A stretch of DNA of 50,884 nucleotides, taken from Thermocrinis sp. GTDB lineage: Bacteria; Aquificota; Aquificia; Aquificales; Aquificaceae. This document shows, one piece after another, positions 1-50,884 of the stretch. Position 1 is the stretch's first letter. Each line of letters begins with the position of its first letter. The stretch is taken from assembly GCA_028276475.1 (NCBI GenBank), contig JAPYWH010000009.1, forward strand, positions 1-50,884, in the 5' to 3' direction. Under the pieces are notes generated by a model. That model searched no databases and had not been told where the DNA came from. It was given only the letters and a program-made list of their open reading frames with translations. Position numbers and translations under genes: made by a program.

Positions 1-197
1 TTGATGGTGCGGTTTTTAGCCTTTACCTTCTTCTTTACGGTGCCCTCAGGTTCTTTTTGGAGTTTTACAGGGGCGTTACTCCACCCATAGAACCCATAGG
101 GCTAACATGGAATCAAATTGTATCTCTGCTTATGGTTTTATCTTCCTTTGCTCTGATGTTTGTTTTGAGACATGAGGGAAAGGTTAAAAAGACTTGA
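1..197 (+). CDS. lgt: Prolipoprotein diacylglyceryl transferase, C-terminal part (5' end outside window)
   Basis: The reading frame beginning at base 3 is open from the window edge and stops at TGA 195-197. It encodes 64 residues that include G-x-x-F-x-x-Y-L-x-x-Y-G-x-x-R-F-x-x-E-F and, further on, [10 protein letters not shown], then a hydrophobic helix. This is the usual C-terminus of Lgt (YG..RF..EF.R followed by LS.GQ..S). Lgt is the inner-membrane enzyme that transfers diacylglycerol from phosphatidylglycerol to the lipobox cysteine of prolipoproteins. It overlaps the next gene by 26 nt, so they are probably co-transcribed. Only the tail is visible, so the catalytic centre cannot be checked. 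Confidence 0.8.
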
Positions 198-408
198 GCA
201 GTTGTTAACGGACCCTTTTAAACCGGAGGAGGTATTAAAGGAGTTGGAGGAGCTTCTAAAGGAAATTCCTCAGATGAAGAGGGAGGAGCTCTTGGAGTTG
301 GAGGAGGAGATGACAAAGATAAAGGGAATTTTGGAAAGAAACTTTCACATCGCCTTAGGCTGGCTGGAAGAACTTCCCAAAAAGATCAAGTTTGAACGAA
401 AGGTATGA
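172..408 (+). CDS. Small coiled-coil hypothetical protein (78 aa)
   Basis: I do not recognise the family. The protein is almost entirely heptad-like Leu/Glu/Lys sequence (for example [22 protein letters not shown]) and should form a helical hairpin or coiled coil. There is no signal peptide or membrane segment. It starts with an ATG inside the 3' end of lgt and ends with ATGA shared with the following NlpC/P60 gene, so translational coupling is likely. The position between lgt and a secreted peptidase suggests an envelope link, but that is only context. Confidence 0.7.
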
Positions 409-1490
409 GGCTTTTGATCCTTCTTTTGAGCCTTTCCTTTGCCTTTTCCCTTGAGCTTTTCCCCCAGATGGCAAACCTGAGGAGTTTCCCTCGTCAGTTG
501 GAAGGAGAAAAGCTCAAGGCTTGGCTCTTGGAGGACGGCTATCCAAAAACCAAGCTTTACTTGGGCGATGTTCCCTTAACGGAAAGCCTTATGAAAAAAC
601 TCCTTGAAAATGCTAATTTAGACGCAGTGCCACAGCAGGTGGATGTAAGATATGGCATAACCCTAAGGAAAACAGACCTAAAGCTCCTTCCCACAAGTTT
701 GGCAGTCCATAAGGGAAACCCGGAGATAGATTACAATCATTACACTGCCCTTGACCCTCTTACGCCTTTGGCAGTGCTCCACCGGTCCAAGGATGGAAGA
801 TGGCTCTATGTTCAAAGTCCCATAATGAGAGGATGGCTCAAGGCTGAGGATGTGAAAGAGTTGGGAGAGGAAGAATTTTTTAGACTTCTTGACCTTCCCT
901 TTTTGGTGGTTATAAAGCCCAAGCTTAAGATAGGAGGGCTTGAATACTCAATGTCCGCAAAAATTCCCTATTTTTCAAAGGAAAAAGACAGATACTTGGT
1001 TTTGATGCCCGATGGAAGTGTTGAGTGGATAAAGGGAGAAGGCGTTATAGAAGGCTACTGGCAATTTTCAGAAGATAAGGCAAAGCTTCTCCTTGATAGC
1101 CTTCTTGGTATGCCTTACGAGTGGGGAGGCTTTTATGATTGCTCCGCGTTAGTGCGTGCCTTCTTTGGTGTTTTTGGTATAGAACTTCCAAGAAACTCCA
1201 GCCAGCAAGCTACCGTCGGAAGGGGTGTGGAGAGAACTTTTAACAGCTACCAAGAGCTAAAGGAACTCTTAAAAACATTCCCACCCTACCGGACCGTGTT
1301 ATACATGAAAGGGCACATAATGATCTTTGGAGGCTTTGAGGGAGAGGACCCGGTGATCTATCATGCTGTCTACGGCATAAAAAGGGACGATGGAAAGATG
1401 GTTTATCCAAAGGCGGTGGTTAAAAACCTTTTGGAAAGGGATGAACTTACCAGTCTATACAAAAGAATCGTGGCGGTGAAGGTGTATTAG
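405..1490 (+). CDS. Secreted NlpC/P60 family cysteine peptidase with SH3-like N-terminal region
   Basis: Probable periplasmic peptidoglycan endopeptidase. Residues 1-15 form a signal peptide ([15 protein letters not shown]). Residues about 60-215 resemble the SH3b modules that precede NlpC/P60 domains (PLAVLHRSKDGRWLYVQSP, then GWLKAEDV). The catalytic domain covers about 220-360: a DCSAL motif places the nucleophile at Cys246, followed by GHIMIFGG with His304 and a third polar site near His320 (YHAVYG). At 361 aa it is complete. Its ATG overlaps the preceding stop (ATGA). The family cleaves gamma-D-Glu-diamino acid bonds in stem peptides; the exact bond is not deducible here. Confidence 0.85.
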   Translation: MRLLILLLSLSFAFSLELFPQMANLRSFPRQLEGEKLKAWLLEDGYPKTKLYLGDVPLTESLMKKLLENANLDAVPQQVDVRYGITLRKTDLKLLPTSLAVHKGNPEIDYNHYTALDPLTPLAVLHRSKDGRWLYVQSPIMRGWLKAEDVKELGEEEFFRLLDLPFLVVIKPKLKIGGLEYSMSAKIPYFSKEKDRYLVLMPDGSVEWIKGEGVIEGYWQFSEDKAKLLLDSLLGMPYEWGGFYDCSALVRAFFGVFGIELPRNSSQQATVGRGVERTFNSYQELKELLKTFPPYRTVLYMKGHIMIFGGFEGEDPVIYHAVYGIKRDDGKMVYPKAVVKNLLERDELTSLYKRIVAVKVY

Positions 1491-1520
1491 ACAGTGCCAA
1501 GCCGTTTGTCCTTTTGTGCT

Positions 1521-1526
1521 TATACT
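1521..1526 (+). promoter_or_regulatory. -10 box of DUF29 copy 1 (leaderless-type)
   Basis: TATACT lies 8 nt before the ATG at 1535, with no Shine-Dalgarno in between. The surrounding motif GCTTATA-C/T-TTAAA recurs at exactly the same 8-nt spacing before DUF29 copies 2 and 3, which is why I treat it as a real signal. No convincing -35 hexamer is seen. Confidence 0.5.
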
Positions 1527-1534
1527 TAAATTCT

Positions 1535-2044
1535 ATGGAACTAAAGGTAAAAAGCCTGAAGGAGCTTTATGAAAAGGACTTTTATCTTTGGGTGCTGGAG
1601 AACCTAAAGCTTCTCAAAAACAGAGAGTTTGAGCTTGTAGATTGGGAAAACCTTTTAGAGGAGATAGAGGATATGGCAAGGAGGGAACTGAGAAGTCTAA
1701 TAAACCTTATGGCAGTCATTATGGAACATATCTACAAGTGGGAAAACTACAGGGAATCCGCTTATATGGGTAGCGGTTGGAAAAAGAGTATCCTCAACGC
1801 AAGGAAGGAACTAATAGACCTCTTTGATGAAATTCCATCTTTGAAAAGGATCGCCCAAGAAAAGGAGAGCTTAAATAAGGCTTGGAGAAGGGCGGTTAAT
1901 AGCCTTATTACTTGGTTTAAAGAGGAAGAGGATTTAGCCCAAAAATACTTTGGCAGGTTTCCCACAGAAAAAGACTTTCCACAAGAATACCCCTATACCT
2001 TTGAACAAATTATGGAATACGAACCTTGGATTGAGAGAAGATGA
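1535..2044 (+). CDS. DUF29 family protein, copy 1
   Basis: The protein has the DUF29 layout: LKELYEKDFYLWV at the N-terminus, then ELVDWENLLEEIEDM, a helical middle with the EH-x-YKWE element, and a C-terminal YPYTFEQIMEYEPW. DUF29 proteins are helical, intracellular and of unknown function, and are common as tandem paralogues in cyanobacteria and thermophiles. The ATG at 1535 is preferred over the upstream 1514 start because both sister copies begin with the same MELK sequence and all three share a promoter-like box 8 nt upstream. It is nearly identical in its centre to copy 3 (2660-3202). Confidence 0.8.
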   Translation: MELKVKSLKELYEKDFYLWVLENLKLLKNREFELVDWENLLEEIEDMARRELRSLINLMAVIMEHIYKWENYRESAYMGSGWKKSILNARKELIDLFDEIPSLKRIAQEKESLNKAWRRAVNSLITWFKEEEDLAQKYFGRFPTEKDFPQEYPYTFEQIMEYEPWIERR

Positions 2045-2104
2045 ATCGTTTGAGAACTTAGAACCTTAGTTTAAACTTGGTGGATTATAGCCGAACCGCC
2101 AGCT

Positions 2105-2110
2105 TATATT
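2105..2110 (+). promoter_or_regulatory. -10 box of DUF29 copy 2 (leaderless-type)
   Basis: TATATT sits 8 nt upstream of the ATG at 2119. The 20 or so bases around it are almost identical to those in front of copy 3, so promoter and gene seem to have been duplicated as one unit. No Shine-Dalgarno is present. Confidence 0.5.
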
Positions 2111-2118
2111 TAAAACTC

Positions 2119-2631
2119 ATGGAGCTAAAAACCCAAAACTTAAAGGAGCTTTATGAAAAAGACTTTTACCTATGGGTCATGGAAAATCTGAAGTTCCTTA
2201 AAAACAAGGAGTATGAGCTTGTAGATTGGGAGAACCTTTTAGAGGAGATAGAGGATATGGGACGGAGATATCTGGACAGTGTGGTTAGCCTGATGGCGGT
2301 AATTTTGGAACACCTTTACAAGTGGGAACAATTCAGGGACAGAGAATATGCAGGACACCGCTGGATAAAGAGCATAAACAATGCAAGGAAGGAGCTGAGA
2401 ACAATATTTAAAAGACATCCGTCCTTAAAGGCAAAATCTCAGGAAAAGGAAAATATACAAACCGCATGGGAGTTGGCAGTTTATAGTCTGATTGACTGGT
2501 TTAAAGAACCTAAAAACCAAGACCTTGCTAAAAAATACTTTGGAAAGTTGCCAACAGAAAAGGATTTCCCACAAGAATGCCCTTATACCTTTCGGCAGGT
2601 TATGGAATACGAACCTTGGGTTAAGTTATAA
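2119..2631 (+). CDS. DUF29 family protein, copy 2 (divergent member)
   Basis: Same architecture as copies 1 and 3 (LKELYEKDFYLWV, ELVDWENLLEEIEDM, C-terminal ECPYTFRQVMEYEPW), but the centre differs strongly: GRRYLDSVVSLMAVILEH and KSINNARKELRTIFKRHPSL replace the sequences shared by copies 1 and 3. The start at ATG 2119 is chosen by alignment of all three N-termini and promoter boxes; an upstream TTG at 2077 would add unrelated residues. Function unknown. Confidence 0.8.
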   Translation: MELKTQNLKELYEKDFYLWVMENLKFLKNKEYELVDWENLLEEIEDMGRRYLDSVVSLMAVILEHLYKWEQFRDREYAGHRWIKSINNARKELRTIFKRHPSLKAKSQEKENIQTAWELAVYSLIDWFKEPKNQDLAKKYFGKLPTEKDFPQECPYTFRQVMEYEPWVKL

Positions 2632-2645
2632 CCAAATCACTGGCT

Positions 2646-2651
2646 TATATT
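2646..2651 (+). promoter_or_regulatory. -10 box of DUF29 copy 3 (leaderless-type)
   Basis: TATATT 8 nt before the ATG at 2660, in a context (GCTTATATTTAAAACTCATG) shared base for base with copy 2. It lies only 15 nt after the stop codon of copy 2, so each copy could be transcribed on its own. Confidence 0.5.
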
Positions 2652-2659
2652 TAAAACTC

Positions 2660-3202
2660 ATGGAGTTAAAAACCCAAAGCCTAAAAGAACTTTATGAAAA
2701 AGACTTTTACCTATGGGTGTTGGAGAACCTGAAGCTTCTCAAAAACAAGGAGTATGAGCTTGTAGATTGGGAAAACCTTCTGGAGGAAATAGAGGATATG
2801 GCAAGGAGGGAACTTAGAAGTCTAATAAACCTTGTGGCGATTATAATGGAGCATCTCTACAAGTGGGAAAACTACAGGGAATCCGCTTATATGAGTAGCA
2901 GTTGGAAAAAGAGCATCCTCAACGCAAGGAAGGAACTAATAGACCTCTTTGATGAAATTCCATCTTTGAAAAGGATAGCCCAAGAAAAGGAGAGTTTGAA
3001 CAAGGCTTGGAGAAAGGCGGTTCGTAGATTAGTCCTTTGGTTTGATGAAGACGAAAATAAAGACTTAGCTAAAAAATACTTTGGCAGACTTCCCACAGAG
3101 GAGGACTTTCCAAAGGAATGTCCCTATACCTTTGAACAGGTGATGGAATACAAGCCCTGGCTTGAGGAAATAAGGGAGAACACAGAAGCACCACAGCCTT
3201 AG
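2660..3202 (+). CDS. DUF29 family protein, copy 3 (mosaic of copies 1 and 2)
   Basis: A DUF29 protein whose start (MELKTQ..., NKEYELVDWE) and promoter match copy 2, whose centre (ARRELRSLINL through SLKRIAQEKESLNKAW) matches copy 1 almost perfectly, and whose C-terminal ECPYTF..VMEY again matches copy 2. A longer upstream frame from 2492 exists, but it runs through the coding sequence of copy 2 in another frame and is discarded. The C-terminus is longer than in the sisters (LEEIRENTEAPQP). Function unknown. Confidence 0.8.
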   Translation: MELKTQSLKELYEKDFYLWVLENLKLLKNKEYELVDWENLLEEIEDMARRELRSLINLVAIIMEHLYKWENYRESAYMSSSWKKSILNARKELIDLFDEIPSLKRIAQEKESLNKAWRKAVRRLVLWFDEDENKDLAKKYFGRLPTEEDFPKECPYTFEQVMEYKPWLEEIRENTEAPQP

Positions 3203-3205
3203 TGG

Positions 3206-3211
3206 TAAAAT
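3206..3211 (+). promoter_or_regulatory. -10 box of hemE (leaderless-type)
   Basis: TAAAAT 7 nt before the hemE ATG at 3219, right after the stop of DUF29 copy 3, with no Shine-Dalgarno. It fits the spacing rule seen at other first genes in the window. No clear -35. Confidence 0.45.
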
Positions 3212-3218
3212 ACTCAAA

Positions 3219-4220
3219 ATGCTTCTTCTGAAAAGTCTATCGGGCGAAAGGATAGAGAGATTTCCCGTTTGGCTCATGCGTCAGGCGGGCAGGTATATGC
3301 CCCAATACAGGGAGCTTAGGGCAAAGGAGAGGGACTTTTTGAGCTTTTGTAAAAATGTGGAGCTTGCGGTAAAGGTGTCTTTGCTTCCTTTGGAGCTTTT
3401 GGATGTGGATGCTGTTATCATCTTTTCAGACATTTTGGTTCCCCTTGAGCTTATGGGCATAAACGTGCGTTTTGAAGAGGGAGAAGGTCCCCATCTGGAG
3501 TGGGATGGAAACGTCAAGGCGCTTAGGAGAATCACAAGCAAGGACACAGAGTTTGTTAATGAAATAATAAGAGAAGTTAAAAGGGTGCAGGATCGGGTGC
3601 CTGTTATTGGCTTTTGCGGTGCACCGTGGACCCTTTTTGCCTACACGGTGGAGGGCAAAGGAAAGGCGGAATTCAAAAAAGCCAAACTCTTTATGTGGGA
3701 AAGAAGGGAAGAATACCTTGAGTTCCTTAGGTTGCTGTCGGAAAACTTAGTGGAGTATTTAAAAGGGCAGGTTAAAGCGGGTGCGGACTTGGTGCAGGTT
3801 TTTGACAGCTGGCTCATGCATATGCCCTACGAGGATTTAAAGGAGTATGCAGTCCTACTTAAGGCTTTCTTTGAAAGGCTAAAGAGGGAACTTGGAGTGC
3901 CCATTATATACTTTTACAGAGGTTCTGGAGAGTACTTGGAACTACTCAGGCATGTGCCCGCGGATGCCTTCTCAGTGGATTGGACGGTGGATATGTTTTC
4001 TTGGATGGAAAAGGAGGACAGGGCTTTTCAGGGAAACATAGACCCATCCCTTCTTTACTGCACAGAGGATATTATCCAGCGTAAGGTTTTGGAGTTTTTA
4101 AAGAGGGTTCCAAGGAAAACCAAATACATATTCAATTTGGGGCATGGGCTTTCGCCCGATATGGAGCTAAAAAAGGTAAAGCTTTTGGTGGATACGGTTA
4201 AAGGCTACAGGGTTGGATGA
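3219..4220 (+). CDS. hemE: Uroporphyrinogen decarboxylase
   Basis: Cytoplasmic TIM-barrel enzyme that decarboxylates the four acetate side chains of uroporphyrinogen III to give coproporphyrinogen III in heme synthesis. The signature FPVWLMRQAGRYMPQYR is at residues 15-31 (Arg21 and Arg25 bind substrate carboxylates), the catalytic Asp71 is in IIFSDILVP, and the second signature GFCGAPWTLF lies near residue 130. At 333 aa it has the normal length. The stop overlaps the trm1 start by 4 nt (ATGA), so the two are coupled. hemA of the same pathway lies about 10 kb away on the other strand. Confidence 0.95.
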   Translation: MLLLKSLSGERIERFPVWLMRQAGRYMPQYRELRAKERDFLSFCKNVELAVKVSLLPLELLDVDAVIIFSDILVPLELMGINVRFEEGEGPHLEWDGNVKALRRITSKDTEFVNEIIREVKRVQDRVPVIGFCGAPWTLFAYTVEGKGKAEFKKAKLFMWERREEYLEFLRLLSENLVEYLKGQVKAGADLVQVFDSWLMHMPYEDLKEYAVLLKAFFERLKRELGVPIIYFYRGSGEYLELLRHVPADAFSVDWTVDMFSWMEKEDRAFQGNIDPSLLYCTEDIIQRKVLEFLKRVPRKTKYIFNLGHGLSPDMELKKVKLLVDTVKGYRVG

Positions 4221-5353
4221 TAAGAGAGGGGAAGGTCCTTCTCAATGTGGAAGTTCCCAAAGTTGTCTCCTCTGAAATGCCCGTTTTTTACAACCCAGCT
4301 ATGGTTGTAAACAGAGACATAAGCCTGCTTATTGTTTGGGCTATGGAAGGCGAAGAGCTTGTAGTCTGCGACCCTATGGGTGCGAGCGGTGTTAGGTCTT
4401 TGAGGTTTTTGTTGGAAGTGCCAAAGGTAAAAAAGGTCATATACAACGACATAGACCAAAGGGCGGTGGAAAACTTCAAGGAGCATCTGCGGTTCAACCA
4501 AGTGCCGGAGGAGAAGGTGGAGATATACTCTGAAGACGCCAGCCTGCTTTTGAGAAAGCTAAGAAACTGCCATTATGTGGATATAGACCCTTATGGCTCA
4601 CCCATTCCTTTTTTGGATTCTGCGGTATTTCCCGTTAGGAGGGGTGGCGTTCTGTCTGTTACCGCAACGGATACTGCGGTGCTCTCGGGCACTTATCCCA
4701 GCACGTGCCAGAGGAGATACTCTAGCAAGCCTCTGTTGGAGTGTGAGTTTTACCACGAGGTGGGCATAAGGATCCTCATAAAGAAGGTCGTAGAGGAAGG
4801 TGCCAAGCACGATTATGCCCTAAAGCCTATCTTTTCATACTCTTACAAACATCACTTTAAGGTCTTTTTCAGAAAGGACATAGGGGCAAGGAAGACAGAC
4901 AAGCTCATTGAAAAAATAGGCTACCTGCTTTACTGCACCCATTGTTTATACAGGGAGGGCGTTTCCCTTGAAGGCATAAAAGGGCAGTGTCCCTACTGCG
5001 GGCATAAGCTCTTGGTAGCTGGTCCCCTTTGGCTTGGAGGGCTTTGGGAGAAGGAAACAGTAGAGAGGGTTTGGAGTTTGAGAGGTGCCATAGAACTTTC
5101 GGAGGAGACCGCTAAGCTGTTAAAAAAGATCAGGCGAGAATCAGAAGTCAACAGACTTGGCTTTTACAGTCCCTCCTACATAGCAAGGGCTTTCAAACTT
5201 GCCCAACTACCACCAAAGGAATTTTTCTTAAAATTCTTTGAGGGCATACCCACCCACTTTAACCCAGAGGGCTTTAGGACATCTCTTGAGCATGGAGAGT
5301 TTTTAAGGAGATTGCATGAGTTCATACAGAGAGGTGGCAGAACTAATCCTTAA
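4217..5353 (+). CDS. trm1: tRNA (guanine-N2)-dimethyltransferase Trm1
   Basis: SAM-dependent enzyme that makes N2,N2-dimethylguanosine at tRNA position 26; the Aquifex aeolicus enzyme is known also to act on G27. The SAM-binding loop CDPMGASGVRSLRF is at residues 51-64 and the catalytic motif DIDPYGSP at 122-129. A zinc knuckle is formed by Cys240 and Cys243 (CTHC) and Cys258 and Cys261 (CPYC). The 378-residue length and C-terminal domain match archaeal and Aquifex Trm1. The gene is widespread in archaea and eukaryotes and rare in bacteria, which suggests old horizontal transfer. It overlaps hemE at its start and the next gene by 38 nt at its end. Confidence 0.93.
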   Translation: MIREGKVLLNVEVPKVVSSEMPVFYNPAMVVNRDISLLIVWAMEGEELVVCDPMGASGVRSLRFLLEVPKVKKVIYNDIDQRAVENFKEHLRFNQVPEEKVEIYSEDASLLLRKLRNCHYVDIDPYGSPIPFLDSAVFPVRRGGVLSVTATDTAVLSGTYPSTCQRRYSSKPLLECEFYHEVGIRILIKKVVEEGAKHDYALKPIFSYSYKHHFKVFFRKDIGARKTDKLIEKIGYLLYCTHCLYREGVSLEGIKGQCPYCGHKLLVAGPLWLGGLWEKETVERVWSLRGAIELSEETAKLLKKIRRESEVNRLGFYSPSYIARAFKLAQLPPKEFFLKFFEGIPTHFNPEGFRTSLEHGEFLRRLHEFIQRGGRTNP

Positions 5354-5858
5354 GTTAAAGGGAGAACTCTTTTTGTCTCCGAGGGAAAGGTGGTTTCTGA
5401 AGAGGTTAGAAGAGTCCGCCTACCCTTGGCAGTTGGTGGAGGAAGGGCTAAAGAGGTTTTACGCCAAGCTTCCACCGGAGAGACGAAAAAAGACGCCCGC
5501 CTTTTTTGCCCTTGGTGAGATTGAAAGGTTAAAGAAAAGGGCAATAAAAAACTCTGCAAGGAAGGAAGAGGACTGGAGGGAAAGGTTCAAGAGTCTTTTG
5601 GAAAAGCTGGGAGAGTATATTGAGGTGCCAAGGGTGGAACCAAAGGACAAAATGTCCGCAGAGGAAATTCTGGCAGACTTGGAGAGCAAGCTATACAAAC
5701 ACCTCTGGGAGAACTTGCCAGAGGAAGAAAAGAAAGCCCTTCTTAAAAAGTATGCCCAGTTTAAGCAGGATAAAACCGCCCTTAGTTTTATGATAAAGGG
5801 TGAGCTTAGAAAGAAGTTTGGGCTTGGTGTGTTCTCCCTTTTTGTGGAGGAAAGATGA
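5316..5858 (+). CDS. Hypothetical helical protein (180 aa)
   Basis: I do not recognise the family. It is charged and helical, without signal peptide, membrane segment or cysteine clusters; the C-terminal third (LWENLPEEEKKALLKKYAQF, then MIKGELRKKFGLGVFSLF) looks conserved-domain-like but names nothing I can support. The ATG at 5316 lies inside the end of trm1 and is preceded by AAGGAG 5 nt upstream, which supports this start. The stop overlaps the start of the flavoprotein gene by 4 nt, so it is part of the hemE-trm1 operon. Confidence 0.7.
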   Translation: MSSYREVAELILKLKGELFLSPRERWFLKRLEESAYPWQLVEEGLKRFYAKLPPERRKKTPAFFALGEIERLKKRAIKNSARKEEDWRERFKSLLEKLGEYIEVPRVEPKDKMSAEEILADLESKLYKHLWENLPEEEKKALLKKYAQFKQDKTALSFMIKGELRKKFGLGVFSLFVEER

Positions 5859-6910
5859 ACTTTGATGCGGTGGTTGTGGGTGCAGGTCCGGGTGGAGCCT
5901 TCAGCGCCTACTGGCTTGCAAAGAACGGCTTAAAGGTTTTGCTTTTGGAGAAGAAACCGCTTCCCAGGTTCAAGATTTGCGGAGGTTGTCTTTCTGCGAG
6001 GGTGGTCTCTTTTCTGCCGGAAGGCTGGCAAGGTTTGGTAAAGGCAATAATAAGGGAGGGAACCCTTGGCTACCGTGGAGAGGAAAGCTTTGGTCTTACA
6101 AGTGAAAAGCCATTGGCATACATAGTAGACCGGGCGGAGTTTGACTACTTTTTGGTGCAAAATGCTCAGCAGGTAGGCGTGGAGCTCTGGCAAGAGTGCG
6201 AACTTTTGGGCTTTGAAGAGGGAGAAAGGATAAAGGTTTACACTTCCAAAGGGGAAGTGGAGGCGGACTTTCTAATAGGTGCGGACGGCTTTTATTCAAA
6301 GACCGCCGACCTTTTGGGCTACAAAAAGAAGAAGTTCTTTAGGTCCTTAGAATTCCAATGCCTTACAAACTTCAAAGAGGGTGTGCGCATAGATGTGGGG
6401 CTCGTGGAAAAGGGCTATGCATGGGTTTTTCCCACCAATGTAGGCATCGCTTCCACAGGGAAAGAAAACCTTCTGGAACTACTTAAGGACTATTCAACTA
6501 AACTTGGTCTGAAAGTAGAGGGCAAGGTTCATGGCTGGCACATACCCTATTTGGAAAACAAAAAGGACTTTCACGCTGGAAGGGGCAGAATTCTCCTGGT
6601 GGGCGATGCGTCCAACTCGGTGGACCCGCTTTTAGGGGAGGGTATATACTACGCCCTTTGGGGAGCAAAAAATGCAGTGCGAGCAATACTTAACTGCCCA
6701 AATAATCCGGTGGAGGAATATTTCAGACTTTCAAAACCCATGATAGAAGAGCTTGTCTATGCAGGAAGGATCGCAAAGATAGCCTACCGCTTTCAGAGAT
6801 TTTCTTACAATTGGGGAAAGAAGGGGGCACTGAAGGCTTACTACAGGCTTTTAAGGGGGGAGGAAAGCTACAAAAAGCTGTTTTTTAAGGCTTGGCTTCA
6901 TTTAATCTAA
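5855..6910 (+). CDS. Geranylgeranyl reductase family FAD-dependent oxidoreductase
   Basis: Flavoprotein of the geranylgeranyl reductase group, which reduces isoprenoid double bonds (menaquinone tails, lipids, chlorophyll side chains). A Rossmann FAD motif GAGPGG is at residues 9-14, the family signature PRFKICGGCLS at 37-47 (Cys42, Cys45), and the second FAD motif GDASNSVDPLLGEGI at 250-264. The length of 351 aa is slightly short, with no C-terminal ferredoxin extension. The substrate cannot be read from the sequence; menaquinone is a reasonable guess because MqnA is present in the window. It converges on ygfZ with a 9-nt overlap of coding ends. Confidence 0.85.
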   Translation: MNFDAVVVGAGPGGAFSAYWLAKNGLKVLLLEKKPLPRFKICGGCLSARVVSFLPEGWQGLVKAIIREGTLGYRGEESFGLTSEKPLAYIVDRAEFDYFLVQNAQQVGVELWQECELLGFEEGERIKVYTSKGEVEADFLIGADGFYSKTADLLGYKKKKFFRSLEFQCLTNFKEGVRIDVGLVEKGYAWVFPTNVGIASTGKENLLELLKDYSTKLGLKVEGKVHGWHIPYLENKKDFHAGRGRILLVGDASNSVDPLLGEGIYYALWGAKNAVRAILNCPNNPVEEYFRLSKPMIEELVYAGRIAKIAYRFQRFSYNWGKKGALKAYYRLLRGEESYKKLFFKAWLHLI

Positions 6911-7780
6911 AACAACAACCTTTCCAGTGGCTGTGGAAAACTCCCTTTTTTCTTCTAACTTGTTAGTAAGGATGTAGCCCAACGCCAAGCCTTTCCTTGA
7001 CACAGATGTTATCAGACCTACCTCCTTTTCTCCGTCAAAGACTTTTTGTTCCTCCTGAAGGTTTTCTCCTTTAAAGAGAACCAAGGTTCTGGGAAGCCTG
7101 CCCTTGTAGTGAATTCTTGCTATAACCTCCTGTCCTACATAACAGCCCTTTGTTAGGCTTATGGCAACGTTCAAAAGCCCAGCCTCAAGGGGTGAGTAGC
7201 CCTCCCTCAACTCCTTCCTTATCCTTGGGACCTTTCTCTCTATCCTTAGGTCTTCAAAGTCCTCTTCGGTGATCTCTTCCTCCTTGGGAAGTTCAAGTCC
7301 GTCCAGCTTACCAAAAATATCAAAACCTTCTTCTCTGAGCCTTAAAGGATTGTTTGCCACAAAAACACCATCCTTTTCAAAGAACTTGCCCTCTTCTGGC
7401 ACCATGCCAAAGGTCTTCTCCACCCAATCTTTGGCAGATTCTCCAAAGACAAAAACGTGCCCAAATGTAGTTAGGTCTTCAAAATACACCCTCAGAGAGA
7501 GCTTTAGCTTTTCAAACTCCTCTATGATCTTTTTTGCATCTCCCTCTGTGTCCAAAAGGTATGCATCATCCAGCTTATACACAAAGAAATCCTCTATGGG
7601 GGAACCGTTTTGCCTAAGCCAGAGGTTGTAGTTAAAGCTAAAGGGCTTTAGACCTCTTATGTCGTTGGTTAGCAGGCTGTGTAAGAAGGAGGTATGTTCC
7701 TCCTGAAAGCCCTTTGGTAGAGTTTTACCTTTTTTACCAAAGACCTTTATCTTTGACCTTTTTAACCTTACCCACTTCAC
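6902..7780 (-). CDS. ygfZ: YgfZ/GcvT-like folate-binding protein
   Basis: Tetrahydrofolate-binding protein of the GcvT fold that supports maturation or repair of iron-sulfur enzymes. The diagnostic K-G-C-Y-x-G-Q-E signature is at residues 211-218, with the conserved Cys213, followed by a beta-barrel C-terminal domain. The N-terminal part (FLHSLLTNDIRGL, then YNLWLRQNGSPIEDF) is the usual GcvT-like start. Length 292 aa is typical. It overlaps the upstream cimA by 4 nt and is thus probably translated from the same message. Confidence 0.9.
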   Translation of the reverse strand: MKWVRLKRSKIKVFGKKGKTLPKGFQEEHTSFLHSLLTNDIRGLKPFSFNYNLWLRQNGSPIEDFFVYKLDDAYLLDTEGDAKKIIEEFEKLKLSLRVYFEDLTTFGHVFVFGESAKDWVEKTFGMVPEEGKFFEKDGVFVANNPLRLREEGFDIFGKLDGLELPKEEEITEEDFEDLRIERKVPRIRKELREGYSPLEAGLLNVAISLTKGCYVGQEVIARIHYKGRLPRTLVLFKGENLQEEQKVFDGEKEVGLITSVSRKGLALGYILTNKLEEKREFSTATGKVVVLD

Positions 7781-9366
7781 TCCATTTCCTCCTCGTCTTT
7801 CATAAGCTTATACACAATGCTGTCTGTTAGTGCGATCCAAGAGGCTTCTATGATGTTCTCCGAGACGCCCACCGTGCCCCACTTTCTTTTGCGGTCGGTG
7901 GATTCTATGAGAACCCTCACCTTGGCGGAGGTGCCCTCAGATTCATTGACGATACGAACCTTGTAGTCTATAAGCTGCACCTCCTTTAAGTTTGGATAGA
8001 ACTCCTCCAGGGCTTTCCTGAGAGCCATGTCTAAGGCGCTGACGGGACCGTTGCCCAAAGATGCGGTATGTTCCTTCACACCACCTACAGAGAGCCTCAC
8101 CGTTGCCTCTGAAACTGGTAGTTCGTCGGTGCTTCTCTTGGCTATTAGAACCCTGTAGGCATCCAAATCAAAGTAGTTTCTAACAAGTCCAAAGTGCCTT
8201 TTGCAGAGGAGTTCAAAGGATGCCTCTGCCGCCTCAAAGTGATAGCCCTCCTTTTCCAACTCCTTGATCTTTTCCACCAGCTTTAGAACCTCCGGAGATT
8301 TCTCATCCACCTCTATGCCCATCTCCTTTAGCTTATAGACTATGTTGCTCTTTCCGGAGAGGTCCGAGACGGTGATCTTTCTTCTGTTGCCTACCAAAGA
8401 TGGGTCTATGTGTTCGTAGGTATCGCTCCTTTTCATTACCGCTGATGCATGCACGCCCGCCTTGTGGGCAAAGGCACTTTCTCCCACGTAGGGCATGTTT
8501 CTGGGCACGGGCATGTTGGATATTTCCGCCACAAAGTGGGAAAGCTCGGTGAGCCTTTTGAGGTTTTCCTCGGACACCACACTAAAGCCAAGCTTTAGCT
8601 GAAGGTTGGGTATTATGGAACAAAGGTTGGCGTTGCCCGTCCTTTCACCTATGCCGTTTATGGTGCCATGCACCTGCCTCGCCCCAGCCAAAACTGCCAT
8701 TATAGAATTTGCAACAGCGGTGTCTGCATCGTTGTGGGCATGGATGCCTACTTTTGCCTCAGGGAAACTCTCCACCACCTTTTTTGTGATCTCGTAGACC
8801 TCGTGGGGCAGACATCCACCGTTGGTATCGCACAAAACTATCCAATCCGCCCCACCCTCAAGGGCATACTGGAGCACCTTTAGGGCATACTCGGAATTTC
8901 TTTTGTATCCATCAAAAAAATGCTCCGCATCAAAGATCACTTCCGGCACGTACCTTTTTAGATAGGCTATGCTTCCAGCCACCATGTCCAAGTTCTCTTC
9001 CAAGGTAGTTCTGAGGGCTTCCAACACATGCAGGTCCCAGCTTTTTCCAAAGATGGTTATTGCCTGCGGTTGGGCTTTTATCAGGTTTTCAAGCTGAGGG
9101 TCCTCTTCTGGTCTTTTTCCCGGTCTCCTTGTGGCACCAAAGGCAACAATCTTTGAGTGGTTTAGTTTGATATTTTTTAGTTTTTCAAAGAGCAGTGTAT
9201 CCTTTGGGTTTGAGCCTGGCCAACCGCACTCAATGTAATCTATACCAAACTCGTCAAGCTTTTTTATGATCCTCAGCTTATCCTCTATGGAAAAATTCAC
9301 CCCTTCCGCTTGGGAACCGTCCCTTAGGGTGGTGTCATAAACATAAACTTTTTCACCCATAACCAT
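7777..9366 (-). CDS. cimA: (R)-citramalate synthase
   Basis: Condenses pyruvate with acetyl-CoA to citramalate, the threonine-independent entry to isoleucine synthesis. The HMGL-like TIM barrel covers about residues 1-280, with the metal and substrate motif DTTLRDGSQAEG near the N-terminus and HAHNDADTAVANS further on. A C-terminal LeuA regulatory domain follows (VSEATVRLSVGGVKEHTASLGNGPVSALD). Length 529 aa and the GWPGSNPKD motif fit the long CimA type found in thermophiles rather than 2-isopropylmalate synthase. A second ATG at 9360 (residue 3) is as good a start; the promoter-like box favours it. Confidence 0.9.
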   Translation of the reverse strand: MVMGEKVYVYDTTLRDGSQAEGVNFSIEDKLRIIKKLDEFGIDYIECGWPGSNPKDTLLFEKLKNIKLNHSKIVAFGATRRPGKRPEEDPQLENLIKAQPQAITIFGKSWDLHVLEALRTTLEENLDMVAGSIAYLKRYVPEVIFDAEHFFDGYKRNSEYALKVLQYALEGGADWIVLCDTNGGCLPHEVYEITKKVVESFPEAKVGIHAHNDADTAVANSIMAVLAGARQVHGTINGIGERTGNANLCSIIPNLQLKLGFSVVSEENLKRLTELSHFVAEISNMPVPRNMPYVGESAFAHKAGVHASAVMKRSDTYEHIDPSLVGNRRKITVSDLSGKSNIVYKLKEMGIEVDEKSPEVLKLVEKIKELEKEGYHFEAAEASFELLCKRHFGLVRNYFDLDAYRVLIAKRSTDELPVSEATVRLSVGGVKEHTASLGNGPVSALDMALRKALEEFYPNLKEVQLIDYKVRIVNESEGTSAKVRVLIESTDRKRKWGTVGVSENIIEASWIALTDSIVYKLMKDEEEME

Positions 9367-9370
9367 AGAA

Positions 9371-9399
9371 AGTTTAAGCTAACAGTTTGCAAAAGGCAA
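9371..9399 (-). promoter_or_regulatory. Candidate cimA promoter
   Basis: On the minus strand TTGCCT (9394-9399) and TAAACT (9371-9376) are separated by 17 bp. The -10 box ends 10 nt before the ATG at 9360 and 4 nt before the ATG at 9366. Between cimA and the divergent membrane-protein gene there are 94 bp, which hold this and the opposite promoter. Confidence 0.4.
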
Positions 9400-9424
9400 T
9401 ACTTCTCAAAAGCACCCGTGAGGG

Positions 9425-9453
9425 TTGCAGTATAGGTTTAGTAAGTATATAAT
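9425..9453 (+). promoter_or_regulatory. Promoter of membrane protein gene (TTGCAG-17-TATAAT)
   Basis: TTGCAG at 9425-9430, a 17-bp spacer and a perfect TATAAT at 9448-9453, followed 7 nt later by ATG 9461. This is the best sigma-70-type promoter in the window. It shows that a TTG at 9425 is the -35 element and not a start codon. Confidence 0.7.
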
Positions 9454-9460
9454 TACTTCT

Positions 9461-10612
9461 ATGTATTACCTTTCAAAAATAACACCCTTTTTCTTTGTTA
9501 AAGCCTTTGTTTTTCTTGGACTTTCCCTTTTCTTAAGGCATAGCCAGGACTGGATTCTTTTTGTACTGCTTTTGATATACGGCTTTGTTGGGTCAATGCT
9601 CGTTGGTGCTATGTATCAGATCGTACCCAACTCCCAAAACAGGAGGCTGTTTTTGCCCCAGCTTTCCTACCTTACCTTCTTTTTTAACATTACTGCCCTC
9701 CTTCTTTTTCTCATATCCCAAAGGCTTTTGGGCTCTGTATTTTTGCTGTTTTCCTATATTCTTTTTTCTGTAAGTATTCTTCCCACCGTAAAGAACAGGC
9801 AACCCATAACGGTTAAGTTTCTTCTTTCCTCTTGGTTTTTTCTTATTCTTTCCGCTTTGTTTTTGCTTTTGTCCCAGGTAGGAATTGTCCCCTTTCAGTT
9901 GGCGGTGCATAGCCTTACAGTAGGTTCCCTGCTCAACGCTGTCTATGGGGTAGAGTTAGCTTGGATCCCCATGCTAACAATGACCACATTAAATTTCAAG
10001 GATGCCCTAAGGTTTTTCTACGCAAAGCAATTTTCCACATTGCTGATGCTACTCTCCTTTTACATAAATACCATTAACTTATTAGCCTTTGCCTCTCTTG
10101 TGGAATTTGCCCTCTCTCTTTTGTTTTTACTTCAGATTTACAGGCTCTTAAAACAGAGAAGGATAAGGGTTCCATTGCCTATGGTGGTTAAGTTTTTCCT
10201 CTTTGGTATGGGACTTTTGCCCTTTGGTCTGTTGGTGGGCGTTGTGATGTCCTTTGAGCGGGCATTGACCCCCTTCCTTGTGGGCATACACTACGGTTTG
10301 CTCATTTACGGTTTTGCCGTCTTTACCGTGTTCGGAGGGGTAGCCCACTTGCTACCAAGGATACTTTACACTTGGAGGTTTTCCGGCGTGCAAGGTGTTT
10401 CTATCAGCGACTTAGTGGATGAACTTGCCTTCCCAACATTCTTTAAGTTCTCTATAGTCTTTTACCTTTTATTTTTGCTATTTAGCTTATTCCCACACCC
10501 AGCGAGCTTAGTTTCCTCGGTGATATACCTAACTTTACTGCTATACTTTGCCAAGCTAACCTTTCTTAAGGGACTATCTGCGTTCCTATCCCTTAGTCAG
10601 TATTATAATTAA
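9461..10612 (+). CDS. Polytopic membrane protein, possibly heme-copper-oxidase-I/NnrS-like
   Basis: About 11-12 hydrophobic helices over 383 residues. Several histidines sit in or near helices in patterns reminiscent of haem-binding membrane proteins such as NnrS or the subunit I fold: AVHSLTVGSLLNAVYGVELAWIP, then HYGLLIYGFAVFTVFGGVAHLLPRI. No full set of heme-copper ligands can be assigned, so the family call is tentative. The ATG at 9461 is chosen because TATAAT lies 7 nt upstream and the 12 codons before it overlap the promoter. It is monocistronic or leads into the methyltransferase gene; a further promoter-like box overlaps its last codons. Confidence 0.65.
   Translation: MYYLSKITPFFFVKAFVFLGLSLFLRHSQDWILFVLLLIYGFVGSMLVGAMYQIVPNSQNRRLFLPQLSYLTFFFNITALLLFLISQRLLGSVFLLFSYILFSVSILPTVKNRQPITVKFLLSSWFFLILSALFLLLSQVGIVPFQLAVHSLTVGSLLNAVYGVELAWIPMLTMTTLNFKDALRFFYAKQFSTLLMLLSFYINTINLLAFASLVEFALSLLFLLQIYRLLKQRRIRVPLPMVVKFFLFGMGLLPFGLLVGVVMSFERALTPFLVGIHYGLLIYGFAVFTVFGGVAHLLPRILYTWRFSGVQGVSISDLVDELAFPTFFKFSIVFYLLFLLFSLFPHPASLVSSVIYLTLLLYFAKLTFLKGLSAFLSLSQYYN
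10604..10609 (+). promoter_or_regulatory. Candidate -10 box before methyltransferase unit
   Basis: TATAAT overlapping the last codons of the membrane protein gene, 9 nt before the ATG of a 23-codon reading frame at 10619. The spacing fits a leaderless start at 10619 rather than at the methyltransferase ATG 68 nt further on. No good -35 is visible. Confidence 0.4.
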
Positions 10613-10618
10613 GCTTGC

Positions 10619-10690
10619 ATGACAAATCCTAACCTGAGGGAGACTATTGAGATATATTCAACTAAGCCTCAAAACACGGACTATTCATGA
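10619..10690 (+). CDS. Possible 23-aa leader peptide (or frameshifted N-terminus) of the DNA methyltransferase
   Basis: ATG 10619 opens a 23-codon frame (MTNPNLRETIEIYSTKPQN and four more residues) ending in TGA 10688-10690, which overlaps the methyltransferase ATG as ATGA. A -10-like TATAAT lies 9 nt upstream, whereas the methyltransferase ATG has no Shine-Dalgarno. Either translation reinitiates at ATGA or the peptide is the original N-terminus of the enzyme, joined by a -1 shift or broken by a recent one-base change. The peptide is well composed for a globular protein start and unlike random sequence, but this is inference. Confidence 0.4.
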   Translation: MTNPNLRETIEIYSTKPQNTDYS

Positions 10691-11499
10691 ACGGTTTAGA
10701 AAAGTTTATCAACCAAGTTATATGTGGTGATGCCCTGGAAGTTTTAAGGAAAATGCCAGATGAAAGCCTACATTTGGGCATCACCTCTCCACCATACAAC
10801 AAAAAAGAAAAGCACGGTGGTTGGTTAGTGGATAAAGTCCGATACAAGGGCTACAGGGATGTTATGCCAGAGGAGGAGTATCAAAGCTGGCAGGTGGAGG
10901 TTTTAAATGAACTCTACAGGGTAATGAAAGAAGGAGGTGCCTTTTTCTACAATCACAAAGTGCGCTACGAAGACGGAAAAATGATCCATCCCTTACAGTG
11001 GCTACTTAAAACCAAGTGGAACATATGGCAGGAGATCATTTGGAACAGAAAAATTGCAGGCAACATAAGAGGATGGAGGTTTTGGCAGGTGGAAGAAAGA
11101 ATTTATTGGCTTGTTAAAGGAAAGCCAAAAGAGTTAAAGCCCAAGCACGCCAAATTGACATCCATATGGGAGATCCGCCCAGAGCAAGGACATAAAGAGC
11201 ATCCCGCAGTATTTCCCATAGAACTTCCCACACGGATCATAGCAAGCTTGCTTGAGGAAGAGGATGGAATTGTTATAGACCCTTTTTGTGGAACTGGAAC
11301 CACCCTTGTAGCCGCTAAGCTTTTGGGAAAGAAATACATAGGGATAGATATCTCCGAAGAGTATGTGGAGTATGCAAAAAGAATGCTTGAGAGGGCGGAA
11401 AAGGAAAGGGCGAGGGTTTTAAAGGAGCTCTCCCTTCACAGCACAGAACTAACCTTCAAAGAGAGAAAAGAGAGAGGATTTTGGAACAAAAGGGCTTAG
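10687..11499 (+). CDS. Site-specific DNA methyltransferase (beta-type, amino-methylating)
   Basis: SAM-dependent DNA methyltransferase of the N4-cytosine/N6-adenine class. The catalytic motif IV TSPPYN is at residues 33-38 and the SAM motif I DPFCGTGTT at 198-206. This order (catalytic motif first, SAM motif last) is the beta arrangement; a target-recognition region would lie between them. Length 270 aa. The specificity cannot be predicted. No restriction endonuclease is adjacent, so it is an orphan here. The gene ends one base before the convergent argB stop. Confidence 0.9.
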   Translation: MNGLEKFINQVICGDALEVLRKMPDESLHLGITSPPYNKKEKHGGWLVDKVRYKGYRDVMPEEEYQSWQVEVLNELYRVMKEGGAFFYNHKVRYEDGKMIHPLQWLLKTKWNIWQEIIWNRKIAGNIRGWRFWQVEERIYWLVKGKPKELKPKHAKLTSIWEIRPEQGHKEHPAVFPIELPTRIIASLLEEEDGIVIDPFCGTGTTLVAAKLLGKKYIGIDISEEYVEYAKRMLERAEKERARVLKELSLHSTELTFKERKERGFWNKRA

Positions 11500-11500
11500 A

Positions 11501-12394
11501 CTACGGAACGATCTGCGTTCCTATCCCTTCGTCGGTGAAAACTTCCAAAAGTATGGAGTGGGGCACACGCCCGTCTATTATATGCACCTTCTTTACTCCT
11601 TCCTTTAGGGCAGACATACAGCTTTTGAGCTTTGGGATCATGCCTCCCTTTACCACACCCTCGGAGATAAGCCTTGGAATATCTTGGGCAGACAGGGTGG
11701 ATATGAGAGAACCATCCTTGTCCTTTACACCCTCCGTGTCTGTTAAAAAGATCACCTTCTCCGCCTTTAGGGCTTGTGCTACCTTTGATGCGCAGAGGTC
11801 TGCGTTTATGTTGTAAGCCTGACCACCCTCTCCTACACCCACCGGTGCAATAACTGGGATGTAGTTTCTTTCAAGGAGTGCCTGCAATAGCTCCACATTT
11901 ACCTCCTCCACTTCCCCCACAAAGCCAAGGTCCTCTTCTGGCACTTCTAAACCAAGTTCTTTAAAGTAGCTTTCCTTGTCAAGCTTTTTTGCCCTCAACA
12001 GTTCCCCATCCCTTCCGGAGAGCCCCACCGCGTATATGGGCTTTTGGGTGTGGGTGTTTATAAGGGCAACTATGTCCTTGTTTATGTTCCCCGAGAGCAC
12101 CATCTCCACCACATGCATGGTTTCTGCGTCCGTCTTTCTGACGCCACCCACAAAATGCGCCTTTAGACCGAACTTTTCCAGGGTTTGGCTTATCTGGGGA
12201 CCTCCCCCATGCACTACAACCACTTTTATACCCACATAAGCCAAGAGCACCACATCCCGGGCAAAGCTGTCCCTTAGTTGCTCGCTTACCATGGCAGAAC
12301 CGCCATACTTTATGACAAAGACCTTTCCGTAGAACTCCCTGATGTAAGGAAGTGCAGACTGTAGAATCTTTGCCCTATCCAACAGTGTTTGCAT
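11501..12394 (-). CDS. argB: Acetylglutamate kinase
   Basis: Second step of arginine synthesis, phosphorylating N-acetylglutamate with ATP in the cytoplasm. The amino acid kinase fold is evident: KYGGSAM near residue 29 (phosphate-binding Lys and Gly-Gly), VVHGGGPQI, the central NINADLCASKVAQAL motif and the C-terminal KGGMIPKL. The 297-aa length and an N-terminal helix before KYGG suggest the arginine-feedback-sensitive hexameric type. It overlaps the start side of murA (12375-12394) by 20 nt, so it is translated from the murA message. Confidence 0.95.
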   Translation of the reverse strand: MQTLLDRAKILQSALPYIREFYGKVFVIKYGGSAMVSEQLRDSFARDVVLLAYVGIKVVVVHGGGPQISQTLEKFGLKAHFVGGVRKTDAETMHVVEMVLSGNINKDIVALINTHTQKPIYAVGLSGRDGELLRAKKLDKESYFKELGLEVPEEDLGFVGEVEEVNVELLQALLERNYIPVIAPVGVGEGGQAYNINADLCASKVAQALKAEKVIFLTDTEGVKDKDGSLISTLSAQDIPRLISEGVVKGGMIPKLKSCMSALKEGVKKVHIIDGRVPHSILLEVFTDEGIGTQIVP

Positions 12395-13667
12395 CCTTTA
12401 TCCTCTCTATGTCCGCACCGAGTTGGTTTAGCTTTTCCTCTAAGCCTTCATAACCTCTGTCTAAATGATATATGTCTCTGACCGTGGTCGTTCCCTCCGC
12501 AATGAGCCCTGCCAAAACCAAACTGGCGCTTGCCCTAAGGTCTGTGGAAAAAACCTCCGCCCCGCTCAATCTTTCTACACCGTGCACGATGGCAGTCCTA
12601 CCCCTAAGGCTTATGTTTGCCCCCATTCTTTGAAGCTCATTTACATGCTGAAAGCGGTTTTCAAAGATGTTTTCCGTTATGTGGGAGATGCCCTTTGCCA
12701 CCGCACAGAGCACCATAAACTGGGCTTGCATGTCTGTGGGAAAGCCCGGATACTCTGCGGTGGATATTTCTAAAGGTTCTGGCCTTCCGTCCCCACAAAC
12801 CTTAACCTGGTCTATGCCCAAGATTTCCACCTTCGCACCCGCCTCCCTTAACTTTTCTATTTGGGCACCCATGTGGTCTATCCTAACGCCCTCTAATAGC
12901 ACCTCTCCACCCGTCAAAAAGCCCGCCACCGCCAAGGTGCCCGCCTCAATCCTGTCCGGTATTACCTCGTGCTCAAAGCCTGCCAAATCCTCCCTTCCCC
13001 TTATAACCATAGTCCTTCCTTCCACCTCTATCTCCACACCCATCTTTCTAAGAACCTCCACCAGGTCCATCACCTCTGGCTCCAGGGCAACGTTTCTGAG
13101 AACGCTCCTCTTTGGACATCTGCTTAAAAACATAAGGGCATTCTCTGTGCCCGTAACGGTTATAACCTCAAAGGTATGCTCCACCGGTTTTATTTTTTGG
13201 ACCTCCATATGAAGGTAGCCCTCTTTTATATTTATAACTGCCCCTCCCTTTTCAAAAACCTTTAAATGCTGGTCAATGAGCCTTGCCCCTATGGAACAGC
13301 CACCGGGCATGCCCACCACCGCACGACCAAACCGTGCCAAAAGGGGACCAGCCACAAGGACAGAAGCCCTCATCCTTCTCACTATATGGTCTGGTGCAAG
13401 GTAAGAGTTCAATGCGTGCGCATGGACAAAAGCCTTACCCTCTTCAAAATGCACCCGTGCCCCAAGGGTGTTCAAGAGCTCAAAGGTAGTTTTAACATCC
13501 AAAAGATCGGGCACCCTTTTTACAATGCAGGGCTCCTCGGTTAAAAGGCTTGCTATGAGTATGGGAAGGCTTGCGTTCTTTGAACCCGAGACCTTTACCC
13601 TTCCCCTTAGCGTTCTACCTCCCCTTATCACAAGAGAGTCAGAGCTTGATGATGTGATGCTTTTCAT
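12375..13667 (-). CDS. murA: UDP-N-acetylglucosamine 1-carboxyvinyltransferase
   Basis: First committed step of peptidoglycan synthesis, transferring enolpyruvate from PEP to UDP-GlcNAc; target of fosfomycin. The catalytic cysteine is Cys124 in GGCSIGARLIDQH, and the substrate Lys-Asn pair is at residues 30-31 (SGSKNASLP). With Cys at this site the enzyme should be fosfomycin-sensitive in principle. Length 430 aa. The first 12 residues (MKSITSSSSDSL) overlap the preceding 57-codon gene by 29 nt; a GTG near residue 13 is a possible shorter start but has no better ribosome site. Confidence 0.95.
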   Translation of the reverse strand: MKSITSSSSDSLVIRGGRTLRGRVKVSGSKNASLPILIASLLTEEPCIVKRVPDLLDVKTTFELLNTLGARVHFEEGKAFVHAHALNSYLAPDHIVRRMRASVLVAGPLLARFGRAVVGMPGGCSIGARLIDQHLKVFEKGGAVINIKEGYLHMEVQKIKPVEHTFEVITVTGTENALMFLSRCPKRSVLRNVALEPEVMDLVEVLRKMGVEIEVEGRTMVIRGREDLAGFEHEVIPDRIEAGTLAVAGFLTGGEVLLEGVRIDHMGAQIEKLREAGAKVEILGIDQVKVCGDGRPEPLEISTAEYPGFPTDMQAQFMVLCAVAKGISHITENIFENRFQHVNELQRMGANISLRGRTAIVHGVERLSGAEVFSTDLRASASLVLAGLIAEGTTTVRDIYHLDRGYEGLEEKLNQLGADIERIKDANTVG

Positions 13668-13812
13668 CCTTCTTGATAACTATTTTAACCACTTCCCAGA
13701 GCTTGGAGTAGTATATCAAAACGCCGTCATCCTCCTCCACATAGTGGTGAGGCTCCTCCGAGTATATAACGACTATCCTGTCCTCCTCCTCCACAACCTT
13801 TGGGTAGTTCAT
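13639..13812 (-). CDS. Hypothetical 57-aa protein between RAM-domain gene and murA
   Basis: A small reading frame, easily overlooked, fills the otherwise empty gap between the AsnC-type gene and murA. It starts at ATG 13812, overlapping the upstream stop as ATGA, and stops at TGA 13641-13639 inside the start of murA. The product is acidic then basic: MNYPKVVEEEDRIVVIYSEE, a PHHYVEEDDGVLIYY middle and a Lys/His-rich tail ending KKDEKHHIIKL. It alternates charged and beta-branched residues as a small beta protein would. I do not recognise a family. The two-sided overlap argues that it is translated. Confidence 0.65.
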   Translation of the reverse strand: MNYPKVVEEEDRIVVIYSEEPHHYVEEDDGVLIYYSKLWEVVKIVIKKDEKHHIIKL

Positions 13813-14108
13813 ATCCTGACCACTACGCAGGTAAGGGCTTCCCTCACTCCCTCTAAGGAGTGGATCTTGTTTATAACCAACCTTCCCAGCTCGTCCTGAT
13901 TTTTTACCTCCACAAAGACAATAATGTCGTAGGGACCTGTTACTACGTCTGCGGTTCTGACACCGTCAAAGGTGGAAAGGGCGAGCATTATTGACGGAAT
14001 CTCCCTTGGGTCTGCCTTTATGAGTATGTAAGCCTTTATGGAGTATTCAGACTCCAGCTCCATCAGCTCGGTTATGGACATAGGATAGTTCTCTGACCTT
14101 GTTTCCAT
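13809..14108 (-). CDS. Stand-alone Lrp/AsnC-type ligand-binding (RAM) domain protein
   Basis: 99 residues corresponding only to the effector-binding domain of Lrp/AsnC regulators: AYILIKADPREIPSIMLALSTFDGV, then VTGPYDIIVFVEVKN and a final EGVREALTCVVVRI. No helix-turn-helix is present. Such SraM-type proteins form oligomeric rings that bind amino acids. The start at ATG 14108 is chosen because AGGAGG lies 9 nt upstream; a TTG at 14126 is also open. It lies inside the 3' end of hemA (62-nt overlap), so hemA, this gene, the 57-aa gene and murA form one coupled chain. Confidence 0.8.
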   Translation of the reverse strand: METRSENYPMSITELMELESEYSIKAYILIKADPREIPSIMLALSTFDGVRTADVVTGPYDIIVFVEVKNQDELGRLVINKIHSLEGVREALTCVVVRI

Positions 14109-15282
14109 CTTCTTTAACCTCCTCAAGGAGTATTTTAATCAACTTTTCACTATCCGAAGGATTTCTTTTTATCTCCTCAAGGGCAAGGTGCAAAAACCTC
14201 CTAAACTTTGGTTCCCTTTTTTCCACATCTGCCCAATAACTTTTGATTTTCACGATCTTTTCCTCTATCGGAAGAAGCTCAAGCCAACGGAAGAACTTTT
14301 CCACCTCGTCCCAGACGATGATCTCCCCCTTCTCCTTTTCCCTGAGCCTACCCCTTAAGTTTTCTTGGGCTATACCCTTAAGGTCGTCAATGTTATACAG
14401 GAAGGCTTGGTCTATGCTTTCTATGTCCGGGTCTGCGTTCCTGGGCACGGAGATGTCTATGATGAACATAGGGCGGTAGTCTCTCCTTTTCATTGCGGTT
14501 TCTACCATCTCCTTGGTGAGCACATAGCCCTTTGCCCCTGTGGATACAAGAACTATGTCAAACTTATGAAGATGGTCTGGCAGTTCCTCGTATCTTAGCA
14601 CGTTGCCCTCCAGCTCCCTTGCCAGTTCCAAAGCCCTCTGGTAAGTTCTGTTGGCGATAAATATGCTTGACTTTAGCTTTTTAAAGTATTTTGAAGCAAG
14701 TTCTGCCATCTCTCCCGCACCTATCAAAAGCACCTGTGCCTTGCTGAGATTTCCAAAGATCTGCTTTGCCAACTCTACCGCCACATAGCTAACAGATACT
14801 GCATTTTTGCCTATGCCCGTTTCTGTGCGCACCCTTTTGGCGGTTCGCAGGGACTTTTCAAAGACCCGGTTTAGGATCTTCCCAAGTCCTCCACACGCCT
14901 TGGCTAACCTAAAGGCTTCTTTAAACTGGGATACTATCTGGCTCTCTCCCACCACCATAGAATCAAGACCGCTGGCAACCCTGAATATGTGCGCTAAGGC
15001 TTCCTTCCCTTCCAAAAAGAAGGAGTATTTTTTGTAGCTGGGGCTTACCTTTTTTAGCTCCAAAAAGGCAGACACCAAGAGGTGCATCTGATGGTAGTCT
15101 TCTCCTACTGCGTAGGCTTCCACCCTATTACAGGTGTTTAGGAGCACAAGCTCCCTTACCCCGGAGTAAGATCTTATCGCAGTCAAAAGGTCGCAAAGTT
15201 CCTCCTTACTACAGGCTAAAAGCTCCCTTATCTCCACTGGGGCGGTTTTAAAGTTGTAGCCCCATACAAATATGCGATCCAT
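14047..15282 (-). CDS. hemA: Glutamyl-tRNA reductase
   Basis: First step of the C5 tetrapyrrole pathway, reducing Glu-tRNA(Glu) with NADPH to glutamate 1-semialdehyde. The catalytic cysteine is Cys51 in LLNTCNRVEAY, followed by GLDSMVVGESQI. A Rossmann NADPH-binding domain carries VLLIGAGEMAEL, and a C-terminal helical dimerisation domain follows. About 411 aa. Upstream codons allow TTG 15291 or ATG 15285 as starts; ATG 15282 is preferred because a TATATT box ends 8 nt before it, the usual spacing here. It follows rdgB closely. Confidence 0.93.
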   Translation of the reverse strand: MDRIFVWGYNFKTAPVEIRELLACSKEELCDLLTAIRSYSGVRELVLLNTCNRVEAYAVGEDYHQMHLLVSAFLELKKVSPSYKKYSFFLEGKEALAHIFRVASGLDSMVVGESQIVSQFKEAFRLAKACGGLGKILNRVFEKSLRTAKRVRTETGIGKNAVSVSYVAVELAKQIFGNLSKAQVLLIGAGEMAELASKYFKKLKSSIFIANRTYQRALELARELEGNVLRYEELPDHLHKFDIVLVSTGAKGYVLTKEMVETAMKRRDYRPMFIIDISVPRNADPDIESIDQAFLYNIDDLKGIAQENLRGRLREKEKGEIIVWDEVEKFFRWLELLPIEEKIVKIKSYWADVEKREPKFRRFLHLALEEIKRNPSDSEKLIKILLEEVKEDGNKVRELSYVHNRADGAGV

Positions 15283-15290
15283 CATATACA

Positions 15291-15296
15291 AATATA
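15291..15296 (-). promoter_or_regulatory. -10 box of hemA
   Basis: TATATT on the minus strand, between the rdgB stop and hemA, 8 nt before ATG 15282 and 5 nt before ATG 15285. hemA could therefore be transcribed separately from rdgB as a leaderless mRNA. No clear -35. Confidence 0.4.
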
Positions 15297-15300
15297 ACTC

Positions 15301-15912
15301 CTACCTGCACTTTTTCCAAATCTCCAGAAACTCCTTTAACTTTCTCAGTGCCTTGCCTCTGTGGGAGATAAGGTCCTTTTCCTCTGGACATAGTTCCGCC
15401 ATAGTTTTTTCATAGAACTTTGGTTTGAAAATAGGGTCGTAGCCAAAGCCTCCCGAGCCCTTAGGACTGTGCACGACCTCCCCCTCACAGATGCCCTCGG
15501 AAAAGATGCTCAACCCCTCTTCCAAAACAAGGCACAGAACCGCCTTAAAGTATGCCCTCCTATCGGAAACATCCCTCATGAGTCTGAGAAGTTTTTTTAT
15601 GTTTGCCTCATCCTCCGAAGTTTGAACATCCTCCCTTCCACCCCAATCTATGGAATAGAACCTGCTGGAAAATACACCTGGATAACCTCCAAGGGATGGA
15701 ACCACAAGCCCTGAATCATCTGCCAAGGTGGGAATGCGGTATTTTTCAAAGTATGCCATTGCCTTTATGTATGCGTTTTCCATAAAGGAGTTTCCCTTCT
15801 CTTCCACGTTCAACTTTTCCTCTGGCAGTATAACTTCCACCGAGAGCGGTTCCAACATTCTCTTGATCTCTTTGTGCTTTCCCAAGTTTTGGGTTGCAAG
15901 TAGGATTTTCAT
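15301..15912 (-). CDS. rdgB: XTP/dITP diphosphatase (Ham1/RdgB family)
   Basis: House-cleaning pyrophosphatase that hydrolyses dITP, XTP and ITP to monophosphates and keeps deaminated purines out of DNA. The family start MKILLATQNLGKHKEIKRML matches the substrate-binding T/S-x-N-x-x-K motif, followed by the metal-binding LADDSGLVVPSLGGYPGVFSSRF. Near the C-terminus GGFGYDPIFKP and SHRGKALRKL are both typical. Length 203 aa. The start ATG 15912 has a TATATT box 7 nt upstream on the minus strand. Confidence 0.93.
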   Translation of the reverse strand: MKILLATQNLGKHKEIKRMLEPLSVEVILPEEKLNVEEKGNSFMENAYIKAMAYFEKYRIPTLADDSGLVVPSLGGYPGVFSSRFYSIDWGGREDVQTSEDEANIKKLLRLMRDVSDRRAYFKAVLCLVLEEGLSIFSEGICEGEVVHSPKGSGGFGYDPIFKPKFYEKTMAELCPEEKDLISHRGKALRKLKEFLEIWKKCR

Positions 15913-15931
15913 TGATTAAAATATATTAGCA
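15913..15931. promoter_or_regulatory. 19-bp bidirectional promoter between rdgB and tRNA-Pro
   Basis: On the minus strand TATATT (15920-15925) lies 7 nt before the rdgB ATG. On the plus strand TAAAAT (15917-15922) ends 9 nt before the first base of tRNA-Pro. The two boxes share bases, and the whole gap is 19 bp. Transcription of the tRNA would start at or within a few bases of its mature 5' end. Confidence 0.5.
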
Positions 15932-16004
15932 CGGGGTGTAGCTCAGGTGGAAGAGCGCTGGCTTTGGGAGCCAGAGGTCGCAGGTTCAAGTCCTGTCGCC
16001 CCGA
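15932..16004 (+). tRNA. tRNA-Pro (anticodon UGG)
   Basis: Full cloverleaf: acceptor CGGGGTG pairs with CGCCCCG, D stem GCTC/GAGC, anticodon stem CTGGC/GCCAG with loop TTTGGGA (TGG at the anticodon), T stem GCAGG/CCTGT with TTCAAGT loop, discriminator A at 16004. CCA is not encoded. The next tRNA begins at the following base. Confidence 0.95.
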
Positions 16005-16078
16005 GGGTCCGTAGCTCAGCTGGACAGAGCAAGGGATTTCTAATCCCTAGGTCGGGGGTTCGAGTCCCTCCGGGCCCG
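16005..16078 (+). tRNA. tRNA-Arg (anticodon UCU)
   Basis: Full cloverleaf: acceptor GGGTCCG with CGGGCCC (one G-U pair), D stem GCTC/GAGC, anticodon stem AGGGA/TCCCT with loop TTTCTAA (TCT), T stem GGGGG/CCCTC with TTCGAGT loop, discriminator G at 16078. CCA is not encoded. It starts directly after tRNA-Pro without any spacer. It decodes AGA/AGG, the main Arg codons of this genome. Confidence 0.95.
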
Positions 16079-16087
16079 CTTGTTTTT

Positions 16088-16705
16088 ATTCATGGCTTTG
16101 GCTTTTCCTCAGAGGTCTTTAAAGCCTTTCCCGGCGTAAAGATAGACCTGCCCTTTCACGGAAAGTCTAACCTAAAAAGCAATAACCTTAGGGCTTTAGC
16201 CCGAGAGATTGCGTCAAGCATCCCCAACAACTCTACGGTGGTAGGTTGGTCTATGGGTGGCACCTTAGCCCTCCTTTTAGCCCTGCTCTTTCCCTCTAAG
16301 GTAAAAGCCCTGCTTTTAATAGGTGCCACCGCATGCTTTTCTTGCCTTTGGGACAGGAAAAACCTAAAGGGCTTTTTGCTAAGGCTCAGGAAGGAAAGGG
16401 AGGAGTTTTTGAAGGAGTTCAGAAAGAGGGCATACCCAAAGCCCTTTGATGCAAAGGTGGAACTGGAGGGAGCCCTTGAGCTTTTGGAGGATTACTTTTC
16501 CACAGACCTAAGAAGCTATATCCCCCACATAAATAAACCCATTCTCTTACTTCATGGCACAGAAGACCCTGTCGTTCCTCTCAGGGGTGCCCTTGAGCTT
16601 TACAATCTGGGTAAGAGGGCTAAATTAATAACCTTTGCTGGAGGACACTTCCCGGAAAATGAAGCTGTTATCTTTAAGGTTCTCAAGGGCATCGAATACC
16701 TATGA
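16088..16705 (+). CDS. bioH: Alpha/beta hydrolase, BioH-like (start codon uncertain)
   Basis: A compact alpha/beta hydrolase: oxyanion-hole HGFG at the very start, nucleophile Ser in GWSMGG, acid Asp in HGTEDPVVPL and His in AGGHFPENE. The adjacent bioC suggests the BioH role, hydrolysing pimeloyl-ACP methyl ester in biotin synthesis. The frame has no ATG, GTG or TTG between tRNA-Arg and HGFG; ATT at 16088 is the only near-cognate candidate, and the nearest upstream in-frame GTG is inside tRNA-Pro. An ATG at 16092 is out of frame. The first base after tRNA-Arg is only 9 nt from the ATT. It overlaps bioC by 47 nt. Confidence 0.75.
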   Translation: MHGFGFSSEVFKAFPGVKIDLPFHGKSNLKSNNLRALAREIASSIPNNSTVVGWSMGGTLALLLALLFPSKVKALLLIGATACFSCLWDRKNLKGFLLRLRKEREEFLKEFRKRAYPKPFDAKVELEGALELLEDYFSTDLRSYIPHINKPILLLHGTEDPVVPLRGALELYNLGKRAKLITFAGGHFPENEAVIFKVLKGIEYL

Positions 16706-17318
16706 AGATTGGGCAATCCCCCAAAGGCAAAGTGCGGAGATTCTAAAGTGCTTAGACACGATTGAGGGTTCGGTCCTTGATGTGGGCTGTGGCACCGGCT
16801 TTTGTAGTGAAGGCTTGGAAAAGGTGGTGGGTATTGATATCTCTCAGAGCATGCTGAGGATATACAAACAGAAAGGTTTTCTGGGTCTTTGCGCAAGGGC
16901 TGAGGCAATACCCTTTAAGGACAAGAGCTTTGACTGTGTGGTAAGCAACTTTGCCCTGCACTGGACTTCCATAGACCAGAGCTTTAGGGAAATATTCCGG
17001 GTTTGCAGGAAGAAATTCCTCTGTGCCATGCCCGTTAAGGGAAGTCTTGAGCCTTTGAACTTTCCCTTTTTCCATCCGGAGGATATCATTGAAAGGCTTT
17101 ACCATCTCGGAGGAAAACTAAGAAGGGTGGAGCTGAAAGAGTTGGAAATTCCCTTCAAGGGTTGGGATCTTTTAAGGTTCTTTCACTACACGGGTTCTTC
17201 TTACAATCCCTCAAAAGGAGACATTCTCAGGGCTAAAAAGAGCGTTGAAAGGCTTGTCTTTTCCATTGACAAACCTAGCTTTTTGGTGTTATTCTTTTCC
17301 TGCGAGGTTCCACAATGA
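16659..17318 (+). CDS. bioC: Malonyl-ACP O-methyltransferase-like protein (BioC)
   Basis: SAM-dependent class I methyltransferase. The SAM loop VLDVGCGTGFCSEGL sits near residue 40, VVGIDISQSML is motif II, and CVVSNFALHW corresponds to the S-N-L-A-L-Q-W stretch typical of BioC. The N-terminal FSRASNTYEDWAIPQRQSAEIL is also BioC-like. BioC methylates malonyl-ACP so that the fatty acid machinery can build pimelate for biotin. ATG 16659 is preferred to a TTG at 16635; GGAGG at 16640-16644 precedes it at a somewhat long distance. The stop overlaps the HtrA start (ATGA). Confidence 0.8.
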   Translation: MKLLSLRFSRASNTYEDWAIPQRQSAEILKCLDTIEGSVLDVGCGTGFCSEGLEKVVGIDISQSMLRIYKQKGFLGLCARAEAIPFKDKSFDCVVSNFALHWTSIDQSFREIFRVCRKKFLCAMPVKGSLEPLNFPFFHPEDIIERLYHLGGKLRRVELKELEIPFKGWDLLRFFHYTGSSYNPSKGDILRAKKSVERLVFSIDKPSFLVLFFSCEVPQ

Positions 17319-18742
17319 GGAGGGTCGCAATGGCTTTTCTATCCTTGTTATTTTTGCTACTACTTTTTAGCATAGAAGGTTGTAAGGCGCAAAAAATGAC
17401 CTCTCCTTCTGGGACTACGCCACAACCTCAAGCGCAAGAGGTCTCCGTTGGGTCTGGGCTTTTGGCACAGTTTGAAAAGGAACTGACGGAGCTTGTGGAG
17501 AGGGTCTCCCCATCTGTGGTAGCCATATACTCCACCCAAGAGGTCTCAAGGAGTTTTGGCGGGGAGTTTCCCTTTTTCTTCCCCTTCCAAGTTCCGCAGG
17601 AGAGGAGGTCCTTAGGTTCCGGTGTGATCATTGCCCTTAAGAACGGAAAGTTTTACATCCTGACCAACAATCATGTGGTCCAAGGGGCAAAGAGTATAAG
17701 GGTGAGGTTTGACCCGCATACAGAAAAGGACGGAAAGCTGGTGGGAGGAGACTCCAAAACGGACGTGGCGGTGGTGGAGGTGGATGCTAAGGGCATAGAA
17801 AACCCTGAGGGTAGAGTGGCAAAGCTTGGAGATTCGGACAAGTTAAAGGTGGGTCAGTTGGTGATCGCCATAGGAAACCCTTACGGTCTTGAAAGAACGG
17901 TGACCTTTGGAGTGATCTCTGCCCTGCGCAGGTCCATAGGCATAACCCAGTATGAGAGCTTTATTCAAACGGACGCACCCATAAACCCGGGCAACTCGGG
18001 AGGACCTCTAATAAACATAAAAGGTGAAGTTATTGGCATAAACACTGCCATAGTGGCGGAGGGTCAAGGTTTAGGCTTTGCCATACCCATAAACCTTGCT
18101 AAATGGGTGGCAGACCAGCTTATGGCTAAAGGTAGAGTGGTTAGAGGATGGCTTGGTGTGGTTATTCAGGAGATCACGCCAGAGATCGCCGAAACCATAG
18201 GGGTGAAGGAGGGCATACTCATATCCCAGGTCGCACCGGGTAGCCCTGCGGAGAAGGCTGGGCTCAAGGTTGGAGACATAATAGTTGCCATTGACGGTGA
18301 AAAGGTCAGAGAGGTGAGAGAGCTACAGTTTAGGATCATGAAAACACCCCCTGGCACTGAGATAACCCTAACCATCCTAAGGGGAGGAAAGGAGCAAACC
18401 ATTAAGGCAAAGGTGGGGGAAATGCCCGAGGAAGTCAGCTTTGGGCAACCAAAGGAGCAAGTGGGTGAGCTGGGTCTGTCCCTCAGGGATCTATCACCGG
18501 AGGAGGTAAGGAGGTTTGGAGTAAAGGGTGTCTTTGTAGATGGTGTGGCACCGGGCAGTTTAGCCCAGAGGAGCGGTTTAAGAAGGGGAGACATAATCCT
18601 TGCGGTTAATAATGAGCCCGTGGAGAGTCTCCCTCAGTTTAACGAAATGATTGAGAGGGCAAAAAGCGAACAGAAGGCAAGGGTGCTCCTTTTGATAAGG
18701 AGAGGAGGAAACAACCTGTATGTGGTGCTCTATTTGAGGTGA
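17315..18742 (+). CDS. HtrA/DegP-family serine protease (Do-like)
   Basis: Envelope quality-control protease and chaperone. An N-terminal signal segment (residues 4-20) ends near Cys23 in the sequence SIEGCKAQ, possibly a lipobox although the Glu at position -2 is unusual. The trypsin-like domain has His120 (TNNHVV), Asp150 (SKTDVAVV) and Ser228 (NPGNSGGPL). Two PDZ domains follow, about residues 270-370 and 385-475. Length 475 aa is normal for DegQ/DegP. It is followed 4 nt later by a sigma factor gene, which may link envelope stress to transcription. Confidence 0.92.
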   Translation: MRRVAMAFLSLLFLLLLFSIEGCKAQKMTSPSGTTPQPQAQEVSVGSGLLAQFEKELTELVERVSPSVVAIYSTQEVSRSFGGEFPFFFPFQVPQERRSLGSGVIIALKNGKFYILTNNHVVQGAKSIRVRFDPHTEKDGKLVGGDSKTDVAVVEVDAKGIENPEGRVAKLGDSDKLKVGQLVIAIGNPYGLERTVTFGVISALRRSIGITQYESFIQTDAPINPGNSGGPLINIKGEVIGINTAIVAEGQGLGFAIPINLAKWVADQLMAKGRVVRGWLGVVIQEITPEIAETIGVKEGILISQVAPGSPAEKAGLKVGDIIVAIDGEKVREVRELQFRIMKTPPGTEITLTILRGGKEQTIKAKVGEMPEEVSFGQPKEQVGELGLSLRDLSPEEVRRFGVKGVFVDGVAPGSLAQRSGLRRGDIILAVNNEPVESLPQFNEMIERAKSEQKARVLLLIRRGGNNLYVVLYLR

Positions 18743-18746
18743 AGGT

Positions 18747-19682
18747 ATGATCCCAGACAGCGAGCAAGAGCTCATAGCCCAATACTTAAAAAAGGTTTCA
18801 AAAATACCCCTCCTTAAGCCCGAGGAGGAGAAGGAGTTGGCAAGAAGGGCAAAGGAGGGAGACAAGGAGGCTTACAGAAAGCTTGTAGAATCAAACCTGC
18901 GTTTTGTCATAAGCATAGCAAAGCAGTATTTAGGTTATGGACTTCGCCTTTCAGACCTGATAGCGGCAGGTAATCATGGGCTTATGGAAGCAGCAAAGAG
19001 GTTTGACCCCGACAAGGGTGTCAAGTTCATATCCTACGCAGTTTGGTGGATCAGGCAAGCTATAATGCAAGCCCTATCCCAACAGACTGGTGCGGTGCGC
19101 ATACCTCTAAAACAGTCCCACCTGATCAATAAGATCAACAGTATATACAGCAAGCTATACAAGGAATACGAGAGGGAGCCAACAGCGGAGGAGATAGCAG
19201 AGGAATACACCAAGGAGGTTTTGCAAAAGGAGATGGAAAGGGAGCTGGGAAGAAGACCCACAGAGGAGGAAATCCAAAGGAGAATAGAAAGAGAAGGCTA
19301 CAAGATTGACCCGGCGGAGGTGGAGAGGGCTCTGCAAATATCCAAAATGCCCTTATCCCTTGATGCACCCGTTGGAGAGGAAGAGGACACCTTCTTTGTG
19401 GATTTTCTCAGCAAGCACGGCACCGCAGATGTAGAAGAAAAGGTTATGGGCGAAATTCTAAGTAAAGAAATAGAGGAAATGCTGGATAAACTCCCAGAAA
19501 AGGAGAGGCGGGTGGTGGAGCTCAGGTTTGGATTGAGGGGAGAAGAGCCAAAAACACTGCGGGAGATAGGAGAGATCCTAAACATCTCAAGGGAAAGGGT
19601 CAGGCAGTTGGAGACAAGGGCTCTAAGAAAGCTAAGAAACATGGCAATAAAAAAACACCTAAAAGACTTTCTGAGCGCATGA
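18747..19682 (+). CDS. Sigma-70 family sigma factor (group 2/RpoS-like)
   Basis: 311 aa with region 1.2 at the start (DSEQELIAQYLKKVSKIPLL), region 2 (SNLRFVISIAKQYLGYGL, then DLIAAGNHGLMEAAKRFDP and FISYAVWWIRQAIMQAL, the core- and -10-binding elements), region 3 and region 4 with the HTH TLREIGEILNISRERVRQLE. There is no long region 1.1, so it is a group 2-type alternative sigma rather than the primary one. Region 3 is enlarged: REPTAEEIAEEY is followed by a second, similar RRPTEEEIQRRI. The TAG/TGA region overlaps truB by 4 nt; the gene follows htrA by 4 nt. Confidence 0.9.
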   Translation: MIPDSEQELIAQYLKKVSKIPLLKPEEEKELARRAKEGDKEAYRKLVESNLRFVISIAKQYLGYGLRLSDLIAAGNHGLMEAAKRFDPDKGVKFISYAVWWIRQAIMQALSQQTGAVRIPLKQSHLINKINSIYSKLYKEYEREPTAEEIAEEYTKEVLQKEMERELGRRPTEEEIQRRIEREGYKIDPAEVERALQISKMPLSLDAPVGEEEDTFFVDFLSKHGTADVEEKVMGEILSKEIEEMLDKLPEKERRVVELRFGLRGEEPKTLREIGEILNISRERVRQLETRALRKLRNMAIKKHLKDFLSA

Positions 19683-20542
19683 TCCCCTCTCTCTTGCTTT
19701 TAGATAAGCCCAGGGGGATTACCTCCTTTCAGTTGGTGGATGAGGTTAAAAAGAAGTTCAAGCTCAACAAGGTGGGACATACGGGCACCTTAGACCCCCT
19801 CGCCACGGGGCTTTTGATCCTTTTGCTTGAGGAAGCAACCCGCTTTGCGGAGTTCTTTGTTAGACTTCCAAAAACTTACATCACAAAAGTAGTTCTCGGT
19901 GCCATAACGGACACATACGATGCGGAGGGAAATATCTTAGAAAGGAGGGATGTGAACGTATCCTGCGAGGATGTGGCTAAATTTCTGCCCAATTTTACCG
20001 GCAGAATTCTCCAAAAACCCCCACCATATTCTGCAAAGAAAGTAGGGGGAGTTAGGGCTTACGAGTTGGCAAAAAAAGGTTTGGAAGCACCCCTAAAGCC
20101 CGTGGAGGTGGAGGTTTATAATGCCAAGCTTTTGGAATGCAACCTTCCACAGGTGATCCTTGAGTTTGAGGTTTCTGGGGGAACGTACATAAGAAGCTTG
20201 GCACACGAGATAGGTTTAGCCCTTGGATGCGGAGCCTATGTGTTGGAGCTGAGAAGGACAAAGGTAGGAGACTTTAGCGTCAATATGGCTCTCTCTTATG
20301 AGAGGCTAAACAGCCTTGAGGACCTCTGGGGCGTAATAATTCCCATATGGGAAGCCCTGGGCTTTTTGCCAGCGGTTAGCTTGCGAACAAAAGAAGCCAG
20401 GCTTTTTAGAAATGGTGCAAAGATAAGGGCAGAGGTAAAGCACTATGGCTATGTTAGAGTCTTTTGGGATGAGGAGTTTCTTGGAGTGGGTCTGTTGGAG
20501 GGCGGTTTTTTAAAGCCCTACAGGCTCATGCCTCTAAAGTAG
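19679..20542 (+). CDS. truB: tRNA pseudouridine-55 synthase
   Basis: Isomerises U55 in the T loop of tRNAs. The catalytic motif GHTGTLDPLATGLL contains Asp39; SGGTYIRSLAHEIG is a second conserved element, and a small C-terminal PUA-like part (residues 235-287, KHYGYVRVFWDEEFLGVG) is present. The N-terminal start is LLLDKPRGITSF. Length 287 aa. It is coupled to the sigma factor gene (ATGA). Its last 25 nt overlap the convergent glycosyltransferase gene. Confidence 0.95.
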   Translation: MIPSLLLLDKPRGITSFQLVDEVKKKFKLNKVGHTGTLDPLATGLLILLLEEATRFAEFFVRLPKTYITKVVLGAITDTYDAEGNILERRDVNVSCEDVAKFLPNFTGRILQKPPPYSAKKVGGVRAYELAKKGLEAPLKPVEVEVYNAKLLECNLPQVILEFEVSGGTYIRSLAHEIGLALGCGAYVLELRRTKVGDFSVNMALSYERLNSLEDLWGVIIPIWEALGFLPAVSLRTKEARLFRNGAKIRAEVKHYGYVRVFWDEEFLGVGLLEGGFLKPYRLMPLK

Positions 20543-21306
20543 TTCAAAAACCTCCCAAAAAGTGCCTTAACATCAAAACAGACCCTTTCTTGGCAAGTGT
20601 TTGGAAAGCATGGGCTACAACTGAGGTTTAAACTTATCTGAAAAACACTCTTTCCTATAGGTTTCCATACTACTGGGTCCGTAGGACCATAGAAGATGAA
20701 GGTTGGCAAACCAAGGTAAGCAGAAAGGTGCGAAAGTCCGCTATCGTTACCCACAAAAAACAGGGCAGACTTCAAAGCTTTGGCAATCTGCAAAGGCTGA
20801 TGCATCTCCACAAAGTTCTTTACATGTGCCTTTAGCCACTGGTCTGCCTCTCCAACTAAATACACACATCGGTAGCCGAGCCCTGTGAGAAAGCTCTCAA
20901 TCTCAAAAAACAACTCAATGGGTGGGTTTTTCTTTGGAGAACCACTGGATGGATGCAAAACTACCTTTCCCTTAAAGGGTGAGTTTTGGTCTGCACCAAG
21001 GGGCAGTGTTTGGGAATAGTGAGAAGGAAGACCTAAGATTTTTAGATAGTATTCCAAAATCCACACCCTCTCCTTTGGAAAAGGGTCTATTCCGTCAGTT
21101 CCGATTATTATCCTTTTGTCAAAGTCCTCCTTGGGCATTTCCGATAAAACTCCGTCCGCCCAGCCCACTTCTTTGGCTATCTCAAAGTAATCTGTATTTC
21201 CTACTGTAGTTATGTGAAAGCCCTGCCCTTTGAAGACCTCTAAGAGGGGGAAAGTGAGCAATGTATCTCCAAGCCCACCCCTTCTGTAGAGCAAAAGCTT
21301 CTTCAA
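20518..21306 (-). CDS. Glycosyltransferase family 9 (heptosyltransferase-like)
   Basis: GT-B fold transferase for sugars on lipopolysaccharide or a related surface glycan. The family start KLLLYRRGGLGDTLLTFPLLE is clear, and the donor-binding C-terminal half shows KVVLHPSSGSPKKNPP, FFVGNDSGLSHLSAYLGLPTFIFYGPTDP and the C-rich tail LNLSCSPCFPNTCQERVCF, all typical of ADP-heptose:LPS heptosyltransferases. At 262 aa it is shorter than the usual 320-350. The acceptor is unknown. It overlaps accB by 4 nt. Confidence 0.85.
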   Translation of the reverse strand: MKKLLLYRRGGLGDTLLTFPLLEVFKGQGFHITTVGNTDYFEIAKEVGWADGVLSEMPKEDFDKRIIIGTDGIDPFPKERVWILEYYLKILGLPSHYSQTLPLGADQNSPFKGKVVLHPSSGSPKKNPPIELFFEIESFLTGLGYRCVYLVGEADQWLKAHVKNFVEMHQPLQIAKALKSALFFVGNDSGLSHLSAYLGLPTFIFYGPTDPVVWKPIGKSVFQISLNLSCSPCFPNTCQERVCFDVKALFGRFLNYFRGMSL

Positions 21307-21743
21307 ACGTTTGTGTCTATCAGAAAGAGAGGTTGGTTGTATTCTACCGTCTCTCCGTTTTCCACAAGGATCTTTACCACCTTGCCCCTAACATCGCTCT
21401 CTATCTCGTTCATCACCTTTAGGGCTTCTATTATGCACAGCACCTGACCGGGGGATACAATGTCGCCTACCTCCACGAAGGGGGGTGCCCCGGGGGAGGG
21501 TGCCCTGTAGAAGGTTCCCACCAGAGGGCTCTTGATCACATGTAGCTTACTCTCCTCCAAATCTTCGGAGGGAGGAACCACCTCAATATGTTTTACTTCC
21601 CTTGGTGTTTCTACTTTGTGCGCCAACTCCCTTTGATGGGTCTCTATCCTAAGCCTAAAATCTTGATGCTCTATCTCAAACAGTTTTATATCGCTGTTTT
21701 TTATAAGGTTTATAAGCTCCCTTATAAAATCTTTGTCCATCAC
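21303..21743 (-). CDS. accB: Biotin carboxyl carrier protein of acetyl-CoA carboxylase
   Basis: Carries biotin between biotin carboxylase and carboxyltransferase in fatty acid synthesis. The N-terminal helix and linker are followed by the biotinyl domain from about residue 70, including the thumb APSPGAPPFVEVGD, which is specific to AccB. The biotinyl lysine is Lys109 in EALKVMNEIE: the residue before the Lys is Leu where nearly all family members have Met. Length 146 aa. It overlaps efp at its start by 4 nt; accC is not in the window. Confidence 0.93.
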   Translation of the reverse strand: MMDKDFIRELINLIKNSDIKLFEIEHQDFRLRIETHQRELAHKVETPREVKHIEVVPPSEDLEESKLHVIKSPLVGTFYRAPSPGAPPFVEVGDIVSPGQVLCIIEALKVMNEIESDVRGKVVKILVENGETVEYNQPLFLIDTNV

Positions 21744-22309
21744 TTGACCCTTTCTATGTAAGCGCCCGTCCTCGTATCCACCTTTATTATGTCTCCCTCT
21801 CCCACAAAGAAGGGCACCTGCACCACTGCGCCGGTTTCTAACTTGGCAGGCTTAGAACCACCCGCTGCGGTATCTCCCTTAAAGGCGGGCTCCGTTTCCA
21901 CCACCTTTAGCTCCACATGTCTTGGCAACTCTATACCTATGGGCTGACCCTTATAGACAAAAACCACAACCTCCATACCCTCTTTCAGAAACTTTGTTTC
22001 GTTTTCTATGTTTTTGGTGGGAACCGCAAGCATCTCGTAGGTGCTCTTGCTTACAAAGTAGTAATAATCACCGTCGTTGTATGAGTATTCCGTAAACACC
22101 TGCTCAAAGTCCGCCAGTTCTATGCTGTCGGAGGACTTGTAGGTGATCTCAATCACGTTGCCCGTGCTCATGTTCTTTGCCTTTACCCGCACAAAGGCTT
22201 GTCCTTTGCCCGGTTTCACATGTTCATAGTCCAAAACTCTGTGGGGTTGTCCGTTATGCTCAATAAACATGTCCCTCTGTATGCTGTTTATATCTATCCT
22301 AACTCCCAT
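21740..22309 (-). CDS. efp: Elongation factor P
   Basis: Rescues ribosomes stalled on polyproline stretches. Three beta-barrel domains over 189 aa. The modified-loop sequence EHVKPGKGQAFVR places Lys35 at the tip of domain I, as in factors modified by EpmA/EpmB in other bacteria; no modification gene is seen in the window. Near the end the EF-P signature VQVPFFVGEGDIIKVDTRTGAY is present. First gene of efp-accB-GT9. Its ATG is 19 bp from the divergent carboxylase gene. Confidence 0.95.
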   Translation of the reverse strand: MGVRIDINSIQRDMFIEHNGQPHRVLDYEHVKPGKGQAFVRVKAKNMSTGNVIEITYKSSDSIELADFEQVFTEYSYNDGDYYYFVSKSTYEMLAVPTKNIENETKFLKEGMEVVVFVYKGQPIGIELPRHVELKVVETEPAFKGDTAAGGSKPAKLETGAVVQVPFFVGEGDIIKVDTRTGAYIERVK

Positions 22310-22328
22310 GGCTTTATAATTTTACCAC
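22310..22328. promoter_or_regulatory. 19-bp bidirectional promoter efp / carboxyltransferase gene
   Basis: On the plus strand TATAAT (22315-22320) ends 8 nt before ATG 22329. On the minus strand TAAAAT (22319-22324) ends 9 nt before the efp ATG. The minus-strand core TAAAATTATAA followed by GCCATG is nearly identical to the asd side of the pyrD/asd gap. No Shine-Dalgarno fits on either side. Confidence 0.55.
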
Positions 22329-24167
22329 ATGAGGAAGATAGAAATCACCGATGTATCCCTGAGGGATGGCATTCAGTCCCTCCTTGCCACAAGGGTAAGG
22401 ACGGAGGATATGCTGGATATTGTTGAAATCCTTGATAAGTGTGGTTTTTACTCCTTGGAGGTTTGGGGTGGGGCTACCTTTGATGTGTGCTTGAGGTTTC
22501 TAAAGGAAGACCCTTGGGAAAGGCTCAGGAAGTTCAAAGAGAGGGCTAAAAACACTAAACTGGAAATGCTTTTGAGAGGTCAAAATGTAGTGGGCTACAG
22601 ACACTATCCGGATGATGTGGTGGAAGCCTTTGTGAAAAAAGCCTACGACAACGGCATAGAGGTCTTTAGAATTTTTGATGCACTTAACGACACCAGGAAC
22701 CTACGTAAGGCAATAGAAACTGCCAAAAAGGTGGGTGCCATTGTTAAGGGGGTTCTCTCTTATACCATAAGCCCTGTGCATACGGCGGAATACTATGTGG
22801 AGATAGCCCGGCAGTTGGTGGATATGGGCATAGACATAATATCCATAAAGGACCAGGCAGGGCTTTTGTCTCCAAAGGTCTCTTATGAACTTGTGAAAGC
22901 CCTAAAGTCTGAGTTTCCAAAATATCCTGTTCATCTTCATACCCAAACCACCGCCAATTTGGCAGAGATGGCACAGCTGAAGGGCATAGAGGCTGGCGCA
23001 GACATGATAGACACTGCCTTTTACTCCCTCTCTTCCCAGACCTCCCACCCTGCGGGAGAGACCATGATATATGTGCTAAGGGAGCTCGGCTACCAAGTGG
23101 ATGTGGATGAAAGGTTATATCAAAAGGCGGGAGACCTATTTGTTCAAGTGAGGAAGAAATACAAAAAGTTTGATGTTTTGCCACCATACCCAGACGTGGG
23201 CGTCCTTTTGCATCAAATTCCGGGCGGTATGATCACCAATTTTATAAGCCAGCTTAGGGAACAGGGAATGGAAGAAAAACTCCCAGAAGTTTTGGAGGAG
23301 GTGGTCCGCGTTCGGGAGGACCTTGGCTATCCACCTTTGGTAACGCCCACCAGCCAGATCGTGGGCTCTCAAGCCTTCTTGAACGTGCTTCACGGAGAAA
23401 GATACAAAGTTGTTACTAAGGAAGTCAAAGACTATGTGAAAGGTCTTTATGGCAGACCACCCGCACACATAAAGGAGGATGTCCTAAAGAAAGTTTTGGG
23501 TGATGAGGAACCCTTGTATCACATAAGACCTGCAGACCTTTTGGAGCCTGAGCTTGAAAAGATCAGAGAAGAGGCCACAAAGGCGGGAGCAAAGAGCGAA
23601 GAGGACGTGCTCTCTTATACCCTCTTCCCATTGGTGGCAAAGGAGTTCTTTGAGTGGAGAGAAAAGGGCGAGCCATATGTGCCCGAACTGGAGGAGAAGG
23701 AAGAAAAAAGGGAAAACATCCCGGTAGAGTTTGTGATCACCGTCCATGGAGAGCAGTACCATGTGCAGATAGCGGGAAGGGGAGAGCGCACCCAAGAGGG
23801 AAGGACCTTCTTTGTAAGGCTGGACGGCAGGTTGGAGGAGGTGCTCCTTAGACCCGTCAGGGAGCTCAGTCCAACGGAGGTGGTTAGCGGAGACCTCTCC
23901 AGCCTTGGTATGGAGGTAAAATCCAAGAGGTCCAAGCCGGTAGCCTTGGGGGATGTGGCATCTCCCATATCGGGCAAAATAGTTAACATAAAGGTCAAGC
24001 CGGGGGATGAGGTGAAAGAAGGGGATGTGCTCTTTGTGGTTGAGGCTATGAAGATGGAAAACGAAGTGCATTCACCCATAAGTGGAGTGGTAGAGGAGGT
24101 TCTGGCACAGGTGGGCGAGACGGTCAATCCGGATGAGGTGGTTGTTAGGATCAAGCCCAAAACATGA
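22329..24167 (+). CDS. Biotin-dependent carboxyltransferase subunit (PycB/CfiA/OadA family)
   Basis: Large subunit of a two-subunit biotin carboxylase complex: pyruvate carboxylase subunit B, or 2-oxoglutarate carboxylase CfiA as in Hydrogenobacter thermophilus. The TIM-barrel start is DVSLRDGIQSLLATR (residues 8-22), with EVWGGATFDVCLRFL and the catalytic-region IKDQAGLL; the conserved carboxylase domain follows. The C-terminal biotinyl domain carries EAMKMENEVHSPISG with Lys575. At 612 aa it is close to PycB/CfiA lengths. No biotin carboxylase partner lies in the window, so 2-oxoglutarate versus pyruvate cannot be decided from context. Confidence 0.88.
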   Translation: MRKIEITDVSLRDGIQSLLATRVRTEDMLDIVEILDKCGFYSLEVWGGATFDVCLRFLKEDPWERLRKFKERAKNTKLEMLLRGQNVVGYRHYPDDVVEAFVKKAYDNGIEVFRIFDALNDTRNLRKAIETAKKVGAIVKGVLSYTISPVHTAEYYVEIARQLVDMGIDIISIKDQAGLLSPKVSYELVKALKSEFPKYPVHLHTQTTANLAEMAQLKGIEAGADMIDTAFYSLSSQTSHPAGETMIYVLRELGYQVDVDERLYQKAGDLFVQVRKKYKKFDVLPPYPDVGVLLHQIPGGMITNFISQLREQGMEEKLPEVLEEVVRVREDLGYPPLVTPTSQIVGSQAFLNVLHGERYKVVTKEVKDYVKGLYGRPPAHIKEDVLKKVLGDEEPLYHIRPADLLEPELEKIREEATKAGAKSEEDVLSYTLFPLVAKEFFEWREKGEPYVPELEEKEEKRENIPVEFVITVHGEQYHVQIAGRGERTQEGRTFFVRLDGRLEEVLLRPVRELSPTEVVSGDLSSLGMEVKSKRSKPVALGDVASPISGKIVNIKVKPGDEVKEGDVLFVVEAMKMENEVHSPISGVVEEVLAQVGETVNPDEVVVRIKPKT

Positions 24168-24832
24168 AGGTTTTCCTTTTGGAGGATGACACAGACCTTT
24201 CGGAGCTTTTAACCTACCATCTACAAAAGGAAGGCTTTGAGGTTGTTTCCTTTAGCAAGGGTGTTGAACTCTTGGAGAGGGTAAAGGAGGAAAAGCCGAG
24301 CCTTTTCATTTTGGATGTGATGGTACCATCCTTGGATGGCTTTAGGGTGGCAAACATCCTCAGGTCCTCTCCTGAAACCAAGGATGTGCCCATGATTTTT
24401 TTGACAGCCAAAACTGCGGAGGAGGACAAGCTAAGGGGCTTTGAGCTCGGGGCAGATGACTACATTACCAAGCCATTCTCTATAAAAGAGCTTTTGGCAC
24501 GAATAAGGGCGGTTATGAGAAGGTATGGTGCCTTAAGGGAGGGTGGGGTCATAAAGCTTGGCAGTTTGACGGTGGATATGGAAAGGATGGAAGTGAGAAG
24601 GGACAAGGAACCCATAAACCTAACAAAAACGGAGTTTGCCATTTTGAAAACCCTTTTGGAAAACTATGGAAAGCCAGTAAGCAGGGAATATTTATTGGAA
24701 CAGGTCCTAAAAAAGGAGGTCTATGATAGAACCATAGATGTTCACGTGAAAAACCTTAGGGAAAAGTTAGGAAAGGAGGGCGAGTGGATAAAGACTGTTA
24801 GGGGTGTGGGGTATAAATTAGAAGAAGCATGA
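24164..24832 (+). CDS. OmpR/PhoB-type response regulator
   Basis: Two-component DNA-binding regulator: receiver domain with acidic pair at residues 8-9, phospho-acceptor Asp51 (FILDVMVPSLDGF), Thr in FLTAKT and Lys in YITKPFSIKEL; a winged-helix domain from about residue 125 (LTKTEFAILKTLLENYGKPVSREYLLEQV, then RTIDVHVKNLREKLG). PhoB-like in sequence. No histidine kinase gene follows, so its partner is unknown. It overlaps the carboxyltransferase gene and the next gene by 4 nt each. Confidence 0.92.
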   Translation: MKVFLLEDDTDLSELLTYHLQKEGFEVVSFSKGVELLERVKEEKPSLFILDVMVPSLDGFRVANILRSSPETKDVPMIFLTAKTAEEDKLRGFELGADDYITKPFSIKELLARIRAVMRRYGALREGGVIKLGSLTVDMERMEVRRDKEPINLTKTEFAILKTLLENYGKPVSREYLLEQVLKKEVYDRTIDVHVKNLREKLGKEGEWIKTVRGVGYKLEEA

Positions 24833-25926
24833 AATGGTTTGTCCTTGCCTTTTTGAGCATATACCTCCTTATGAACCTTTATGTGTATCTTAAGTTAAGG
24901 CACAGGGCTATATTACCGGTCCTTGCTTTAGGCTTTTTCTCTCCCTTTTTGATGAGGTATGCGGACGCTAACTTCTCTCCTTTCCTTTCCTATATCATAG
25001 GTCTTGGTACCCTCCTCTACATGGGCTTTTTGCTATACTTGGTTGTATCCTTCCTTCTTTTGGACCTCTATTCCCTCTTTGTTAGGGCTATGCATTTCAT
25101 CTTTGGGATAAATCCTCTACCAAGACCAAGCAAGAGGTTATCCATTGTCATAGCCCTTTTGCTTGCCCTCAGCCTGTCCGCTTACAGCTACTACGAAACC
25201 CTAAAGCCGGAGGTCTATCACTTTCATATAAAAACCTACAAGGTTTCACAGAGAATAAGGATCATGCATATCTCTGATGTTCATTTGGGACCTGTTATGG
25301 AGATGGACAAGGTAAAACTTATAAAAGAGGTGTATGAGAAATACAAGCCAGACCTTTTAGTATCTACGGGCGACTTGGTGGATGGAAACATGAAAAGAAA
25401 GGATGGACTAGCTCAAGCCTTAAGGGAGATGTCTCCGCCCTTGGGTAAGTTTGCGGTGCTTGGCAATCACGAGTATTATAGGGGTGTCCAGCAGGCTATA
25501 GAATTTACCGAGGGTGCGGGCTTTGTGCTACTAAGGGGCGATTGGGTGGATTTGGGCTCCATTATTGTGGTAGGAGTGGATGACGACGACTGCCGGTTTT
25601 TTAATGCCTGCGTAGGACCTCTCAGCGAGTATGAGGTCTTAAAAGACCTGCCAAAGGATAAGTTCATCCTTGTTTTAAAGCACAAGCCAAGAGTGGATAA
25701 AAGGGCATTGGGGCTCTTTGACCTTATGCTTGCAGGACATACCCACGGAGGGGTTTACTACCCTGTTGGAAAGTTTATCATTCCAAGGCTATTTGATGCT
25801 AACGCAGGATGGGTAGAGTTGGGAAAGGGAAGTGCCCTCTTTGTTAGCAAGGGTGTTGGCACAGGCGGTCCTCCCATGCGCTTTCTTGAACCACCGGATA
25901 TAGCTATAATAGATATAAGTGAATAA
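24829..25926 (+). CDS. Membrane-anchored calcineurin-like metallophosphoesterase
   Basis: About four N-terminal transmembrane helices (residues 1-125) precede a metallophosphoesterase domain with all dinuclear-metal motifs: HISDVHLGP, STGDLVDGN, LGNHEYY and AGHTHGG. Relatives (YkuE/YaeI type) hydrolyse lipid-linked phosphates such as UDP-diacylglucosamine or glycerophosphodiesters. The place taken by a histidine kinase in ordinary two-component operons is occupied by this gene, and it overlaps the regulator by 4 nt. The substrate is unknown. Confidence 0.85.
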   Translation: MKWFVLAFLSIYLLMNLYVYLKLRHRAILPVLALGFFSPFLMRYADANFSPFLSYIIGLGTLLYMGFLLYLVVSFLLLDLYSLFVRAMHFIFGINPLPRPSKRLSIVIALLLALSLSAYSYYETLKPEVYHFHIKTYKVSQRIRIMHISDVHLGPVMEMDKVKLIKEVYEKYKPDLLVSTGDLVDGNMKRKDGLAQALREMSPPLGKFAVLGNHEYYRGVQQAIEFTEGAGFVLLRGDWVDLGSIIVVGVDDDDCRFFNACVGPLSEYEVLKDLPKDKFILVLKHKPRVDKRALGLFDLMLAGHTHGGVYYPVGKFIIPRLFDANAGWVELGKGSALFVSKGVGTGGPPMRFLEPPDIAIIDISE

Positions 25927-27199
25927 AGTAGTCGTAGTTGGAAGACCGAACGTAGGAAAATCTACCCTCTTTAACCGCCTGGTGGGAAAAAGGCTTAGCA
26001 TAGTTCATGATATGCCCGGTATTACCCGGGACGCCTTGGAGGCAATCGCCCACTGGAAGGATAAAAGCTTTTTGGTGGTAGACACGGGAGGGCTTTTGGA
26101 GGACAAAGATTACATAACCCAAGAGATCAGAAAAAAAGTTCAGGAGCTTCTAAACCAAGCGAGCGTGATCCTTTTTGTGGTGGATGGAAAGGAAGGTATT
26201 ACCCACGCGGACAGGGCAGTGGCGGAGCTCTTGTATCCATACAGGGAAAAGGTCTTCTTGGTGGTAAATAAGATGGATGTTAAAAAAGCAAAGGAGAACC
26301 TCTACGACTTTTACAGCTTGGGCTTTGAGAAGGTATATCCTATATCCGCCCAGCATGGAAGAGGTGTGGGAGAACTGCTTGACGATGTGGTTAGTATGCT
26401 CCCGGAGGAGGAGGTTGCCCAAAGGGAAGGACTGAGGCTTTCTTTTGTGGGTAGACCTAATGTGGGAAAGTCTTCTCTGGTGAATGCGGTGCTTGGTAGC
26501 GATAGGGTGATCGTCTCTCCAATACCGGGTACCACCCGGGATGCGGTGGAGGTCTATTTTGAATACAAAGGAAATCCACTGATCTTAGTGGATACTGCGG
26601 GCATAAGAAGACCTCCCAAGGTAGAGTATGGGGTTGAGTTTTTCTCGGTGGGAAGGTCCATAAGGGCTATAGAGATGTCCGATGTGGTTTGCTTGGTGGT
26701 GGACCTCTCGGAAGGTGTGGTTCATCAAGACCAAAGGATCGGAGGACTCATAGCAAGAAGGCACAAAGGTTGTGTGATCGTGGGAAACAAGTTTGACCTG
26801 ATAAACTCCACCGAAGAGGAAGCCAAGGAATACTTAAGAAAAAGGCTGAGCTTTTTGGATTACGCACCCATTGTGCTGACCGTTGCCACAGAAGGTAAGG
26901 GGGTAAGGGAACTCTTAGACAACGTCCTATTGGTTTATGGGGACTACTGCAAACAGCACAGAACATCCTTCATAAACCGATGCGTGGAGAAGGTTCTATC
27001 AGAAAAGGCACCGCCCGGCAGGATAAAAGTTTATTATGCTTACCAAGAGGGCACAAAGCCACCTACTTTTGTGCTATACACTAACGACCCAGAAGAGTGG
27101 AAAAGCCACTACAAAAGGTTCTTTGAAAGAAGGTTAAGGGAATGCACTAACATAAAGCACGCACCTATTAGGCTGATCCTAAGGTCGCGGGAGGAGTGA
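25919..27199 (+). CDS. der: Ribosome biogenesis GTPase Der (EngA)
   Basis: Double-GTPase assembly factor for the 50S subunit. Two G domains: P-loop GRPNVGKSTLF at about residue 8 with DTGGLLE and NKMD; second P-loop GRPNVGKSSLV near residue 175 with DTAGIRR and GNKFD. A C-terminal KH-like domain follows. Length 426 aa. The start is GTG at 25919, overlapping the end of the phosphoesterase gene by 8 nt. It shares 4 nt with nadD. Confidence 0.95.
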   Translation: MNKVVVVGRPNVGKSTLFNRLVGKRLSIVHDMPGITRDALEAIAHWKDKSFLVVDTGGLLEDKDYITQEIRKKVQELLNQASVILFVVDGKEGITHADRAVAELLYPYREKVFLVVNKMDVKKAKENLYDFYSLGFEKVYPISAQHGRGVGELLDDVVSMLPEEEVAQREGLRLSFVGRPNVGKSSLVNAVLGSDRVIVSPIPGTTRDAVEVYFEYKGNPLILVDTAGIRRPPKVEYGVEFFSVGRSIRAIEMSDVVCLVVDLSEGVVHQDQRIGGLIARRHKGCVIVGNKFDLINSTEEEAKEYLRKRLSFLDYAPIVLTVATEGKGVRELLDNVLLVYGDYCKQHRTSFINRCVEKVLSEKAPPGRIKVYYAYQEGTKPPTFVLYTNDPEEWKSHYKRFFERRLRECTNIKHAPIRLILRSREE

Positions 27200-27792
27200 T
27201 GAGAGTTTTCTTTGGTGGGAGCTTTGACCCGGTGCATCTTGGACACCTGCTCATAGCAAGGGACCTCTTGGAAGAGCTCAGCATAGAAGGGATTGTCTTT
27301 TTGCCCGCCTATCAATCGCCACTAAAAGAACCTCACAGGGCAAGCCCGGAGGATAGGCTTGAGATGTTAAAGCTGGCAATTAAAGGGATGGAAAAATTTT
27401 CCATAAGCACAGTGGAGTTAAACAGGAAGGGTATATCCTACACGGTGGATACCGCCAAACAACTCTTCCAAGGGCTAAAGGAAAAACCCACCTTTTTGAT
27501 AGGTGCGGACAGTGCCCTTACCTTGCATCTGTGGAAAGATCCCGACGAACTGGTAAAGCTTGCCAAGTTCATAATCATAGACAGGGCTTCCAAGGGTAAG
27601 GAAGTGAAAACCTACTTCAAAGAGAGATTCCCACAGCTAAAGGAAGACGAGGACTATCTCATCCTTAGCATAAGAAGGATTGATATATCCTCTACAGAGA
27701 TAAGGCAGAGGATAAAGGAGGGAAAGAGCATAAGGTGGCTGGTGCCACAGGAGGTGGAGGAGTATATTCTAAACAAGGGGCTTTATAGATGA
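27196..27792 (+). CDS. nadD: Nicotinate-nucleotide adenylyltransferase
   Basis: Converts nicotinate mononucleotide and ATP to deamido-NAD in NAD synthesis. The nucleotidyltransferase motif FFGGSFDPVHLGHLLIA is at residues 4-20, FLPAYQSPLK is the substrate loop, and ISSTEIRQRI is the second ATP-binding motif. Length 198 aa. Upstream it overlaps der; downstream its TGA overlaps the start of a decayed gene (ATGA). Confidence 0.93.
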   Translation: MMRVFFGGSFDPVHLGHLLIARDLLEELSIEGIVFLPAYQSPLKEPHRASPEDRLEMLKLAIKGMEKFSISTVELNRKGISYTVDTAKQLFQGLKEKPTFLIGADSALTLHLWKDPDELVKLAKFIIIDRASKGKEVKTYFKERFPQLKEDEDYLILSIRRIDISSTEIRQRIKEGKSIRWLVPQEVEEYILNKGLYR

Positions 27793-27928
27793 GGGTAGGG
27801 TTCTACGGAGGAGTGGAAGGAGTAACGGGCAGTTGCTTTCTTTTAGAGGCAGAAAACACTCAAAATCCTAAGAAGGTCTTGGCTTTGATGCATACATACC
27901 CACATACGGGGAACTCTTGGAGCTTTAA
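27789..27928 (+). pseudogene. Relic of a metallo-beta-lactamase RNA-processing exonuclease gene
   Basis: The frame from ATG 27789 begins MRVGFYGGVEGVTGSCFLLE, the hallmark N-terminus of bacterial CPSF-like MBL exonucleases (F-x-G-G-x-x-x-V-T-G-S-C). After about 22 codons it becomes unrelated and continues into hisH. In another frame, bases 27872-27928 read GLGFDAYIPTYGELLEL then TAA, which resembles the usual C-terminus of the same family (Y-I-P-x-Y-G-E-x-x-E-L). Thus some 1.2 kb of middle seems to have been deleted, leaving both ends. The 76-codon frame 27789-28019 overlaps hisH by 80 nt and is not a real gene. Confidence 0.65.
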
Positions 27929-27931
27929 TAT
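27926..27931 (+). promoter_or_regulatory. -10 box of hisH (leaderless-type)
   Basis: TAATAT (27926-27931) overlaps the stop codon of the relic gene and ends 8 nt before the hisH ATG at 27940; no Shine-Dalgarno. No clear -35. Confidence 0.45.
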
Positions 27932-27939
27932 TTATCTCT

Positions 27940-28566
27940 ATGGACTATACAGCACTCATAGATTACGGGATGGGAAATCTCAGGAGCGTAGAAAAGGCTC
28001 TGGAGTATGTGGGACTTAAAGTTATCAGAACCTCCGATGCGGAAGTGGTAAAAGGGGCAAGGGCGGTGGTTTTGCCCGGTGTGGGTGCCTTCAGGGATGC
28101 AATGGAAAATTTGCACCGATTGAAGCTCTACGGACCTATACTCTCTCATATAGAAAAGGGCAAACCCTTTTTGGGAATATGCCTTGGACTTCAGCTCCTT
28201 TTTGAAAGAAGCTACGAGTTTGGAAAAGAGAAGGGTTTTGGAGTTTTGGAGGGAGAGGTAGTCTTGCTCCCACCGAAGGTAAAAATCCCTCACATAGGTT
28301 GGAACCAACTCTGGAGGAAAAAGAACTCACCCTTGTTGGATGGTATCAAAGAGGGAGATTTTGTCTATTTTGTCCATTCCTACCGAGTAGTCCCAAAGAG
28401 GGCAGAGGTTATTCTGACCACCACCGACTACGGAGAGGAGTTTGTTTCCTCCGTAGAATACGAGAATATCTTTGCGGTGCAGTTTCACCCAGAAAAGAGC
28501 CAAAGGGTTGGGCTCAAGATCCTTCAAAATTGGGCTTTGGCGAAGGGGTTAATTTATAATATCTAA
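27940..28566 (+). CDS. hisH: Imidazole glycerol phosphate synthase, glutaminase subunit
   Basis: Class I glutamine amidotransferase that supplies ammonia to HisF in histidine synthesis. Catalytic Cys81 in GICLGLQLLF, His and Glu in FHPEKS near residue 182, and the start IDYGMGNLRSVEKAL. Length 208 aa. It stands apart from other his genes; hisIE lies 4.5 kb downstream in a separate transcription unit. The ATG 27940 is supported by the promoter box 8 nt upstream. Confidence 0.95.
   Translation: MDYTALIDYGMGNLRSVEKALEYVGLKVIRTSDAEVVKGARAVVLPGVGAFRDAMENLHRLKLYGPILSHIEKGKPFLGICLGLQLLFERSYEFGKEKGFGVLEGEVVLLPPKVKIPHIGWNQLWRKKNSPLLDGIKEGDFVYFVHSYRVVPKRAEVILTTTDYGEEFVSSVEYENIFAVQFHPEKSQRVGLKILQNWALAKGLIYNI
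28555..28560 (+). promoter_or_regulatory. Candidate -10 box of TPR lipoprotein gene
   Basis: TATAAT inside the last codons of hisH, 17 nt before ATG 28578, followed by a strong Shine-Dalgarno AAGGAGG (28565-28571). This is one of the few leadered starts that has a promoter-like box. Confidence 0.35.
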
Positions 28567-28577
28567 GGAGGTGGCTG

Positions 28578-29141
28578 ATGGTGTTAAAGGGAATGATCTT
28601 TAAATTGCTTCTATTCTTGGTAGTTCTCTTTATTTTTTCATGCTCTACCACTGTGGCAGTAGGAGAGAGTCCGAGGTCAGAGGGCAGACCGCCCGGTTTG
28701 ATAATAGCCTCTGATAAGGCTGTGGAAAACGGCAAAAAGCACCTTCGGAAGGGAAAATGTGATAAAGCTATACATGAGTTCAACAAAGCCCTCGCAAAAA
28801 ATCCTAACAACTTTGAAGCCCTGTACTGGTTGGGCGTGGCGGAAGGGATGTGCGGTTATTACTCCACATCCTACGACAGGCTAATGTTAGCCCTAAAATA
28901 CTCTCCCAATAAGGGGTGGGAAGCAAGGGTAAATGCTACGATAGGGCTTATATTGCTTTTATCAGACAGGGACGAAGACGCCCAAATATACTTCGGTAGG
29001 GCAAGGATGATAGACCCAAGGAATGAGCTTGTGATCAGATACTCCGAGTGGGAGCCAGAGATAAAAGGCAAAGGTAAAGGCAACAAGAAAAAGTTCAAAG
29101 GTGAAGAGGGTTTTGAAGTGGTGTTAAGGTGGTTAGACTGA
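28578..29141 (+). CDS. TPR-containing lipoprotein
   Basis: Signal peptide with a lipobox ending FSCS (Cys22), so it is lipid-anchored in the envelope. Residues about 48-150 form two to three tetratricopeptide repeats (KCDKAIHEFNKALAKNPNNFEALYWLG, then a second unit ending PNKGW, then DEDAQIYFGRARMIDP). The tail is strongly basic (KGKGKGNKKKFKG). TPR lipoproteins serve as assembly scaffolds for outer-membrane, pilus or secretion machines; which one is not shown by the neighbours. Its 3' end overlaps the convergent gene by 9 nt. Confidence 0.8.
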   Translation: MVLKGMIFKLLLFLVVLFIFSCSTTVAVGESPRSEGRPPGLIIASDKAVENGKKHLRKGKCDKAIHEFNKALAKNPNNFEALYWLGVAEGMCGYYSTSYDRLMLALKYSPNKGWEARVNATIGLILLLSDRDEDAQIYFGRARMIDPRNELVIRYSEWEPEIKGKGKGNKKKFKGEEGFEVVLRWLD

Positions 29142-30107
29142 GCTCTCTGCATACCTTCTGCTAAGTTTAAACAGCTTGCTTGCCCTCTCTTTGTGCTTTT
29201 GCTTTTCTTCTTCCGAGAGGTTTGGGTCGTCAAGCATAAAAGACTCCACCTTTCCGCGCACATAAGCCCGGTAGCACTTAAAAAAGGGCAAAAACAGGTC
29301 AAACTCGGGGTCTTGACTCAGCCTTTTATACTCCTCCTCATAAACTTTGGCTAAATCTTCCCTTCCGTTAAATTCCAACTCCATGGACAAAAAGCACATA
29401 TCGTTTAGCACATCTCCGCACCTGAACCTTTCGTTAAACTCTATGCAGTCAAAGATGCAAATTCCCTCCTCCAAAAAGGCTACGTGCTCCAGCCTTATGT
29501 CTCCATGCCCATCCCTTATTCTTCCCTCCTTCATCCTCTTTTCAAAGAGAGGGGCGTGCCTTTTGTAAAACTCCTCAGTGGCTAACCTTATAAAGTTATA
29601 GTCCTCCTCCTCTATGGTTGTTCCTACATACTTTTGGGTTTGCATGAAGTTTTCGTCGGTGTTGAACTTCATCAGCTCAAGCCTTCCGAACTCATCTTTT
29701 CTTTCTGCCCTCTGGTGGAAGTCAAAAAGGTGTTTCGCCAAGCTTCTGAGGTCTTCCTCCGTCAGTTTGTCTAAGAGATTTTTCATAAGCCTCTCCTCTG
29801 GAATCCTTCTCATCTTCACCGCATACTCTACCACTTCGCCTTCACCCTCCAAAAAGTATTCAGAGCCCACCTTAACCACCGCAAGAACGCCCACATAGAC
29901 CCAAGGGCAGAGCCTCCTATTGAGCTCCACTTCCCTAAGGCAATTCTCCCTTCTTTTTTCTAAGGTGGAATAGTCCAGAAAGCCAAAATTTACGGGCTTT
30001 TTTATCTTGTAGGCAAAGTCTTCTGTCAGTATTACCCAGCTGGCGTGGGTCTGCACCAACTTACCCTTCAACCTTTCAACAAGGGCATCTATCAGGTCTG
30101 TATTCAC
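29133..30107 (-). CDS. Aminoglycoside-phosphotransferase-fold kinase domain protein (COG2187-type N-terminal part)
   Basis: A kinase-like protein with [32 protein letters not shown] at the N-terminus (phosphate-loop Lys), a catalytic loop [12 protein letters not shown] and a metal-binding [15 protein letters not shown]. This pattern is the N-terminal half of proteins that usually carry a second P-loop ATPase domain; here the C-terminal domain is absent at 324 aa. The substrate is unknown. GTG 30107 is preferred as start because GGGAGG stands 8 nt upstream; GTG 30116 would place the site on top of the start. It overlaps pyrD by 32 nt. Confidence 0.8.
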
Positions 30108-31014
30108 TGTGGGCACCTCCCACCAAGTCTTTTAAAGTTAGTTGGTGTCTTCTGAGGTAATCCTCTATGCCTTCAAGGATTTTAAGGGGACTGAGTGGGT
30201 CAAAGAAGTTGGCGGTTCCCACCTGTACCGCAGATGCACCCGCCAGCATGTGCTGAAGGGCAGAATCCACATCGTAAATGCCACCAACTCCTATGATGGA
30301 AACAGAAGCGCCAAGGGCTTGGTAGAGCTCCCAGACCATTCTAACCGCAATGGGCAGGATGGCAGGACCCGAGAGCCCGCCCTTGACGGTGGATAAAATG
30401 GGGGTCCTTTTTTCCACATCTATTTTCATACCCAAAAGGGTGTTTATGGCTACAAGTCCGTCCGCACCGTTATCCACGCAAACCTTGCCAAACAAAACCA
30501 CATCTCCCGTGTTTGGAGACAGTTTAACAAGCACAGGCTTTTTTACCTTTCCCTTTATCTTATTTACCAATCTTCCCAAAACCTTCAGGTCATGCCCAAA
30601 GGCAAGCCCACCCTTTTTAACGTTGGGACAGGATACATTGAGCTCATAGGCTACTATTTTTTCCGCACTTTCCAAAGCCAAGCAAACCTCCAAGTATTCC
30701 TCTTCCGTTTCTCCAAAAACGTTGGCTATAAAGTGGGTGTCTATGTGCTCTATTTGTGGGTATATCTCCTTTAGAAAGGCTTCTACGCCCGGGTTTTGAA
30801 GTCCTATGGAGTTTAGCATACCGCAGGGAGTTTCTGCTATGCGTGGGGGTTCATTACCGATGCGGGGCTTTAGGGAAAGTCCCTTAGTTACCACCGCACC
30901 CAGCTTGGATACGTCATAAAGCTTGAGGGCTTCCAACCCATAACCAAAGGTGCCCGACGCTACCCAAACGGGATTTTTAAAGGAAATACCAAAAAGCTTA
31001 ACGCTCAGGTCCAT
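30076..31014 (-). CDS. pyrD: Dihydroorotate dehydrogenase, class 1B catalytic subunit
   Basis: FMN enzyme of pyrimidine synthesis oxidising dihydroorotate to orotate. Motifs: [11 protein letters not shown], the substrate NSIGLQNPG, catalytic Cys129 in [13 protein letters not shown], and FMN-phosphate [27 protein letters not shown]. The Cys instead of Ser as catalytic base marks class 1, and this sequence type pairs with an NAD-linked PyrK subunit that is not in this window. The C-terminus has a short extension ([11 protein letters not shown]). The ATG is 21 bp from the divergent asd. Confidence 0.93.
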
Positions 31015-31035
31015 TGGGCTTAAAATTATAATGCC
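31015..31035. promoter_or_regulatory. 21-bp bidirectional promoter pyrD / asd
   Basis: The minus-strand TATAAT (31025-31030) ends 10 nt before the pyrD ATG. The plus-strand TAAAAT (31021-31026) ends 9 nt before the asd ATG. The core ATTATAAT (31025-31032) is a perfect palindrome, so it can serve on both strands. Both -35 regions would have to lie in the opposite gene. No Shine-Dalgarno exists on either side. Confidence 0.55.
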
Positions 31036-32028
31036 ATGCGTGTAGCCATAGTTGGTGCGACGGGTGAAGTGGGAAGGACCTTTTTAAAGGTGCTCGAAGA
31101 AAGAGAATTTCCAGTGGATGAGCTTTACCTTTACGCCTCCGAAAAATCGGAGGGCACCGAGCTAACCTTTAGGGGTGAGAAGTTCAAAGTAAGGGCGCTA
31201 AACAAAGAGACCTCCTTTAGAGGCATAGACATAGCCCTCTTTTCGGCGGGTTCTGCGGTGAGCAAAGAGTACGCTCCTCGTTTTGTCAAGGATGGTGCGG
31301 TGGTTATAGATAACTCTTCCGCCTGGAGGTTAGACCCAGATGTGCCACTGGTTGTGCCGGAGGTAAACCCAGAGGATGTGGAAAACCACAAGGGCATAAT
31401 TGCCAATCCCAACTGCTCTACCATACAGATGGTGGTAGCCCTAAAGCCCATCTACGACGCGGTGGGAATTTCTGCCATAGTGGTGGCAACCTATCAGTCG
31501 GTCTCCGGTGCGGGTGCCAAAGCAATAAGAGAGCTGGAAGAGCAAACAAGGGCTTGGTGCCAAGATAAACAGATGGAGGTCAAAAACCTCCCACGCAGGA
31601 TCGCCTTCAATGTGATCCCACAGATAGATGTATTCACAGAAAACGGATACACCAAGGAAGAGATGAAGATGGTGAACGAGACAAGGAAAATAATGCACGA
31701 CCCAAACATAAAGGTAAGCGCCACCACAGTGAGGGTTCCCGTCTTTTACGGACACTCGGAGGCAATTTCTGTAAAGCTAAACCGTCCGCTGGAGCCAGAG
31801 TCTGCAATGGAGCTTTTAAGAAAGGCAAAGGGTGTGGTGCTGGTGGAAGAAGGTTATCCCACTCCAATAGATGTGGCGGGCAGGGATGAGGTCTTTGTGG
31901 GCAGGATAAGGAAGGACTTGGTTTTTGAGCCAGGGCTTTCTATGTGGGTGGTAGCGGACAACATAAGAAAGGGTGCGGCCACCAACGCAGTGCAAATAGC
32001 GGAGCTTTTGATCCATGCTAAGGCTTAA
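31036..32028 (+). CDS. asd: Aspartate-semialdehyde dehydrogenase
   Basis: Reduces aspartyl phosphate to aspartate semialdehyde, the branch point for Lys/diaminopimelate, Thr and Met. NADP-binding GATGEVGR at residues 7-14, catalytic Cys127 in NPNCSTIQM, and [13 protein letters not shown] and the His motif GHSEAISV. Length 330 aa. ATG 31036 is supported by the -10 box 9 nt upstream; another ATG at 31031 is out of frame. It overlaps the next gene by 14 nt. Confidence 0.95.
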
Positions 32029-32431
32029 AAATTCTGCCCTTCAGAAGATGCTCCTCCAAGCGGAGAGGGATTATCCCTACGAAACCTGCGGACTATTGCT
32101 GGGCAAATTCCAACAGGATGTGCGCATAGTCTTTGGTGCTTACGAAACACCCAACGCATATCCAGAGAGAAAAAACGATAGATACCAAATAGACCCAAAG
32201 GATTACCTTAAGGCAGAACAAAAGGCTAAGGAGTTTGGGCTTGAGATTGTGGGAGTATATCACTCCCACCCAGACCATCCAGACAGACCCTCTGAATTTG
32301 ACAGGGAAAGGGCATTTGAGGGTTTTTCTTACATAATACTGTCTGTTAGCAAGGGTAAGGTGGTGTCTTATAGAAGTTGGGAGTTGGTAGATGGAGAGTT
32401 CAGAGAGGAACCCATTGACATATTCGGATGA
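32015..32431 (+). CDS. JAMM/MPN+ metallopeptidase (M67 family, Mec/HcyD-like)
   Basis: Zinc isopeptidase fold: catalytic Glu23 in YETCGLLLG, and the zinc motif His83-x-His85 followed by Ser93 and Asp96 (HSHPDHPDRPSEFD). All JAMM residues are present. Bacterial members remove amino acids or cargo from ubiquitin-like sulfur carriers (CysO in Mycobacterium, HcyS in Wolinella). At 138 aa it is the bare domain. A sulfur carrier with a non-exposed Gly-Gly is in the same window (50352-50630). The gene overlaps asd by 14 nt and hisIE by 41 nt. Confidence 0.88.
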   Translation: MLRLKNSALQKMLLQAERDYPYETCGLLLGKFQQDVRIVFGAYETPNAYPERKNDRYQIDPKDYLKAEQKAKEFGLEIVGVYHSHPDHPDRPSEFDRERAFEGFSYIILSVSKGKVVSYRSWELVDGEFREEPIDIFG

Positions 32432-33056
32432 GCTTATAAAAAACCTTAGGTGGAACCAAGAGGGGCTACTGCCCGTAATAGCCCAAGATTACAGGACAGG
32501 TGAAATAAGGATGTTCGCCTGGGCTAACCAACAGGCACTCCAGCTTACCTTGGAAACGGGCTATGCACATTATTATTCCCGCTCAAGGGGGGAGATATGG
32601 AAAAAGGGAGAGACCTCTGGAGAGCTTCAAAAGGTTATAGAAGTCCGCGTTGATTGCGACGAAGATGTCCTGCTTTACATAGTTGAACAAAGCCTAAACA
32701 GGGCATGCCACACGGGAGAAAGAAACTGCTTTTTTAGAAACATCCAAGGGAACAAAAAGCTCAAACCCTTGCCCTTTGAAACACCAAGCAGGTTGGAGGA
32801 GGTTATAAAGGATAGGCTTACCCAAAAGCCTGAAAATTCTTACACCGTCAGGCTATTTTTGGAAGGGGAAGACAGGGTTCTGCAAAAGTTTGGCGAGGAA
32901 GCCATAGAAACCCTCATAGCCCTCAAAAACTCCCAAAAGGATCAGATCATCCTTGAGACCGCAGACCTTTTGTATTCCCTGATCCTTTCCCTTGTGGTAA
33001 AGGGTGTTGCGTGGCAGGAAATTATGGAGGAGCTTGCAAAAAGGTTCAAGGAATGA
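32391..33056 (+). CDS. hisIE: Bifunctional phosphoribosyl-AMP cyclohydrolase / phosphoribosyl-ATP pyrophosphatase
   Basis: Steps 2 and 3 of histidine synthesis in one chain. The HisI domain covers residues 1-115 (LLPVIAQDYRTGEIRMFAWAN, WKKGETSG at 70-77, then VDCDEDVLLYIVEQ with CHTG). The HisE domain follows from about 125 (YTVRLFLEGEDRVLQKFGEEAIETLIA). Length 221 aa. ATG 32391 has GGGAG 7 nt upstream; a TTG at 32415 with GAGAGG also fits and would reduce the overlap with the JAMM gene. Confidence 0.95.
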   Translation: MESSERNPLTYSDELIKNLRWNQEGLLPVIAQDYRTGEIRMFAWANQQALQLTLETGYAHYYSRSRGEIWKKGETSGELQKVIEVRVDCDEDVLLYIVEQSLNRACHTGERNCFFRNIQGNKKLKPLPFETPSRLEEVIKDRLTQKPENSYTVRLFLEGEDRVLQKFGEEAIETLIALKNSQKDQIILETADLLYSLILSLVVKGVAWQEIMEELAKRFKE

Positions 33057-33062
33057 TAGAAT
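33034..33062 (+). promoter_or_regulatory. Promoter of rpsF operon (TTGCAA-17-TAGAAT)
   Basis: TTGCAA (33034-33039) and TAGAAT (33057-33062) with a 17-bp spacer, both overlapping the end of hisIE. The predicted start is near 33069, which gives a leader of about 50 nt. Confidence 0.5.
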
Positions 33063-33073
33063 GTTTTTACCTC

Positions 33074-33096
33074 GTTCTCACCCAAGGGGTGAGGAC
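33074..33096 (+). ncRNA. 10-bp hairpin in the rpsF leader (possible S6/S18 autoregulatory element)
   Basis: GTTCTCACCC and GGGTGAGGAC pair (9 Watson-Crick pairs and one G-U) around an AAG loop. It lies 26 nt before the rpsF start and about 5 nt after the predicted transcription start. No T-tract follows, so it is not an intrinsic terminator. Leaders of rpsF operons in many bacteria bind the S6:S18 complex; the conserved CCG bulge of that motif is not evident, so the assignment is tentative. Confidence 0.45.
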
Positions 33097-33121
33097 CTAA
33101 ACTTAGCCCAGGAGGTAGAAG

Positions 33122-33460
33122 ATGGCAAAGAGATATTATGAGACCATAAGGCATTACGAAAGCGTAGTGGTCTTAAAGCCCACCCTCTCAGAAGAAGAGG
33201 TAAGCAGAAGGGTCCAGGAGGTCAAAGACTTTATAACCAAAAAGGGTGGTGAGGTTTTGCAGGTGTTAGATTGGGGGCTGAAGCCTCTCGCTTACAGGAT
33301 CAACAACTTTACCCACGGCAGATATTTCATCATTGAAATAAGGTCCGAAAACACCGATCTGCCCAACGAGCTGGATTTTTACTACAAGATCAATGAGGAT
33401 GTTATAAGGTGGCTCAACATCCAGCAAAAAGTAAAAAAGGAGGTAAGCCATGCTCAATAA
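33122..33460 (+). CDS. rpsF: Ribosomal protein S6
   Basis: Small-subunit protein that binds 16S rRNA with S18. Sequence start RYYETIRHYESVVVLKPTLSEEEV and the RINNFTHGRYFIIEI strand are characteristic. Length 112 aa. Strong Shine-Dalgarno AGGAGG precedes the ATG. First gene of rpsF-ssb-rpsR-rplI, an operon order conserved in most bacteria. Confidence 0.95.
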   Translation: MAKRYYETIRHYESVVVLKPTLSEEEVSRRVQEVKDFITKKGGEVLQVLDWGLKPLAYRINNFTHGRYFIIEIRSENTDLPNELDFYYKINEDVIRWLNIQQKVKKEVSHAQ

Positions 33461-33872
33461 AGTGTTGATCATCGGAAACTTGGTGAGGGACCCTACCATA
33501 AACTATCTTCCTTCCGGAATGCAGGTGGTGGAGTTTTCCATAGCATACAACAGAAGGTTTAGGGTCAATGAGGAATGGAGAGAAGAGACCCATTATTTTG
33601 ATGTTAGGGCTTATGGCAGGCTGGCGGAAGATTTGGGCACAAGGCTCTCCAAGGGCTACACTGTAGTGATAGAGGGGAGCCTCCGTCAGGAACGCTGGGT
33701 TAACAAAGAAGGCAGGACCCAGAGCAGGGTAAGGATAGTAGCCAGTGCGGTCAGGATCATAAGAAAGCCAAGGGCAGAAGGACCTATAGAGGAGGAGGTC
33801 CTGCCGGAAGATACGGAAGTGGGCTTTGAAGAAAAGCCCTTTTCCTCAGAGGAGGATGAACTACCCTTTTAA
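33450..33872 (+). CDS. ssb: Single-stranded DNA-binding protein
   Basis: OB-fold protein of replication and repair. MLNKVLIIGNLVRDPTINYLPSG start, VVEFSIAYNRRF, and EGSLRQERWVNKEGRTQSRVRIVA typify SSB. The acidic tail ends EEDELPF, the partner-binding tip (D-x-x-P-F type). Length 140 aa. Overlaps the end of rpsF by 11 nt; AAGGAGG upstream. Confidence 0.95.
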   Translation: MLNKVLIIGNLVRDPTINYLPSGMQVVEFSIAYNRRFRVNEEWREETHYFDVRAYGRLAEDLGTRLSKGYTVVIEGSLRQERWVNKEGRTQSRVRIVASAVRIIRKPRAEGPIEEEVLPEDTEVGFEEKPFSSEEDELPF

Positions 33873-33884
33873 GGAGGTTGAAAA

Positions 33885-34103
33885 ATGGAGATAAAAAAAG
33901 GTGCAAAAAAGAGCTGTTATTTCTGTGATAGGGGTAAGGAACCTTCTTACAAGGATTATGAAGAATTGGCAAGGTTCATATCTGAAAGGGGCAAGATCAT
34001 AGGCAGAAGGCAAACGGGTGTATGCTTTAAGCATCAGCGGATTTTGGCAAGGGAGATAAAGAGGGCAAGACAATTGGCGCTACTACCCTATCTCATAACC
34101 TGA
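33885..34103 (+). CDS. rpsR: Ribosomal protein S18
   Basis: Small-subunit protein partner of S6. [30 protein letters not shown] and [26 protein letters not shown] are S18 hallmarks. It keeps a Cys-x-x-Cys-type N-terminus, a zinc-binding variant common in thermophiles. Length 72 aa. AAGGAGG stands 6 nt before the start. Confidence 0.95.
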
Positions 34104-34115
34104 GGAGGTGAGAGC

Positions 34116-34562
34116 ATGAAGGTGGTGCTCATTAAAGAACTTGAAGGTTATGGCACTGTGGGGTCGGTGATAAATGTAAAAGATGGCTTTGCCAGAAACT
34201 ACCTTATACCGAGGGGTATAGCCCTCCCTGCCACCGAGTCCAACCTAAGGCACGTTCAAAGCATACTCTCTCAAAAGCAAAGAAAGCTACAGAAGGAAAA
34301 AGAAAAAGCCCTCGCCTTGGCAAAGAAGTTGGAAGGTTTGGTGTTGGAGATCAAGCATCAGGTGGGCGAAAAGGGAAAACTTTATGGCTCAGTTACCAGT
34401 GCGGAGATCGCCAAAGCTTTGACAGAAAAGGGAATTGAAATAGACAGGAGAAAGATCGCCCTTGCCAAACCTATAAGGGATGTGGGCATACATACAGTGT
34501 CCATAAAGCTACATCCCGAGGTGGAAGTTCAAATAAAAGTGGATGTGCAACCTCAAGAGTAG
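34116..34562 (+). CDS. rplI: Ribosomal protein L9
   Basis: Large-subunit protein: MKVVLIKELEGYGTVGSVINVKDGFARNYLIPRGIA is the N-terminal 23S-binding domain, followed by the long connecting helix (KQRKLQKEKEKALALAKKLEGL) and the C-terminal domain ending EVQIKVDVQPQE. Length 148 aa. GAGGAGG Shine-Dalgarno. Last gene of the S6 operon. Confidence 0.95.
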   Translation: MKVVLIKELEGYGTVGSVINVKDGFARNYLIPRGIALPATESNLRHVQSILSQKQRKLQKEKEKALALAKKLEGLVLEIKHQVGEKGKLYGSVTSAEIAKALTEKGIEIDRRKIALAKPIRDVGIHTVSIKLHPEVEVQIKVDVQPQE

Positions 34563-34566
34563 GTGT

Positions 34567-34572
34567 TATATT
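34567..34572 (+). promoter_or_regulatory. Candidate -10 box of ccsB
   Basis: TATATT between the rplI stop and ATG 34583, 10 nt before the ATG. The gap holds little else (a weak AAGG). ccsB may thus be transcribed both from here and by read-through from rplI. Confidence 0.35.
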
Positions 34573-34582
34573 TATTAAGGCT

Positions 34583-35503
34583 ATGAGAGAAGTTTCTTTA
34601 AAAAGCGGTAGGTCTTTTGTCCCTCAGGGCTGGTTAATTCCAAGCCTTGGGCTCTTGCTCTCTTTGATTTTTGCAACCTTGCCATACGATAATGTATTTT
34701 GGTATAAATCCGCCACGCTGGCATACGGGCTTTCAGCCATTTCTTACCTTGCCTTTTTCTTCCTAAGAGAGCGCCTTATTGGTAATGTGGCTACCGGCAT
34801 ACTCTTTTTGGGTCTTTTGCTAAATCTAACCGGCATGATCCGAAGGGGTTGGCAAACCTATGAGATGGGTGCCTTTCATCCGCCGTGGTCTAATCTCTTT
34901 GAAGCCCTCACCTTTTGGAGCTTTATTGCGGGAGTGATATACCTGCTACTGGAAAGAAGATATGGTGTGAAACTGTTGGGTGCTCTTATAACTCCGGTTA
35001 TCTTTGGTCTTTCCCTCTTTGCTATAACAAAGGCAAACGCGGAAATAACGCCCTTGATGCCAGCGTTAAGAAGCTACTGGCTATACATCCATGTTATAAC
35101 TGCCTTTGTGGGCTACGCGGGTTTTACCGTAGCCTTTGGGGGTGCAGTCCTCTATCTTTTGAAGGCTAAATACAACCTTAGCTTTTTACCATCATTGGAA
35201 GTTTTAGACGAGCTCTCCTATAAGTCTGTGGTGGTCGTTTTCCCTATATGGACAGCGTCTATAATCTTGGGGGCTGCTTGGGCTAACGAAGCTTGGGGTG
35301 GATACTGGAGCTGGGACCCAAAGGAGGTTTGGTCTTTGATAGTATGGCTCTTCTTTGGGGCATACCTTCATGCAAGACAGATGCTGGGTTGGAGGGGTAC
35401 CAAAACTGCCTGGATGCTCGTCTTTGGGTTTATAACCGTTCTGATATGCTTCTTTGCCATTAATCTATTCTTCCCTGGGCTTCACAGCTACGCCACCGAT
35501 TAA
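34583..35503 (+). CDS. ccsB: Cytochrome c biogenesis protein CcsA/CcsB (ResC) family
   Basis: Heme handling protein of system II cytochrome c maturation. About eight transmembrane helices over 306 aa. The tryptophan-rich heme motif WGGYWSWDPKEVWSLIVWL is in the last third, and conserved histidines flank it (YIHVITAFVGY, and the His after FFGAYLHARQ; LHSYATD at the end). The ResB partner is not in the window. The gene ends 4 nt inside the convergent EAL-HDOD gene. Confidence 0.9.
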   Translation: MREVSLKSGRSFVPQGWLIPSLGLLLSLIFATLPYDNVFWYKSATLAYGLSAISYLAFFFLRERLIGNVATGILFLGLLLNLTGMIRRGWQTYEMGAFHPPWSNLFEALTFWSFIAGVIYLLLERRYGVKLLGALITPVIFGLSLFAITKANAEITPLMPALRSYWLYIHVITAFVGYAGFTVAFGGAVLYLLKAKYNLSFLPSLEVLDELSYKSVVVVFPIWTASIILGAAWANEAWGGYWSWDPKEVWSLIVWLFFGAYLHARQMLGWRGTKTAWMLVFGFITVLICFFAINLFFPGLHSYATD

Positions 35504-36723
35504 GTGAGCTCTTGGGTAATTGCCATCGATTCCTTTTTTGCACTTTCAATAATGGATTTTACTACATCGGGGCTCGTTTTCAGTATCTTTGCGATCTTTT
35601 CCAAGACCTCAGGATTTTGGGTGTCCTCCAATAGTTCTACCAAAGATAAGATAAAACTCAACCCATTGGGCTTTTTCTCAAAGGCTTCCAGAATATCTTT
35701 GTCCAAACCCAGCTCAAGGGCTAAATTCTCAGGCCTTTGCCCAAAGATCTCCTGGGAGAGGGAAAAGAGACCTGCGGTATGAGCTTTTGCCTTTAAATCG
35801 GGCGAGTATAGCTCTGAGAGCTTTTCCGCTAAACAAGCCCTGTAAAGGGCTCTTTCCCAATACTTTCTCTCGTCCCCCTTTGCGAACATCTCAGAAAGGG
35901 CAAGCACTATGGCAAACTTAATTAGGTTATCAAAACCCAGATAGGCAACAGCCTCTTCCAAACTGCTTATCTTTTTGATCCTTGGAAAAAGGGCAGAGTT
36001 AGCAAACTTCAAGAGTTTATACGCCGCACCCACATCCCTTTCAAGAACGCTTACTATCTGCTTCATATCACCCTCTGTCAGGGCTTTGTAAAGCTTTAAT
36101 AAAGTTCCTTTAAAGTAAGAAATTGTTCGTGTATCCTTTACGAGAGTAGGTGGCGAAAGATAGAAACCTTGAAAATAGTCAAAGCCATACTCCTTTGCCC
36201 TTTTATAATCTTCCTCTGTTTCTATGTTCTTTGCTATTACGCTTTTTTTCAAGCTCTTTACTATAGCTATAACCTCTTTTAGCTCATCCAAATCGTAGGG
36301 ACTGTTTTTAATGTCTATCTTTACAAAATGAGTTTTGCTTAGCAACGGTAGATAATCTATCCTCTCAAAGCCAAAGTCATCTATGCAGAATTTGAAACCT
36401 CTTTTTAGTAAAAGTTCTATGGCATTATAGGTTTGGGTAGTAATGTTTTTGTTTTCCACAAGCTCTATGCCTACATATTCTGGAGAGAGAAGGTCAAACA
36501 TAGAAGCCTCTAAAAATATAGCTGGAACATTAACGAAGACAACCTTCCCTTCACCAACCCTGTAAGCACCCAACTCTACAAGCACATCTACTGTTATGGT
36601 AGTAGCTTTTAGGGGATCAATGTTTTTCGGATATTTACCGGTAGTGGCATCCTGAACAAAAACTTCCCAAAAGGCTACATTCCCCCTCTTGTCATAGATT
36701 GCCTGTTTCCTCAAAACATGCAT
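35500..36723 (-). CDS. EAL-HDOD signalling protein (degenerate EAL)
   Basis: N-terminal EAL-like domain (about 1-195) followed by an HDOD domain (about 200-400: RDVGAAYKLLKFANSALFP, then ISSLEEAVAYLGF). The EAL motif itself is EVF (FWEVFVQ), and further metal ligands are altered, so cyclic-di-GMP hydrolysis is unlikely; a binding or scaffold role is more likely. The start at ATG 36723 is chosen because TATAAT lies 6 nt upstream on the minus strand; the six residues of a longer TTG start (MGYNSN) would be the promoter itself. Convergent with ccsB. Confidence 0.85.
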   Translation of the reverse strand: MHVLRKQAIYDKRGNVAFWEVFVQDATTGKYPKNIDPLKATTITVDVLVELGAYRVGEGKVVFVNVPAIFLEASMFDLLSPEYVGIELVENKNITTQTYNAIELLLKRGFKFCIDDFGFERIDYLPLLSKTHFVKIDIKNSPYDLDELKEVIAIVKSLKKSVIAKNIETEEDYKRAKEYGFDYFQGFYLSPPTLVKDTRTISYFKGTLLKLYKALTEGDMKQIVSVLERDVGAAYKLLKFANSALFPRIKKISSLEEAVAYLGFDNLIKFAIVLALSEMFAKGDERKYWERALYRACLAEKLSELYSPDLKAKAHTAGLFSLSQEIFGQRPENLALELGLDKDILEAFEKKPNGLSFILSLVELLEDTQNPEVLEKIAKILKTSPDVVKSIIESAKKESMAITQELT

Positions 36724-36729
36724 ATTAGA

Positions 36730-36735
36730 ATTATA
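36730..36735 (-). promoter_or_regulatory. -10 box of EAL-HDOD gene (leaderless-type)
   Basis: Perfect TATAAT on the minus strand, 6 nt before ATG 36723. It lies just after the stop of the upstream RND gene, so this gene can be transcribed separately from the efflux operon. Confidence 0.5.
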
Positions 36736-36746
36736 ACCCAAAATTT

Positions 36747-39700
36747 TTAGAATAGTTCCCTATAAACTTCGTCTTTCGAAGGCTTTTCTTTCTGTGTCTT
36801 TAACTTAGAGGCGTAATACATAAGGGGTATGAGGACCAGAGTTAGAGTGGTGGAACCTATTGTGCCAAAGATCAGAGAAATGGCAAGCCCGTTGAAGATA
36901 GGGTCAAAGATGATCACAAAGGAACCTACTATTATTGCCACCGCGGTGAGAATTATGGGTCTTGTTCTTATAACTCCCGCTTCAACAACAGCCCTGTGGA
37001 GGGGCACACCTTCCTTTATCTTTTCTTCCGCAAAATCTACCAACAGGATGGAGTTTCTGACTATTATACCCGCAAGGGCAATAAAACCTATCATAGATGT
37101 AGCGGTAAAGAAAGCACCCATCAGAAGGTGTCCGGGAATTATACCCACCAAGGTTAAGGGTATAGGTGCCATGATTATGCCCGGGATTTTAAAATCTTTG
37201 AACCAACCCAGGATCAGCACGTACATTACAAAAAGGGCAACAGCAAAGGCAAGCCCAAGGTCCCTGAAGACTTCAAGGGTTATGTGCATTTCACCATCCC
37301 ACTTTACGTATATACCGTCCTCTATAAGAGGCAGGCTCATCCAGAGTTCCTTAGGCGAACCGTAAGGTGTGGAAATAGAGAACACATCCTTTCTAACGTC
37401 AAGAATGCCATAGAAGGGAGCCTCTTCTCTTCCTGCCACATCTCCTATCACATAAACCACTCGCCTTAGGTTCTTGCGGTATATACTTTTGGGTGCGTCC
37501 TGTTCTATGATTTCCACAAGCTCCGACACAGGAACAAGCTTGCCATCTTTGGTGGGAACTTTGAGGGTCTTCAAAAGCTCCAAGCTCCTGTAGTTTTCTT
37601 TCAGTTGAACTATTATGGGTGTATGCTCTGTGTCTGTGTTTTGAAGCAGTCCCACTCGGTAGCCACCAAGCAAGGCGGTTAAAGTATGCACGAACTCCTC
37701 CTTAGACATGCCCACCAGCTTTAGCACATCATCCTTTGCCTTCAGGACGAGCATTTTGTGGGGGCTTTCAAGGTATATGCCCTCGTCGGTTATGGAGGGG
37801 GATTTCTTGAATATATCCAAGACCTGCAAAGCAAACGCCTCTTGGCTCTTTAGGTCAGGACCATAGATTTCCGCTACTATAGGGGAGAGCACAGGAGGAC
37901 CGGGTGGTACTTCCACCACAGCTACATACTTGGCACCGTATTTTTTGGCGATCTCATGAACTGCGGGTCTTATCTTCTTGGCAAAATCGTGGGATTGGTC
38001 CTTTCTTTCCTTCTTATCCACCAGATTCACCTGAATGTCTGCCATGTTGGAGCCTTGCCTTAGGTAGTAATGCCTTACAAGTCCGTTGAAGTTGAAAGGA
38101 GAGGATGTTCCCACATAGATCTGATAGTCTTTAACTATGCTCTGCTTGGCTATGTAGTCCGCTATTGCCTTGGCGGTTTCTAAGGTCTTTTCCTTTGGAG
38201 TTCCTTCGGGCATGTCTATGACGATCTGCAGTTCGCTTTTGTTGTCATAAGGTAGCATCTTAACCACCACCACCTTGGTGATCAAAAGTCCCACAGATAG
38301 TGCCATTAGACCTAAGGTAAAGCCATAGAACATGTATCTTTTTGACTTGCTAACCAGTAGGGGTGCCATAATGCGTGCGTAGAACTTCCAGAACTTGGTT
38401 TGCTTAATGTCCGTCTCGTGATGCTCCTTTTTGTCAAACTGATCCTTCAAAAAGATGTACGCTGCCCAAGGAGTGATTATGAAGGCAACTAAAAGGGAGA
38501 AGAACATAGCAACGGAGGCGTTTATGGGTATGGGTCTCATGTAAGGACCCATCAAACCACTGACAAAAGCCATGGGCATAAGCGCAGCAATGACCGTAAA
38601 GGTTGCCAGTATTGTGGGGTTTCCTACCTCATCCGTTGCCCTGACTATTGCCTCCCTTGGATACTTGGCAAGCTTTAGCTCAAACCATCGGTGTATGTTT
38701 TCCACCACCACTATGGCGTCATCTACCAAAATACCTATGGCAAAGATAAGGGCAAATAGAGTAACCCTGTTTAGGGTAAAGCCAAGAACCTCGCTTATAA
38801 AGAGGGCTATGGCGAGGGTGACGGGCACCGCAATGCCCACCACTATGGCTTCCTTGATACCAAGGGCAACAGCCATTAAAAGGATCACCGAACCCGTTGC
38901 GATGAATAGCTTTTTAAGTAGGTCGTCTGACTTTTCTTTGGCGGTCTTTCCGTAGTTTCTTGTGATGGTTATGTTTAGGTCTTTGGGAAGTTCCTTGCCC
39001 TTTAGGTGTTCAACCAACCCTATAACTTCATTGGCAACATCTATGGCGTTTGTGCCCTTCCTTTTGGCAACTGCGATGGTCACCGCTGGATAAAGCTCTC
39101 CCGTTTTTAAATCCTGACCTTTAGCCGCCGGTCCAAAGCCCATTAGCACATAGTCCTTCACCTCAGAGGGACCATCCACCACATCCGCCACATCTTTCAA
39201 ATAGACGGGTCTTCCACCAAAGACGCCTACCAAGAGGTTTTCCACATCTTTTTTTGACTCAAAGAAAGTACCCGTTCTGACCTTGTATTCATAGTTTTGG
39301 CTCAGAAGGTTTCCGCTCTGCATCTGCACATTGGCAGACCTTAGCACCTGCGCTACATAGAGGGGTGATATTCTGTAGTGTTCCAGTCTTTGTGGGTCCA
39401 GGATGATCCTCACCTCCCTTGGTCTTCCTCCCACAAGGAACACATCCGCCACATTCTGGATCTTCTTTATCTCGTTTTCTATGCTTGCGGCAAGCCTTCT
39501 TAACTCATACCAATCGTAGTTTTTGCTCCAGAGGGTAAGTGTCAGGATAGGTACGTCATCGATGGACTTGGGCTTTATCAGTGGAGGAAGGATTACACCC
39601 GGCGGTGCCAAATCCATGGCGGACATCATTTTGGTGTTTAGGTCCACCAGAGCCTTAACCGGGTCAGTGCCCACGTAGAACCGGGCGGTAACCACCGCCA

Positions 39701-39974
39701 TTCCCTCTCCCGCGTAGGAGTATATGTATTCAATTTCTTTAAGCTCCCAGAGCTTCTTCTCCAATGGTACCACTACCCTTCTTTCCACCTCTTCGGGGGT
39801 TGCTCCCGGGTAGGAGAGCATTATGTCTATCATGGGCACCACTATTTGGGGCTCCTCTTCCTTTGGTGTGGTTACTATGGCAAAGAGCCCAAGGGCTAAG
39901 GAGACCAGTATGAGAACGGGGGTGAGCTTGGAGTCTATGAAATAGTGGGCTAACCTACCGGCGAGTCCATACAT
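36747..39974 (-). CDS. RND-family efflux transporter (AcrB/MdtB type)
   Basis: Inner-membrane proton-driven pump of 1075 aa with the usual 12 helices and two large periplasmic loops. Start AHYFIDSKLTPVLILVSLALGL followed by the loop PKEEEPQIVVPMIDIMLSYPGATPEEVERRV. The proton-relay pair in helix 4 is present (FAIGILVDDAIVVVENIHR). Substrates cannot be inferred; the absence of a histidine-rich region or a methionine cluster gives no metal hint. It follows the membrane fusion protein by 2 nt, forming a TolC-MFP-RND operon. Confidence 0.9.
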   Translation of the reverse strand: MYGLAGRLAHYFIDSKLTPVLILVSLALGLFAIVTTPKEEEPQIVVPMIDIMLSYPGATPEEVERRVVVPLEKKLWELKEIEYIYSYAGEGMAVVTARFYVGTDPVKALVDLNTKMMSAMDLAPPGVILPPLIKPKSIDDVPILTLTLWSKNYDWYELRRLAASIENEIKKIQNVADVFLVGGRPREVRIILDPQRLEHYRISPLYVAQVLRSANVQMQSGNLLSQNYEYKVRTGTFFESKKDVENLLVGVFGGRPVYLKDVADVVDGPSEVKDYVLMGFGPAAKGQDLKTGELYPAVTIAVAKRKGTNAIDVANEVIGLVEHLKGKELPKDLNITITRNYGKTAKEKSDDLLKKLFIATGSVILLMAVALGIKEAIVVGIAVPVTLAIALFISEVLGFTLNRVTLFALIFAIGILVDDAIVVVENIHRWFELKLAKYPREAIVRATDEVGNPTILATFTVIAALMPMAFVSGLMGPYMRPIPINASVAMFFSLLVAFIITPWAAYIFLKDQFDKKEHHETDIKQTKFWKFYARIMAPLLVSKSKRYMFYGFTLGLMALSVGLLITKVVVVKMLPYDNKSELQIVIDMPEGTPKEKTLETAKAIADYIAKQSIVKDYQIYVGTSSPFNFNGLVRHYYLRQGSNMADIQVNLVDKKERKDQSHDFAKKIRPAVHEIAKKYGAKYVAVVEVPPGPPVLSPIVAEIYGPDLKSQEAFALQVLDIFKKSPSITDEGIYLESPHKMLVLKAKDDVLKLVGMSKEEFVHTLTALLGGYRVGLLQNTDTEHTPIIVQLKENYRSLELLKTLKVPTKDGKLVPVSELVEIIEQDAPKSIYRKNLRRVVYVIGDVAGREEAPFYGILDVRKDVFSISTPYGSPKELWMSLPLIEDGIYVKWDGEMHITLEVFRDLGLAFAVALFVMYVLILGWFKDFKIPGIIMAPIPLTLVGIIPGHLLMGAFFTATSMIGFIALAGIIVRNSILLVDFAEEKIKEGVPLHRAVVEAGVIRTRPIILTAVAIIVGSFVIIFDPIFNGLAISLIFGTIGSTTLTLVLIPLMYYASKLKTQKEKPSKDEVYRELF

Positions 39975-39976
39975 TT

Positions 39977-41086
39977 TTAGCCTCCTACCTTACAACCTTC
40001 GCAGGCTTTTTCTATACCTTGGATTACCACCCTCTCACCCTCCTTTAGCCCACTGAGCACCTGAACCTTGTCTACTATGGTATCTCCAAGCCTTACAAAC
40101 CTAAGCTCGAGGGTATTGTCCTCCCTTACCACCCAAACGCCGGTGAAGTCAAAGCGTCTAACAATGGCAGACTGGGGCACCATAAGGGCCCTTTGATCCT
40201 CTGGGACTAGCACCCTTGCCAGCTTACCGCTGGAGAGTCCATTGGATGGAACTGAGAGCTTGACCCTAAAGGTCCTGGTAGCCGGGTCCACAGCCACACC
40301 ACTTTCTACCACTGTTCCTTCAAGCACTTTTCCATCTACTTCCACCTTTAGGGAACTTCCCACCTTAACTCTACCTAAAAACCTCTCGGGCAGGTAGACC
40401 TCCACCTTGTAGGGTGCCTTCTCTAAAACCAACATGGGCTGTCCGGGCACCGCCAAGTCTCCCTCATCAACGCTCTTTAGAACCACACAGCCATCAAAGG
40501 GTGCGGTAAGGTTCGCGTAGGTCAAGTTGGATGCAATCGCTGACTTTTGGGCATTTAGTGCCTCTATGCCCGCTTTTGCCTGCTCCACCTGTGCTTTTGC
40601 GGATTCAAACTGGGCTTTGACCTGGTCAAACTCCTGCTGGGTGATGGCGGACTGCTTTAAAAGGGCGGAATATCTTTCGTAGGTTTTCTTTACCGCTTCA
40701 TACTGGGCGAGGGCAGACTCGTATGCCTTTTCCGCCTGTCTCTTTTGCTGTTCAATGGCATTGACCTGTGCTTGCACATCGGATGCATCCACGCTAACCA
40801 GAAGCCTTCCTGCCCTCACACACTCTCCCTCTTTAACATGCACTTTCAACACCCTGCCCATAATACGGGTAGAGATCTCAGCCCTCTGGTCTGCCACCAC
40901 CTGCCCTATGTAGGGAGTTTCCACATGGTCCAGTTTTTCCACTGTGCCCACCGTTAGCCCATGCACCACCTTACTCTCTTTGGCAACTTCCTTTGTGGTA
41001 ATCTTCTTAGAGAAAAAGCCACCAAGCCAAAGGATGCTCAAAAGGATCACCACCAAAAAGGCTATATACTTGATGTATCCTTTCAT
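39977..41086 (-). CDS. RND efflux periplasmic adaptor (membrane fusion protein)
   Basis: N-terminal membrane anchor (IKYIAFLVVILLSILWLGGFF), lipoyl half-motifs flanking a helical hairpin (GRVLKVHVKEGECVRAGRLLVSV and VVLKSVDEGDLAVPGQPMLVL), and a beta-barrel domain. 369 aa. The tail has two cysteines (CEGCKVGG). It couples the RND pump to the TolC-type outer channel. Overlaps the channel gene by 4 nt. Confidence 0.9.
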   Translation of the reverse strand: MKGYIKYIAFLVVILLSILWLGGFFSKKITTKEVAKESKVVHGLTVGTVEKLDHVETPYIGQVVADQRAEISTRIMGRVLKVHVKEGECVRAGRLLVSVDASDVQAQVNAIEQQKRQAEKAYESALAQYEAVKKTYERYSALLKQSAITQQEFDQVKAQFESAKAQVEQAKAGIEALNAQKSAIASNLTYANLTAPFDGCVVLKSVDEGDLAVPGQPMLVLEKAPYKVEVYLPERFLGRVKVGSSLKVEVDGKVLEGTVVESGVAVDPATRTFRVKLSVPSNGLSSGKLARVLVPEDQRALMVPQSAIVRRFDFTGVWVVREDNTLELRFVRLGDTIVDKVQVLSGLKEGERVVIQGIEKACEGCKVGG

Positions 41087-42399
41087 CTTTGCACCTCCTC
41101 AAGGATGGTTCCCACGCTATGCTTTAGCCTTGCGTGGGCTTTCCAGCAATCCACCAGGGCTTTCACCTCCTCCAACCTTGCCATATCCAACTCCGTTTGG
41201 GCATCCAGGATATCCACCATCCTTGCTAAACCGTTTTTGTATCTGACCTGCATGACCCTTAAAACTTCCTCGCTTGCTTTTATCCTCTCCCTCGCAGAGC
41301 TAAGGGCACTGAGGGCTTTTTCGTAATCTGCCTTTGCCCGATCCACCTCAAAGGAGATGAGTTCCTCCATGCCCTTTGTCCTTTCCTCCAGCGCCTTTTT
41401 CCTTTCCAAGTGTGCCCTGGCTTTGTTTAGGGTGCTAAGCCCCGTGTCAAAGCTCCAAGATATACCAAGCATGAGCATGTAGCCTTTTCCGTCCGCACCA
41501 AAGGGAAAGTCCTTTGAGTTCAGAGAGTAAAAGGCACCCGCATAAACCTGAGGTAGGTTGTTGGAAAGTTCAAGGTTGTAGTATTCATTAAAGAGCTTAG
41601 CCCTCTCATACATAGCCTTTAGGTCTTCTCTCCTTTGTAGGGCTGTTTCTTTGAGTCCCTTTGGTTCTACCATCGGACACTCCTTTATATCTACCACATC
41701 AAAGTCTCCGAGGGAAGTTCCCACCACCAACTCCAAAGCCCTCTTGGCGGTTTCGTAGTCTTTTTGGAATGCAAAGAGCCTTTCTCTTGCCTTTTCCACA
41801 TACACCTTTGCCCTGAACACATCCGAAAGCAATGCCATTCCTACCTTATAAGTTTCCTCTGCGAGCCTTTGATGTTCCTGGGCACTTTCTAAAGCTTGCT
41901 TAGAAACATCAACAGCCATCTTGGCAAGAACTGCATCTCCGTAGGCTTCGTAGACCTTCAGGGCTACATCCTCTTTTTTTCTAAGTTCCTCCCTTTGCAG
42001 TATGGAGAGGTTCAGCTTTGCCAGCCTTTCCCCCACCTGAATTTTCCCTCCAAGCCATATGGGGATTTCCAAGCCTATCTTTGTTTCAAAGTTGTTTATG
42101 GCACTTGGGTTGTTGAGTTTGTTTGGGTCAAAATCTTGCATTGTTATGCGCTCCTGATTGAGCCGACTCATAAAGGCGTAGGCGGGTATGTCCGTTCTGG
42201 TAAAGTTCTCCTCGAGCTTTATGCGAGGGTAGTAAGCTCCCCTTGCTGACTTTAGCTCCAGCCTACCTGCGGAAATTTCCCTTTGCATAGCCTTTATTTC
42301 CCTGTTGTTTTCCAGAGCCTTTTGGAGCACGTCTGATACACTTAGCTCCACCGCCCACCCAAAGCCAACCGTAAAGGCAAAAGCCCACAAGATCTTCAT
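41083..42399 (-). CDS. TolC-family outer membrane efflux protein
   Basis: Signal peptide MKILWAFAFTVGFGWA directly followed by the mature start VELSVSDVLQKALENNREIKA. Two OEP repeats with long coiled-coil helices (for example the region LEERTKGMEELISFEVDRAKADYEKALSALSSAR). About 438 aa. The start at ATG 42399 is chosen because it opens a good signal peptide and the promoter lies right upstream; a longer start in the end of murF would spoil the signal peptide. First gene of the efflux operon. Confidence 0.88.
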   Translation of the reverse strand: MKILWAFAFTVGFGWAVELSVSDVLQKALENNREIKAMQREISAGRLELKSARGAYYPRIKLEENFTRTDIPAYAFMSRLNQERITMQDFDPNKLNNPSAINNFETKIGLEIPIWLGGKIQVGERLAKLNLSILQREELRKKEDVALKVYEAYGDAVLAKMAVDVSKQALESAQEHQRLAEETYKVGMALLSDVFRAKVYVEKARERLFAFQKDYETAKRALELVVGTSLGDFDVVDIKECPMVEPKGLKETALQRREDLKAMYERAKLFNEYYNLELSNNLPQVYAGAFYSLNSKDFPFGADGKGYMLMLGISWSFDTGLSTLNKARAHLERKKALEERTKGMEELISFEVDRAKADYEKALSALSSARERIKASEEVLRVMQVRYKNGLARMVDILDAQTELDMARLEEVKALVDCWKAHARLKHSVGTILEEVQR

Positions 42400-42411
42400 T
42401 ATAAGAATATC

Positions 42412-42439
42412 ATTATATTCTAATTTTCTCATTTTGCAA
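42412..42439 (-). promoter_or_regulatory. Promoter of efflux operon (TTGCAA-16-TATAAT)
   Basis: On the minus strand TTGCAA (42434-42439), 16-bp spacer, TATAAT (42412-42417), inside the last codons of murF. The -10 ends 12 nt before ATG 42399, so the mRNA leader is at most a few bases. Confidence 0.6.
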
Positions 42440-43684
42440 CCCATGGAGAACCTCCTCAAGACGCATACCCCTTGAACCCTTAAAGAGAACCACTGCGGGC
42501 TTGTTCAAAAGCCCCAATAAAAAGCTCGTAAGGGTTTCCTTGTCCTCAAAGTGCTCTGCTTTTCCGCCGTGCCTTACGCACTCCTCCCATGCATACCTCA
42601 TACTTGGACCGTAAAACAGGCATAGGTCTATGCCAAGCTCCGCACAGAGCTGTCCCACCTCCCTATGAAATCTCTCAGATTCCCTGCCCAGTTCTAACAT
42701 GTCTCCAAGCACTGCTATTTTAAAGCCTTTAAACCTACAAAGGGTCTGCAAAGCTTTCTGCACAGAGGGAGGGTTGGCGTTGTAGGCATCATCTATCACA
42801 AACCAGTTATCCATTTGGTAGGTTTTAAACCTCCCCTCCACCGCCTTGAAATCCCTCATATAACCCACAAAGTCCCTCCAATCAAAGCCAAGGGCTTGTA
42901 AAACTGCAAAGGTGCAGAGGGCATTTTCCACTACCCCAAGGCTGGGAATAGGAATAAAAACCTCCGCATCCAAAACCTTAAAACGCACCCCTTCCGTGCT
43001 AAGGTCTATCTCCTTCGCGGACAGTTCTGAGCCCTCACCAAAGGTGATCTTTTTGGGCAAAAGGTAACAATGGGAAACCTCATTAGGGCAAACGCCCACA
43101 TCTTCTTCCCCCATGTCCTTGAAGACCTCTCCGTTTCCCACCACCACATCGTCCAAACATCCAAAGGTCTCCAAGTGCTCCTCCCCTATGGCGGTTATAA
43201 CCCTTATGTGAGGCTTTATTATATCCACGAGCCTTGCCACATCTCCCTTTTGGCTTGCGCCCACCTCCACCACCCAAAACTGACAATCCTCCTCAAAGTT
43301 TGCCACTGAAAGGGGCACTCCTATTTGGGAATTGAAGTTCCTTGGCGTCTTGCAAGTTTTTGCAACCTTTGAGAGCAAGAAGGCAACCATCTCTTTGGTG
43401 GTGGTTTTTCCCGCAGAACCCGCGATGGCTATGACCTTTCCTTTAAAGCCCTCCCTCTTCTTTCTTGCCAAGTCCCTCAAAAACTCAAGGCTGTCCTTTA
43501 CCACCAAGGCAAACCTTCCCTCCGGCGCTTTAACCTCCCTTTCTACTACCACTCCCACCGCACCCCTCTGAAATGCTTCCTCCACAAAATCGTGTCCGTC
43601 GTGCCTTGAACCCTTTAAAGCTACAAAAAGGTCTCCCTCCTGAACTTCTTTACTGTTTATAACTACCCGTTTGTAGAACATCAT
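42413..43684 (-). CDS. murF: UDP-N-acetylmuramoyl-tripeptide--D-alanyl-D-alanine ligase
   Basis: Last cytoplasmic amino acid ligase of peptidoglycan precursor synthesis. Mur ligase ATP motif AGSAGKTTTKEM, NFNSQIGVPLSV, the central EVGASQKGDVARL and the C-terminal DDAYNANPPSVQKAL and GDMLELG. Length 423 aa, standard. It follows fabH by 2 nt in the rpmF-plsX-fabH-murF run; the efflux promoter is embedded in its end. Confidence 0.95.
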   Translation of the reverse strand: MMFYKRVVINSKEVQEGDLFVALKGSRHDGHDFVEEAFQRGAVGVVVEREVKAPEGRFALVVKDSLEFLRDLARKKREGFKGKVIAIAGSAGKTTTKEMVAFLLSKVAKTCKTPRNFNSQIGVPLSVANFEEDCQFWVVEVGASQKGDVARLVDIIKPHIRVITAIGEEHLETFGCLDDVVVGNGEVFKDMGEEDVGVCPNEVSHCYLLPKKITFGEGSELSAKEIDLSTEGVRFKVLDAEVFIPIPSLGVVENALCTFAVLQALGFDWRDFVGYMRDFKAVEGRFKTYQMDNWFVIDDAYNANPPSVQKALQTLCRFKGFKIAVLGDMLELGRESERFHREVGQLCAELGIDLCLFYGPSMRYAWEECVRHGGKAEHFEDKETLTSFLLGLLNKPAVVLFKGSRGMRLEEVLHGLQNEKIRI

Positions 43685-43686
43685 TC

Positions 43687-44613
43687 TTAAAATCTAATCA
43701 GCATTGCACCCCAGGTTAGCCCTCCGCCCATAGCGGTCATGAGCACCAAATCTCCCCGCTTTAATTTCCCCTCCAAGTACGCCTCTGTCAGGGCTATGGG
43801 TATGGATGCGGCGCTCGTGTTTCCGTATTTGTGAATGTTTGAATAAACCTTTTCCATGCTTAGGTTTAGCCTTTCCGCAAGGGCTTCCATGATCCTTATG
43901 TTTGCTTGATGGGGCACAAAAAGGTCTATCTGCTCCACGCTTAGCCCTTCCCTCTGCAAAACCTCAAGGCAAACCTCCTCCATACTCTTAACTGCCAGCT
44001 TAAAAAGTTCCCTCCCTTTCATGTTTATATAACCACACCTTTCTGCGTATAGGATCTCCCATGCATTTCCATCGGACCTCATAACAGAAGCCAAAATCTC
44101 ACCCTCTCCTTCGTTGGAAACCACCACTGCACCCGCACCATCTCCAAAGAGCACGCAAGTGCTCCTGTCTTGCCAGTTAACAATGTCTGAGAGCTTTTCT
44201 GCACCCACTAAGAGAACCTTTTTTAGTCCATTTCCTTGTATGAGACCTCTTGCCACCTCCAAGCCATACAAGAAGCCACTGCACGCAGCGGATATATCAA
44301 AGGCAAAGCCCCTTTTGCATTCAAGTTTACCCTGTAGTAAGCAAGCGGAAGCGGGAAAACCGAGCTCAGGCGTGAGGGTAGCAAGGATTATGGCGTCTAT
44401 GTCTTGGGGAGAGATCTTTGCCATATCCAGCGCCATCCTACTTGCCTTTTCTGCCATGTCCAAAAGACTTTCCCTTTTTGCGATCCTTCTCTCCTTTATG
44501 CCCGTGCGTGTTACGATCCATTCATCAGATGTATCCACCATCTTTTCTAAATCAAAGTTGGTGAGCACATCCTCCGGCACGTAGTAGCCCAATCCTTGCA
44601 ATGTTATGCCCAT
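43687..44613 (-). CDS. fabH: 3-oxoacyl-ACP synthase III
   Basis: Starts fatty acid synthesis by condensing acetyl-CoA with malonyl-ACP. Catalytic Cys111 in DISAACSGFLYGLE, His in PHQANIRI and Asn in GNTSAASIP. Length 308 aa. It shares one base with plsX's stop region (44613) and is in the conserved rpmF-plsX-fabH cluster, now followed by murF. Confidence 0.95.
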   Translation of the reverse strand: MGITLQGLGYYVPEDVLTNFDLEKMVDTSDEWIVTRTGIKERRIAKRESLLDMAEKASRMALDMAKISPQDIDAIILATLTPELGFPASACLLQGKLECKRGFAFDISAACSGFLYGLEVARGLIQGNGLKKVLLVGAEKLSDIVNWQDRSTCVLFGDGAGAVVVSNEGEGEILASVMRSDGNAWEILYAERCGYINMKGRELFKLAVKSMEEVCLEVLQREGLSVEQIDLFVPHQANIRIMEALAERLNLSMEKVYSNIHKYGNTSAASIPIALTEAYLEGKLKRGDLVLMTAMGGGLTWGAMLIRF

Positions 44614-45626
44614 CAGACTTTTACTCCTTCTGGAGCAAATTTTATTAGATTATCCTTTAGTTTTTCGTTAAAGTGATGGGTTAAAAACTCGTTGGCGACC
44701 TTTATGGCGTTCTTTATAGCCTTGGCATTTGCCCTGCCGTGGGTTATTATGACGGGCTTTTTTGCACCCAAAAGGGGTATGCCCCCATACTCCGCAAAGT
44801 CTGCTTTCTTCTTAAGGTTGTTCAAAGCGGGCAACATCAACAGGGCACCAAGTCTTGCCAGAAGGCTTTTTCGAACCTCTTCCTTTATCATTTGAAGAAC
44901 TGCAAAACCGAGGCTTTCACTTGCCTTTAGCACCACATTCCCCACAAAACCATCACACACGATCACATCAAAGGTGCCCGCGTATATATCTCTACCCTCC
45001 GCATTACCCAAAAAGTTAAGCTTGGACCTCTTTAAGAGGGGATAGGCTTCCTTCACCAGCTCGTTGCCCTTGCCCTCCTCCTCCCCTATACTCAGAATGC
45101 CTACCCGTGGGTTTTTTATACCCAAAATCTCCTCCGCATAAGTGTGCCCTATTATGGCAAACTGCAGAAGATGTCTGGGCTTACAATCTACGTTGGCACC
45201 CACGTCCAAAAGGACTGTTTTACCCTTTGGGTTTGGAAGGGGAACCCCTATGGAGGGTCTTTCCACCTCCTCCGCAGTGCCCACCACAAACTTGCCCACC
45301 GTTAGCACCGCACCCGTGTTGCCCGCGGAAACAAGGCCGTCCGCCTCTCCCTCTCTCACCAGCATGCCCGCCACATAGAGGGAAGAATTCTTCTTTTTAA
45401 GCACCACCGAGGGGGGTTCGTGCATTTCCACTTTCTCCTCCGCATGAACTATGGTCAGGGCTTCACTTTCCTTCACCCCTTCTTTATGCAGAATGTTCTC
45501 TATCGCCTTTCTGTCCCCCACCAGGTAGGTGCCCAAGCCAAGCTCTTTGTATGCCAGAATGCAACCCTTGACGATCTCCTCGGGGGCGTAATCCCCCCCC
45601 ATACAATCCACAGCGATCTTAGTCAT
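44613..45626 (-). CDS. plsX: Phosphate acyltransferase PlsX
   Basis: Makes acyl-phosphate from acyl-ACP for phospholipid synthesis with PlsY. Family start KIAVDCMGGDYAPEEIVKG, then VSAGNTGAVL, DVGANVDCKP and DVIVCDGFVGNVVLKASE. Length 337 aa. It lies 5 nt after rpmF, as in most bacteria. Confidence 0.95.
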   Translation of the reverse strand: MTKIAVDCMGGDYAPEEIVKGCILAYKELGLGTYLVGDRKAIENILHKEGVKESEALTIVHAEEKVEMHEPPSVVLKKKNSSLYVAGMLVREGEADGLVSAGNTGAVLTVGKFVVGTAEEVERPSIGVPLPNPKGKTVLLDVGANVDCKPRHLLQFAIIGHTYAEEILGIKNPRVGILSIGEEEGKGNELVKEAYPLLKRSKLNFLGNAEGRDIYAGTFDVIVCDGFVGNVVLKASESLGFAVLQMIKEEVRKSLLARLGALLMLPALNNLKKKADFAEYGGIPLLGAKKPVIITHGRANAKAIKNAIKVANEFLTHHFNEKLKDNLIKFAPEGVKV

Positions 45627-45631
45627 TTAAT

Positions 45632-45817
45632 CTATATTTTATTTAGAACTTGTCTGCCTTTGTAATAGCCACAGTAGGGGCACACCCTGTGGGGCATAGT
45701 CATCTCACCACAGTTGGGACACTCTGCCAGTGCCCTTACCTTTAGCTTTGCAAAAAAGTTCTGTGCCCTTCTTTGATCCCTTCTCCAATTTGAAGTCCTT
45801 CTCTTCGGAACAGCCAT
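45632..45817 (-). CDS. rpmF: Ribosomal protein L32
   Basis: 61 residues, starting MAVPKRRTSNWRRDQRRA. Four cysteines (Cys33, Cys36, Cys46, Cys49) form the zinc ribbon of the C+ type. GGAGG lies 7 nt before the ATG, so it is a leadered message, unlike its divergent neighbour ilvE. Confidence 0.95.
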   Translation of the reverse strand: MAVPKRRTSNWRRDQRRAQNFFAKLKVRALAECPNCGEMTMPHRVCPYCGYYKGRQVLNKI

Positions 45818-45850
45818 CTAAAAACCTCCGTAGGGTAGTTTGAAAAAGAT

Positions 45851-45858
45851 ATTATAAT
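45851..45858. promoter_or_regulatory. Palindromic -10 box between rpmF and ilvE
   Basis: ATTATAAT reads the same on both strands. On the plus strand TATAAT (45853-45858) ends 8 nt before the ilvE ATG (leaderless). On the minus strand TATAAT (45851-45856) would give rpmF a leader of about 27 nt that includes its GGAGG. The gap between the genes is 49 bp. -35 elements are not clear. Confidence 0.5.
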
Positions 45859-45866
45859 AAAATGCC

Positions 45867-46784
45867 ATGGAATACGCCTTCTTTGAAGACCAAATAGTCC
45901 CCGTAGAGGAGGCAAAGCTAAGCATAAAGACAAACTCCTTTCATTATGGCACCTGCGTCTTTGAAGGCATAAGGGCTTATTGGAACGAAGAAGAAGACCA
46001 GCTTTATATCCTCTTTGCAAGGGAACACTACCAACGGATGATAAAAAACTGCAGGGCAATGTTTATGGAACTAAGCTATTCAGTGGAGGACCTCATTAGC
46101 ATCACAAAGGAGATCCTCGTCAAAAGCCAAATAAGAGAGGATGTTTATATAAGACCCATCGCATACTTCAAAGACCTTGCCCTTACACCCAAGCTTACGG
46201 GCTTTACCCCCACTGTAGCCATATACCTGTACAGGTTTGGCAGATACTTGGATACCTCTAAGGGTGCGAGGGTTAAAGTTTCCTCTTGGCGTAGGAACGA
46301 TGACAACTCCATTCCCTCCCGGTGGAAGGTCTCAGGCGCTTATGTGAACAGTGCCTTGGCTAAAACTGAGGCTTTGCTTTCTGGGTATGATGAAGCTATA
46401 TTGCTAAATCAAAACGGCTCTGTGGCTGAGGGCTCCGGAGAGAACATATTCTTGGTTAGAGGCAAAAGGCTCATTACACCCTCTTATTCGGAGCATATAC
46501 TTGAGGGTATAACCCGCTCTGCGGTAATAAAACTGGCAAAAAACGAGCTTATGCTGGAAGTGGAGGAAAGACCTGTGGCAAGAAGCGAGCTTTACGTGGC
46601 CGACGAAATATTCCTAACGGGTACCGCCGCAGAGATCACACCCGTGGTGGAGGTGGATGATCGTAAAATCAACGGTGGAGAGGTAGGACCTATCACAAAG
46701 GAACTTCAGGAGCTATACTTTAACGCAGTGAGAGGAAAGATAGAAAGATATAAGGGATGGCTAACGCCCGTTTATGAAAAGTAA
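45867..46784 (+). CDS. ilvE: Branched-chain amino acid aminotransferase
   Basis: PLP fold-type IV enzyme that carries out the last step of Val, Leu and Ile synthesis. Start MEYAFFEDQIVPVEEAKLSIKTNSFHYGTCVFEGIRAY; PLP-Lys154 in WKVSGAYVNSALAKTEA; SGENIFLV and LTGTAAEITPV near the end. Length 305 aa. It overlaps the next gene by 11 nt. With cimA in the window it fits an isoleucine route from pyruvate. Confidence 0.93.
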   Translation: MEYAFFEDQIVPVEEAKLSIKTNSFHYGTCVFEGIRAYWNEEEDQLYILFAREHYQRMIKNCRAMFMELSYSVEDLISITKEILVKSQIREDVYIRPIAYFKDLALTPKLTGFTPTVAIYLYRFGRYLDTSKGARVKVSSWRRNDDNSIPSRWKVSGAYVNSALAKTEALLSGYDEAILLNQNGSVAEGSGENIFLVRGKRLITPSYSEHILEGITRSAVIKLAKNELMLEVEERPVARSELYVADEIFLTGTAAEITPVVEVDDRKINGGEVGPITKELQELYFNAVRGKIERYKGWLTPVYEK

Positions 46785-47847
46785 AACCTACAGAGAGCTC
46801 AGAGAGAGGGCTTATGAATATCTAACTTTAAACCGATTCCCAAATACAAACGGACACAAAGAAGCGAAGAGGTTTTTAAAAAACCTCCTTAGAGAAAAAT
46901 CCATCCCCTTTTGGGAGGAGCCCTTTAGTGTAAAAAAGCGTGTTCCTATTGGTGCCAGCTTGGAGGTGGAGGGAAGGAAGGTTCAAGCCTTTCCCTTTGT
47001 GGGTAGCATAGGCGGAAGCTTTGAGGGATATTTGAAAGAAGATTTTATAGAGGGTGACATTGCACTGCAGACCGCCAAGGGTATAGATTGGAACGCCTTG
47101 AAGACAAAGAACATAAAGGCAGTAGTTTGCTATCTAAAGGAGTTAGACCAGGTCTTTTATGGCATCACAGAAGAAGATATGGCTGTTGTTTGCATCAAAA
47201 GGAGCGACCTTCCAAAGGTAAGGGACTTTTACGCTAAATTAAAGGTGGAGGTCCGAGAGGAGGAGCTAAAGCTCAGCAACCTTGCGTTTGAACTGGGCAG
47301 GGGTCCGGTGGTTTATGTGGTAGCCCACATGGACACAAAGCCAAAAACCCAAGGTGCAATAGATAATGGCTTGGCATCTTTACTTTTGCCCTATCTTTAC
47401 GAAGAGCTGAGGGAAAATTACAACATTCCCTTCAAGCTAAGGTTTTTGATCACCGACGGAGAGGAGGTAGGCTTGGAGGGTTCCAAGTTTCACACATTAA
47501 AAAAGCCAAAGCATGCCTATTACTGTATAAACTTGGATGGCATAGGCTGGCAAAACCCTGCCATCCTTTACAGAGATAAAGAGGGCTATAATGATTACCA
47601 GTTGGCGGAAGCCTTCTACAGAAGTGCAAAGGAGATAGGCTTTGAGGTGGAGTTTAGGGCAGTCCCTTCTGCAAAGAGCGACCACATACCCTTCAAAAGG
47701 GCAGGGCTTAAGACCCTCTTCCTGAGCTCCCACCCCCTTCCAATAAGGCATACCCTGTGCGACACCTACGACGCGGTGGATTGGCATATGGCAAGGCTTT
47801 GGTTCTTTAGCATTGCAAACTTTCTGAAAAACCTCGGTAGGCTCTAA
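46774..47847 (+). CDS. M28-family zinc aminopeptidase-like protein
   Basis: Di-zinc peptidase fold: AHMDTKP (His, Asp), GAIDNGLAS (bridging Asp), DGEEVGLEGS (catalytic Glu-Glu), NLDGIG (Asp) and the last ligand His in RHTLCDTYD. No signal peptide, so it is cytoplasmic, and 357 aa is near the minimal M28 length with a small insertion domain at about 75-160. It is translated with ilvE (11-nt overlap). The peptide substrate is unknown. Confidence 0.85.
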   Translation: MKSKTYRELRERAYEYLTLNRFPNTNGHKEAKRFLKNLLREKSIPFWEEPFSVKKRVPIGASLEVEGRKVQAFPFVGSIGGSFEGYLKEDFIEGDIALQTAKGIDWNALKTKNIKAVVCYLKELDQVFYGITEEDMAVVCIKRSDLPKVRDFYAKLKVEVREEELKLSNLAFELGRGPVVYVVAHMDTKPKTQGAIDNGLASLLLPYLYEELRENYNIPFKLRFLITDGEEVGLEGSKFHTLKKPKHAYYCINLDGIGWQNPAILYRDKEGYNDYQLAEAFYRSAKEIGFEVEFRAVPSAKSDHIPFKRAGLKTLFLSSHPLPIRHTLCDTYDAVDWHMARLWFFSIANFLKNLGRL

Positions 47848-48149
47848 AAAACAAAAGCCAAAACCACCATATCCTCCAAGGCGTAAAAACCGTGTGGTTC
47901 TTGTCTTTCATAAAAGACATAATCTCCCTCTTTGAGTTCTACGGAGTTCTCTTCGGAACCTAAAAAGAACATTCCTCTTCCGGATAGAACCAATGTTATC
48001 ACCCTATAAGGTGAAGTGTGCAGAGGGATTCTTTGACCTTATTTAAGGCAGAAGAGTATGGATCGCAAGCCCTCTTGGTTAAGGATAGCTTTTTTTGTGG
48101 GCGACAGAGGGGAAAACTCCCTCTCTTGGGTGGATACCACCTGTGCCAT
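47844..48149 (-). pseudogene. Single-domain cupin gene with an internal in-frame stop
   Basis: Minus-strand frame from ATG 48149 (GGAGG 6 nt upstream) runs 36 codons (MAQVVSTQEREFSPLSPTKK ... ILFCLK), meets TAA at 48041-48039, then continues in the same frame for 64 codons: GQRIPLHTSPYRVITLVLSG, FFLGSEENSVELKEGDYVF and PHGFYALEDMVVLAFVF, ending TAG 47846-47844. This is a complete small cupin fold with the motif G-x(5)-H and the late P-H-G-F. Replacing the TAA by GAA (one base) would restore an ordinary gene. It follows the CopD-like gene by 2 nt. It is a recent nonsense mutation, a read-through case or a sequence error. Confidence 0.7.
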
Positions 48150-48151
48150 GT

Positions 48152-48607
48152 TTAACCTCCAAGCCTGAGTTTTATCGCAAAGAAAACAACCAAAAGGGAA
48201 AGAATGAGGTTCAAAAAGCCCAAAAACCTTGCCATGTAAAGGTTAAACTTTCTTTCGTAAGCCCTCTTTCCAAAATACAGGTCATGGGCTAAGGAAACAC
48301 CAAGCACACCAAAAAAGGCAAAGAGCTTGTGCCAAAGGGTTTTAGTGTATGGGTTTGAAAGGTCAAAAAGCTGAGAAAAGCCAAGAAGATAATGGATGTT
48401 TATCAAGCCAGTTATTAAAAGCCCTCCCAAGGATAAAAAGGTGCCGTAAAAGCTAAGGCGCTTCCCCAGGGTTAAAAATAGCTCCTCCCTGTTCTTAAGT
48501 CCTCTCAGCACGGGCGCCACAACAAAAACCAAAGCTAACATCCCACCCACCCAGATGCATGCAAAAAGCACATGAAGAAAGAGGGCTAATTCCTTGAAAG
48601 TGGGCAT
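48152..48607 (-). CDS. CopD-like four-helix membrane protein
   Basis: 151 aa with four transmembrane helices. FLHVLFACIWVGGMLALVFVVAPVL is the H-x-x-x-x-x-x-W-x-G-G start seen in CopD/YozB-type proteins, where the His can bind heme or copper. A further His is in LWHKLFAFFGVLGVSLAHDLYFG. No substrate is suggested by the neighbours mqnA and the broken cupin. Confidence 0.7.
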   Translation of the reverse strand: MPTFKELALFLHVLFACIWVGGMLALVFVVAPVLRGLKNREELFLTLGKRLSFYGTFLSLGGLLITGLINIHYLLGFSQLFDLSNPYTKTLWHKLFAFFGVLGVSLAHDLYFGKRAYERKFNLYMARFLGFLNLILSLLVVFFAIKLRLGG

Positions 48608-49336
48608 TTACTTATGATTATAGGCTAAACTTCCAAAAATTTCAAGGGACCTCTCCTTTTCCTCGTCCAAAAAGTAGTCAATGCAGTGATAAAAGTAATC
48701 CTTCAGCTCATCCCTTGAGAAACCCTCCACCTTTACCCTTTCTTGTGCAAAATCCTCATAAAAGGCTTTTATGGACCTAAGGGCTAACTCCTCTATGAGC
48801 CTGTCCAAAGAAGGGTCTGCATCCTTTCTCACCAAAAAGAGGGCAAACACAAAGGGCAGACCATAAACCTTGTGCCACTCTTCAGCCAAGTCATAGACAT
48901 ATTCAAAATTGCCCAGCCTTTTTTCATACAATGCGTCGTCTCCTATCAGCAAAAGGGCATCCGCAGACTCTCTACTTTCCACATACTCGGGCTTGAGCTT
49001 ATAAACATCCTCTAAAAGGTGTTTGCATAATATCTTTGAAGTCAAAGAAGCGGGAGTAAGATACACACTCTTTATCTCCAACACTGGTCTTTTTGAGAAT
49101 AAAAGAACAGAGCAAACCCTCTGCTTGGAGGCTATGCATAGCCTTGGCACAACTCTATATTGGGAGCGGTTAAAAAGATACTCCACCGAGGAAACAATGC
49201 CCGCATGAATTTTCCCATCTCTCAGCAAAGAAACCAAATAGGACGGCTCGCCCTCCACAAGTTCAATCCTTGGGTCCTCAAAGCGGTAAAACAGGGGAAC
49301 AGTGTTAAGGTAAGACACCTTGCCTACTTTAAACAT
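48608..49336 (-). CDS. mqnA: Chorismate dehydratase (futalosine pathway)
   Basis: First enzyme of the futalosine route to menaquinone, dehydrating chorismate to 3-enolpyruvylbenzoate. Periplasmic-binding-protein fold; start VGKVSYLNTVPLFYRFE and GEPSYLVSLLRDGKIHAGIVSSVEYL are diagnostic, ALLLIGDDALY and YDLAEEWHKVYGLPFVFALF in the second half. Length 242 aa. It overlaps trpD's end by 13 nt, so two chorismate-consuming or chorismate-derived routes are in one operon. Confidence 0.9.
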   Translation of the reverse strand: MFKVGKVSYLNTVPLFYRFEDPRIELVEGEPSYLVSLLRDGKIHAGIVSSVEYLFNRSQYRVVPRLCIASKQRVCSVLLFSKRPVLEIKSVYLTPASLTSKILCKHLLEDVYKLKPEYVESRESADALLLIGDDALYEKRLGNFEYVYDLAEEWHKVYGLPFVFALFLVRKDADPSLDRLIEELALRSIKAFYEDFAQERVKVEGFSRDELKDYFYHCIDYFLDEEKERSLEIFGSLAYNHK

Positions 49337-50349
49337 TGAAGCCTTTTTGATAGATCAATAAACTCGGAGAGCTTCCTTTGGGCTTTACCACCCTTTATGG
49401 AATCCTTTGCCACCTCCAAGGCGGTTTTTAGGTCATCAGCCATGCCAGAGACAAGCACCCCAAAGGCAGAGTTCAAAAGAACCATATCAAGGGCAGGAGA
49501 TGGTTCTCCCTTTAAAACAGACATGGCTACCTTTGCACTTTCCTCCACAGATTTTACTTTTATGTAGTCTATGGGATAACGCCTAAAACCCAGTTCTTCC
49601 GGTGTAAATTCGTATATACATACCTCTTCACCACTTACCTCCGCCACAGTGGTGGGGGCAGATATAGAAACCTCGTCAATGCCATCCTTTCCATGCACCA
49701 CCACCGCCTTCTTTACGCCAAGCCTAAGTAAAACGCGGGCTACTTTTTCCACAAACTGGTCTGAAAAAACTCCCAAAAGCTGCCTTTTGGCGCCAGCCGG
49801 ATTGGATAGGGGACCTATAAGGTTGAAAAGGGACCTTATGCCCACCTCCCTTCGGGGACCCACCACCCTCTTCATGGCAGGGTGGAAAAGGGGTGCGAAC
49901 ATAAAGCCTATGCCTATCTCCTCTATCATCCTCTTAACCTGCTCCGGTCCCAGGTCTATCTTTGCCCCCAAAAACTCCAAAAGGTCTGCACTACCGCTTT
50001 TGGAAGAGACAGACCTGTTGCCGTGCTTTGCTACCCTTATACCCGCACCCGCCAGCACAAAGGCGGTTATGGTGGATACATTAAAGGTATCCGAAAGGTC
50101 TCCGCCCGTTCCGCAAGTGTCCACCAGATTATCCGGGTCCTCCACATCCACTTTGGTGGCTTTTTCTCTAAAAAAGCTGGCAGCGCCCTCTAACTCCTCC
50201 ACCGTCTCCCCCTTCATCTTCATAGCTATTATAAAAGCACCTATCTGGGCGTCGGTAGCCCTCCCCTCTGTAATATCCTCAAGGCACTGGATCATCTCCT
50301 CTTTGGTTAGGTTGTTGAACTCGGAAAGCTTTTTTAAAAATTCCCTCAA
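49324..50349 (-). CDS. trpD: Anthranilate phosphoribosyltransferase
   Basis: Second step of tryptophan synthesis: joins anthranilate and PRPP. Glycine-rich DTCGTGGDLSDTFNVST loop, KHGNRSVSSKSGSADLLE, and the metal-binding VHGKDGIDEVS. Length 341 aa. Encoded 2 nt after the sulfur carrier gene. Confidence 0.95.
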   Translation of the reverse strand: MREFLKKLSEFNNLTKEEMIQCLEDITEGRATDAQIGAFIIAMKMKGETVEELEGAASFFREKATKVDVEDPDNLVDTCGTGGDLSDTFNVSTITAFVLAGAGIRVAKHGNRSVSSKSGSADLLEFLGAKIDLGPEQVKRMIEEIGIGFMFAPLFHPAMKRVVGPRREVGIRSLFNLIGPLSNPAGAKRQLLGVFSDQFVEKVARVLLRLGVKKAVVVHGKDGIDEVSISAPTTVAEVSGEEVCIYEFTPEELGFRRYPIDYIKVKSVEESAKVAMSVLKGEPSPALDMVLLNSAFGVLVSGMADDLKTALEVAKDSIKGGKAQRKLSEFIDLSKRLQCLK

Positions 50350-50351
50350 GG

Positions 50352-50630
50352 TTAAAAGCCCCCAGCTATGGCGGGCACAATAGAGAGCACATCTCCATCT
50401 TTCAGTTCCGTGTCTATACCCTTTAGGAACCTTATGTCCTCGTCGTTGAGGTAGATATTGACAAACTTTCTCAACTCTCCGTTCTCATCCAACAGGCGCT
50501 CCTTAAAGCCCGGATAAAGGCTTTCCAGCTTTTCCACAGCCTCTCTGATGGTGAGGGCTTCCACCTGCACCTCACCCTGCCCGTTTGTAAGCCTTCTGAG
50601 GGGTGTAGGAACTCTAACTATCACAGCCAT
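50352..50630 (-). CDS. MoaD/ThiS/CysO-like ubiquitin-fold sulfur carrier ending in Gly-Gly-Phe
   Basis: 92-residue beta-grasp protein: VIVRVPTPLRRLTNGQGEV, LTIREAVEKLESLYPGF, VNIYLNDEDIRFLKGIDTELKDGDVLSIVPAIAGGF. The pattern is closest to CysO-type carriers, which end in AGG. Here one extra Phe follows, so the C-terminus would need trimming before adenylation and thiocarboxylation. A JAMM peptidase able to do this lies at 32015-32431. The start ATG 50630 is preferred: TATAAT is 7 nt upstream, and a longer frame from 50711 would run through the divergent ABC gene. Confidence 0.85.
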   Translation of the reverse strand: MAVIVRVPTPLRRLTNGQGEVQVEALTIREAVEKLESLYPGFKERLLDENGELRKFVNIYLNDEDIRFLKGIDTELKDGDVLSIVPAIAGGF

Positions 50631-50655
50631 AGCACATATTATACTATAAGAGGCT
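50631..50655. promoter_or_regulatory. 25-bp bidirectional promoter sulfur carrier / ABC ATPase
   Basis: On the minus strand TATAAT (50638-50643) ends 7 nt before ATG 50630. On the plus strand TATACT (50640-50645) overlaps it and ends 10 nt before ATG 50656, with AAGAGG at 50648-50653 as a possible ribosome site. The two -10 boxes share four bases. Confidence 0.5.
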
Positions 50656-50884
50656 ATGGAACCAGTGGTAGAAGTGGAAAACCTCAATTTAATCATAGAA
50701 AGTCGGCACATTTTAAAGAATGTTTCCTTTCAGGTTAATAAGGGCGAGGTCTTTACTATACTTGGTGGTAGCGGAAGCGGTAAAACTACAATCACCAAGT
50801 GCATAGTGGGGCTGTTAAAGCCCACCAGCGGAAGCATAAAGGTCTTTGGGAAAGAAATAACCCAAATAAATCCATTGGAGCTAA
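50656..50884 (+). CDS. ABC transporter ATP-binding protein, N-terminal part (3' end outside window)
   Basis: Open from ATG 50656 to the window edge, 76 codons. It begins MEPVVEVENLNLIIESRHIL, followed by the Walker A motif GGSGSGKTT. LLKPTSGSIKVFGKEI is the standard sequence after Walker A. The short N-terminus and the I-L-K-N-V-S-F spacing are similar to MlaF-type ATPases for phospholipid transport, but the signature and Walker B regions lie outside the window, so this is only a lead. Confidence 0.85.
   Translation, partial: MEPVVEVENLNLIIESRHILKNVSFQVNKGEVFTILGGSGSGKTTITKCIVGLLKPTSGSIKVFGKEITQINPLEL

Follow-up and report, generated by a model that had tools for sequence, protein, structure and literature searches.

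A BioH-like hydrolase frame open through a zero-gap pair of tRNA genes in Thermocrinis and related Aquificaceae

Known systems and the locus in the window

The closest described system is found in Alphaproteobacteria, where the gene for tRNA-Sec (selC) is nested in the selB frame; the study that described it presents it as the first known nesting of a tRNA within an ORF of bacteria (Mukai 2021, PMC8124441). An alternative-fate logic was proposed there, by which the RNA serves either as tRNA or as message, and translation of the tRNA part is putative in that system too (PMC8124441). Literature searches for bacterial start codons located inside tRNAs turned up no work other than this study. In the tRNA punctuation of animal mitochondria, tRNAs and protein genes abut one another, and the cuts at the tRNAs define the ends of the other RNAs. 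The thrU-tyrU-glyT-thrT-tufB operons begin with tRNAs that are co-transcribed with a protein gene. Meanwhile, the leaderless tRNAs of Nanoarchaeum equitans have a promoter close before the tRNA.

Here we describe a locus of Thermocrinis sp. in which the frame of a BioH-like hydrolase runs through two tandem tRNA genes. It lies in the window, by which we mean the whole stretch of DNA that was analysed (50,884 nucleotides). Its features are as follows:

15301..15912, minus strand: rdgB/HAM1-type NTP pyrophosphatase gene, divergent (Ham1p_like, E=1.2e-56; NF011399 over cut-off)
15894..15899, plus strand: TTGCAA, a -35-like hexamer that falls within the beginning of rdgB
15917..15922, plus strand: -10-like hexamer TAAAAT, ending 9 nt before tRNA-Pro
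15932..16004, plus strand: tRNA-Pro(UGG), by ARAGORN and Rfam, no encoded CCA
15933..15938, plus strand: GGGGTG, putative Shine-Dalgarno sequence in the 5' acceptor strand of tRNA-Pro, 8 nt before GTG15947
15947..15949, plus strand: GTG, putative start codon in the D-arm of tRNA-Pro, the only in-frame ATG/GTG/TTG before the hydrolase core
15947..16705, plus strand: BioH-like alpha/beta hydrolase frame, with its leader of 44 residues encoded in the tRNAs (Abhydrolase_1, E=1.4e-17)
16005..16078, plus strand: tRNA-Arg(UCU), by ARAGORN and Rfam, 0 bases after tRNA-Pro, no encoded CCA
16025..16027, plus strand: CAG, triplet of the D-loop that is in phase with the hydrolase and reads TAG, a stop, in the majority of unlinked relatives
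16635..17318, plus strand: BioC-like methyltransferase gene, overlapping the hydrolase end, start approximate (TIGR02072 best match)

This locus resembles selB-selC in that a functional tRNA lies in frame inside a bacterial ORF and the phase of the ORF fits the tRNA length. In both, the overlap is lost in some relatives, and tRNA processing would destroy the message, so that the products are alternatives. However, selC extends the C-terminus of its own partner protein from the 3' end of the gene, whereas here the 5' end is occupied by two tandem elongator tRNAs, within which lies the sole standard start codon, and the enzyme behind them is unrelated and biotin-pathway-like. The mitochondrial message has its own start codon after the cut, but here the cut leaves the message without one. 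In the tufB operons the protein gene has a ribosome-binding site and start codon of its own behind the tRNA, whereas the BioH-like locus has neither. Unlike in Nanoarchaeum equitans, the protein-only RNase P HARP is present here, the predicted leader has a few bases and 5' cutting would still be needed. The interest of the locus is the nested protein frame more than the spacing of the tRNAs.

The tRNA pair, its promoter and its processing

Both tRNA genes score 66-68 bits. The discriminator A16004 of tRNA-Pro is followed directly by G1 of tRNA-Arg, whose 3' end is placed at G16078 by Rfam and one C further (16079), outside any CCA, by ARAGORN. The bases after tRNA-Pro are GGG and those after tRNA-Arg are CTT, and CCA is encoded by neither gene. 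The earlier note had described a zero-gap tandem without CCA, and both programs and the flanking bases confirm it.

We surveyed tRNA spacing here and in three complete genomes of relatives, which represent three genera (G003, G007 and G016). The Pro-Arg gap was the only one of 0 nt; the remaining tRNA pairs were separated by 3, 4, 5, 6, 9, 10, 13, 14, 16, 17, 19, 20 or 57 nt. The zero gap was present in every related locus with an adjacent pair, across four genera (g1, g2, g5, g11), and Pro/Arg spacing in other Aquificota was 4-52 nt. Among Aquificaceae, for which the earlier note had called for a survey, the zero gap recurs in four genera, but other genera that bear HARP keep 8-52 nt between the two tRNAs.

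A sigma-70-like pair of hexamers, TTGCAA and TAAAAT with a spacer of 17, precedes tRNA-Pro. Of 17 related loci, 15 carried a -10-like hexamer (at least 5/6 positions) at a distance of 5-13 nt upstream of tRNA-Pro, whereas shuffled sequences would give 2.4. Since the box ends 9 nt upstream of the first tRNA base, a leader of about 2-5 nt is predicted, which agrees with the earlier suggestion that the 5' end of tRNA-Pro is near the transcription start. In one relative (G010) we looked for a -10-like box before tRNA-Pro and found none. In the same genome (L120 / L088), a GAPDH-like gene ends with its TGA directly against the first base of tRNA-Pro, and this gene, the two tRNAs and the hydrolase follow one another without spacer.

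The upstream neighbour varies among relatives, being rdgB in Thermocrinis and a GAPDH-like gene in g11 and g5, and the tRNA-Pro/tRNA-Arg/bioH-like/bioC-like block stays intact despite these changes. The ATG of rdgB lies 19 bp from tRNA-Pro. On the minus strand, the interval 15912-15931 holds no Shine-Dalgarno-like sequence for rdgB (-1.5 kcal/mol). The AT-rich sequence TTAAAATATATTA could act as a -10 box for transcription in either direction, and rdgB is a candidate for a leaderless mRNA.

The HARP model TIGR03875 matched 60/61 genomes of the family, including this one. RNase P RNA (RF00010, class A) was found in 0/37 family genomes; in a different family of the order, 16 genomes have it. HARP is thus present and RNase P RNA absent, as in HARP-type 5' processing, and on this point the setting given in the earlier note holds. 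In published assays, a Hydrogenobacter HARP cut precursors lacking CCA about 10-fold faster and accepted leaders of 5-22 nt (PMC10652100); the Pro/Arg layout should therefore be processable. It is plausible that a single HARP cut at the 5' end of tRNA-Arg would leave the exact 3' end of tRNA-Pro. Meanwhile, the only RNase Z match in this genome was weak (32 bits, below cut-off; G000:C9:47091-47492), so that by this model no tRNA 3' endonuclease is evident.

HARP was also considered as the cause of the zero spacing, as the earlier note had implied, and this was rejected: the same pair is 8-52 nt apart in Aquificaceae that bear HARP (g3, g6, g9), and a spacer separates each of the remaining tRNA pairs of this genome.

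This 1.3 Mb genome has a compact style. Besides tRNA-Arg(UCU), about nine tRNAs have a protein gene start 7-19 nt past their 3' end, and each of these downstream genes has its own start codon. Co-transcripts of tRNA and mRNA look common in this genome, whose compact style reaches its extreme at Arg(UCU). Elsewhere in it, tRNAs Thr-Tyr-Gly-Thr are followed by EF-Tu as in E. coli tufB (L020 1243-1574 onward; G000:C10:84470-84799), with gaps of 9, 5 and 14 nt; the EF-Tu gene has AGGAGG and an ATG 19 nt past the tRNA.

The hydrolase frame and its conservation

The hydrolase core (16079-16705) begins at the first base after tRNA-Arg. Its best NCBIfam match is bioH (TIGR01738) with 85.4 bits and its best PDB matches are BioH proteins; as the score is below the equivalog cut-off of 206.95, we call it BioH-like only. 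By the same rule the downstream gene is called BioC-like only, since its TIGR02072 score of 73.5 bits is below the cut-off of 184.95. Adjacency of the BioH-like and BioC-like genes is common to linked and unlinked relatives, linked meaning that the hydrolase lies directly behind the Pro/Arg tRNA pair and unlinked that it lies elsewhere.

Among 12 hydrolase sequences, the HG of the oxyanion site, the serine of W-S-x-G and GGHFP are invariant. In an AlphaFold model of the whole frame, residues 1-38 have pLDDT <50 and the remaining fold is of high confidence. The first strand comprises residues 45-48, and residue 45 is the first after the tRNA. The motifs and the ordered predicted fold identify an alpha/beta hydrolase with conserved nucleophile and histidine motifs. 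The dN/dS of 0.09-0.37 indicates purifying selection on the hydrolase; within the leader, coding constraint is inseparable from tRNA conservation, because the tRNA is itself conserved. A second hydrolase copy elsewhere was ruled out by the single match in each linked genome.

After tRNA-Arg, the frame holds no ATG, GTG or TTG for 158 nt, a distance that extends past the oxyanion HG motif. Upstream it is open through both tRNAs to GTG15947, and it is closed at the TAA of 15917-15919. Both tRNA genes are therefore nested in a frame of the same strand that is open from GTG15947 to 16705, tRNA-Arg wholly and tRNA-Pro mostly, its first 15 nt preceding the GTG. The earlier note does not mention this frame. 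The leader peptides predicted from this frame include WLWEPEVAGSSPVAPR and SGVRVPPGPLVFIHGF, the former encoded upstream of 16043.

Other places for a start were tried and rejected. A start after tRNA-Arg finds no in-frame start codon over the 158 nt, and the codons that follow the tRNA differ between species (CTT/TAC, GTT/TTC/TTT, ATT/ATA/ATC/CTT/CTG/TTA), which leaves no alternative start in common. A leaderless mRNA made by a 3' cut after tRNA-Arg would begin CUUGUU..., without a start codon. The out-of-frame TTG at 16080 meets a stop after about 19 codons, as read by hand, and relatives outside Thermocrinis lack it. A start upstream of tRNA-Pro would have only 12 nt of open frame here and is precluded in G010, where translation must begin within the tRNAs since the TGA abuts the 5' end of tRNA-Pro.

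The frame runs in phase through the tRNAs, likewise with no standard start between tRNA-Arg and the hydrolase core, in 20 of 21 linked loci, from Thermocrinis and three other genera, with one exception; in one of the 20, the contig ends inside tRNA-Pro. The junction between tRNA and hydrolase is one whole codon shorter in G007, which keeps it in frame, and besides one homopolymer case this is the only difference in junction length among the linked loci. The exception is G087 (L095/L143), in which a T homopolymer (9 by eye) right after tRNA-Arg breaks the frame of an otherwise intact hydrolase; transcriptional slippage and sequence error are candidate explanations. Meanwhile, the gene of unlinked relatives begins in the usual way, with a start codon a few codons ahead of the first strand (MFKNP-, GTG-Ser-Ala-Asn, TTG-Ser-Lys).

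The protein tree groups all linked sequences into a single supported clade, which also contains unlinked sequences of Hydrogenobacter and T. albus. Three changes between linked and unlinked are required on this tree, which may represent one gain and two losses. The linked layout probably arose once.

The D-loop of tRNA-Arg reads GGA-NAG-AGC in the hydrolase frame, and N=T gives an in-frame TAG. In 136 Aquificota genomes, N was C in 21/21 linked genomes (four of them assigned via a D-arm identical to that of linked named loci), and among the unlinked it was T in about 76/91 and C in about 15/91. T. albus (G004), of the same genus and with its hydrolase elsewhere, has TAG. CAG without linkage occurs in g6, in G033 and in some of f3. 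The association between D-loop and linkage gives a Fisher value of 2e-13 with kinship ignored; the independent contrasts on the tree number 1-3 pairs, too few for significance. The restriction to CAG in linked loci points to a start upstream of the triplet, since only such a start position predicts this bias. It is suggestive evidence for GTG15947 over a later non-standard start.

Translation start and competing explanations

Based on these findings, we give about an even chance to a model in which one transcript has two exclusive fates, being either cut to tRNAs or translated to a BioH-like protein with a 44-residue leader. The transcript would begin a few bases before tRNA-Pro and carry tRNA-Pro, tRNA-Arg, the BioH-like hydrolase and the BioC-like methyltransferase. 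In one fate, two HARP cuts, at the start of tRNA-Pro and at its junction with tRNA-Arg, together with a cut by a 3' nuclease behind tRNA-Arg, would release two tRNAs, to which CCA would be added later. In the other, ribosomes would initiate at GTG 15947 on transcripts still unfolded or uncut, assisted by the GGGGUG of the tRNA-Pro acceptor strand, and would read through both tRNAs to make the hydrolase with a disordered leader of 44 residues. Under this proposal, hydrolase output would be low and inverse to tRNA processing, as cutting destroys the message. Biotin enzymes are required in small amounts, so a leaky, low-yield start might be tolerable. The start codon, its translation and the competition between the fates are inferred from sequence.

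Pairing of 15932-15946 with the anti-Shine-Dalgarno sequence reaches -9.0 kcal/mol, against a median of -4.0 and a 5th percentile of -9.5 for random 20-mers, which places the site ahead of GTG15947 near the strongest tenth. Elsewhere in the window, degP (-10.6 kcal/mol) and a sigma factor gene (-11.5 kcal/mol) both pair more strongly than this site. The GTG and the GGGGTG are not adaptations to a role in starting translation, as they are present in the tRNA-Pro of relatives regardless of linkage. A stably folded tRNA of a thermophile would hinder initiation. A fuller version of the two-fate model is more tentative, and we place it somewhat short of even: the elongator tRNA pair would act as ribosome-binding site, start codon and N-terminal coding region, the transcript would yield two tRNAs or one mRNA, with HARP activity weighing translation supply against a biotin-pathway enzyme, and the D-loop would be shaped by stop avoidance.

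Translation might instead begin within the 3' half of tRNA-Arg, at a non-canonical codon such as AUC 16043-16045, giving a leader of about 12 residues and leaving tRNA-Pro uninvolved. We regard this as unlikely. The AUC lies in the anticodon arm and is preceded by AAGGGA, with weak anti-Shine-Dalgarno pairing (-6.0 kcal/mol); the tRNA being conserved, it is in frame in all linked loci, and the shorter leader is closer to the 2-5 residues of unlinked homologues. However, bacteria initiate very poorly at AUC, initiation would still occur inside a tRNA, and the CAG-only D-loop of all 21 linked loci would be left unexplained, which the two-fate model accommodates by its upstream start. The frame could also be a product of chance, left by compact packing after a gene-fusing deletion, with a hydrolase that is poorly or not translated and is being lost or rescued by, for example, transcriptional slippage. 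The compact style of the genome, with gene starts 7-19 nt beyond some nine other tRNAs, the broken frame in one linked genome and the probable single origin of the linked layout are consistent with this. Yet the hydrolase is under purifying selection by its dN/dS, keeps intact motifs and full length in four genera, is the sole copy in each genome and has its junction in frame in 20/21 loci, which makes chance packing improbable.

An explanation from processing alone, in which the zero gap is a HARP-linked minimal layout where one cut serves both ends, the leader is short by virtue of an adjacent transcription start and the protein gene is incidental, appears to us very improbable. The presence of HARP in a family in which RNase P RNA was not found, the better cleavage of CCA-less precursors by HARP (PMC10652100) and the -10 box 9 nt before tRNA-Pro all agree with it. 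Against it stand the spacing of 8-52 nt in other Aquificaceae with HARP and the gaps in all other tRNA pairs, as well as G010, where the protein gene that abuts tRNA-Pro implies a long leader. It also does not account for the missing start codon of the hydrolase.

If true, the two-fate model would describe a bacterial protein whose translation starts inside a tRNA and which has been kept across several genera. The maturation of tRNA by a protein-only RNase P would be tied directly to the expression of a metabolic gene, and an overlapping protein frame could constrain the sequence of a tRNA. Gene callers that forbid overlap between CDS and tRNA would truncate, mis-start or miss such genes.

Among the database records, RFFP01000017.1 (L097) has the title Acidobacteria bacterium isolate J001, but its tRNA-Pro, tRNA-Arg, hydrolase and BioC-like gene form a locus typical of Aquificaceae; this assembly is probably mislabelled or mis-binned.
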